The notes under the pieces were generated by a model, which saw only the letters and a list, made by a program, of their open reading frames with translations, searched no databases and was not told the origin of the DNA. Of a stretch of 57,172 nucleotides of DNA, positions 1-57,172 are shown piece by piece (the stretch's first letter is position 1; each line of letters opens with the position of its first letter). The DNA is from Globomyces pollinis-pini (lineage: Eukaryota > Chytridiomycota > Chytridiomycetes > Rhizophydiales > Globomycetaceae), in contig MU621189.1 in NCBI GenBank assembly GCA_025399215.1, positions 1-57,172 of the forward strand. Reading direction: 5' to 3'. A program made the translations under genes and the position numbers.

Positions 1-669
1 CCCTACTTACGTTTGCCAAATCTTGGAGCACTATATCAGTTCTATATAGTTGAAAAGGAATAACCTGATTGATTCGTGTACTTGTAAGGTTCTATGCTTT
101 TGCCCTTACAATTCTTTCACTTTCCTCTGTTCAGCACATACGGATCAAACCGATACCCATCATTGTACTTTATCGTATCACTTCTACTTTGATTATATTT
201 TCCTGATACAATCATATCTCGGCCCATTTTTACCTATACCATGGATAATTGATTGGAATTCAGTCAGTGTTTGATTGTACGAAATGTACTAGACTTTATT
301 GACAATCAGGTGATTCTATTCCTAAACATAATGACCAATGATTATAACCAAGGTTCTTGAAGGATGACTAAGCCTTATGAAGGATGAAAATGACCTTTCA
401 AAGAAAGCTATAATAAATGACCAAATGCTTGATGCTAGTACGTTGTAACGAAAAGGATATCGTCAGTTGTGTTATTCTACAATGAAGAATACATGTATCG
501 TGAGAATCATAACATATAAAAGCCAAAGTAGTTTCAGTAAGTTCAAATTTGACACAACTGGGAATGCATAACTGTCCATGCTAGCTGTGTAAATAAAAGC
601 AATCGGCCAAATCGCAAGTATGGGTGGCAATAAGTTTCTACTTATGACATATAAATGGTTAGTAGAATT
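1..669. other. gene-poor flank, nothing recognised
   Basis: No open frame here has codon structure, splice sites or homology that I can support. Short frames at 50-274 and 472-705 look like chance. The stretch lies just outside the left arm of the inverted duplication and is AT-rich intergenic DNA as far as I can see. Confidence 0.5.
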
Positions 670-1052
670 CCATTCGGAAGTATTTCTTCTTTGGGACCGT
701 GACACATGGGACCTTCAAATTGTTCGGGTTGATAAATTTGACATTCACACTGGTTGATAATTATTGTTATTGAATTTTTCTCAATGTAATTTGCAAGGGA
801 TTGTTATTGGATTGATTCTCAAGGAAACTGGCAAGTCTACATAGTCTTGCAACTACTGAACGGTCCCCTGTAAAACCTTTGCACCTGTGTAACGGTAGGT
901 TATAGAAACAAGCACTAGGACCAGAAAGAAATTCCACGTGGTTATTGAAAGACGTGCGTATCATTAACCGTTATATGTTTTAGATTCTAAGGCAGATTGA
1001 CTACAACGTATGTTTTTGGATATTAAGGCAGATCATCTGAGTGAATTTCAAG

Positions 1053-1059
1053 TATAAAA
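1053..1059 (+). promoter_or_regulatory. TATA box upstream of beta-trefoil gene 1
   Basis: TATAAAA lies about 40 bp before the ATG and is conserved at the same distance in the inverted copy (2364-2371), although the surrounding upstream DNA has diverged. This suggests a strong TATA-type promoter. It is inferred from position and conservation. Confidence 0.55.
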
Positions 1060-1097
1060 CAGCTTGGTAACATGGAGAGAAAAACAAATCTTTTCAA

Positions 1098-1505
1098 ATG
1101 CAATTCTTCAACATTCTCCTTGCTGCTCAAGCTGCTCTCGCTGCTACCGTGATCCAAACTCCATTCGGTTATGTCAGTCCTCGTGATAGTGGTCCAGACA
1201 GTGGTGGTGTTACTTTGATGCCTGGTATTGGACCTTGGGAAAAAGTCAACATTATTGGTGTTGGTAATGGCCAAGTCGTTATTACCACATGGAGAGGTAC
1301 TTATTTGAGTGCTCGTGACAATGGTGATGTCACTCAAATGCCAGGTTTGGGACCTTGGGAAAAATGGACACAAGGTAGCTTCCAAGGAAAGACCTACTTC
1401 CAATCCTGGAGAGGTACTTACATGAGTGCTCGTGGTGATAAAGGATACGTCGCTCAAGCTCCAGGAATTGGAGCATGGGAAAAATTCGATCTCATTAACG
1501 TTTAA
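1098..1505 (+). CDS. secreted fascin-like beta-trefoil protein, copy 1
   Basis: An intronless gene of 135 residues. The first 16 or so residues are a hydrophobic signal peptide ending in Ala-Leu-Ala-Ala. Three internal repeats follow, each with the pattern of a Gly/Tyr-Leu-Ser-Ala strand, then a Gly-Pro-Trp-Glu-Lys motif about 15 residues later (GPWEKV, GPWEKW, GAWEKF). Three such repeats make one complete beta-trefoil of the fascin/actin-crosslinking type, also seen in secreted fungal lectin-like proteins. It is probably exported, and its ligand is unknown. The inverted copy at 1919-2326 encodes exactly the same protein. Codon use looks more biased (GGT, GCT, CTC) than in the neighbours, which suggests high expression. 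A function as lectin, adhesin or effector cannot be decided from sequence. Confidence 0.85.
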   Translation: MQFFNILLAAQAALAATVIQTPFGYVSPRDSGPDSGGVTLMPGIGPWEKVNIIGVGNGQVVITTWRGTYLSARDNGDVTQMPGLGPWEKWTQGSFQGKTYFQSWRGTYMSARGDKGYVAQAPGIGAWEKFDLINV

Positions 1506-1536
1506 ATTGATCCATCAATAAATTAAATTTTTACTC

Positions 1537-1887
1537 TACTGAAATATCATTATTTTTCACGTTTATCAAGTAATCATAGGCGAATTTCCATCGGTCGATT
1601 ATATCCAATCGTTGATTATTAATAATTACTCATCAATAGACAGAACGAATTGATAAACTTACCTTTCGCATTTGTAGTTCTAACCAGGCCCATGCAATAT
1701 CCATGGCCTTGTAAATCAAGTACTGGCATTGTCAATCATTGACTTATTAAAATTGCAATAATTGTCCATCCAGTATTTATTTGGTTAAAACACAGGCGAA
1801 GTCACTGCAAAAAGCCACAACAGATAGTTGTGTACTAATTCAAAATTAAATTCACCATTATTCTCACGCAAACAAGATATCTGATGT
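1537..1887. other. spacer between inverted arms
   Basis: About 350 bp of AT-rich DNA between the two convergent beta-trefoil genes. It must hold both 3' ends and terminators. No gene or mobile-element signature is seen. Confidence 0.5.
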
Positions 1888-1918
1888 AAGTAAAAATCTA
1901 ATTTATTGATGAATCAAT

Positions 1919-2326
1919 TTAAACGTTAATCAAATCAAATTTTTCCCATGCTCCAATTCCTGGAGCTTGAGCGACGTATCCTTTATCACCACGAGCACTC
2001 ATGTAAGTACCTCTCCAGGATTGGAAGTAGGTCTTTCCTTGGAAGCTACCTTGTGTCCACTTTTCCCAAGGTCCCAAACCTGGCATTTGAGTGACATCAC
2101 CATTGTCACGAGCACTCAAATAAGTACCTCTCCATGTGGTAATAACGACTTGGCCATTACCAACACCAATAATGTTGACTTTTTCCCAAGGTCCAATACC
2201 AGGCATCAAAGTAACACCACCACTGTCTGGACCACTATCACGAGGACTGACATAACCAAATGGAGTTTGGATCACGGTAGCAGCGAGAGCAGCTTGAGCA
2301 GCAAGGAGAATGTTGAAGAATTGCAT
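1919..2326 (-). CDS. secreted fascin-like beta-trefoil protein, copy 2
   Basis: Intronless, 135 residues, and identical in protein sequence to copy 1 (1098-1505): signal peptide plus three GPWEK-type beta-trefoil repeats. At DNA level the two differ only at a few synonymous positions, for example in the codons for the last Phe-Asp-Leu and one Lys. It is convergent with copy 1, so the 3' ends face each other. Both copies keep the reading frame, the signal peptide and a TATA box, so both are probably expressed. Confidence 0.85.
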   Translation of the reverse strand: MQFFNILLAAQAALAATVIQTPFGYVSPRDSGPDSGGVTLMPGIGPWEKVNIIGVGNGQVVITTWRGTYLSARDNGDVTQMPGLGPWEKWTQGSFQGKTYFQSWRGTYMSARGDKGYVAQAPGIGAWEKFDLINV

Positions 2327-2363
2327 TTGAAAAGATTTGTATTTCTCTCCATGTTACCAAGCT

Positions 2364-2371
2364 CTTTTATA
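2364..2371 (-). promoter_or_regulatory. TATA box upstream of beta-trefoil gene 2
   Basis: TATAAAAG on the minus strand, about 40 bp before the start codon of copy 2, mirroring the element of copy 1. Confidence 0.5.
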
Positions 2372-2785
2372 CTTGAAATTCACGCAGATGATCTGCCTTA
2401 ATATCCAAAAACATACGTTGTAAGCCATTTGTAATCCATCTGCCTTACAATCTAAAACATACAACGGATAACGAAATGCACGTCTTTCAAAAACCACGTG
2501 GCATTTCTTTCTGTTCCTGTGCCAGTTTCTATATACTACCGTTACACATGGGTCGAGGCTTTTGCAAGGGATCAAGTCAAATCATTCCAAGACTGTACAG
2601 ACTTGTCACATTCCTTAAATAACAATCCAATAGCAATCCCTTGCGAAATTTCTTGTAAACCGATTTAATAGCAATGTTTGCCATCAATGCGGAAGGAATG
2701 ACAGTAATTGAATCATCCGAATAGTTTGAAGACCCATGTGTCACGGTAATAAATTCCCAAAGAAGAAATATTTCCACATGTAACG

Positions 2786-3299
2786 GTATTAAACCTTTCT
2801 TTAGTATGTATCATGCAGTATGATATATTTCCATTAACACCCAAACACTCTTAGCTATTTGATGCTATTCGATTACACTACATTATATGTACCTTTGACG
2901 GGTAGTCATTAGCTCTAACATGGAAGGTTTAACTATGGACAATTATTTAACATGTGCATCTTTGTCGTTATGGTGGCTGATTGTAGTGGCATTGATGGGG
3001 TCTAGTGTCACTTTCTACTAACATTCCATTGCAGCTCCCTTCAATCCTTTAACAATACTGTATACATGTTGTGCTGTAAGAAGTGCTTAACCAAATGAAT
3101 CTACCAAATCTGAATGGGACTTACTCCGGCTTCTCGATTCACAAAAAACCGAATTACGGCGATCGAATTCAACACATCACATATTAAACTGAACTCATTG
3201 ATCATTAGAAGTTATTCATATCTAGAAAATTGGTTCAGTATTAATTACAATATTTATTTATAACATCAATTTTTGATTGGGATGTCTCTTTCCAACTGG
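2786..3299. other. intergenic, nothing recognised
   Basis: About 500 bp between the right arm of the duplication and the 3' end of the HMG-box gene. No supported gene, repeat or RNA was seen. Confidence 0.4.
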
Positions 3300-3725
3300 T
3301 TAAGAGTTTAATGAACATGCCTTTTGTACATCTTGAGAAACCCCACATTGATTACCAGCATCAATGAAATACGCGAAACTCATATCTGTAGAAGATGGAG
3401 GAGAAGCGAGTGAGCTGGACATGTCAACGCCAAAATTGCTAGTTTTGATGGCAGTATCTAGTGATAAACGAGTCTCTGTATTGATTGATTTTGGAGCTAG
3501 ATACATATTCTCTTCACGTTGCAAGTAGTCTATCATGGCAATTTTGTGGTATTTTTGTTTAACGGATTCTGGTTCGCATGCCCAAGACTTTCCAGCTATT
3601 TTAGACACATCTTGACTTTTCGTGATATTGTACGTACTCCTGATATAATCTCTCATCTGCCTTCGATAAAGAAAAAATGCATTCATTGGTTTCTTGATTC
3701 TCGTTTTTTTCAAAGTCACACCCAT
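3300..3725 (-). CDS. HMG-box protein, MATA/sex-locus type
   Basis: A single-exon gene of 141 residues. Residues 9 to about 75 form a complete HMG box: the opening KKPMNAFFLYRRQMRDYI helix, then an S-x-DVSKIAGKSWACEP segment (helix 2) and a Val-Lys-x-Lys-Tyr-His-Lys-Ile-Ala helix 3. The Asn and Phe of PMNAFFLYR and the 'W..E...VK..Y' spacing are those of MATA_HMG boxes found in fungal mating-type proteins and in zygomycete and microsporidian sex-locus HMG proteins. The tail is Ser-rich and unremarkable. It probably binds DNA in the nucleus. It sits in the gene-poor part of the window next to the inverted duplication. The classical sex-locus flanks (triose-phosphate transporter, RNA helicase) are not here, so a mating role is only inferred. 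Confidence 0.75.
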   Translation of the reverse strand: MGVTLKKTRIKKPMNAFFLYRRQMRDYIRSTYNITKSQDVSKIAGKSWACEPESVKQKYHKIAMIDYLQREENMYLAPKSINTETRLSLDTAIKTSNFGVDMSSSLASPPSSTDMSFAYFIDAGNQCGVSQDVQKACSLNS

Positions 3726-4048
3726 ATGTGTATTGACTTTGATGGTGTTAGCTTTATATCAATTGTAATATGGCAAGAGTTGGCTGTACCGAAAAGGGAG
3801 TCTCATTGACCCCCCCATATTCAAGCGTCAGCCAGTACACGAAGCCCGAATGCCCCAAAGGCTAAGCAACTTGTCGCGTTTCAGAGATTCTTTCTTCCAT
3901 GTATGTGTAGGAACTAATCATATTACTACTATAGACACATATATGATGTCGATCGAGCAAACTTTGAAGTTAGTGTTCATTGTAGAAAAGTGTATATTAA
4001 AGTTGTCCGCATTATAGATTGACTATCAATGACACCCTGTGACATTGG
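3726..4048. other. intergenic between HMG gene and ELP6
   Basis: Holds the promoter of the HMG gene and the 3' region of ELP6. Nothing else was recognised. Confidence 0.4.
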
Positions 4049-4844
4049 TTATAAATTATTGGAACCTCTAGTAAAGAAATTGACACCAGATTCAGTTAAA
4101 TAATACAATAACAGGCCTTCAACCACGCTCTTCCCTTCAATAGACTTTGAGCCTCGTTTTACTTGTAGTTGTCCATTAACGCCCTCCGTAAACCCTAAAG
4201 CGTACAATTAATATGCCCAAGTAAAATATACCGTTTTCTAGTTCTGAAACTAAGATGTTAGAAGATGTTCACGTTTAAATCTTACCAACCAAGATTGTTT
4301 CCATCTGATGCGATATCCAATTATTCAACAAAACAAGATCTTTATCTCCCGGACAATCATCATGACTTAGAAGAACTAGTAATCCACCATTCTACCAATA
4401 AGAAGTACATTCTATTACATCATGAACAATATGGTGCAGTTCTGACAGAAATGTGATTACTTTGATCACATCTAATCCAAAGTATAAGAGAGGTGTTACA
4501 TCATCAACGATCACTGTAGGTTTTGATAACTTTGACAAAGATTGTTTGATTTGATTCAAAATAGTATCCAAACTGATATCCGAGTCATTTACCAATTGAT
4601 TTAGAAGGTCAATAAAGTTAAAATCAGGTATCTGTTCCAGTTGAATTCCCTACATGATGATGAAATTGAGGTAGTTTAATACCAATTTCTTTCCTACAGT
4701 CACATAATGATTTCTATTCTGTGCTAAACCAATTAGTATAGTTTTAGGTTGAATGAATTGATACAAGAGAAAGGAACCTTTGCAAGTGATTGTATCGGTA
4801 ATCAAATAACTTTTACAATCTGGTGAAATTAGGGATGAAAACAT
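4049..4844 (-). CDS. ELP6: Elongator complex subunit 6
   Basis: Five exons (4844-4683, 4649-4419, 4391-4286, 4249-4232, 4194-4049) give 220 residues. Introns are 33, 27, 36 and 37 nt. Elp6 is a RecA-like, catalytically inactive ATPase fold that forms a hexameric ring with Elp4 and Elp5. The ring helps Elongator modify wobble uridines of tRNA. Family features visible after splicing are an N-terminal GSFLLYQF segment, an NHYVTVGKKLGI motif (its Gly restored by removing the first intron), a VIVDD strand, and a C-terminal N-GQLQV...GVNFFTRG segment. The fourth exon is only 18 nt. The gene is divergent from the Rab gene, with 349 bp between start codons. Confidence 0.85.
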
Positions 4845-5193
4845 AAAGATAAAAAATGCGATTCAAGATTTAGTTGATAATAAAAAAACCAATGGGTTTG
4901 ATACACTTGGTAATTCAATCATGCAATTTGGTCATGATGACCTAAGGACATGTTATCAATAAAACTCTTTAAACTCATTCAACGTCAACTACCTCCACTA
5001 ATTATAAACCCTTTCAAAACTTGTTCCTTCTCTTCTTTATCATCAATTTGGAAACCATTCAAACACTTTCAATAAATTCGTAAAACAAAGCTTGGCTTCG
5101 TTTTTAGGTTGGTGGCTCTTGAACAATTCAAAGTGGGTTTTTTTCAACAAACGACTTTAAAATCCATTCATTGTTTATAGATCATCTTATTAT

Positions 5194-6314
5194 ATGCAGA
5201 GATTAATTAAGGTTGTCATCATTGGTGATTCAGGTGTTGGAAAGACTGCAATTAGAACTCAAGTATCCATTGAAAATAGCTTATTCTATTAGTATATTCA
5301 TCAGAAATTTACAAATCAATACAGAGCTACCATTGGAGTGGATTTTATTGTTAAAAATGTTATAATTAATGATCAAGACACTGATCATCAAACGAATGTT
5401 TCTTTACAAATTTGGGATACTGCTGTACAGTCACATTTTTAATGTTTTTAGGGACAAGAACGATTCCATAGCCTTTGTTCAGCTTTCTACAGAGGGGCTG
5501 ATGTTTGTATATTGGTGTATGATGTAACAAATCCGGAATCATTGTTGAGCTTAAGTAATTGGATGAGAAACTTTATCTACCATTCAAAAATCCCTCATCC
5601 TCAAGATTTTCCTTTTATTATATTGGTAAGATTTTAAAATATTAAAGTTTAATAGGCAAATAAAACTGACAAAGTGGATGACAGGATGTTGACAAATCGA
5701 CAAGGAATGCGATGTGCTCACCAACTAAAACAGCTGACTTCGGAAATTATGGAAGATATATATAGGGTTGGTTTTCAATCTGCTAATCTCAATCATAGGG
5801 ATCTGTAATCAGAGCACCAACGTTTGATTCTAACACAAGAAGAAACAGTGTTGTTGAACAGGAACCGCGAGCTCAAACTTCAAGAACTAGAACTTTACAA
5901 GATTCTGTGGCAAATCTCAAACATAAGGCATCCTTTGAGATATTGGAACACCCATCTTTTAAGCCGACCCTAACTGACTTTAATGACAGAAACCGTAATC
6001 GCCGAGATTCTTTTGTTTCTTTTTATACCGCCCGTTCCGAAGTTTCCACAGAGATGGAAATTACCAGTATTCATCGTCGAAAATCTATTGCTAAAAGCGA
6101 ACATACCATCCAAGATGATGATGAAAGTATTGATTTGGAAGATTCTTTACCTTATTTTGAAGTTTCTGCAATGAATGGGACAAATATTGAACAAGTTTTT
6201 GATTACATTGCTAAAAATGTACTTCCTCCAGCCATTCCTCAGATTAATATCCAACCAATTGAAATAACAGAGTTGCGGTCCAGAGCGAACCGCCGAAGCC
6301 AATGCCGTTGTTGA
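5194..6314 (+). CDS. Rab-family small GTPase with large insertion
   Basis: Five exons (5194-5262, 5293-5424, 5452-5625, 5656-5766, 5799-6314) encode 333 residues, against about 205 in a usual Rab. The G motifs are intact: GDSGVGKT, ATIG with a Rab-type effector region, DTAGQE and NKTD. The G5 loop appears as SAMNG instead of SAK. About 115 extra residues, rich in Ser, Arg, Asp and Glu, lie between NKTD and G5 (roughly residues 163-280) and are encoded by the last exon. The C-terminus is Cys-Arg-Cys, a dual geranylgeranylation signal. The N-terminal half most resembles Rab7-like proteins (FTNQYRATIGVDF). It probably acts on endo-lysosomal membranes, but the insertion makes the exact subfamily uncertain. 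Introns are 27-32 nt. Confidence 0.8.
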
Positions 6315-6476
6315 TTTTATTTTGATCAAATATAGATTATGTTTTTTTAATATTTGATTTGATATTATTAACTTACTACAACATTGAATGAAACTGAAAA
6401 AAGAAATCTATTTTGTTTGATACAACCTTGAATCTTTTTATTTCAGAATGCAAATCGTTGGTTTACATGTAAGAGT

Positions 6477-7713
6477 TTACTTGATTTTCTTACCCATTCT
6501 TGTTTGAGTTTCCTGTAAAACCTCTTCATCAGTATCAAACTCTTCTGATTCTTCTAGGCTATCATAATCTGTACTGGACGCGTCCTCACTTTGATCATCA
6601 TCAATTTCATTACTTTTTCCCGTTACCAATTGCTCACGTTCTTCTGCCGTCAGCTGCTTAACCAAGTAACCCTCACTACCACGACGAATATGGTTATCTT
6701 TACGTCTTCTCTTTTCTTCCTTTCTTTCCTGTTTAGATGGTTTTCCATATGGATATTTCTTGTACAAGTAATACTCTCTGGGAGGCCATGAGTAATGTTC
6801 AGTTCCAGGTCTTTTGGGGTAATCGATTCCATTTCCATAAGAACCAAAGGGTAACCACCATAAGAACCAATAATTGCCAAACATCTGTTGAAAATTGTTG
6901 TACCATCCTAAATCATATGGGAATACTTTATCCTCTGGTATAATGTTACGCTTCTTTAAACTTTCGATTGTAGAATTTTCACTGTTCTCAATAGTAGTAG
7001 TATTATCATACAGATAGAACAGTTGCCATACATAAAGAATTCCAACTGTCAATAATAGAAGGAAGAAAATGATAATAACAATAAACATCGTTACTATCTG
7101 AAATCCACTCAATGGCGGAGAAAATCGTAATGGAGTATCCCAATCCCCTCTATAATATGCTCGTAAATCGTTTTGGTATTGAACAATCTCCCAGATTCGC
7201 AATGCAATCAAAAATGAACCATATAAAGAAGCAACAGTTACAGATCCAATGAAACGAAGGAAATAAGCATGATTATTTTGACCAATGCAGTTATTTAACC
7301 ATGGACCTGAAGTCAGATATATCTGTATTACAATGATGATCCATTTTTAATACACATTTGTTACAGATAGAACAATGATGGCTTCTAGGAGGTTTATAAC
7401 AAGAGCATTCTTTACACCATCTTGGTTTTCCACTAACTGGTGTATAATCTAATGGGACGTGACCAGGAGAAGTACGACATCCCAAGATATAATTAATCCA
7501 AATTGATAGTACAGATAAATGAAATGGTGCAACTAGCAAAAGGTAATGTCTTTCTGTATCGTAAGACAACCAGGGATGAAATAACACAATCTAACATCAG
7601 ACAATATTGACTACCTGAGCAGCTAATGGAGTAAAAGTAATCAATTGAACTGTTATTCCAACAAATATCCATCCGTATCGACGAACAAGTGTCTCTGCAA
7701 ATTCATTACACAT
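6477..7713 (-). CDS. DHHC palmitoyltransferase (Pfa4-like)
   Basis: Three exons (7713-7615, 7590-7332, 7306-6477) encode 395 residues. Introns are 24 and 25 nt, and the second one splits the catalytic cysteine codon of DHHC. The Cys-rich zinc domain ([29 protein letters not shown] then PWLNNCIG) is complete across the splice sites. Four hydrophobic segments, two on each side, give the usual four-pass S-acyltransferase. The cytosolic tail carries a conserved-looking NWFLWWLP-like region and an acidic, lysine-rich end. Pfa4 palmitoylates chitin synthase in yeast at the ER. That substrate is only a family-level guess here. The start codon lies only 50 bp from that of divergent PEX13. Confidence 0.8.
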
Positions 7714-7763
7714 GACTTTTTTGTGGAAGAATAATCAATCTTCGTCCTTTTTTACTTTTTAAA
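7714..7763. promoter_or_regulatory. 50-bp bidirectional promoter (DHHC / PEX13)
   Basis: Only 50 bp separate the two start codons of divergently transcribed genes, so the 5' leaders and core promoters must overlap or be extremely short. T-rich tracts are visible. No TATA box was recognised. Confidence 0.5.
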
Positions 7764-9155
7764 ATGACGTCTCCTCCAAAACCTTGGGAGCAAGCAAATG
7801 CAGCATCGAATATAGCTCCAGCTGCTGAAGCTGTTAATACCAATCCGGCACTTCCGGTCAGACCAACTAGTATCAGCACTATGAATCGACCTGGTTTTGG
7901 AACTTATCCAAACTCTGGTACGTATGGAGCAGGTTATGGAAACTCTTATGGAAACTCATACGGAAGTGGTTATGGAGCAACTAACTCATATGGAGGTGGT
8001 TATGGAACTACTTATGGTGGAATGGGTAGCACTTATGGAAATTCTTATGGAAGTGGCTATGGAATGGGAATGAATCGTTATGGTGCAGGGTATGGAGGTA
8101 CTTATGGTGGATATGGCAGTTCTTATGGAATGGGTGCGTATGGAAATAGAATGGGTATGAATGGAATGGGTGGTATGCCAATGCAGATGGGACCAAATGG
8201 AATGCCTATGGGCGATCCATCTTTAACTCAACGAATGGCAGAATCAACACAGTCTACCTTTCAAATGTTGGATCAAATAGTACAAGCATTTGGTGGATTT
8301 TCACAAATGCTAGAATCGACTTTTTTCTCTACACATTCCAGTTTCATGGGTAAATTGAAATTTATTTAATTTTTAGCAATGATGGGGGTAGCTGATCAAT
8401 TTGGACAACTCAGAGGATATCTAGGACAGGTGTTTTCGTTTATTTCTGTATATAATACTTTGAAACGATTTATATATCGCATTACTGGTAATGCGATGCC
8501 TGTAGATACAAAACAGTTGACAACAGGATCTTTTGAAGATTTTTCTAAAGAGCAAAGTAAACCAAAGTATAGTAAAAAGCCTTTGATGATTTTCCTATCC
8601 TTGGTTATTGGCTTACCATGGTTATTATCAAAACTGATAAAAAAGATTGATGAAAACCGATCCACTTTACCCACACCAATACAAAATGGCCCAATTGCAC
8701 CTTCAGATATTAGTCAATTAGAATTCTGTAAAGCCGAATTTGATTTCCAAAGTGACCATCCTGCAGATTTGTCTATAAGAAAAGGAGATTTGATTGCCAT
8801 TTTGTCAAAGCTAGATCCAGCCACAAATGCACCAAGTGATTGGTGGAGAGGACGAACACAAGATGGACGAGTTGGAATGTTTCCGCATAACTATGTTCAG
8901 ATTATACAGAAGAGGGATTCTTCTACTCAACAAGTTACTGCATCAAACCCTAACACATCAAACCCTAATGAACTTTATCCAAATAATGGTACCACAAATT
9001 TCAATCAAACTGTCCCAGTAAAACCTTTCAATGTCAGCCCTTCATTCACAAAAGATCTGGAGGCTTTCAAATCAAACTTGACTCCCACTGTCAAGAATGA
9101 CAGTCTGGCCAAATCTTCTATCATTGATTCAAGTGATTTCAAGAATATTGTTTGA
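7764..9155 (+). CDS. PEX13: peroxin 13, peroxisomal docking protein
   Basis: Two exons (7764-8349, 8377-9155), with one 27-nt intron, encode 454 residues. Residues about 40-150 are a Gly-Tyr-Ser-Asn-Met rich region with many YG and GYG repeats. The conserved Pex13 core follows (STFFSTHSSFM across the intron, then a QFGQLRGYLGQVF helix), with a second hydrophobic segment near residue 270. A C-terminal SH3 domain (about residues 310-372) has the ALYDF-like AEFDF, a WWRGR and a FPHNYV motif. Pex13 sits in the peroxisomal membrane and docks cargo-loaded Pex5 together with Pex14. YG-rich Pex13 segments form a hydrogel-like import conduit in yeast and frog work, and the same composition is present here. 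The last 80 residues are low complexity. Confidence 0.9.
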
Positions 9156-9291
9156 ACTGTTTATCTACTAATAAATCCAAATCATTACTATAGCTATACT
9201 TTGTTTAACACTAGCTAATCTATATAATATCATTGTCAAAACTGGATTTTTTTAATATTTATATTTCAAGACTTTGTCTTTAAGATGAACA

Positions 9292-10886
9292 TCATTTTAA
9301 TGGCACAACGATTTCATCATGAATGGCTACCAAAGCATCCAATGCACGATTCTGATCAATAACACAAGAAATATTAATTTCCGAAGCCCCTTGGGAGATC
9401 ATTTCAATGTTTACATTATGTTTAGCCAAAGTGGAAAACATTTTTGAAGATATACCAACAGTATTTCTCATTAATTTACCAACTAATGATAGAATGACTT
9501 GATCTCTTAGAATATCAACCTAAAAATTAAATTATAAAGTATTTACAGTTCCATATTTACGGATATCAATCAAAGCCTTTTCTAGTTTTTCTTCAGACAT
9601 GACATTGTTTAATGCCATACTGACATGAACTTCGCTTGTCGAGATAAGATCAACCACAATTCCATGTTTATCCAAAATCAAAAAGGTTTGAGCCAAGAAA
9701 CCATGAGAAACGGATTTTCGGTTGGAATGAATGGTTACTACAATAACATTATCTTTGATGGTGACTGCTGTAGGATGTTTAGCACTTTCGGCATCGAAAA
9801 ACCCGGAATTTGTAGGTGATAAATTACGGGAATGGCCGTCTGGTAGAATAATAGTACCAGAGCCAGCAGGATTGAAAGTATTTTTGATTCGAATAGGAAT
9901 GGAGGCTCTAATACACTGTTCCATTGTGAAAGGATGAATCACTTCACTACCATAATAAGTCAATTCAGCTAAATATGAATATGATTGAGAAAACAATACC
10001 TGCTTCTTCAGGAGATATATAGGCCAACTTTTTAGCTCTTGGAACTTTTCGAGGATCTGCAGTAAAAATCCCATCCACTTCTTTCCAAATTTGTAATTCT
10101 TTAACTTTCAATCCAGCGGATATCAATGCAGCCGTCAAATCCGTATAACCTCTTCCAACCGTATCCAGCAGCGAACCTGGACAAGGTCCAAAGAAACCCG
10201 TCACCACACAAACATGTGTTTTATAAAATGGTGTTAATACTTCATTCAAGCGATCAGATAGATAATTATAAAATGATTGGTCCAATGAATTCTTTTCAAA
10301 CTTTTTGTTGATTAATTTATCAAGACTGATGTATTTTGTTGGAGTTCCTGTACTTTTTAATACAGCAGCAAATGTTCTAGCAGATAATTTTTCACCCACT
10401 GACATGATAATATCTTTAGATTTTGCTGATATTTCTTCAATAATCTAATACATAATTAATCATATACAATAAAATTACTTCAGCAGCAGCCATAAAAGAT
10501 CGAAGTTTATCACATTCCAAGGTGATATCCATTTCCAATTGTTTCAAAAGACTAGCATTTGCTTCTCCAGCCAACGCTTGTCTAGCAGCTGTAATATGTG
10601 AAGTTTGAATACTATCTACAATATCCAAATAACGTTGTGATTCCGGTTTTAATATTTCTTCCACCGCTTCTAATAACCTTGAAGTTGTACCTTCCTTTTT
10701 GTTTGTACCAGACATTGCAGAAAGTACAATAATAGGATTTTGAGATAATTTAACATGATTTACAATTTCAGCTACTTGTAATAAACGTTCAGCAGTTCCA
10801 ACTGAAGTTCCACCAAACTTTAGGACGACTGTATTGTTAATTTTGGATTTTTGTATACCTGGTTCTTTCAAGTTATCCATCAACAT
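9292..10886 (-). CDS. HOM3: aspartate kinase (aspartokinase)
   Basis: Four exons (10886-10479, 10444-10000, 9968-9547, 9519-9292) encode 500 residues, the length of fungal Hom3. Introns are 34, 31 and 27 nt. The protein phosphorylates aspartate in the first step toward threonine, methionine and homoserine. Visible features are the N-terminal KFGGTSVG nucleotide/substrate motif, the VVTGFFG segment, the WKEVDGIFTADPR motif, a SPEEAAELTYYGSEVIHP helix rebuilt across an intron, and two C-terminal ACT domains that normally bind the feedback inhibitor threonine. Animals lack the enzyme, so it supports a fungal assignment. The gene is convergent with PEX13. Confidence 0.93.
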
Positions 10887-11178
10887 GTAAGAAATATTGT
10901 TTGTGTTTTTTTTTAGATTTTACTGATTAGATGAAAGATGATTTGAAACAAGAATTTCTTTTTTAACGTGAAAATCAAAGAGAATTTCAATTTTGTTTTT
11001 TTGTTTTTTTTTTCTTGTTTTTTGATCTTTTTATTTGATTTAAAAAAGTAAAGAAATGTAAAAGAATCTTGAAATTAAAGAATTTTGGCTCACGTAATTT
11101 ATCCCACTTTGGTTACACAAACATCTTTGATCAAAAAATCAATACAGGGATGTTTTTTTGTTTATTACTATCTTGCTT
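10887..11178. other. intergenic between aspartokinase and Hook
   Basis: AT-rich with long T runs near 10990-11035. It holds the aspartokinase promoter and the Hook 3' end. Nothing else is seen. Confidence 0.4.
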
Positions 11179-13695
11179 TTAACGCTTCCTTGCATTCTCA
11201 TTCATTTGTTGTCGTTGTTGAGCTAACCATGATGTAGGTGCATTGGTATTGGCTCGTTGTTGAAATTGAATACCTAATTCATACCATGCTGACATAATCA
11301 ATCGCTGTTCTCGTCGCGCGGCTGCTCTAGTATCTTGCAACTCTTGGCGGGATCGGTCCAATTCTGCTTCCCGAATACGTAATGTACTTTCGAGAGAATT
11401 GATAGCCTCGGCAAAATTTTCCTAATCATGAATTCAATCAAATGTATACCGTAGTTCCAGCTTGAACCAACTCTTTAATTTTCTTATCTTGTGATAAAAT
11501 GAGCTACAGTTACATATAACCTGAACAATACCTATGTATAATTAGCATCTATCAATTTATACCTCTTTCGCTTGTTTCAAAGCAGTATGTAAATGCGTAT
11601 TCTGGTCATTAAATTGTCCCAACTTTTGAGTTGCAGTCACCAAAGACTTTGTAGTCTCATCTGTAGATCCATTTGTAGAATCCAAAACTGCCAATGATGC
11701 TTTTAAACTACTACAAAAAATGAATGTCTTGACAACAACTTACTTTGCATTCTTTTCCAATTCATGAAATCTGGTTTGTAAATCATTCAATCCATTTTCG
11801 GCTAATGCCTTTTCACCCTCCAATTTTTGAATTCTTGCATTCAGTTTTCGATTCTCATCCAACAACTGTCGCCCCTTTTCAGAAGCTACCAATGAATCTC
11901 GAGTAGAATCACGGATGGAGACTGACGAAGATCGTTTCATATCCGTTTCCGATTTCATCTTCATCAATTCTTTATTCGCTTGATTCAATTTGAAAATCAA
12001 TTCATGAGAAGCATCTCCTTGTGGTACAGACTTTAACTGTTCATTTTCATTCGATAATTGTAAGTTTGTTGTATACACTTTTTGATAATCCTAACAATAA
12101 ACAATCATCGATTCAAAACCTCTTGGAATTTGGATTTAAGTACATTAGCATCTTCTAATAAATTCTCAAGTACGACCACACGATTCAATTGTTTTGTAAA
12201 GTCGGCTTTTTGCTTTCGAAGAGCAGCAATCTCAAGTTCCAATTGTTCAATTTTGGCATTTCTAAGGTTAAACCAAAATAACATACGAAACGTCATTTCC
12301 ACCAGAATTGGCAACAGCGACTGTAATGTTAAAAATCAATAAAATACTGTTTAACTCTGCATCTTTCAAAGCATCTTCCAATTCCATGATTTTTTCCAGA
12401 TTTAATTCATTATCAGCTTCATGTCGTTTTATTTTAGTACGGGATTCTTTTGATTGGAAATCCAAATTGACCAATTCAACATGCAACTGACTATTTCGTT
12501 CTTCCAAAGCGGAGATTTGAGATTTATAAGTATCAATCAAAGGTTTCAATCCTGCCACTTTCTGGAATTGTTCTTCCAACGATTCATTTTTCTTTGTTTC
12601 CAATGCCAATTGTTCTTCCATGACCTGTAAAAGAGATGAGATATGGATCAATAAAGTACTTTGAAAGATTGTTTCAATTCTGATGATTCATCTATTTTTT
12701 TCTTGTACTTGTCTACCAAAGCTTCAGCTTTTTGAAGTTTATCAGCTACGGATTTAAATTCATCCAATTGGGCTTTCAACCGCATCGTTTGATCTTTATC
12801 TACATTAACTTCGTCCAACTAAAAAATAATCAAAATGAAAAATGATCTTACTTTCTCATTTAAAGTATGAAGTTTTAAATTTTGTTTTCGAACAGTTTCT
12901 TCCAACACATGTTTTTCTTGTTCAACCTTTTCAATTTGACCTTGATACTTTAACATCTCATTTTTAACAGCAGAATCCATATTGCCTTCTGTTGCCATGT
13001 TCGAAACTCGTTGTTCCAATTCCCGAATTCGTTCCAATAAAATCAAATTTTCACGTTTCAACTAATTTTAATGAATGTCAATAGTATACAATTGAACTTT
13101 CGGAATCAGTTATTGGAGTATCAATTGGACTAGTTGATCCATTGGAGGTAGCATCATTGGATGATAAATTTTTAATCATCTAAAAAATGGTTGTTTAGAT
13201 GATAATAAATACTGATTCAATAGCAACCATCAAATGAGTTTGACTCTCTTGCTTTAAAGTTTGAATTTTTTCAATAAAGGATTGATTTTCAGCTGATTGA
13301 ACAGCTAATGTCAAGACTAATGATCCAAATTTGATAATTTCAAGTTCATTAGATTCTTTTGCAATCAAAGTCAAATCAGGATGAGGTAAATGATTTGTTT
13401 TTTGTCTTAATACTTCTTCAAAGTAACCCATTGTTAATTTCAATAATCTTTTCAAGTTATTGAATTTCATCACCCAATTAGCTGATTCAATTGTTCTTAA
13501 TTTTTTAAACCATGATGGATCACTTTTAGAATTAGAAGATAGAATACTTACACTTCATTGAGGACAGTAGCAATTAATTGACCATCGGATAAATCTGATA
13601 GTGATCTTATTGGGTCACTACCACTGAATAAATTGAACTGTTTGTTATTGAATTTCTTTTAATTTCTTTACCCATTCTACCAAAGCGTTTTCCAT
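11179..13695 (-). CDS. Hook protein, dynein cargo adaptor
   Basis: Thirteen exons, high to low: 13695-13672, 13637-13552, 13522-13213, 13179-13090, 13061-12852, 12818-12660, 12624-12348, 12320-12287, 12261-12120, 12090-11744, 11710-11563, 11503-11450, 11421-11179. Together they make 707 residues, the usual Hook length (about 700-730). Residues 1-150 form the Hook domain, with the opening MENALVEW, an LSDGQL and a V-DPSWF motif. Long coiled coils follow to about residue 640. The C-terminal region has the family's SAWYELG and SWLAQQRQ motifs. Hook links dynein-dynactin to early endosomes through FTS and FHIP partners. Introns are 25-35 nt, except a 59-nt one that is two abutting units (see 11504-11562). 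Confidence 0.88.
11504..11562 (-). other. double tandem intron in Hook gene (31+28 nt)
   Basis: This 59-nt intron divides exactly into a 31-nt GT...AG unit (11532-11562) and a 28-nt GT...AG unit (11504-11531) with no base between them. Both have a TAAT/TAAC-like branch sequence near the 3' end. Removing both keeps the frame and the protein length. Confidence 0.8.
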
Positions 13696-13826
13696 TCAAA
13701 CGTAAACTTTTACCCTCTTACAAAAAGCCACAGAAAACTCTCCATTAGAACTTGAAATATATTAGGTTCTTTACTATTGAACTTGTAGTATATAAAGTTG
13801 ATAAAGAATTGGTATAAACAATGAAT

Positions 13827-15511
13827 TTATTTTTTTGAATTCTTTTGTGGATCTTGCATCTATACATTAACTCAAATTCAAAAAATACCCTTCGAGCTGG
13901 ATAATGAAACCAAGTCTTGTTGGCCGTAGAATCATGAAAAGAACTAATTGTAAACTATAAAATTAATTTACTTTTGTCCAGGAACTGGTCTCTCAGAAAA
14001 GTATGGGTGTTTTAATGCAACATCAGCACTGATACGAGTATCTGGATTGTATTCCAACATTTGAGCTAGTAGGTTATATCCATGTTCACTTTTGGAAGTC
14101 ACATTTCTTGAATGTGTTGCTTTGAGATTGAACGATTTCGATTGGTCGAATTCTTGTAATTTTGAATATTCACTTGTAAATTCAATACCAGGCCATCGAT
14201 CCTCTACTAAATTAGTTTTATGATCATTCACTGTTTGGAAAGCCCAAGATATCTATAATTTTGGCCATTTGATCTTTTTGGAATGGTATTGTTTTCTTAT
14301 CCATTTTCGCTTCTTCTCCTTTAAATAGTGGCTTTAGGAGTAATAGTTCGGCAAAGATACACCCAATGGCCCAAATATCAATACCTTTTGTATAGTGTCT
14401 AGAACCAAGCAACAACTCTGGAGATCGATACCTATTTTGGTTATTCTAAAGATTACATACCTGTTTAATTGGTTTGCGATTGACCTTACCAAATTGTGAC
14501 AACTACCTTATCACCGTAATATAGTGTATGTAACGGTTCTTGAAAGAGTCTTGCCAAACCCTAGATTTAATGTTTTGCAAATAGTACCAAATCACCTACA
14601 AAGTATTAGTAAGATCCAACATGAACGACTATTGAAAATAAAAATCCTCATATTCAAGATTGACTTGAAGTCAATCCTATTTTAATGGATTAGAATCAGA
14701 CATTCATGTGTTTTTTCTTTACAAACCACATTGAAAAGTGTCACTTTTTAATGTTGATTGGTACAGAAAACCACCATTGTTGAATGTATTTAACTGTTAA
14801 AAGAAACGAGTATGTATGAATCCAACTTACCAATTTTGACCACACCAGAAGATGAGACCATAATATTAGCAGGTTTCAAATCTCTATGCAGAACCCAATT
14901 AGCTATGATGAGAAAGAGTCCATATATACAGTGTAAGAAAGCGACACCATTAAGAAGTTGCCACAAGAAAGATTTGACGGTATATTCAGGCATTGATTTA
15001 CGTTCCTGTTGACTATGAAAATGCAAGATTTGCTATGGATGAATGAGTGGGAGTATACCAGTAGGTCATGTTCAGCATAATCAAAAATCATAGCAATGGA
15101 TCTATCTTTTGGGTCTAATATGACCTAATGAATGAGATTAATTTAAAAAAACTTGTTCTAGGAAGATAACGTTTACGTGAATGAGTTCTCTACATAAACC
15201 AATTTCACGACACGCTGATTGAGAGATACCACTTGATAGAGCAGCTTCACCTTCTTTATCAGGTTTAAATTTTTTGATAGCATATTGATTTAAATTTTGA
15301 ATATTTTTTTTTGATCTTTATATTTAGTTTTGTTTGATTGATACTTTATTTTCTTTGCTTTGAATACATTTCCATAAGTACCGGACGAGATGAAACCTTT
15401 TAATAAGAGAGTAAGAATACCTAAAGTTTCGTATTGATTGTGTAATAATAATCTATTTGAATCTTTTAAAGATTTAAAAGTTGAGAAATTTGATAATTTA
15501 GTAGATTCCAT
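13827..15511 (-). CDS. CDK8: Mediator kinase CDK8 (Ssn3/Srb10)
   Basis: Twelve exons, high to low: 15511-15421, 15396-15345, 15315-15153, 15124-15059, 15032-14930, 14902-14831, 14595-14588, 14560-14490, 14431-14232, 14206-13972, 13943-13889, 13859-13827. Together they make 382 residues. CDK8-specific features are the SACREIGL helix in place of [24 protein letters not shown], a DLGLARLF activation segment without a phosphorylatable Thr, [20 protein letters not shown], and a C-terminal YPARR motif like that of fungal Ssn3. With cyclin C it forms the Mediator kinase module that modulates RNA polymerase II. Exon 7 is only 8 nt and supplies the Asp-Leu of DLG. The preceding intron is 235 nt, the longest in the window. 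Another intron is a 29+29 tandem. The gene is divergent from the Rieske gene (105 bp between starts). Confidence 0.9.
14432..14489 (-). other. double tandem intron in CDK8 (29+29 nt)
   Basis: A 58-nt intron in the Trp codon of IWYRSPE. It splits exactly into two 29-nt GT...AG units (14461-14489 and 14432-14460) with a zero-length exon between them. The single-unit size matches all other introns in the window. Confidence 0.8.
14596..14830 (-). other. 235-nt outlier intron of CDK8
   Basis: The only intron above 42 nt that does not divide into abutting AG|GT units. It contains a short perfect palindrome around 14660-14685 (ATTGACTTGAAGTCAAT core). It ends next to an 8-nt microexon (14588-14595). 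No ORF or RNA family was recognised inside. Confidence 0.6.
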
Positions 15512-15616
15512 GGACCTTTTAGTTTATATTCAAGTATATTTTACTAGTAGTGGTAGTAGTAGTGGTAGTAAGGTAACAAAAGCCACAAGAAATCTTTTTA
15601 TTTTATTTTCACAAAA
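15512..15616. promoter_or_regulatory. bidirectional promoter CDK8 / Rieske
   Basis: The 105-bp gap between divergent start codons contains a TAG/TGG trinucleotide run (about 15541-15570) and a T-rich tract. No TATA box is obvious. Confidence 0.4.
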
Positions 15617-16426
15617 ATGAGAGGATTAATCAACTCTACAAAATTCATCACTTCTTCCTATACTAAAAATATTAAAAAATGTAACTTATTTAATACTCAT
15701 TTTTATAGCTGCTTTATTATCAAACATTCGACTTGCTTCAAACGTTACTAAAGCTACTGATGACACTCATATCGCTAATCCTCCTAAAAAAATGAGTTAC
15801 TATATGAAAGATACTAAATCTTACAATGACCAAGTATCTCGTAACTCAGCTTACATGATGGTCGGCGCTTACAGTATGGTTGGGGCTATGGCTGCTAAAA
15901 ATGCTGTCACCGATTTCTTGGTCAATTTGTCAGCTTCTGCTGATGTATTGGCTTTATCAAAAGTAGAAGTGAGCATGGCTACCATCCCTGAAGGTAAAAA
16001 CGTTGTCATCAAGTGGCAAGGTAAACCTGTATTTATCAGACACAGAACTGCTGATGGTAATTAGAATCATAGTTCATTTGTAGAAATCGAGGAAGCAAAC
16101 AGTGTTTCCATTAATGACCTTCGTCACAAAGAAACTGATGCAGAACGTGTCAAGAATCCTTCTTGGTTGGTCATGTTGGGAATTTGCACTCATTTAGGTT
16201 GTGTTCCTGTTGGTGAAGGTTAGTACATGTTATTGACTTATTATTTTTAGGTATTTAAACTATTTTTTTCTTATTTTTAGCTGGTGAATATGGTGGTTGG
16301 TTCTGTCCTTGCCACGGTTCCCATTATGATATCTCTGGAAGAATTAGAAAAGGTCCTGCACCTCTCAATTTGGATATTCCAGAATATGTCTTGGATGAGG
16401 AAAATCAAGTCATCATTCTTGGTTAA
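15617..16426 (+). CDS. RIP1: ubiquinol-cytochrome c reductase Rieske protein
   Basis: Four exons (15617-15680, 15709-16056, 16084-16218, 16281-16426) encode 230 residues. It carries the [2Fe-2S] cluster of mitochondrial complex III. The sequence shows a Ser/Thr/Lys-rich mitochondrial presequence, a Gly/Ala-rich transmembrane and hinge region ([16 protein letters not shown]), and the cluster motifs CTHLGCVP and CPCHGSHYD, followed by [13 protein letters not shown]. All cluster ligands (two Cys, two His) and the two disulfide Cys are present. Introns are 28 and 27 nt, plus a 62-nt one composed of two abutting units just before the second cluster motif (16219-16280). Mitochondria with a working bc1 complex are implied. 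Confidence 0.95.
16219..16280 (+). other. double tandem intron in Rieske gene (32+30 nt)
   Basis: 16219-16250 and 16251-16280 are each complete GT...AG introns with pyrimidine-rich 3' ends ending in TTTTTAG. They abut directly. Removal of both joins GGT-GAA-G to CT-GGT, giving the expected Glu-Ala-Gly-Glu-Tyr-Gly-Gly-Trp of the Rieske fold. Confidence 0.85.
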
Positions 16427-17023
16427 TATACGGCATGTAAAGCTCATTACTATTTTGTTGTATTTGAAATGAACATGTCCCATCTACTCAATTTCATTAC
16501 CACAGGATGGGACATTCTTTTTCCACACTCTTTTTTACCTATCCAAATAGTACTAGATCTCAATTTTTGAACGATTCAATATTGTCATGGGTTCATATCA
16601 GAATCTTCATGATAGTTTGTCCGCAGGACTTGAAAAAAATCTCGAATATTTGAGACGTAACAATTTCATAAAAATACTCTAAGAATGTGTAGTTGAGAAA
16701 GTAAAACTAGAATCTAAGAATGTGTAGTTAAGAATGTAATACTAGAATCATTTTATCAAAACTGTATCAGAATTCCTAAGGTGAACTACATTATATTGCA
16801 AATGATGTTCAAAGAATAATACACGTAATAAAGGATATTGGTACAGCTCAAAAACAGTGTAAATACATCAGCTGTATTGCTTATTAATGTTTTCCAATTG
16901 CTGCGTAGAAATCATTTCTGTTTACGAAATACTTTATTGAACTGAAAAATCCGTCACCAAAATACAGATAAATCATTATATAGTGTTATTTTCTGGGTTT
17001 TGCTACTGATGAATGAAAAAGAA
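16427..17023. other. intergenic between convergent Rieske and AK7 genes
   Basis: About 600 bp that must hold two 3' ends. Apart from a 35-bp direct repeat (16681-16750) nothing was recognised. Confidence 0.45.
16681..16750 (+). repeat. two-unit 35-bp tandem repeat
   Basis: 16681-16715 and 16716-16750 are near-identical 35-bp units starting AAGAATGTGTAGTT and ending ACTAGAATC. They differ at a few positions and lie in noncoding DNA between convergent genes. Confidence 0.75.
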
Positions 17024-19530
17024 TCAAACCTTAAAAAGGTACTCTGCTAAATAATCAATTGGATCTTCTGGTCTGACTTTGGCAACTTCAATCAATCCAG
17101 CCGTCAAAGTCGGCATAACATACTTGACAAGATAATTTCGTAAAGGTTCTGATTGAATTTCCAAAACTTCCTGTTCTTGTTTACGAACTTGTTCAATTCG
17201 AGCATTCTTTAGATTAAATAGTTATTAGTTACCCATTCCGCTGTGACCTTTTTATGACGTTCGAATTCTTCTTGCTCTCTCTTTTTACGTTCTTCTGTTG
17301 CTATTGCTTCTGCTTTCAACTAAAATGTCTCAATAAGAATGATATACTCTTTGAATCTCAGCTTCTCGTTTTTCATTTGCAATTTGTTCAGGAGATGGAC
17401 CATAATTTCTAGGTGTACCCAACTCTTTTTGGATTTGATCAAAAATAGTAGATGCATCCATAATTTCTGTTTGTAATGTTACCAATCCAATTTCAAGTTC
17501 ATCAAAGTAATTTAAAACCGTTGCTTCATCAGTATTATTTTTTCGATATTCTTCTAATCGTTTGGTAAGTGCTTTAAATATATGAATTTCGAAAATGAAA
17601 TACCTTCTTCCGAGTTCTTGGTTCCAGCAACAGCAGATTCTGGTAATTTCATGACTCTTTGTTTGATAAATTGATCAGATGCATCAATTGTAAATACAAA
17701 CTCTGGTGAGACTTGATCATCTACAGCAGGAATAAGTCGATCTTCTTTCACATCATCATCAGATGCTAAAAATATTAATAGAGATTCAATGGTACGTTTG
17801 AAAATATCTTGAGCTTCATCCATTACTGAAGGGTAACTATATATCTTAGTATCAAGTTATTATACCCATCCAAGATGTAACCTTGATTTCTACATGGCAT
17901 GGATCGAATTTTATCTCGCACGAAACTGATTGTATGCGACATTGGCAATTTACCATTATTAGCCTTCATAGATTCTTTCAAATCATTGAGTAGTTCTTTA
18001 TCAGCCTCTAAATCAACTTCATCGCCTTCTGGATTTGGAATCGTTCCATTCACACGTTGTTCCTGTTTATTCAATTTCACATTGAAAATTACCAAGTTTG
18101 TAAGTGCTTGTTGTACGATTTCATCAGCTTCCAAGTAATGGATTTGATATTGTTGAGCTACTTTTTGTGCAAAATAACTCTTTCCACTTGCTGGTGGACC
18201 ATGCATGACAATCTTCAATGCCCATAATCCACGTGCATCTTTATATTCTTGTATAATTGTCTGAAGATTTTCAATTAAACCACTCTAAGAAGGAAGGAGG
18301 TTAAATTTGATATGTTACCTCATATTTCCATTCTAAACCTATATCTTTGATATAAGCTGGATCCATTCTCAAGTTGACAGTCAACATATCATAATCGGCT
18401 TGTGAAAATTGTTTATCAAGAAATAATTCTTCTTTAGTTACTTTCTTGACAACACCATTTGATAATGATTCTGCAATAGCCTACAATAATAGTTTAGATA
18501 GGATTTAAATACTTTGGTGATTTCGAACAAAGTATGTTTACTCTCATCTACAGCCAAGATATATTTCGTCTCTGGAGTGGCTTCGATAACATCCACTGTG
18601 ATACTAATCAAATCATCCAAATGAATGCAAGGTAGAGTATTAGCACCTTCCCCATAACAAGGTAAGAAAGCATCATTATGCCATGCACTCTACAATCATC
18701 AAAAAAAAAATCATCAAACTAACCTTGAATAAATAGTGAAATATGGAATCACCAGAATGATATACCAATCCAGATGCAATCACAAATCCTTTAAATTTCT
18801 CTTTTTTACTATATTTAACCAAAAGTTTCTCAAATGAAAGGTGATTCTTGAAATTTGGATGTGGTTTTCGTCTACGATATTCATCTTCTGCAAATGGTGT
18901 TTCCGATTCTTCCGAATCTAATTTTGTCTTGGCCCAAGTCATGACTGTAGATATAGCCACAAAAATCTTTGGTTTCTCAAATGTATCGATCAATGGTGCT
19001 AAAACTATACATTAGACGTTGATATAAAATAGATTACAATTTAATGCCCAATTGGCTTCTTCCAAATTCGTTAATAAATCATACACAATCACATCAGATT
19101 CTAGTAATAGTCGTTTTGCTTGTTCAATATCAGTTGTCTATTTTGTCAGTATAAATGTTATTACTGGAACACATTCCGTTACGGATTTTGGTTTAGTACC
19201 GACTATAGGAATTCTTTCTATAGCTTCACGTCGACTAGCATCTTTCTTCTTATCTCCAGTCTCAATCATCTTTCCAGGTTTTGCAGGATGTTTGATTGGA
19301 CTATGAACAGAGATAGTAGATTCATCATTGTTTAGAAACGTTCCTACTACCACATAAGGTTCTTTTGGTGGTTTTTCGGTTTTGTTTAAAGCATCTGGAT
19401 TGGTTTCTACCAATTGGTCTTCTTCTTCTTCAACTTCCTCTTCATGTCGTGACCCCACTAGTGTTTTTGATAACAAATCAGCAAGGTTATGTCCAAATGG
19501 AGCATCAATGCTTTGAACAAATACTTTCAT
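17024..19530 (-). CDS. AK7: adenylate kinase 7 (flagellar, with Dpy-30 motif)
   Basis: Ten exons, high to low: 19530-19165, 19137-19038, 19004-18724, 18689-18513, 18480-18319, 18284-17866, 17836-17604, 17571-17348, 17319-17233, 17206-17024. Together they encode 743 residues, close to human AK7 (723). The N-terminal half is an NAD-epimerase-like domain with the AK7-typical [10 protein letters not shown] and [13 protein letters not shown] segments. The second half is the adenylate kinase domain: a P-loop GPPASGKSY, then [14 protein letters not shown] for AMP binding, and LPESAVAGT. The C-terminus has a charged coiled coil and a Dpy-30 dimerisation helix ([16 protein letters not shown]). AK7 works in cilia and flagella to buffer adenine nucleotides, so the organism probably makes flagellated zoospores. 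The start was chosen at the ATG before KVFVQS. An in-frame ATG upstream is possible. Confidence 0.9.
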
Positions 19531-19753
19531 TTTTTGTTGATTACTATTAATGTGTGTTTTTTCTTGTTTCTGTTTGGTCGAAAATCGCGTCAATTTTTTT
19601 GATCGTGTTTTTAAAGTTACAAAGTTGATCAATCTGATATTGAAATTATTGATAAACGTTTAGGACATCATATAAATTAAATATAACGTTTAATAATTCT
19701 GAAATATTTATATTGATATTATGATCAAGATATAAAAACAAATAGTACATGAT

Positions 19754-20939
19754 TCAATAGCCAAAAACATGAATGTCACCAATAGTGTTTTTATCTTTTT
19801 CATCACAAGCATAAGCTAATAAATACTTAGATGGATGCCATGCAACAGAATTCAAAGAACTTGTTGTTTTAATAGTATGAACTGGATCACCAGATTCAAC
19901 GTGTGACTTTGAATTAGTTTCAAATATCATTTACGATTTCAATTCTACAATCTTCTGAACAAGATGCTATCAATTCTCCATCATAGCTAAAACTTATCGC
20001 ACGAATAGGTCCACTACTATCAACATTTATGTTTTTACTCTAAACGGGAATATGTTTGAAGGCATAAGAGATTTTCTAAATCCCAAAGGGATACCATGGC
20101 ATCTGCTCCACCAGTGGCCATATATCTACCTCTTGGATCAAATGTGATACATGAACAATTCGATGTATGTGCAGATAATATATAAGCTTCTTCAAGACTT
20201 GGGTATTCCAATACTAATGTTACATACAAAAGATGATACTTTTCACATTTCCTTGGCCAGTTGTTAGGAAGAACAAATCTCCTGCATAATTCCAACTTAT
20301 CTCGTTAGTCTAGTTTTAAATCTTTAAAGATGATACTTCAATTTCATTTTTTAAGGTTTTAATGATATACGTGTGACCTTTTGAATCAGATCCACCTCTT
20401 GTATCAATAAAACTGATTCGGTCATTCTAAAAGAATGAATCTTGAAAAGTTTACTTTATCACCCACTGCCAATACTTTTCCTTCTGGAGACCAACATATA
20501 TTGATATTTTCACCATCAGTCTTAAATGTATTTGATTTTCCAGCTAATAAAAATTAAATGACTGATGAAATACATTTGATATCCCATACACGAACTGATT
20601 TATCTACTGATGCTGTTGCTAATGAATCTTGATTTTGAGGATTCCAGGCAAGTTGATACACAGCATCTTCATGACCTTTCAATACAATCGAATCCGACTA
20701 CACATTAGTTTTAATTAACTACTGATCTTTCAACAGACCAAACTCTTGCAGTTTTATCAACAGAACCAGAAGCTAATCTTCTTCCATCACAACTCCAATC
20801 AATTGTATGAACTTTATCTTTGTGACCAATGAAATCCTTGGATTTTGATTGAGGTAATGAACTTGATAGTTTATTGAATGAAGGGTATTGATAACCAAAT
20901 CCTGAGTATTATTGTGATTGTATCCATACCAGTTGACAT
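19754..20939 (-). CDS. THOC3: THO complex subunit 3 (TEX1/THOC3)
   Basis: Nine exons, high to low: 20939-20930, 20901-20723, 20697-20574, 20543-20455, 20426-20337, 20309-20240, 20213-20039, 20016-19935, 19906-19754. Together they make 323 residues forming about seven WD40 blades. The THOC3-typical DWSCDGRRLASGS, DGENINICWSPEGK and TGGADAMVSLWDLENLLC segments are all present after splicing. THO couples transcription to mRNA export. The intron at 20017-20038 is 22 nt, the shortest I can support here. The first coding exon is 10 nt. The protein ends in the usual short DIHVFG-like strand. Confidence 0.88.
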
Positions 20940-21314
20940 TGTAAAGTGGAAAAAAACTGCTTGAACTTCAACAGCATTAGAATTTCAAACAATTTCTTTA
21001 ATACAAATATATGTAGATAAAGGAGATTAATAATCAAGATTCAAACAAATTTCAACGTTTCTTAAATGATTCATAGTTCACCACTTATAGAGTCAATTAC
21101 ATGCAGATATACATTGAATTCATGAATGGAAAGATTCAATTTTATCATACTTTCTACTACACAGTCAAAAGATTTACAAAAGGCATTGGTTGAACACGTA
21201 TTTTTTTGTTCCAAATGTAAAGTAATAGTAAAGTGAATGTATTAATTGGTAAGAATATTCTCTGTGGTATTTTCCAATGAACCAAAAACAAATTTATTTG
21301 AGGGTTTTTCTTTT
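20940..21314. other. divergent promoter region THOC3 / ProRS
   Basis: About 375 bp between the two start codons. It is AT-rich and no conserved motif was recognised. A 5' extension of the ProRS frame exists (back to about 21246) but has no ATG. Confidence 0.4.
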
Positions 21315-23208
21315 ATGATTCAAAGGATAAAAACTTGTCTAGAACAATCAACAACGAAATCAATAACCGTCGATAGAATATCAAAATGCTTGATTCCTAC
21401 AATTAAACAGAGTGAAAGTGATCATACAAGAACTGCCAGTCACGATTTACTCATTCGTGGTGGTTTTATTAGACAAGTTTATAAAAAACTTTATCTGATT
21501 CTTTAGTCTCATGCTGGATTGTACACCTTTTTACCATTGGGAATGCGTGTGTTGACTAAATTAGAATCTATTATTGATAGAGAAATGCGTAATGTGGATG
21601 GTCAAAAAGTATGTACACAACCATTATAATAATATTCTTTAGGTTTCCATGCCGTGTTTACTTTCTTCGGAGAATTGGAAGAAAACTGGACGATGGTCTG
21701 GTGGAAATGAAGTAAAATTATTAGTGTACTTACAATTAGATGTTCAAACTAAAAGATCGTAAAAATGGCGAATATTTACTAGCACCTACTCATGAGGAAG
21801 AGGTGACAAGTAAGAATTTGATAATGGCTTAATCGTATAGGTTTAGCTTCATCTCTTGTTTCTTCATTTCGCCAACTACCCCTCAGGATATATCAAATTG
21901 GTACCACATTGATTCAATAATAGTTTTAGGAAAAAAATACAGAGATGAATTAAGACCACGGTCAGGACTATTACGGGCAAAAGAATTCATCATGAAAGAT
22001 ATGTACTCATTTGATAAGACAGAAGAAGAAGCATTAAAGACTTATGACGAAGTATCAGGTGCTTATAGATCCATAATGAAACAGCTATCCATCCCATATG
22101 CTGTGGTACGATATATATATGTAACGTATTGTTAGGCCGAAGCTGATACTGGCAACATTGGGGGTACCAGATCCCATGAATACCATGTTATATCTCCAGG
22201 TGAGTCAAATTGTATCTAATTACGCTATTAGTCGGTGAAGATACCATCTTGTCCTGTGCGAATTGTGGATATGATGCAAATGTTGAGAAAGCCGTTGGTA
22301 AAATGGTAGAAGCGAAAAGGGGAGAGCTAAAACTTCCATTTCCACTAGATAAAGTTCCAGCAATACGTGAGATGAAGGTGTTTTCACAATCTTACGGTTC
22401 AGTATACTCTGATTGTGATGCACAAAAATATTATCTTATTATTGTACCTGAAGGTCGCAGCATTAACAGTATTAAACTAGAAAAAATAGTCAATATTGAA
22501 GGGCCTTTGGTACTTGTTGAAGGTTCTACTATTGATGCATCAAAACTACAGTCTATCACTGTTTATATGGATTCAAACATTGCATTTGATTCGGCAAGTA
22601 TAACTCAAGTGCACGACTTGATAGAAACTACAGATGGAGACACTTGTATCAAATGTAATGATTCAAAATCAAGTGTGTTAGAGACAAAACGGGCCATTGA
22701 AGTTGGTCATACATTTTACTTGGGAACTCGTTATTCAAAGCCATTAGAAGCGACTTTTAAAAACTCTAATCAAAAGTTGGTTGAATTCGAAATGGGTTGT
22801 TATGGAATCGGAGTATCAAGATTGATTTCGGCAGTAATTGAAGCATCCCATGATTCGAAAGGCATCATCTGGCCACAATCTATATCTCCATATTCTATAT
22901 GCATAATTCCTATCTTTTCCAGATGCGATCGCTCCTACAACTCGGATATAGTTCAACTTGGGTTAAACACCATTGACCTTGTCGATCCCACTTTATTAAA
23001 TGCGGGTGAAGTAATTGTGGATGATAGAGATGCTGGGGTTGGGTTTAAATTAAAGGATGCCGCCTTGATAGGTTATCCATTAGTGTTTGTTCTTGGAAAT
23101 GACTTTATGGAGAAGGGTATTATTGAGATTCACGTCAGAAGAACTGGTGAAGTTTTATACGTATCTGAAATTGGAGAGTTGAAGAACATATTAGATAATC
23201 TCAAATAA
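21315..23208 (+). CDS. PARS2: prolyl-tRNA synthetase, mitochondrial/bacterial type
   Basis: Eight exons (21315-21476, 21507-21608, 21643-21711, 21740-21809, 21841-21900, 21930-22104, 22135-22199, 22232-23208) encode 559 residues. It charges tRNA-Pro. A basic, Ser/Thr-rich N-terminus suggests mitochondrial targeting. Class II motifs are visible: [12 protein letters not shown] (motif 1), the TxEE loop as [26 protein letters not shown] (motif 2), and a C-terminal [18 protein letters not shown] (motif 3). An insertion-like segment with a [13 protein letters not shown] element follows. A shortened HxGH-like anticodon-binding domain closes the protein. Introns are 28-34 nt. The start ATG is the first in a frame open upstream. 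Confidence 0.9.
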
Positions 23209-23471
23209 AGTATTGTAAAACTCACATCAATTGTTTAAAACTGAATGGCAAGTGTATCACCAATTCCATTCAGAATTATGAAATTCATTATGATTTATCG
23301 TACTCAATTTAGAGTAGTGATCGCATTTGCATTTCGTGTACGCGATCGTGGTAACTCCAATACAAGGATAACAAGCACTTCATAAAGCACAAATTAGAAA
23401 TGTTTATCATTATATGTGTATCAATTATCCTAATGATTACCTAGATCTTTTTTTTCGTAAAATGCATTGTG

Positions 23472-25209
23472 ATGAGGTTGATGGAATCGTCAGCGCATGA
23501 GGCGACTCATTATTTCGAGCTTCACTTTGATAAACAAATCCAAAGCAGTAAATCAGAAATGAAGAGAATTGAGACAAGTGAGACGGATCCAGAATCAAAT
23601 CTACAATCGGAAACTTCTGATACATCTAGATCCGCTTCCAGAACATCTACAGTATCTACTAAAAAGAAACCTAGTACCAGATTGTTAACTGGAAATTTAC
23701 TCAAAAAGACTTCAAATCACAATCGTTCCAAAACTACTGATAAAACTGTCAAAGGTCCGAATAAGATACCTCCAAAAAGCAATCAAACAAATGGAAAGAA
23801 ACGAAATAATGAAATGATTACATTAAATCTTTCGACGATGACTGGTAGCGAATTTACCATACAAGCATTTCCTAATGATACCATTGCTAGATTAAAGGAA
23901 CGAATTTACCAAGAAAGTCGAATCATCATTGAATCACAAATGTTGATTTATAATGGAAAACATATAACTAGTGATACCTCTCAATTAAACACGCTTGGGA
24001 TCTCAGATGGTAGTAAAATTCAAATTGTTTTACAGATGGCTGGAGGTATGTTGTCGAATGGGTTTTTAATCAGGATTAGGTCCAGGTCCGCCCATTCAGT
24101 TGAAGAAAGCTATACCTGAGGATGACCAAGTTGTTTTTTTATTATGTAAACAAAATCAGGAAATATACGTTTTGGAAGTGCATTTGAAAGATGGAATCAG
24201 ACCAAAAACAGTCACCAAACATCATTTGCGATTACAATCTCCTATGCAAGGAAATAAACTTTTGGAATTTTTGGAATCAAATGAATGTTTTGATATTTCA
24301 GATATGTGTGAGTTACAAATTGATTTGGAAACTCCTCCGTTGACAGCAGAAGACTCACAGGACTCTTCGGTACAATCAAGACCTACATCAGGAACATCTA
24401 CTTATTCTTTTGTTTCATCCAAATTGTCCAGACCAACCACAGTTGATTCGGATCAATCGTTTAGTGAAAGTACTACCCAGGAGTTTAGAAGTTTATTTTG
24501 GGAAAGTGAATGGTTATTATCAGCACAAGAACCACCCACATCTAAATCAACTACTTCAAGTAATATTAGACCAGCTACAGCAATTTCAATTATGAGATTA
24601 CCAACTGGAGCCAGACCAATGATAATCATCCCAAAAACTAGACCTGCATCTGCCGAGAAATGGATCGAAGGATTCAAGAACCATATACAATCCCGAGAAT
24701 CTGCGGAAGATAAAGAATTTCTATCCACTCTCAACAAGACCAATTCAAACGATCAAGAATCATTAGACTATTTCCAATCACAAAATGAAAAAAAGGATAG
24801 GAGTGGATCAAGAGGAATCAAATCACCAAAGAAGAATTCAAAGAAACCCACAACTACCAATTCACTATCCAAACAAAAACAAATCAATCAAGAACATGTC
24901 TTACAATTCTCGTCCAAAGCAGATTTATCTAGAAAATCATCCCCTCGAAAATTAACATCTTCCACCCGTAAACGTACACCTGCAGCCATGCTCAATCCTA
25001 TTCCAGTATCCAAAAAAATTGTTTGTACACAATGTCAAAAGAAACTTGGACCAGCACAATTGTTTACATGTAAATGTAAAAAGTCATTTTGTTCTATCCA
25101 TCGATACTCGGATCGACATGATTGTTCGTTTGATTACAAAACGGAGGGGAAAGCGGTGCTCCAAAGGAATAACCCTTTGGTTAAGACTGATAAATGTATC
25201 AAATTATGA
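23472..25209 (+). CDS. ubiquitin-like plus AN1 zinc-finger protein (ZFAND4-like)
   Basis: Two exons (23472-24045, 24080-25209), with a 34-nt intron, encode 567 residues. The first 110 residues are Ser/Thr/Lys-rich and look disordered. Residues about 118-195 are a ubiquitin-like domain (IARLKERIYQESRI, QMLIYNGK, LGISDGSKIQIVLQMAGG), followed directly by a Gly-Pro motif as in human ZFAND4. A long disordered Ser/Thr-rich middle follows. The C-terminal 60 residues are an AN1-type zinc finger (C-x2-C, C-x-C, C-x4-H, H-x5-H-x-C pattern). AN1/ubiquitin-like proteins act in proteasome and stress responses. The exact role is unknown. ATG at 23472 is used; 23481 is another option. Confidence 0.82.
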
Positions 25210-25286
25210 ACCTTGTTATTTCACTTGCGATTTAAAAATAAAAATATATAAGTTTTCTATATCATTTTGATTTCAGATAAGATTAT

Positions 25287-27318
25287 TTATTTCTCTGCAG
25301 ATTGCTGTTGCTTCCGTTTTTCTAGTTCCAATTTCCATGGCGGGATAGTTCCCGTTTCTGGTTCTTTAACCGCTGGAGTAATACTTCTTGGTTTAGCATT
25401 ATTGGGTTGGATTTGGTTTGTGTTTGATGACACTTGGAATGGTTTGGACGGCTCGGGAGTTGGTAATTTAACTCCTATTCGGACTGCTGAATTGTTAGTA
25501 GGATCAGCAAATGATGCAGCTTTGGCAGGTCTTGCAGGCCGTGGTGGTGTTTCATCATTAGCCGTACTATTCTAATAATCTTGTTAAAAACAAAGTGGTT
25601 TACCTCCGTGTTGGAATTCAGGTTATCCAAGGAAGCTGCAGCATTAAGCGATTTTGTCTTATTCTTAATATCCGCTTGTTGCTCTTGTGATTTATTGGGT
25701 CTCGGTTTTATCGGTGGTACACCATTGCTTGGTGAATTCATTTGTTCGGTAGCATTTGGGCTACTGCTCACCACGTCTTCATTTACAGCCTTTTTTGGTT
25801 GTTGTTTGTTCTTTAATTCATTAATATCGAACTTTGGAATAGATGGGTTGCCGTAAAGTTTACTTGGCTTTGGAGGAACAACAACACTTTCACCAGTATC
25901 ATTATTTGCTGGTATTCCCGTTCGTACAGGTTTGGGAGGATTGTGGTCTTCTTCCACTTTTTGAGGTTGGTCTTGTTCTTGTAGTTTACCCTTTTGGGGT
26001 TTTGTACTTTTGGAAGGAATAGATGGAGGGCCTTCGATATCAACAGTGTTTGCGTCATCTCTTCGCTGATCTAAAATTTTCATACTGGGTTTAGACTCTA
26101 GCGTTGGAGTTTCCAGCAGATTTCCGGAACTGTTTCGACTTGGTTTTGGTGGAGCTTTTGGTTTCAGATCTAGCATTAATAAAGCCAGTATATACCATTG
26201 ATTGAAGGGTCAGTATTGCTATTGACAATTTCAGGGTTACTAACGGTTGGATTCGGTTCAGCTACATGTTAATATATGCTCTACATACTTGCATTTTTTG
26301 CAATAAATTCAGGGGAAGGTCCCTTTCTTCCTCTGGGGCCCGATGCCCTAACTGCAGTTTTCAATGGTGCACCAGATCTCTCAAGCACATCAACGGATGT
26401 ATTATCGGAATTGGGTTCATCTTTAGTTGGGGAAGTTTCTATAGGAGACGTGTTGGCAACAGGCTTCGTAATGTTTGATGCTTCCTCATTGGACGTTTTG
26501 AGAGGAACCTTCTGTTTCAGTGTTGATTCCAAATCGCTTTCAAATCTTGACTTTGCAGGACTATTCTTGATCGCAACTGGAGTCGCTTCGATTTTTTGAC
26601 GAGTTGGTTTTGTTATATTGGACGGGTTCTTTACATGACTCTTTACACTTTCTTCAATACCGCCTGATTGACCTTCTAAATATTTGCCTAATATATTTTG
26701 AACCTCTTCATCTGTCATCGATTGATTGATTTTCAGTAATGTTGCGTTTTCCCATGGATTTCCATAAAGGGTGACAGATATGGTTTGCCAAAAGAGTGCA
26801 ACGTTTGTCTCAAGCGTTGCCAACTTATTATTGCTAATATCTAAAACCTTCAAACTCTTTAACGCTTCAAAATTGTACGGCAATGATCTGGCGGTTAACT
26901 GATTGCCATTTATGAGCAACTCCTTTAAATTTTCCAAGAGACACAGATCATCTGGTAAATAATCTAGACAATTGCACGCTACGTCTAAATATTCCAATGA
27001 TTTTAAAGATCCAATTTTAGTTATTGAAACTAGCTTATTCCCCGATAAGTTCAATCTTGTTAGTGTTTCGACTCTAAAAATGACAGAAGGCACTTAACAA
27101 ATAAATTAGGATTTTACAAAATTACCAACTTCCAAGGACATACGAATGAGCTGTAATGAATCCAACTTTAGCAAAGCAGCGTCCTCTGGTATCCATTTTG
27201 CTTCCAATAACACACCTCGATGTGTGATCGATTTTTCGGAATTTTGTTTCACCGAATTGATTGATTTTTCAACACTCTTAAGTGGTTAATGTAGAGGATA
27301 TACCACTTGATTTCCCAT
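25287..27318 (-). CDS. N-myristoylated-type leucine-rich repeat protein with Pro-rich tail
   Basis: Six exons, high to low: 27318-27304, 27276-27126, 27092-26289, 26261-26196, 26169-25604, 25571-25287. Together they encode 628 residues. The first exon is 15 nt and gives Met-Gly-Asn-Gln-Val, then Ser. Gly2 with Ser6 fits an N-myristoylation signal. Residues 40-190 hold about six leucine-rich repeats of the LxxLxLxxNxL type. The rest is Pro/Ser/Lys-rich, contains PPKP and PPRP motifs that could bind SH3 domains, and ends in PPWKLELEKRKQQQ. I do not recognise a named family. A membrane-linked scaffold for cortical or actin functions is an inference. Introns are 26-33 nt. Confidence 0.72.
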
Positions 27319-27873
27319 TTCTGAGATAAAGAAGTTTGAAAAGAGTAAACAAAGTAGACAATGGGTAGTAACTCCAGATGGTCTGTTATTGGTGGATCCA
27401 TAGACTAATATCACTTCATAATCGATTATATTAAACTAAAAACATTATTATTATTGTAATTCTTGAATATAGTAAAAAAACCAAATGATGTGTTTCAAAA
27501 AACAGATATGGAACGGACTCGGATACTGACCAAGACAGGAGAGAAGGAAAGAAGAAGCATGAGAAAGGCTATGAAATTATGTACTTATTAAGGTATAATT
27601 TGTATTAAGAATAAAACGATAGAATCGTGATTTTTAGAGCGGCATCGTGTGTGGTGTGTGAGGGAGCGAGGAGGGAGAATAAGAATTTGAAGAAATGCCC
27701 TTTATGTTTTCCAAAAAGAAAAGTAAAGAATTCCCCATACTGACGCTATAGCAGGTAAGTTACTAGAACATTAGAACGATATACTATAGTTAATCTACTA
27801 CCTTTCCTAATATCATATCCCTTTCTCTTCTTTCTATTATCCCTCCCCGGCCTTCATTGACTTTCTGTAGCTA
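27319..27873. promoter_or_regulatory. divergent promoter region LRR protein / CHD remodeler
   Basis: About 555 bp between divergent start codons. It contains a purine-rich GAGGGAGCGAGGAGGG tract near 27660 and a TGTGTGGTGTGTG stretch, plus pyrimidine-rich DNA directly before the CHD ATG (CTTTCTGTAG at 27861-27870), which may be the end of a 5' UTR intron. No other gene is seen. Confidence 0.45.
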
Positions 27874-34004
<6,131 letters not shown>

Positions 34005-34122
34005 CCCTTCGTGATTGCAACTTAATATAACGACTTGTATTGAAAATGTCAAATCAAATGAAAGTAGTTAACTGATTTTAAGTTAAAGTAGTTCAATGAT
34101 ATAATTCGATATAATTGAAAGT

Positions 34123-34679
34123 TTATTTAAAACCAACCATGGCTTTCACTCCATCTCTTGCGAATGGAATGTAGGACAGTGAGTACCACAAAAGGGCAAC
34201 ATACTGTCCTATGCAAACCACCAATGTGATTATGGTAATTTTAAGTGAAAATGCAGAAACAAAAGTTAAAATCAATAGACCCCAAAATACAACAGCAGCA
34301 GTTCTTCTAGTTGGATCAAACATTTTCTACATGTTAAAAGTAAAAGAGTTACTGAGAACTGCTTCATAAATCCAATAAGAAATCCAGTTGCCAATAGAGA
34401 CACAATATTTCCGATACTATGATCAATACATTTCAGTAAACCTGTATAAAGTAGCAAACATTCCAATATTTCCGGTTCCTAAGGAGAAAGTAGATAGAAA
34501 AGATAAGACAAATCCAGACAAGAAGCAACATCCAAAAGCATAAAATCGTTCGGTTCGACTCAGTTTGAATCCACCACACATCTGCCTATTTAATCCTTTT
34601 GCTTGATTACCTGGTCCATTTCATTATCTGTACAACGGTTAAGATTGATTGAATTACCTTGGGAGAACGGATTTTGCAT
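34123..34679 (-). CDS. SFT2: vesicle transport protein SFT2
   Basis: Five exons (34679-34658, 34627-34611, 34581-34442, 34416-34353, 34326-34123) encode 148 residues with four membrane segments. Family signatures are LSRTERFYAFGC, SLGTGNIGMFATLYSIGNIV, KMFDPTRRTAAV and ALLWYSLSYIPFARDG. Sft2 is a Golgi membrane protein needed for endosome-to-Golgi traffic. Exons 1 and 2 (22 and 17 nt) are tiny. An alternative reading using another ATG (MPLKFSP...) and the TAG three bases upstream of the chosen acceptor also keeps the frame, so the N-terminus is uncertain. Convergent with the CHD gene. Confidence 0.85.
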
Positions 34680-34856
34680 CTTTTGCTTTTGGTGAAAATT
34701 TCAGTGGCATGATAAGGAAGACGCCCTAGCAAATCGTCTCCATGAACACAAAAAATGGACGATATTTGACCTGAAAGATTCAAGATACTGAAAGAATAAT
34801 AAGGCACAGGTTGTAAAGGTTCAAAACAAAATAGATTTATTGCTTTTTGATAACAT

Positions 34857-36775
34857 CTACCAATTGAAATTAAGCTTGTTCTCTTTCTGTTTCTTGTACG
34901 GATTATACATCATGTAAAGAACACTAAATGCTGTCACTCCAAGCAATATATATTGGAACGCGTCAAAGCCAAAACTTAGACCCTTTAAACTCGAAATTTG
35001 AACTCCAAAAATTGCTAAAATTCAATATTAAAAGAATCTTACATTGATTTGAAGTATTCTTAGCGTAATCGCCAAATGCAATGGTCAGGAATTGAGCACA
35101 TGGTAAAGAACTGAGCAAAATTATACCAGAATTGAAGACCAATGCACTCATCAATGTCTCTCCCATACTAAGATGTTACTTTTCCGATAAAATTACACTA
35201 ATGGATGGATAGTGAAGAATACTAATCGCATTCCTAACTTGGCATTGCCCTTGATAACACATGCAAGCAAATAGAAGGAGAACATTGCGTATAAACCAAT
35301 ACCCAAGAGTGGTATTTCGGCAGTTCCTGATAACATGGCATTCAAGAAAGGACTAACTGGAACAACAGCCAATCCTTTTTGTTGTAGAGTCATTGGAATA
35401 CAATACAAGCCAATATGAATCATCCACATTAAAGTTAATAAGGAACTTGTTGTCAATAAATTTTAGACTTACGATAAAATAGCACAAAAGAATTTGAAGT
35501 ATTGCAATAAAATATTTCCTCCTTGGAACCTGTAAGCATCTTCAAGTTTGCGAAAGTGATACTCTAAAATAACCACATCCTTTATATCAAGGAGATTTAC
35601 ACGATACCTTTCGAAAGTTATTTTCTCGTCTCTTTAATGCTCGATATTTCCTCTCAAATCGTCCACTTCGTGCTGCCTGCTTCAAATCCTCATGAAGTTG
35701 TTTATATGCTTCCATAAGAATTGCAGACTGTAGTCCGATGATTTTTTTCCTTTCTTGATATCTAATATGTTTAAAATAGAATCCATTACACAGCACCAGT
35801 GATGGGTTTTGGTCGATGCTGAAACTCCATCAACCAATCGTATGGTAATGTTGCCATCCCAACTCCACAGAATACAGAAAACACAAACCAACCCGCGATG
35901 GTGACAACAGCAACAATAAACACTATAGGAGATACAACAATGCTATTGATTACAGGCACGTTGCAGCAAATCTATAGTCATATTAGATCTGTTTAGAATT
36001 ACTGTCGGAACTGAACCAGTGGATACTGATGATTTTAATCCAGCACATCCATAACTAGCAGCATCCGTACCAGTAGCTATAGTGATTGGATAAGCTGGTG
36101 CTGATTCATTGATACCCAGTGGAGTTTTTGGTGTCAATGGAATAGTCGTTCCGATTGCAGTGTAATTACAGTAAAATTGGAAAGTAAAGAAAGAATCTAA
36201 AGAGTTTGCCTCAAGATAAGTTGTGTCATATAAAGGAGATTGCAAATAAGTGGTGTTAATCTGAGCATAACCTAAACCTCCAAAATACATTCCACCTATC
36301 ACACCAACCAGAACAATCAGCATAGGTAGCATATATTTAATAGCGTACGAAAATTGCTTTCCAGCGGATCTAAATATAAAATTGTATTTCTTGATACCTC
36401 CCAGAGCTGCCATCCTCGCTATCCTCCGCATCTTCACCTTCATAATAGAAAGTAGCGAATGGAACGAAAAGAACCACTATTCCGATTGTAGCTGCATAGA
36501 ACGCAATTGTAAGTGTTGCCATTGGCAACCCTGTATTTCCACCGACTTGTTGATTTGCAACATCAAGTGGCAGTAAAAACAAATTGAATGCTGCTAATGA
36601 CAGCGACAGTACCTAAAACACTAAGTGTGTCATTCTTTACCACTACGACTTTGGGGAACCATGCAACATTTCTATCTTGAGGATGCTGATAATAGACTAC
36701 AAAGTATACTGCTGCAATCATAACTAAGATTGCAAACACTATCACTGTTATCAATAGAACTACGTTGATGGCCAT
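34857..36775 (-). CDS. LMBR1-family multipass membrane protein
   Basis: Nine exons, high to low: 36775-36641, 36612-36398, 36369-35954, 35922-35790, 35761-35608, 35579-35473, 35445-35197, 35167-35043, 35014-34857. Together they make 563 residues. It starts with two transmembrane helices bracketing VYYQHPQDRNVAWFPK, then LPLDVANQQ, a GVGMATLPYDWLMEF helix and the HPLVMGETLMSALVFN segment. All are typical of LMBR1/LMBD proteins, with nine or so membrane passes. An extracytosolic loop with several N-glycosylation sites (NTT, NYT, NES, NRS, NMT) sits around residues 155-255. Relatives include LMBD1, which exports cobalamin from lysosomes, and lipocalin receptors. The substrate here is unknown. 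Introns are 27-31 nt. Confidence 0.85.
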
Positions 36776-36946
36776 GACTGGTTGTTGTTATCTAAGCCTT
36801 GTTCAACTAACTTAAAATTAAACATTGAGCGCGTCATATAAAGTGGCTTTGGAGAATACTGATAGAACAAAGTAACAAGTCAATGATTACATGTTTATTT
36901 TTAATGAACTATTACAAGTCAACGATATTGATTCCCATTAACAAAT

Positions 36947-37720
36947 TTACAATTCGATTGATCTGATTTCATTCCTTTCCTCAACAATAATTTGCAATAA
37001 CATTTCAAAAGTATCACATACATGCTTCCTGGATGAACTCTTGACCATATCCATTTCAATATTTTGCATTTCATCATGAATCACTAACATTAAACTCTTT
37101 TGTACAATTTCATCTACACAAGTTGCCAATGTAAAGTTAAGTAAGAAATTCGATAGATCTTCAGTGTTCCATTGATACCCAACCACCAACGGGATAATAC
37201 AATCAGCCATTGTGTCAGAGGTCCAATTTGTTAACTTTAGCCATTCAGAGAAAAACGCTGCACAAACTTCTGGCGTTTCTCCAATTAATAGGATGGGCAA
37301 CAAATCATAAACCTTTTCTCTCGGCCAATTACTGACGATTCCATATAGGCGATTTGAAAATAATTTTGAATTCATCTTTGTTGAATAGAACAATTTCAAT
37401 ACAAGCTCTGCGACTGACTCCAAAGACCAGTCTTGAGTCATCCATTGTAAAGCGTACAGAGCAGATTCTGGGTCTTTGTCAATGTATGATAAAATCAATT
37501 CCCCCTTTATACTACAAATGTAAGCGACATTACTTTCTGAACGAATCCAGGTGGAGAAGCTAGTGTCATTCAGCTTGTCCATGCTTTCCATGGTCTCAGC
37601 AACCTCTTCCATTGAGTTGTGTCTCTTCAATTCCGTCTTTGAATCCTTGGTTGGCTTTTCAAAGTTAAATGGTCTGCGAGAATAGGATGGTTCACATACA
37701 ACCATATTTACTGCTGGCAT
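36947..37720 (-). CDS. conserved-looking hypothetical protein with W-rich helical repeats
   Basis: A single-exon frame of 257 residues that I do not recognise. After a disordered, basic N-terminus, residues about 75-200 show helical repeats of about 35-40 residues, each carrying a Trp followed by a short polar stretch and a Leu/Val-rich helix (for example QDWSLESVAELVLKL, SNWPREKVYDLLPIL, TNWTSDTMADCIIPL, YQWNTEDLSNFLLNF). This pattern suggests an alpha-solenoid. The C-terminus is a Glu/Met-rich helix. It lies between LMBR1 and METTL16 on the same strand as both. The repeat pattern argues that it is a real protein. Confidence 0.6.
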   Translation of the reverse strand: MPAVNMVVCEPSYSRRPFNFEKPTKDSKTELKRHNSMEEVAETMESMDKLNDTSFSTWIRSESNVAYICSIKGELILSYIDKDPESALYALQWMTQDWSLESVAELVLKLFYSTKMNSKLFSNRLYGIVSNWPREKVYDLLPILLIGETPEVCAAFFSEWLKLTNWTSDTMADCIIPLVVGYQWNTEDLSNFLLNFTLATCVDEIVQKSLMLVIHDEMQNIEMDMVKSSSRKHVCDTFEMLLQIIVEERNEIRSIEL

Positions 37721-37847
37721 TCTAGAACGGACTTTGGAGATCTCTCCTATTTATACTCCCAGTGCCTCGTCTCAGCACCACTCATGATGTTTAACGCCAT
37801 GTTTTAGATAACTTCATATTTACACAGAGGCTATGTTTGGTCTATTT

Positions 37848-38901
37848 TTATTCAGACTTCAATTTCTTTTTAACAGGATCCTCTTGTCCATGAAGTCTTT
37901 CGTCAAATGTCCAAGATAAAATCCAACGTGTCGTGTAGCTTTGTCGATAACTATCCAACTTCACTGTGAGGTTATACTTCAATTCAGTTATTTTTCAAAT
38001 ATTACTGTACTATTCAGATTATTGAGATGTGACTCGAGTTCAATTGCATCTGCACGTCGTCCAATCAATGTAGTAAACCAACTATTTTCTTATTAATATT
38101 CAAAAAATACCCTATTCTTTTCCTCCTTTTTGTACTTTCATGTATTAATTGTTTAATAAACTGTACTTCTCCTCCATCAGTGATCATCTCGTTCTTGGAA
38201 CCTGTACAAATCTTTAATTCTAGAAATATATTCTAATACTGAGTATGGCTCGGATATCTTTAATGCCTTTTGTTCTGCTATCTGATTTTGATCCCGATAG
38301 AAAGGAGGATTACACATACAAAAGTCGTAGTACTTTCGACTTAACAGTTTCTTCGGTAGTAAGCGTTTCTTTGAGAAATTCTGTTTTAATATTATTCGAT
38401 CATTCTCATTTAGTTTGTTTCTTTTGATATTATCTTCTGCAAACTCTAAATTTCGTTCGTCAACTTCTAAACCTAAAAAGTTCCAATTTGAATTGGTTTT
38501 GCAACCCAAAATAGGGTAAATACAAGATGCACCTATGCCAATATCTATACCATGTATTTCTTTTTTGTGTTTACTATTGGCTAATAAATCTTCAATGTGA
38601 AGTATGTAATCCAGTCTGTTTGGAATGGGTGGAATCAATGAATCTAATGGTATCTCCAATCTGACCTTGAAATCTCTCCATAATATTGCACAATTTAAGT
38701 CTCTATAATGAGTTTATGGAATGATCATTGGTACCTCAATACTTTTGGGTCCTTGAAGTCCAAAATTCTTGGACCATTTTTAGTATATGTCAAGCTAAGT
38801 TTGGGTCAGGATTGAGCAATTTACTGATGTTTAAGAGGGGGAAAAGCTTCAGCCAAATCATTGTAATCAAAGGGTGTTGAGTATGGATTTCGTTGATGCA
38901 T
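37848..38901 (-). CDS. METTL16: METTL16-type m6A methyltransferase
   Basis: Six exons (38901-38825, 38794-38735, 38702-38240, 38211-38111, 38081-38006, 37976-37848) encode 301 residues. METTL16 methylates the adenosine of the U6 snRNA ACAGA box and SAM-synthetase hairpins. The sequence shows RNPYSTPFDYNDLAEAFPPL, then the FKDPKVLR element, a GIDIGIGASCIYP SAM-binding loop, the catalytic NPPF motif (FCMCNPPFYRDQ), a TDGGEVQFIKQLI helix and a final TTRWILSWTF strand. It stops right after the methyltransferase fold, so the vertebrate C-terminal regulatory domain is absent. Divergent from MCM5 with 178 bp between starts. Confidence 0.9.
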
Positions 38902-39079
38902 TTGAAGATAAAATCATCTGAGCAATATTCTGAATTAATAGAAGTCTAGCATAAAAAATATCAGAATCCATAAGATACAGTTGAACGATTCAGAGTCGAC
39001 TCTATGGATCATCAGGTCTCTTTGTCCGAGATACTCTCTTGTCTGGTAGCGTTGTATTTTCTTCCAAATCACTTTAAAC
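38902..39079. promoter_or_regulatory. bidirectional promoter METTL16 / MCM5
   Basis: The 178 bp between divergent start codons. No TATA box and no clear G1/S element (such as ACGCGT) was recognised. Confidence 0.4.
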
Positions 39080-41594
<2,515 letters not shown>

Positions 41595-41701
41595 TCCTTG
41601 ACACTGTAGTTAATAAAGTAGTGGAGATATTTGATTATTCCTTGTTCATCTTGTTTGAGGTTAAACTGTTGGTCTCATAAAAATTTTCTATCAATTTCAA
41701 A

Positions 41702-43867
41702 ATGGTACGTTCAAGGCCCATCTAACGCTAGGCTGGAGCAATGGACCGTGCTAAAAAGTTAGTTACCATCAGAGATACAGATGATGAATCCTTGTTTGGT
41801 TCAGTGTATTCGGTGTCAGGCCCTGGTAAGATTGTATTTTTCATCGTCCAGTCGTTGTTGCAGAAAGAATGATTGGAGTCTGTATGTTTGAACTGGTATG
41901 AAGTTTTATAAGTGTATTTTATTGGATAGGTGAGAGTTGGGCATTATGAACTTGTCGGTGAAGTTATCAGAATTGATGGGGACAAGGCAACCATTCAAGT
42001 TTATGAAGAAACCTCAGGGGTTACTGTGGGTGATCCGGTATTGAAGACTGGAAAGCCATTATCAGTTGAGTTGGGTCCTGGTATTATGAATAGTATTTTT
42101 GATGGGATTCAACGTCCTCTCAAGGTATTTCACACCTTTATACTTAATATGTAGGATATTCAAGAAATTTCTCAAAGTATCTATATCCCAAGAGGAATCA
42201 ATACTCCTGCGTTGGATATGAAGCGTGGATGGGAGTTTGAACCCCTTAACTTCAAGGTTTATTTATTTAATTTAAACTATAGGTTGGAGATCATATTACA
42301 GGAGGTGATCTTTACGGTCAAGTATACGAGAACAGCTTGGTTGTTCACAAAATTTTATTACCACCAAAAGCAGCAGGAACGATCACTTTCATTGCTTCAA
42401 AGGGACAATACTCACTAAGTGTATCATTTTCTTTTGCTTAATACTGTTTTAGGATGTTGTTCTTGAAACGGAATTTGCTGGTGCAAAGTCAAAACACACA
42501 ATGCTTCAACTTTGGCCTGTCCGTACCCCAAGACCAGTCGCTGATAAATTGGCTGCTGATTACCCACTATTGACTGGACAGCGTGTACTTGATGCCCTTT
42601 TCCCGTAAATAGAAATGTTTAATTTTAGGTGTGTTTTGGGAGGTACTACTGCTATTCCTGGTGCGTTTGGGTGTGGAAAGACTGTTATTTCTCAATCTTT
42701 GTCTAAATACTCTAATTCAGATTTGGTTATTTATGTTGGTTGTGGTGAACGTGGAAATGAAATGGCTGAAGTATTAATGGATTTCCCTGAAGTACTTATT
42801 CTTGCACTAACTCTAGCTATCAATTGAAGTGAACGGAAAGAAAGAATCTATTATGCAACGTACCACTTTGGTTGCAAACACCTCGAATATGCCTGTAGCT
42901 GCTCGTGAAGCTTCCATCTATACTGGTATTACTTTGGCTGAATATTTCCGTGATCAAGGAAAGAATGTAGCTATGATGGCTGATTCGACCTCTCGATGGG
43001 CTGAAGCTCTTCGTGAAATTTCTGGTCGTTTGGCTGAAATGCCAGCTGGTATTACTTTTTTTTCTCACTCGACATTCAGATTCCGGTTATCCTGCATATT
43101 TGGGTGCCAGACTTGCATCGTTCTATGAAAGAGCTGGAAAAGTGACATGTTTAGGAAATCCTCAACGTCAAGGAAGTGTATCTATTGTTGGAGCGTAATA
43201 ATTTTGTTTATAACAACTATAGTGTATCTCCACCTGGAGGGGATTTCTCTGACCCTGTTACGCTTGCTACTCTTGGTATTGTACAGGTTTTCTGGGGTCT
43301 CGATAAGAAATTGGCCCAACGTAAGCATTTCCCTTCTGTCAATTGGTCTTTGAGTTATTCTAAATATCAAAAAGCCTTGGATCCTTACTATGATAGCTTT
43401 GATCCTGATTTTACTGCTATTCGAACCAAGGCCAAGGAAATTTTACAAAACGAAGAAGATTTGTCTGAAATCGTTCAATTGGTTGGAAAGGTTTGTTCAA
43501 TATTTTTAATTTTCTTTAGAGTTCTCTCGCAGAATCCGATAAAATTACTCTAGATATTGCTAAACTACTGAAAGATGATTTCTTACAACAGAATGGTTAC
43601 TCTAAATACGATGCTTTCTGTCCTTTCTATAAGACAGTAGCAATGCTGAGACATATGGTATCTTTCTATGATCAAGCCCTGCATGTTGTAGAAGCTTCTT
43701 CTGGTACCATTACATGGGCTAAGATTCGTGAAAATATGGGTGATATGCTTTATAAGTTGACTTCAATGAAATTCGAGAACCCTAGTGATGGTGAACAAGT
43801 TTTGAAAGAGCGATACGCCAAGTTGGGTAAAGAAATGGAAGATCGATTCCGAGCCCTTCTGGACTAA
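41702..43867 (+). CDS. VMA1: V-type proton ATPase catalytic subunit A
   Basis: Twelve exons: the first coding exon is only the ATG (41702-41704), then 41732-41825, 41852-41895, 41930-42124, 42155-42256, 42283-42420, 42453-42604, 42629-42791, 42817-43048, 43080-43194, 43223-43490, 43520-43867. Together they encode 617 residues, equal to animal subunit A. It hydrolyses ATP in the V1 sector to acidify vacuoles and endosomes. The sequence shows the non-homologous region, P-loop [43 protein letters not shown] and [14 protein letters not shown]. No intein interrupts the P-loop region, unlike in some yeasts. The 24-nt intron at 42605-42628 and the isolated start codon are unusual. Confidence 0.95.
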
Positions 43868-44005
43868 TAGCAATTTATTCAATAAAAGGATTATACTTTT
43901 TAAGTTTTAAACTCAAATATCACTGAAAGTTACAATTTCAACATAGTTTAACGAAGATATATAAAAAAGTGATGACTAAATTGTAAAGCGTAAGTTTATA
44001 AAAAA

Positions 44006-45907
44006 TTAAGATTTTCTTTGCTTTTCCTTTCGGTATCTACGAACGAACATTGGTGTTTGTGGTTCGGTCAGTTTTTTCTCAGATGGTTTAGTATGAACTG
44101 GAACAAAATGTTTTATAGGTTGAGCTTTATGAGTCTGTGCCTCTCGCAGCTTTTGAATCTCCTTTTTTTCTTGTGCCTAATGATCAATAATGGTAAAATT
44201 TACAAGTCGAATCTCTTCTAATCTTAATCTTTCTCGTTCTTCCAATAATTGTCGTTCACGTTGTTCCAATTCAAATTGCTGTCGATCTTGTGCTCGTTGA
44301 TCGAGATGTGAAACAAATTGTTCAGTTTCAGTTAAAGGTCGATCGGACCTTTTGACTGTGAATGGTTCAAGTGATGGTACTGGAGCAGCATGAAAATCCG
44401 CTCTTCGTTTTTCTTCATTCAACAGTTTCTTTAACTGAGCTTTAAAGGTTTTTCGATACTTTTCCCCTCTGAAATCTGTTTCCAAAGCAAAAGGTTTAGG
44501 TTGGGTGATTTGTATTTCATGTTCAGGAATATACACCTGTACCAATGATGAGAAAATAAAGTAAACCTTATCGGTATCGATCATGGGTTGTGCTTTAAAC
44601 TCTCTAGATTTCTTCAACTGTTTCAATTCTAATTCTTTCTTTCTCTCAATATCTCTTCGCATTTTTTCATGTATGAAATCTCCTGGTAGTTGATACTCTG
44701 GGATTTCCAACTGTCGATGTTCAACTGCAGGAACAAACGGATTCGAAAAATCAGGTAATGGATTCGCTTTGACTGGTTTGATTTGTATAGGTTTTGGTTC
44801 TGGTTTAGGTTGAACTTTTTGAATTGCAGGTGACATTGGGATTGTTAATGGAAGTGGTTTTACAGGTTTCACTCCCACCGCCGTTTCCAAAATCTATTTC
44901 ATCAAAAATAAATATAAAAACCTTATGATTTAATTTACGAGCCTTAAACTGTTCCATATTCTTCATTTCCAATTCTTCCTTCTCGTCCCTAGATAATACT
45001 TTACGTCTGAACGGTGAATGTTTGGTAAAAATTACTGCATTTGTCTTGATCGTAGTTTGGTATTCAACATGGGTGATTTAGGTTGAGTTAATTTATTTTG
45101 TAATATACGATTCAATTGCTAAAAATAAAAATAGTAATTAAACAAAGTTTAAATGAATACCTTTGATTTTGGTTTGACACGAAATCGATCAGGAGTATCA
45201 TTTAAAAATGCTTGAACTTTGACTGCTAAAGGAACAAATGGTGAGGATGGTTCTTTCTTGGTAGGTTGATAACGAGTTGTATTTGATAATTGAAATGGTT
45301 TTGGAATAGTCAATCCATTATACTTTGATGTTTTTTTCTAATGATCAATAAAAAACGGTTGGTTTACCATCACTTTTGGGGATTGTTTTCGTTTTCTTAA
45401 CATCGATACTGTAGTTTTCTTTGTAAAATTGAATTCTTTTGGAATCGTTAATCCTTTCATTTTAATTTTAGTTGTTGAATGATGTTTCTGATTGGATTGA
45501 CTGACAGTGAAATGAGTGGTAGAATTTAAAGAATCTCGATAGTTTTCTTGATTAGAACAATTACTAGGAATAAATCAGTTTAAATCATTACTCGGATAGA
45601 TCAGGTGAAGGGTTACGATTGTCTGGAAATTAGTATTGGTCATCTGCATACCGAACCAATCTTCATCATTTGCAACTGAATCCTTGGTGAAATCAAAGTA
45701 TTGTGGAGCATTAAATTCATAGTCAATTTGTCTTATGGATTCGTTGGTTGGAGTTTGATCACCAACTTCATTCCGTTTGACTGCCTTTGGAGTTGCTAGT
45801 GGTGAATCTACAGGAACTCTCAAAGCTTTGCCAAGATTTAATGGCTTTCGTGGTGTTGCCATTTGATGTTTTGTAGGTAAATTTACCAACGCGCAAATTT
45901 TTTTCAT
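44006..45907 (-). CDS. TPX2: TPX2-like spindle assembly factor
   Basis: Nine exons, high to low: 45907-45652, 45622-45592, 45563-45368, 45337-45161, 45118-45036, 45006-44922, 44893-44567, 44536-44204, 44176-44006. Together they encode 552 residues. The N-terminal YEFNAPQYFDF and DWF match the Aurora-A binding segment of TPX2. The middle has PLPLTIP-SPA and FKAR motifs. The C-terminal TPX2 domain has PFALETDFRGEKYRKTFKA and DFHAAPVP repeats, then a Glu/Arg-rich helix and a Lys-rich tail. TPX2 activates Aurora kinase and nucleates spindle microtubules. Yeasts lack it. One intron is 42 nt, the longest single-unit short intron here. The start could be 45907 or a later ATG. Confidence 0.8.
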
Positions 45908-45998
45908 CGTCGGACCTGGACAAGACAAACAACAACCCAATGAAAGATTAAAAAAATGAAATACAATTCAAGTGTTTGATGCTGTGATTTATTGGGAA

Positions 45999-48323
45999 TT
46001 AAACAGTGGCGATGATTTCATCTGCTTTCTTTAGGGCGACAATCATCTTTTTGCATTCTTGTCTTCTGGTAATAGTAAACTCAGATTCTTTCAAGTCTTC
46101 TTCGAAACTTTCCTTCTTGTAGAGTTCAGTTAAAAGCTCTCGTTGAAGGTTGTCTTTGGAATGCTGAACCAAATTAAACATAATGGCTTTTGGTACTAAA
46201 TCAGCAGTGGTTCGTTTCACAATGTTAAAGTATGAAAGAAGGAGAAGTTTAATAACTTCAGTTTCCATTTGCTCTCTTTCAGAAAGATTTCCTGATGCTT
46301 TCAAAACACTTGGTGGCTAGAAAATCAGTTAAAGGAAAGTTATACTTGAGACAAAACACCTGGAGTTGACTTTTGTTTGAAAAAACTTCCAAAAAATCCT
46401 TGGTTTTGTTGATCAATCAGCTCTTGATTATGATCTTTAGTAAGGGCTGCAGCTTGCTGCAAAGTTGGTGGAGGTGGAGTAGGTCGTTTACCAGCATCGT
46501 TGCTTTTAAAGCTATCCATAATTGGCGGTGGGTTCTTCTTTTGTTGAATACGGTCAGCAACAACAGCCATTGCCTAGAATTTAGTTTTACAATACAATCA
46601 TACCCTTTGACCGCTGATGAATTCTGGATGAGCAGTGTTGATATAACAAGCTTCAGCACTAATGTAAAAATTAAACTTCATATTACGCAATAAGATCTTG
46701 ACAAAGCTTGGTGGTTGGGTCCATGCAGCGTTGGAAGAACTTGATCACAACGCTGTAAAATTTATCACGAAGTTGTGGAAATCGCTTGAACACAGGTTTT
46801 TGAAGCAAAGCATTCAAAATACGAACCAATTCATCATAAATCATGTTAACACATTTGACAGAAGGGTCATCGAGTCTTTTGATTTGCTGTTTGATAAGAA
46901 TTTCAAATGCTGCAGTGGCAACAAATAGACCCGGTGAAGATCCCTAGATGTAAGCTTCCTAAATTTTTACTGAAGAGTTGTAAAGAATTGTTCGAATATC
47001 CACATCTTTGATTTGGTCGAATGGATCCATACCCCTGATTGCGTTTCCGAAAATTTCGTGGAAGACGAAACTAATACGTGCCCCTCCACTTAATTCATCA
47101 CTAGAAATGTCTTTGGAGGTACCAGCAATGATGGTGGAGTAATCATTGGCGAACTCTGTGATTACATTCAAAATAATATTGGACTAATCGTCAAATGTAA
47201 TTATCAAATACCTGTAATCCATTGTCTTCCACTAACGGATCGCCCAATTGTTGAAGTTCTTGATTATACTTCACCAACCCAGATGAGATTTTAGCTTTGA
47301 TTTCTGGGAGACATGTTTTAATGTGATGCATCAAAAGCTAATGTGAGTTAACTACAGAATATTACAGTATTTAATCGTCTGGCCAAGTATGGTGTTCCAC
47401 AGAATTGAGCTTTGGAGCTGTATGATGCATGATTTTCAAAAAAGTTCTTTTCAGCTTCCAAAGCGGAGGTGATTTTCTTTTTACTTTCAATATCTTTTTG
47501 ACCACGATTAACAACAGCAACGTATCCTACTATTTAATATAAAACTATTACCTAAACGAAGTGGGATCACACGATTTGCCAAGATATCAACCACATCAGT
47601 CCCTTGATCCATCAAGTCAACTTTTGTAAGAACACCAATGGTTCGAAGACCTTCAGGATCAACTTGACGAGCCAACATCAATCCATCAGAATTTGCTAAG
47701 TCGGTGTTGGCACTGGTGACGGCCAAAATGATTGCATTTTGTTTGGTAATAAACTTTAAAATCATGTCTTTAATTTGCTTTTCAATATCTTTTGGTTGGT
47801 CCCCAACTGGAACTTTAGTTAATCCAGGTAAATCAATGAGAGTCAAAGTCAGTACTTTTGGAGAAGTGACTCTCAAGAAAATTGGGTCAGGAGATATACC
47901 ACCTTTTTTGCCAGTGGTACGTTCAGTCTCATCTTCAATCTCCTTTCTAATTTCATCAAAGTTTGTGAATTTCTTTCCAGGGACATGTAAGAATTCACCC
48001 CATTCGTTATCTAAGATGAACCAATGAATGTCAACATACCAGTTCCTTCCACGGCAACTCTGTTGATCAATTGAAGGACCAAAGGACGACGTGTGACGAT
48101 TCCGGAACCTAAAAGTTAAAGATATATAATACCTCTAGGTAAGAAATCCTGACCAACAATATTTTCCAGTACTGAACTTTTTCCAGCACTTTGACTTCCG
48201 ACCACCGCAATCTGAGGCAAATCGATAGGATTGTTGACATTAATAGCCGAGAAAGCTTCTTGTAGCGAGTTGACTGTTGTTAGTCAATTAATCTTTACTT
48301 GTTTTGATCAAATGTGAATCCAT
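45999..48323 (-). CDS. dynamin-related GTPase (Dnm1/Vps1 family)
   Basis: Eleven exons, high to low: 48323-48299, 48273-48133, 48108-48040, 48010-47552, 47526-47366, 47337-47212, 47183-46971, 46943-46687, 46658-46605, 46574-46346, 46316-45999. Together they encode 683 residues. The GTPase domain has [21 protein letters not shown] (switch I), DLPG and TKVD. A middle/stalk region follows, then a short disordered Pro-rich insert ending GFFGSFF, and a GED at residues about 590-683. There is no PH domain, so it belongs with Dnm1/Drp1 (mitochondrial and peroxisomal fission) or Vps1 (vacuolar traffic). Sequence alone does not separate these. Introns are 24-30 nt. Confidence 0.9.
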
Positions 48324-48618
48324 CTTTGGGTAGAGAAATTTGATGAATTTTTGCTTTTACGGCGAACCAGAACTTAGAAGACTGAAAAGGGAATCAAACA
48401 GCACTTGTAGTTGAAGGTTGTATTTAGTAAGTTAAATACAAAGTGTTTATTAAACTGTAAACTATCATGTTTAATAGATATATTATTGATCAGTTGATTG
48501 GACATTATCAGTGGATATTCATACCTAGTACTTTATAAAATGACATTCATACTTTAACAGTATATTTAATGACATTCTCATAGTTGTAGTTCACTTTGAA
48601 TTTTTTTCTTTTTTCCAG
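48324..48618. promoter_or_regulatory. divergent promoter region dynamin / uL10m
   Basis: About 295 bp between start codons, AT-rich, with a long T tract just before the uL10m ATG (48599-48614). No motif was recognised. Confidence 0.4.
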
Positions 48619-49363
48619 ATGAATTCAAATTTGTTGCGACCTTCAATATTATTGAAATCTTTACAATTCAGACTACAACGTAATTCATCAAAGTATTGAT
48701 TTACCTAGATACTTCTTTATTTCCACATCAAATTTCTGATCATGATGCTAAATTCGCTTACGATAATATGAAATTATCTAGAAGAGGAAATCCTCCTGAT
48801 AGTAGAAAATTATATTGGTTTAATGCTTATCGTCAAATCGTAAAAGCTAGATTCATCTTTGTTTTACAAAATACTAATTTACCTTCAAATACTTTATTGG
48901 AATTAAAAAAAGATTTATCTAAAAATAGTTTAGAATGTCTAACTGTTCGTAATGGTCTCTTCTCTGCTGCTGCTAAATTTCATGACCCTAAATATGCTAA
49001 AATGAAAAATTTATTTCAAGGTCCAACAACTGGTATAGTACATTAGCTTTTTAATATTCTTTAGTATGGTTTTCAAATGTATCTGATCAAGAAAATCCAA
49101 AATTAATTCAAGAAGTCGCCAGAATAGCAACTAAATATAAGAAAAATGTCATTTTGGTGGGTGGAGCTGTTGATGGGCATGTATTAACTGCCAATACATT
49201 CAACCAAGTCAAGGACTTACCTCCTAAAGCAGTATTATATGGTGAACTACTTGGATTGCTTCAATATCCTGGTTCAACCATCACAAATATCTTGTCTCAA
49301 ACTCCAAATACTCTCTCTGCTACTTTACAACAACATGAAAAACAATTAAATGATTTAAAGTAA
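48619..49363 (+). CDS. MRPL10: mitochondrial large ribosomal subunit protein uL10m
   Basis: Three exons (48619-48679, 48709-49032, 49065-49363) encode 227 residues. A basic, Arg/Gln/Leu-rich presequence (MNSNLLRPS... FRLQ) fits mitochondrial import. The uL10 core follows: RQIVKARFIFVLQNTNLP, LKKDLSKNSLECLTVRNGLF and QGPTTVWFSN, then VILVGGAVDGHVL. uL10 anchors the L7/L12 stalk. Introns are 29 and 32 nt. The mitochondrial assignment rests on divergence from cytosolic P0 and the presequence. Confidence 0.8.
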
Positions 49364-49496
49364 TAACATGTCATAATAAAACAAATTTCACCCTTGAACC
49401 ATTTTTAGATACACTGAATCCAATTATGTTAAAATTACTATATCGTTTTATTGCAAGCAAAAGCAAATTGTAATTATCAATAATAATCACGACCAA

Positions 49497-51607
49497 TTAA
49501 TCCAACTTCTCCTTTCCCAATTTTTGATATGGATTAACTCCCTAAGATGAAAACTACCATATTAACATACAGGTCCCCTAAATAATGAAAAACAAAAGAC
49601 CTTACCATATTCTAATTTGCTGATCATCAGACGCAGATGCAAACATAGTCTTCTTTGGATTCCATGCCACACAATTCACACACGCTAACCACCATAAAAT
49701 GACTATAAATTACCAGAGTGTCCAGGGAGGTTCTCAATAATGGTTCCAAGTTCACGATGCCAAACATATACTTGATAATCTATAAATAAAATCAAAATTA
49801 ATAATTCCATTTACCTTCACTACCGCTTAACACAAAGTTTTCTTCAATTCCTCCCAAACAGGATCGAATAACAAATCTACCTTGCTTTTGCCCAAAATAT
49901 TTTTTATCAACTGTTCGATCCTTCAAATTCCACAAATGAATTTCTGATACTGACAAGTTAACCAACAGAAATTTATCATCTTTTGATAAACAAACGGAGG
50001 TTATAGGTTCATGCTCAGTTAATGAATATAATTCAGATTTATCATCAAAATCAAATACTCTGATCCTTTTCTCTGAACAAGCAATCAACTTTTTCCCATC
50101 ACTAGTCATTGCTAAATCCATAATTCTTACTCCTGGCCAATGGAATAGAATCTCTCCATTTATATTCCAATGATACATATTTTTCTCCACACTACCTGAT
50201 ACAAAACTGGAACCAGATGGATGCCAAACACATGATGTGACAGAATCTGTATGCTTGGAAAATGTCTGAATCATTTGACCAGTCTAAAAGAATTATCAAG
50301 GTGTAAATTTAATTACCTTAGTATTCCATAGTTTTAAGGTGGTATCGTTTGAAGCCGTTAATAAATACGAATCATCTGGACTCCAAGATAAATAAGAAAT
50401 TGCTTTTTTATGATCATCTAATACGTACAATATTTTAAAATTCTATATGATTAGATTGACATGATAATGTTCACTTCAACATCCCAAATAATGGCTCGAG
50501 CATCTCTAGAAGCCGACGCCAATTTAGTTCCATCATGTGAAAATGCCATGAACCAAACTTCATCACGATGTTCCTAAACCAATTAAATAATTCATAGTAC
50601 TTCCAATAAATGTGTAGTATGGTTTGGAAACTTTTCTCTTTGACATGAATGATCTACAAGCAAACATTCATTCGCATCTTCATTATGATATAAACAGTTT
50701 TGACGTTGTAATTGGAGTGCTTGATCCAATAGTATATTTAATCGATTAGGTGGAATACACATGCTTGGTAAGATAAATTCTATTCATCAATCAAAATTTG
50801 TTTTAAACTTGTTTGGGTTATCAGTAACTCGTTTCTGGATTTTTCAACACCTACATTGTAAACTTCAAAAAAAATTAAATATACCTAATAATTAGTATCT
50901 ACAAAATAGTTTGTTTACCTGGATAGTTTATATAAAGTGACATGATTACCTTGCCAGTCAATCTTTCTATTTATCTCATCAATAGAACACATTGTCAACC
51001 TAAAGTAATTAATTCTATCACTAGGATTACAAAGATAATTGATGTAATTCATCGATATTGGTCCTTAAAGGTGTTAATTCTCGTTGCAAAACTTCCAACG
51101 CTTCATCTAATTGACTTGATTGTAATAACTCGATAAATTTTTGTTTTCGTAGGTTAAATTTGAATTGCTGTTTGTCAATGTTACAAAATTAGTATAAAAT
51201 ACCTACAAGATATTTAGTTGTCAAATCCATTCACCTAAATATATTAGATCTATAATATCAACCTAAACAAGTTTAACACTGAACAAAGAACTAACCTAGT
51301 AATAAACATCATTTGGATAAATCTGATACCTAAAGATAAATACTAAACTAGTACGAACCTTTTCAGATCCTTTGAATAGATCCAATTGATCAACAATTGC
51401 ATCTAAAGCATCCCAATCCCCATTGATCAAATAATTTCTAAAAGATATCATTTGTTTTGATTCCAAAACCAAACCGGATTCGATTTCCAGTTTTTTGGCA
51501 ACATCAGAATATCCCAAATCATTTAAAGATTGTAAAATGAGTCTTACGACATCAGTATTTCGTTGATTCAAGAGGTTGGAACGATTAGGAAGTAGATCGG
51601 GGGCCAT
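49497..51607 (-). CDS. GID7: GID7/WDR26, CTLH E3 ligase subunit
   Basis: Twelve exons, high to low: 51607-51359, 51167-51031, 50999-50950, 50850-50809, 50779-50601, 50573-50475, 50442-50317, 50283-49815, 49779-49714, 49684-49606, 49577-49571, 49541-49497. Together they encode 515 residues. An N-terminal LisH ([21 protein letters not shown]) and CTLH ([17 protein letters not shown]) pair precedes about seven WD40 blades, ending in IRIWGP as in human WDR26. It recruits substrates such as gluconeogenic enzymes to the GID ubiquitin ligase. Two introns are tandem arrays of six and three units, and exon 11 is a 7-nt microexon. The frame is open upstream of the chosen ATG, but without another ATG. 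Confidence 0.88.
50851..50949 (-). other. triple tandem intron in GID7 (31+34+34 nt)
   Basis: The 99-nt intron divides without remainder into 50919-50949, 50885-50918 and 50851-50884, each starting GTA and ending AG. Two zero-length exons are implied. Joining the flanks gives [13 protein letters not shown], which aligns with the WDR26 segment EWEGK...SRSKLL. Confidence 0.85.
51168..51358 (-). other. six-unit tandem intron array in GID7 (191 nt)
   Basis: In transcript order the units are 51330-51358 (29), 51296-51329 (34), 51263-51295 (33), 51235-51262 (28), 51203-51234 (32) and 51168-51202 (35). Every unit begins GT, ends AG and abuts the next, so five consecutive AG|GT junctions have no exon bases. 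Several have clear branch-like sequences (CTAATA, ACTAAA, TAACAT). The flanking exons join in frame as [15 protein letters not shown], the expected CTLH to CRA transition of Gid7/WDR26. Confidence 0.88.
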
Positions 51608-51916
51608 ATCAAGAAGAAGTCGTTTATGATTCGAATGGGGTGTAGTTTCTTGTTTTCGTTTGTTTGACAGTTTAAAAAGTGTTTGTGACAAAAGTGAATA
51701 AACAAGAATTTTGAAAGATGTTGAAGAACGTATTTTAGTAGCGTATTCTTTATATTAGATTTGTATGTAATAATGTATTAGATTTGTATTAAGTAACGTA
51801 TTGTGATGATGATCTGTATTCATCACGTTTATTAACTATCAAATTTGATTTTACCAATGATCTTGTAGTATGAATGAAGCGATGACCTTAAAGTATGAAT
51901 TAAATGATAATAATTA
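51608..51916. promoter_or_regulatory. divergent promoter region GID7 / BUR1-like kinase
   Basis: AT-rich, with repeated TTAGATTTGTAT-type words (51753-51792). It may extend to 52111 if the kinase starts at the internal ATG. Nothing else was recognised. Confidence 0.4.
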
Positions 51917-54664
51917 ATGAATCATCGCGTTAAATTGGATACTTCACTGACATCCGTCATTACATTACCTCAACTTGCATTCTTCATTGCATCCAATTTA
52001 ATTTCATCCAATTCCATAATCCCATCATCCAATTCATCCCATCACACAAAAATCTTGTCATTTGTTATTGTGGCTTTTACCTTCTTAATTTTCATTTCAA
52101 TTCACCAATTGATGCTGGAAGTCAATACAAATAGGAATCATTTGGATACTCTCATCAGTCAACACTCAAATACTTTAAATGATAAAGAAGATGGTGAATT
52201 ACAAGAAACTCCTACTGAAAATATTACATTCAAATTAAATTCTACTGAATCAAAATTAGATAATTTCGAAAGTCCAATCACTTTAACAAACAGTACTTTC
52301 ATATCTCCTATCCAAATGAAAAGATGTGATTCGTTACTCAATTGGAAAATTGGTCGTCGTTTAGGTGAAGGAACTTATGGGTATCTTTAAATCTTTATAT
52401 TGACTTTTTTTCTTTCAGTGCCGTTCATCTAGGTCAAAAGATTTTAAAATCTGATGGAAATGATAAAACTGAATTAGGTCCTCAAATGTAATCTATTCTA
52501 TAATATTCTTATCTTCTTTTTAGGGCATTAAAGAAATTCGTTCCATTTAAAGATAAACCTCAAGATTTCTCAATTGTTGCTCTACGTGAAATCAAAATTT
52601 TGAAGAAGTTGAAAAATGAAAATGTTGTAAAATTAGTAGATATTGTTGTAGAAAAAGGTATATTTACAAATTTTAATCTCGTAGGTGATTATAAAAAGAA
52701 AATTCCAAAAGCTACTTGGTTGGTTTTTCCTTATTTGGATCATGATTTAAATGGATTGATTGGAAATCCACAGGTTACCCTAACTCCTCCAGTCATAAAG
52801 AGTTACATGCAGCAATTGCTGTTTGGTATGGAGCATTTACATGGACTTGATATTATACATCGGGATATAAAGAGTAATTGAGTGCGGAATCTCATGTTTA
52901 GCGGCAAATATATTGGTTAGTATGGGTGGAGTGGTTAAAATTGCGGATTTTGGTTTGGCTAGAGATTATATTGAAGGAAAGAAAATGACGGCTGTAAAAT
53001 TGTTGTTTGGTTAAATTTTTAGTTGGTTATTACTCTGTGGTATCGCCCTCCAGAGTTACTACTCCTATCATCTGAGGATAAAGTTGCTGTTTATACGAAA
53101 GCAGTTGATATGTGGGGAATAGGGTAAACACACCGTTTGGAAATAACCATAGTTGTGTGTTTGGTGAAATTTTACTGAGAAGACCTTTGTTACCTTATAG
53201 TGTCCCATTAGATCAAATCAAAGCCATTTTTGATTTGTTGGGATATCCTAGCCATCGTGTCTGGCCTGATCATAAAGAATTACATTTGTTTAAAACTAAC
53301 CAGATATCTATACCAAGAAATGCAAAAGCCACGCTGACAGAACTATTTCCTTCAAAAGAGTAATTTTCTCCGTTCAATTCATCTTGATAGCTTTCGAAGT
53401 GAGACCTACCGATTTTTAAAGAATTTATTACAGTTGGATCCAAAGTTACGGTTAACTGCTACTGAAGCATTGGATGATTCTTACTTTAAGAAAGGCCATC
53501 CAATAGCAGTTCCAAATACCGAAAGGTATTTTAATTTTAGTTTTGATTGGCTGTAGTTTCCCAACTTTCCCCACTTCCCATGAAATGAACTTTAAGAGAG
53601 GCAAGAACGATAAGCCAGTCTATTTGAGGCCACATACCGATGCAGATGTCCCAATACCTGGAGGGTCAGATGATGATAAGCGAAGTGTGACGAGTAACTC
53701 CAACAAGCGGTCTAGTGATCATTTCGATACCCCCAAATCCGAGAAACTGCCACGATACAGTTCCAACCAGTATACCAGAGATAACCGAGATGGAAGGGGA
53801 AATTCAAATAAGTCTTATACAAACAATCGATATGATAGAAATAATTCTTCGCGGAGAAACGATAGAAATTCAAATAGTAATTGGAATAATCGTAACAGCT
53901 ATAATAATCGGGATTCCCATGGATATACTAAAACATCGAAACCAAATACACCAGTAGGTAAGGCTGAAAATGACAGTTCCAGTCAGTCAGTACATCGAGA
54001 TAGTAAGCGGGAAACTTTTTCGAAACCTCAATCTACACCTGTACTCGATAAGGAAAAAAGTTCTGCACGTAGTTCAGACATTAAGCCAATGGATGTGGAG
54101 GAAAGTTCAGATACTATCGATAAAACCAAGAATGATAAAGAGGATATTCCACAAGTTTTTTCTAGTAAAGATACTGTGGAAAGCCCTATTTCTACATCAC
54201 CGATAGATAGGGGAAAGAGAAACCCAAGTAAATCAGAGCAGAATGATAGGCGGATTAGCCTAACTTCAAATGACGATAGATCAAAGCAAAGTCAAGGTCG
54301 ACACCGAAATGGAGATTATAGTAGTAGGTCTAGAAGACACTCGAGTGGTAAAGACGATGCAAAATCTCAAAGAGACAAACCGACTGGACGAAACAGATCT
54401 AATTCAAAATCCAGAAGTCCAAGAAGCAGACGAAACCGTTCCAGATCCAAATCACCATCAAGAGGTGAGCGAAGAAGAGATGTGACTTCAGATAGACCTG
54501 GTCGTGACCGTTCTAATGATCGACATACCAAGCGAGATAGAACTCATGATGGAAATGACAATCATCAAGAACGAAACTCAAAAGATACAAATGGTGAAGA
54601 TACAGATCGACTTAGTCGAAAAAACGATAATCATAGCAAGCGGTCGTCTGATAGAGATCGATAA
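51917..54664 (+). CDS. BUR1/CDK9-like transcription kinase with RS-rich tail
   Basis: Nine exons (51917-52380, 52419-52487, 52524-52657, 52685-52873, 52902-52993, 53023-53123, 53153-53359, 53391-53525, 53557-54664) encode 832 residues from the first ATG or 767 from 52112. The first 65 residues include an odd hydrophobic stretch, so the internal ATG is more likely. The kinase has GEGTYGAV, IVALREIKIL (the PITALRE equivalent), FPYLDHDLNGL, HRDIKTANIL, ADFGLARDY and LWYRPPELLL. These match Bur1/Sgv1, which phosphorylates the Spt5 and polymerase II tails. The last 370 residues are Ser/Arg/Asp/Asn-rich with RS dipeptides, which resembles CDK12/13 and may target splicing sites. Introns are 27-38 nt; the first two (38 and 36 nt) are the longest in this gene. 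Confidence 0.85.
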
Positions 54665-55198
54665 GTAAAGTTGCAAATCTGACCAATTATACTGTAAACC
54701 ATATTCTTTCCACTTAAAATTATTAAATAAACTTGTTCAATGCAAACCACAATAGTTTGTGTCGATTTGAATCAATGTTACTGTAATGATGTGGGCTTTT
54801 GGCTTTTGGTCATACACAAAAGCCTCAGTTATTAGAATGAAATGAAAGGACGGCAGTTGGTCGATTCATTTGAATGAGCGGTCTGTACGAAAATGTAACA
54901 AAACCAAAGGGATATGAACTAGTATTGAGTCATATCGCGTCATTTTCACTTGATAATCACTGACTTCCAGCAACATCAAAGTATGAAAAGCAATGATAAT
55001 CTTCCCCAACAAATTCCATCCAAACGTCATTTCATTTATACGATTCTCTCGTGTGCATATGGGGGTAATTGCATGAAAATCAAATGAAAGTGGCTGTTTG
55101 TGAAAGATCTCACGCATCACAAGACCATTCACCAGACCATTCATAAACGCATCATCATCAAGAGTTACCAAAACTAATCCAAACTATCTCGCTCAGTC
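54665..55198. other. intergenic, nothing supported
   Basis: About 530 bp between the kinase and the second LRR gene. A 101-codon minus-strand frame (54866-55171) has no recognisable family or splice context, and I leave it out. The last part is the LRR gene's promoter. Confidence 0.45.
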
Positions 55199-56352
55199 AT
55201 GCAATCTCAAGCAATCATCAAGGCTACCAAACTAATCAAGAAAAACTCCAGTAAATTGAATTTATCTAGAAAAAACGTTAAAGATTTGGATTGTGATGCT
55301 TTGTTTCCTTTACTCGCTTCAAATGTCTCAACCATCTCCAAACTAGATTTACATGATAACCAAATCTCTGAATTAGGTGCTTCTACTTTGGTGCAAGCAT
55401 TATTACCACCAAAATATCTAAAGAAACCATCGTATGAATTGGCAGTTGGTGAAGTGGACCTTCAAATTGTTTCTAACTTGAATTATTTGGATTTATCATA
55501 CAACAAACTTGGATCTAGTGGTGCAGAAGTGGTGGCAGATTTAGTACGTTACACCAATATATCTACTTTGAATTTGACTCATAACAATATTCGATCAAGA
55601 GGTTTATCAGCCATTTCTCAAGCATTAACCTGGGGATCAGGGTTGAAACAATTATTTTTGAATTCCAATGGTATTTTGATCTTGATGTATTGATTACGTT
55701 AGGGATTTGTCAATTTGGAATCAAATCAATTAGTCAAACATTATTGAATAATCCATGTTTACAAGAACTACACCTATCCTACAATAATATCCGAAATGAA
55801 GGCATTCGTATGATATCCGAAGCATTAACCAGAAATAATCAGTTGAAAACGATTGCATTAAAGAGCAACTATCTCGATGACCAAGGCATGATGTACATTA
55901 CAAAAATGTTGGCTGTGAATGATACAATTACACATATGGATCTAAGCCTAAATGCCATTACTGATGATGGTGCTACTATCCTACTGACCTCTTTCGAGTC
56001 TAATGAAACTTTATTGTCTTTAAATGTAAATGAAAATGCCATTTCCTTGAAAATTCAATCTCAATTGGATCAAATGCTATTTCGAAATTTTGAATTATTG
56101 AAAAATTCTAAAGAATTGTTTAAAATATCCCGATTCTTGATTCTATTGAATCAAATCCCCACTGATATCAAATCTATCGTATTACAACAATTCTTTTATT
56201 CTTGGGATTCTAAAAGTGCTCGTGCTGTGTTTTCAATTCTATTGGATCGACTTTCGATTGGAGCGATTGTTGATCAAACTGTAACTTTTAACTCTAAAAA
56301 TTTGGCCAATCAATGTGTGAAATTAAGATACCAAAATTCCATCCTGTACTAA
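55199..56352 (+). CDS. RNI-type leucine-rich repeat protein
   Basis: Two exons (55199-55670, 55703-56352), with a 32-nt intron, encode 373 residues. Residues about 15-285 hold eight or so ribonuclease-inhibitor-type repeats of about 28 residues (LxxLxLSxNxIxxxGxxxIxxxL), as in NLR, RanGAP-like and many flagellar LRR proteins. The C-terminal 75 residues are helical (FLILLNQIPTDIKSIVLQQFF) and I do not recognise them. No catalytic or transmembrane features are seen. A scaffold role, possibly in the cytoskeleton or flagellum, is only a guess. Confidence 0.75.
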
Positions 56353-56424
56353 TAAAAAAAACTATAAATATAATTTGTATTTGGAAATGGGAATGTTGAT
56401 CAAAGTATTAATAGCATTGTCAAT

Positions 56425-57156
56425 TTATTTGAATAGTTCAATTTTTTGTATGGTTAAATCAAAATCACCGGATTGTTTACCAAAGAAAGATTGTAGCATC
56501 AACGAACAACCAGTAATGTTGGACAAATTCAATTGGTCATTGGTGGGTCTACCACGATTACTCCCTTTAAAATCTTTCCATCTAAGTTCAATAATAGAAT
56601 TAGGGCTTGGTTCAAATACGGCTTTAAAGTTAATCATACTTTCCTTCCTTCCATCACCTCTATCTTTTGGATAACTATTTAATAAATTGAGTGAAAATCT
56701 AAAGAGTCAGTATAAAGATACGAAATACGTTTTTTGATCTGAAGATAGGATTGTTAATCGAACCCCTGAATAGGCACTGGCATCAAGAGGTTGCTGGAAT
56801 ATAAATCGTTGAGAAGCAAATCCGGCATTTAATATAGAAGGATCAAGAGTTCCATAAAAACGAGCAGTTTGGAGAGTATCATGTTGAATTGGAACTAGAT
56901 TGGATATCGATACACCACCACGAATACGATCATCCACAGTTTCCCAATGCTTGAATTTCCAACCTATCTGACCTCCAAACAATGGGAGAGGTACCGACAC
57001 TAAGAGTGTTTTTTGAGTAATTGAAGCCAAAGTGAAATCCAAACAATGGAAGAAAACAAACCATTTTACGACCCAAGAATCCAGTCTATTGAAGCAATTG
57101 TTCATTTTCAAAAAGATAAAGATCCAAATGATTTTTCCACCCGTTAACCATTTCAT
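56425..57156 (-). CDS. CIA30/NDUFAF1-like complex I assembly factor
   Basis: Two exons (57156-56729, 56698-56425), with a 30-nt intron, encode 233 residues. The fungal CIA30 signature is clear: LFGG, HWETVDDRIRGGVSIS, ARFYGTLDPSILNAGFASQR, then after splicing KTFSLNLLNSYPKDRGDGR and the closing FKGSNRGRP strand. CIA30 proteins help assemble the membrane arm of mitochondrial complex I, and relatives also exist outside that role. If it works in complex I, the organism has not lost NADH dehydrogenase. The start lies 16 bp from the window edge and an upstream exon may exist, so the N-terminus is uncertain. Convergent with the LRR gene (72 bp between stops). Confidence 0.82.
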
Positions 57157-57172
57157 TGTTAACGAAATTTGA

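Follow-up and report, generated by a model that had tools for sequence, protein, structure and literature searches.

The DNA analysed (the window, 57,172 nt in all) is contig C100 of the 18.5-Mb, 459-contig genome of the chytrid Globomyces pollinis-pini (Rhizophydiales). Its minus strand carries a GID7/WDR26 gene at 51607-49497, identified by matches to LisH_WDR26 (PF23627) and WD40 and by the alignment of the spliced model with human WDR26 (8qbn), which covers residues 10-502 of 515. The first exon (51607-51359), which gave the PF23627 match and was covered by the 8qbn alignment, begins with the ATG at 51607, encodes the LisH and CTLH part and ends with GAAAAG. The exon starting the CRA part (51167-51031), likewise aligned to 8qbn, is separated from it by 191 nt inserted in phase 0 and is followed by a single 31-nt intron in the gene model (51030-51000). 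The alignment of the spliced protein to 8qbn runs through the position of the 191-nt sequence, with three residues fewer than in the human protein.

Direct reading of this intervening sequence (51358-51168, minus strand), referred to as array 1, bore out the claim of an earlier sequence-only reading that it divides exactly into six GT...AG units: unit 1 of 29 nt (51358-51330), unit 2 of 34 nt (51329-51296), unit 3 of 33 nt (51295-51263), unit 4 of 28 nt (51262-51235), unit 5 of 32 nt (51234-51203) and unit 6 of 35 nt (51202-51168), which sum to 191 nt. All five internal junctions are AG/GT, flanking units 2 to 5 on both sides, and so is the entry junction behind the exonic GAAAAG, the exit being AG/CA. 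The branch-motif score was above zero for five of the six units (1.3, 1.3, 0.1, 1.8 for CTAAT in unit 4, -0.0 for CTAAA in unit 5 and 2.1 for TTGAC in unit 6).

A second array is located in the same gene at 50949-50851 (minus strand) and consists of three abutting units of 31, 34 and 34 nt (50949-50919, 50918-50885 and 50884-50851), which interrupt the codon for G in WQGVEK (phase 1). Their branch scores were -2.5, 2.7 and 0.8, the first unit possessing no good branch motif. In a protein search, a deposited 384-aa protein of G. pollinis-pini showed 100% identity over 48% of the hand-read GID7 query. The deposited GID7 protein (P0001) is contained in the GID7 model from residue 132 onward, with the three-unit array removed whole. 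Its start lies downstream of both the six-unit array and the single intron next to it, and it lacks the array region and the preceding LisH/CTLH part. The GID7 models of Kappamyces sp. JEL0829 (P0003) and of a metagenome relative (P0002) begin at most a few residues after the site of the six units. In the Kappamyces model, residues near the second array are missing, as judged by eye at the protein level. No second copy of the GID7 locus was found in the genome, the window itself being the sole match at E up to 0.001. A kinase family search, an Rfam scan, a tRNA scan and base composition yielded nothing useful for the array question.

The exact division of array 1 was confronted with chance expectations. 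When 40,000 noncoding stretches of 191 nt were drawn at random, none could be tiled into GT...AG units of 23-38 nt, and the same result (0/40,000 each) was obtained for stretches of 138 and 124 nt. Shorter stretches were tiled more readily, with 13, 41 and 1489 cases per 40,000 for 99, 90 and 60 nt, respectively; tilings by two units thus arise by chance often enough that one such case carries little weight by itself. Chains of six AGGT junctions spaced by 24-42 nt did not occur on either strand of 100 first-order Markov copies of the window, in which chains of four appeared at 0.09 per copy and longer ones never. The earlier statement that five AG/GT junctions are hard to obtain by chance is upheld by both tests.

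A gene-structure model, seeded from long open frames, was trained on the window together with positions 1-200000 of C1 (257,172 nt in total), the latter selected because C1 is the first contig. The model contained no bonus for abutting introns except the usual preference for AG before the donor. At a minimum score of 25, it returned 94 genes, in which 708 introns were predicted. The 596 introns used for training were 23-45 nt long (mode 28), with the donor GTA(A/T), mostly a TAG end and a branch motif YTNAY located mostly 10-16 nt before the intron end. As many as 690 of the 708 predicted introns did not exceed 38 nt, four had 39-55 nt and 14 were longer than 55 nt; the units of array 1 are accordingly of ordinary intron size for this genome, as had been proposed. 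Predicted single introns above 45 nt numbered 16, several of which may be gene fusions, notably among the longest. Three long introns, C1:115268-115194 (75 nt), C1:111654-111575 (80 nt) and C1:2883-2945 (63 nt), start with GTAAGT, a donor stronger than usual here, and most of the remaining long single introns have no such start. The 75-nt intron lies within seemingly conserved protein sequence and looks real from the reading of its translation.

In the distribution of internal exon lengths in the gene model, 23 cases fell at 0 nt, one at 1 nt, none at 2-4 nt and two at 5 nt. The 23 zero-length exons correspond to 11 arrays with 34 units in 10 genes. Five of these arrays have two units and three have three, with one array each of four, five and six units; whole-array lengths range from 59 to 191 nt. 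In three variants of the model, built without the exon-side donor preference and/or with a 30% long-intron prior, 19, 18 and 18 zero-length exons were retained and 11, 11 and 10 arrays were kept, some units being merged. Both GID7 arrays merge partly or in some variants: with flattened exon-side donor scores, array 1 had its modelled start at 51343 and was merged to 141+35 nt, and with a generous long-intron prior it was modelled as 29+127+35 nt. When the parses of array 1 were enumerated, allowing introns of 23-38 nt and no more than 45 nt of exon, five of 53 were in frame and stop-free. The best of them was the zero-exon parse with six units (-3.16), followed by one with a 27-nt exon (-4.52), which for array 1 alone is a modest preference of 1.4 log units for six separate units.

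The arrays were found in all three phases and in ordinary genes. In the window, two abutting units of 32 and 30 nt (16219-16280, plus strand) were modelled in the gene of the Rieske iron-sulfur protein, which aligned to 7rja without a gap across the site, and two units of 31 and 28 nt (11562-11504, minus strand) in a coiled-coil gene, HOOK-like from the reading of its translation. The CLK kinase gene contains an array of five units (138 nt in total) shortly ahead of HTDLKPEN, at a distance of a few residues, and the kinesin-8 motor gene a two-unit array before GATGAGKT; the alignments to 3nr9 and KIF19, respectively, are gap-free across these arrays. For GPI1, the deposited protein P0127 (611 aa) is identical to the gene model, with the three-unit array removed. 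The further array genes, named from their translations only, presumably encode a Sen1-like helicase (four units), a GDPD-like protein (three), a JmjC protein (two) and a cytochrome-b5-like protein (two). Among the best 120 of 1194 matches to the CLK protein, none was named as a Globomyces protein, so this search adds nothing on the five-unit array. Positions 1-200000 of C1 contain seven arrays, which scales to about 650 in 18.5 Mb, a rough figure that rests on one contig and includes two-unit cases. Among the matches listed in genome-wide pattern searches, two rows of AGGT-bounded, intron-sized units were longer than the GID7 array, with nine units at C4:31807-32069 and eight at C7:65413-65641.

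As a sample guarding against circularity, 14 arrays of at least three AGGT-bounded units were picked by eye on other contigs, among the matches listed, by AGGT spacing only and without use of the branch motif. The C1 chains, already present in the gene-model sample, were omitted, as were the coding repeats at C2:36466-36580 and C1:106153-106300 and a repeat at C1:21710-21921. Two chains that look coding (C4:127177 and C6:116558) were also omitted but restored in a check, and matches from C38 onward in one of the two listings, mostly given without sequence, did not enter the sample. The 60 units of these arrays had a length of 29.1 +/- 2.9 nt compared with 28.5 +/- 2.8 nt for single introns. 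A positive branch score was found in 46 of the 60 units (77%), in 31% of units with shuffled interior and in 88% of the 596 single introns. For strictly internal units the proportion was 72% (29 units, 13 arrays) relative to 31% after shuffling, and with the two coding-looking chains restored it was 49 of 66 units relative to 29%. Two-unit rows, taken as those with letters printed among the matches listed and with one coding-looking row (C25:24956) omitted, gave 85% of 34 units (17 rows) relative to 32%. A minority of units has no good branch motif.

The donors of the arrays were weaker than those of single introns. The score for positions +3 to +6 was 0.09 in arrays and -0.46 in GID7, compared with 0.94 in single introns and -1.00 in random sequence. 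Single introns preceded by an exonic AG also had a lower donor score (0.67) than the others (1.05), consistent with a trade-off in which pairing on the exon side offsets pairing on the intron side. The weakness of array donors could be explained in part by the upstream AG and in part by relaxed use. The units show the features of predicted U2-type introns, with GT...AG ends, in most cases a branch motif about 10-16 nt from the end and a genome-typical length, and because the units are dissimilar in most arrays yet look complete, it is suggested that each of them is used.

Controls with other words restrict what may be concluded from pattern counts. Chains of at least three dissimilar units occurred with a mean of 0.54 over 101 four-letter words of similar frequency; the count for AGGT was 4, and TATG and CATA reached 5 and 4, respectively. 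With an ungapped identity rule, which discarded real arrays, ATGG and TGGA ranked above AGGT. The reversed-pattern control gave 5283 matches against 1500 array-pattern matches in one of two pattern searches and 174 against 212 in the other; as TGGA-type words are commoner in this genome, raw array-pattern counts are no evidence by themselves. CTAAY was found between two AGGT words 397 times genome-wide, the scrambled YAATC 205 times and the pattern's own reversal 375 times, so there is no raw excess of the branch motif over the reversed pattern. The only pattern count in favour of the branch motif is the contrast by context, in which CTAAY and YAATC stand at 397:205 between AGGT and at 184:375 between TGGA, and the conclusions were not rested on it.

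Arrays of abutting intron-like units are a real, genome-wide feature of this genome, and their genome-wide occurrence, the longer arrays of eight and nine units elsewhere and the second array in GID7 go beyond what had been noticed from the locus alone. The best explanation, held with a probability of about 0.7 and drawn from sequence features, is that array 1 comprises six abutting units that are probably spliced out as separate introns, in no fixed order. Each unit of about 30 nt would be recognised across its 23-38 nt and excised separately, and since every removal would leave AG/GT for the rest, the order need not matter. We infer that the chytrid splicing machinery pairs splice sites by intron definition within a narrow window of about 23-38 nt, under which efficient splicing of a long insert would require that it be built as a chain of such units. 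The arrays may have originated by tandem duplication of an intron, with the AG preceding the donor and the AG at the acceptor as boundaries, or by reinsertion of an intron at the junction. Such an event would create a perfect second intron, leave the mRNA unchanged and add another AG/GT target, so that arrays would grow once begun; the units would then diverge under selection keeping the GT, branch point and AG of each.

The sequence-only reading had offered two alternatives, stepwise removal through zero-length exons and repeated intron gain at an existing junction. They are compatible and both gained partial support. For stepwise removal, the units possess the length and the GT/AG ends of introns and mostly a branch motif at the usual place, consistent with their being spliced one by one. 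Repeated gain is favoured by the growth of arrays in the gene-model sample, in which a second unit was present at an intron site with a frequency of 0.016 and a further unit, once two existed, with a frequency of 0.52, indicating that arrays grow once begun, and by alike units in a few arrays. In GID7 itself, an origin of the units as copies of one another was considered and rejected: neighbouring units resemble each other only as much as unrelated introns do, so the history of this array is not readable.

Alike units were seen elsewhere. At C12:42111-42254, among the matches listed, five AGGT-bounded units of 27-28 nt include two identical and three similar ones; this is possibly an intron array in the making, or else a minisatellite. 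The units of the two-unit row at C31:19761 are alike with p = 8e-5, and with this row included, six of 17 two-unit rows had similar units at p < 0.05, in a comparison slightly biased towards similarity because the null was drawn from single introns with any acceptor and the listed rows all end in TAG. Arrays with similar units such as those on C12 and C31 suggest tandem duplication. Moreover, an exonic AG stood before the first unit in eight of 11 arrays and in 30% of single introns (p = 0.004), an enrichment expected if duplication uses AG repeats at both intron ends. The 5' end of the CLK gene (C1:21981-21683, minus strand) was modelled with six 15-nt exons encoding RYDDR-type repeats between seven related introns of 25-30 nt. 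Only one of 3000 random sets of seven single introns was equally alike. This could be an exon-intron unit multiplied in tandem, each exon of which would be skippable without a change of frame.

An origin by subdivision would leave the proposed splicing as it is, a long ancestral intron having been divided by new AG/GT sites in a process similar to stwintronisation, with a machinery that prefers about 28 nt, and not having been built by duplication. New splice sites within an existing intron have been described in Lipomyces (PMC7138796). Furthermore, in 24 arrays other than that on C12 (65 pairs), the mean likeness of adjacent units was equal to that of random single introns, so duplication is not visible there. 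The similar or identical units of some arrays, the related introns of the CLK exon repeat and the enriched AG before the first unit speak against subdivision, which we regard as the less likely origin, though one to be taken seriously.

The removal of 51358-51168 as a single long intron in one step, with the inner AG/GT junctions as rarely used relics of duplications or insertions, appears improbable. One-step removal of long introns is possible in this genome, as single introns above 45 nt are predicted, one of them (the 75-nt case) in seemingly conserved protein sequence, and single introns have stronger donors than the inner junctions. Decay of inner units would be expected if they were functionless, yet the signals are kept in units without shared likeness: the branch motif is about as frequent in internal units as in all units (72% of 29 vs. 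75% of 55) even though adjacent units share no sequence. The mean branch scores of first, internal and last units were 0.49, 1.16 and 0.46 (samples of 6, 12 and 6), and decayed arrays should be common, whereas introns of 39-55 nt and above 55 nt made up only four and 14 of 708. The stepwise and one-step routes could coexist.

A tiny exon, or several, hidden in array 1 would mean fewer introns and a short stretch of peptide linking the CTLH part to the CRA part. The three additional residues of human WDR26 at this position and the four other in-frame, stop-free parses, with 27-42 exonic nt, agree with such a structure. With introns of 23-38 nt, however, no in-frame, stop-free parse has 3-24 exonic nt, and the best alternative, with 27 nt, scores below the zero-exon parse. 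There is also no room for residues at the arrays of the Rieske, CLK and kinesin proteins, and exons of 1-4 nt are almost absent from the gene-model sample, which makes a hidden exon quite unlikely. Chance spacing of AG/GT in AT-rich DNA, or a decayed minisatellite, can be given hardly any weight, for although two-unit tilings arise in random 60-nt stretches, coding repeats account for some of the AGGT chains (C1 near 106 kb) and a few other four-letter words form as many chains, the lack of random tilings at 191, 138 and 124 nt, the spike of exon length at zero and the enrichment of a branch motif unused in picking the listed arrays all oppose it.

The proposed removal of six abutting units resembles the recursive splicing at ratchet points of Drosophila and human, in which AG/GT acceptor and donor sites are likewise juxtaposed, exons have zero nucleotides and removal is stepwise. 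AG/GT junctions without an exonic base lie inside the intervening sequences described here, and own splice sites and branch points of the segments were found at the level of motifs (46 of 60 units vs. 31% shuffled). The animal cases mostly subdivide long introns, such as Drosophila kuz intron 3 of about 50 kb, and fly ratchet points are described as requiring a cryptic downstream exon (PMC8605326). For human, the earlier studies compiled in a table of PMC10156609 gave medians of about 196-552 kb; that paper itself also describes recursion in smaller human introns, including some shorter than 1000 nt, mostly beside conventional removal. In contrast, the arrays are 59-191 nt as a whole and, judged on length only, have no long host intron of the Drosophila type; each step would be a full intron of about 30 nt, and the runs reach up to nine units among the matches listed.

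Stwintrons of ascomycete fungi likewise combine several U2 introns in a complex intervening sequence with consecutive removal, as proposed here. They are nested, one intron lying within a splice signal of another, whereas the units of the arrays abut at AG/GT and none lies within the donor, the branch site or the acceptor of an outer intron. PMC6616335 treats U2 introns that abut and are removed by recursive splicing as a separate type, citing Drosophila work and a review. Intron gain by duplication, described for ATP2A1 and fission yeast, is similar in that a duplicated segment with a proto-splice site (AGGT; AGGC in fission yeast) yields a new intron and an unchanged protein (PMC4974935, PMC3629103). 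In the gains described there an exonic segment was copied (in potato an intron-exon stretch), whereas here whole introns would multiply in a row. The dual-specific sites of human UBC are also tandem AGGT, usable as donor and acceptor and weaker than ordinary sites, but the repeat units are described as coding monomers kept or skipped at random (PMC10809524), whereas the units here are intronic and all must go. Introners are likewise a proposed source of many introns and are described as copies spread over genes (PMC9860276); the array units are dissimilar within arrays, likeness having been measured within arrays only. The sequence-only reading knew of no array of six introns of about 30 nt, and in our literature searches of open-licence PMC papers no published array of this kind was found either.

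A broader proposition can be put forward tentatively, at somewhat less than even odds. The spliceosome of this chytrid may enforce a near-fixed intron length, so that recursive splicing in several obligate steps would be the way in which longer intervening sequences are removed. This would take place at several hundred sites, on chains of minimal introns that reach nine units or more, and the chains may be self-propagating, each AG/GT junction being the target of the next duplication.

Recursive splicing has so far been tied mostly to long animal introns. Arrays of minimal introns in a fungus with a small genome would show that ordinary housekeeping can also rely on it at the opposite extreme of size, with a limit on length, not distance, as the driving force. 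Gene finders that forbid zero-length exons may break array genes; the deposited GID7 protein, which starts only at residue 132 of the model, may be such a case. The arrays would also open intron gain to direct inspection, with probably hundreds of sites carrying from one to nine units that range from identical to fully diverged, and the gain, growth and decay of introns would be countable across such sites.
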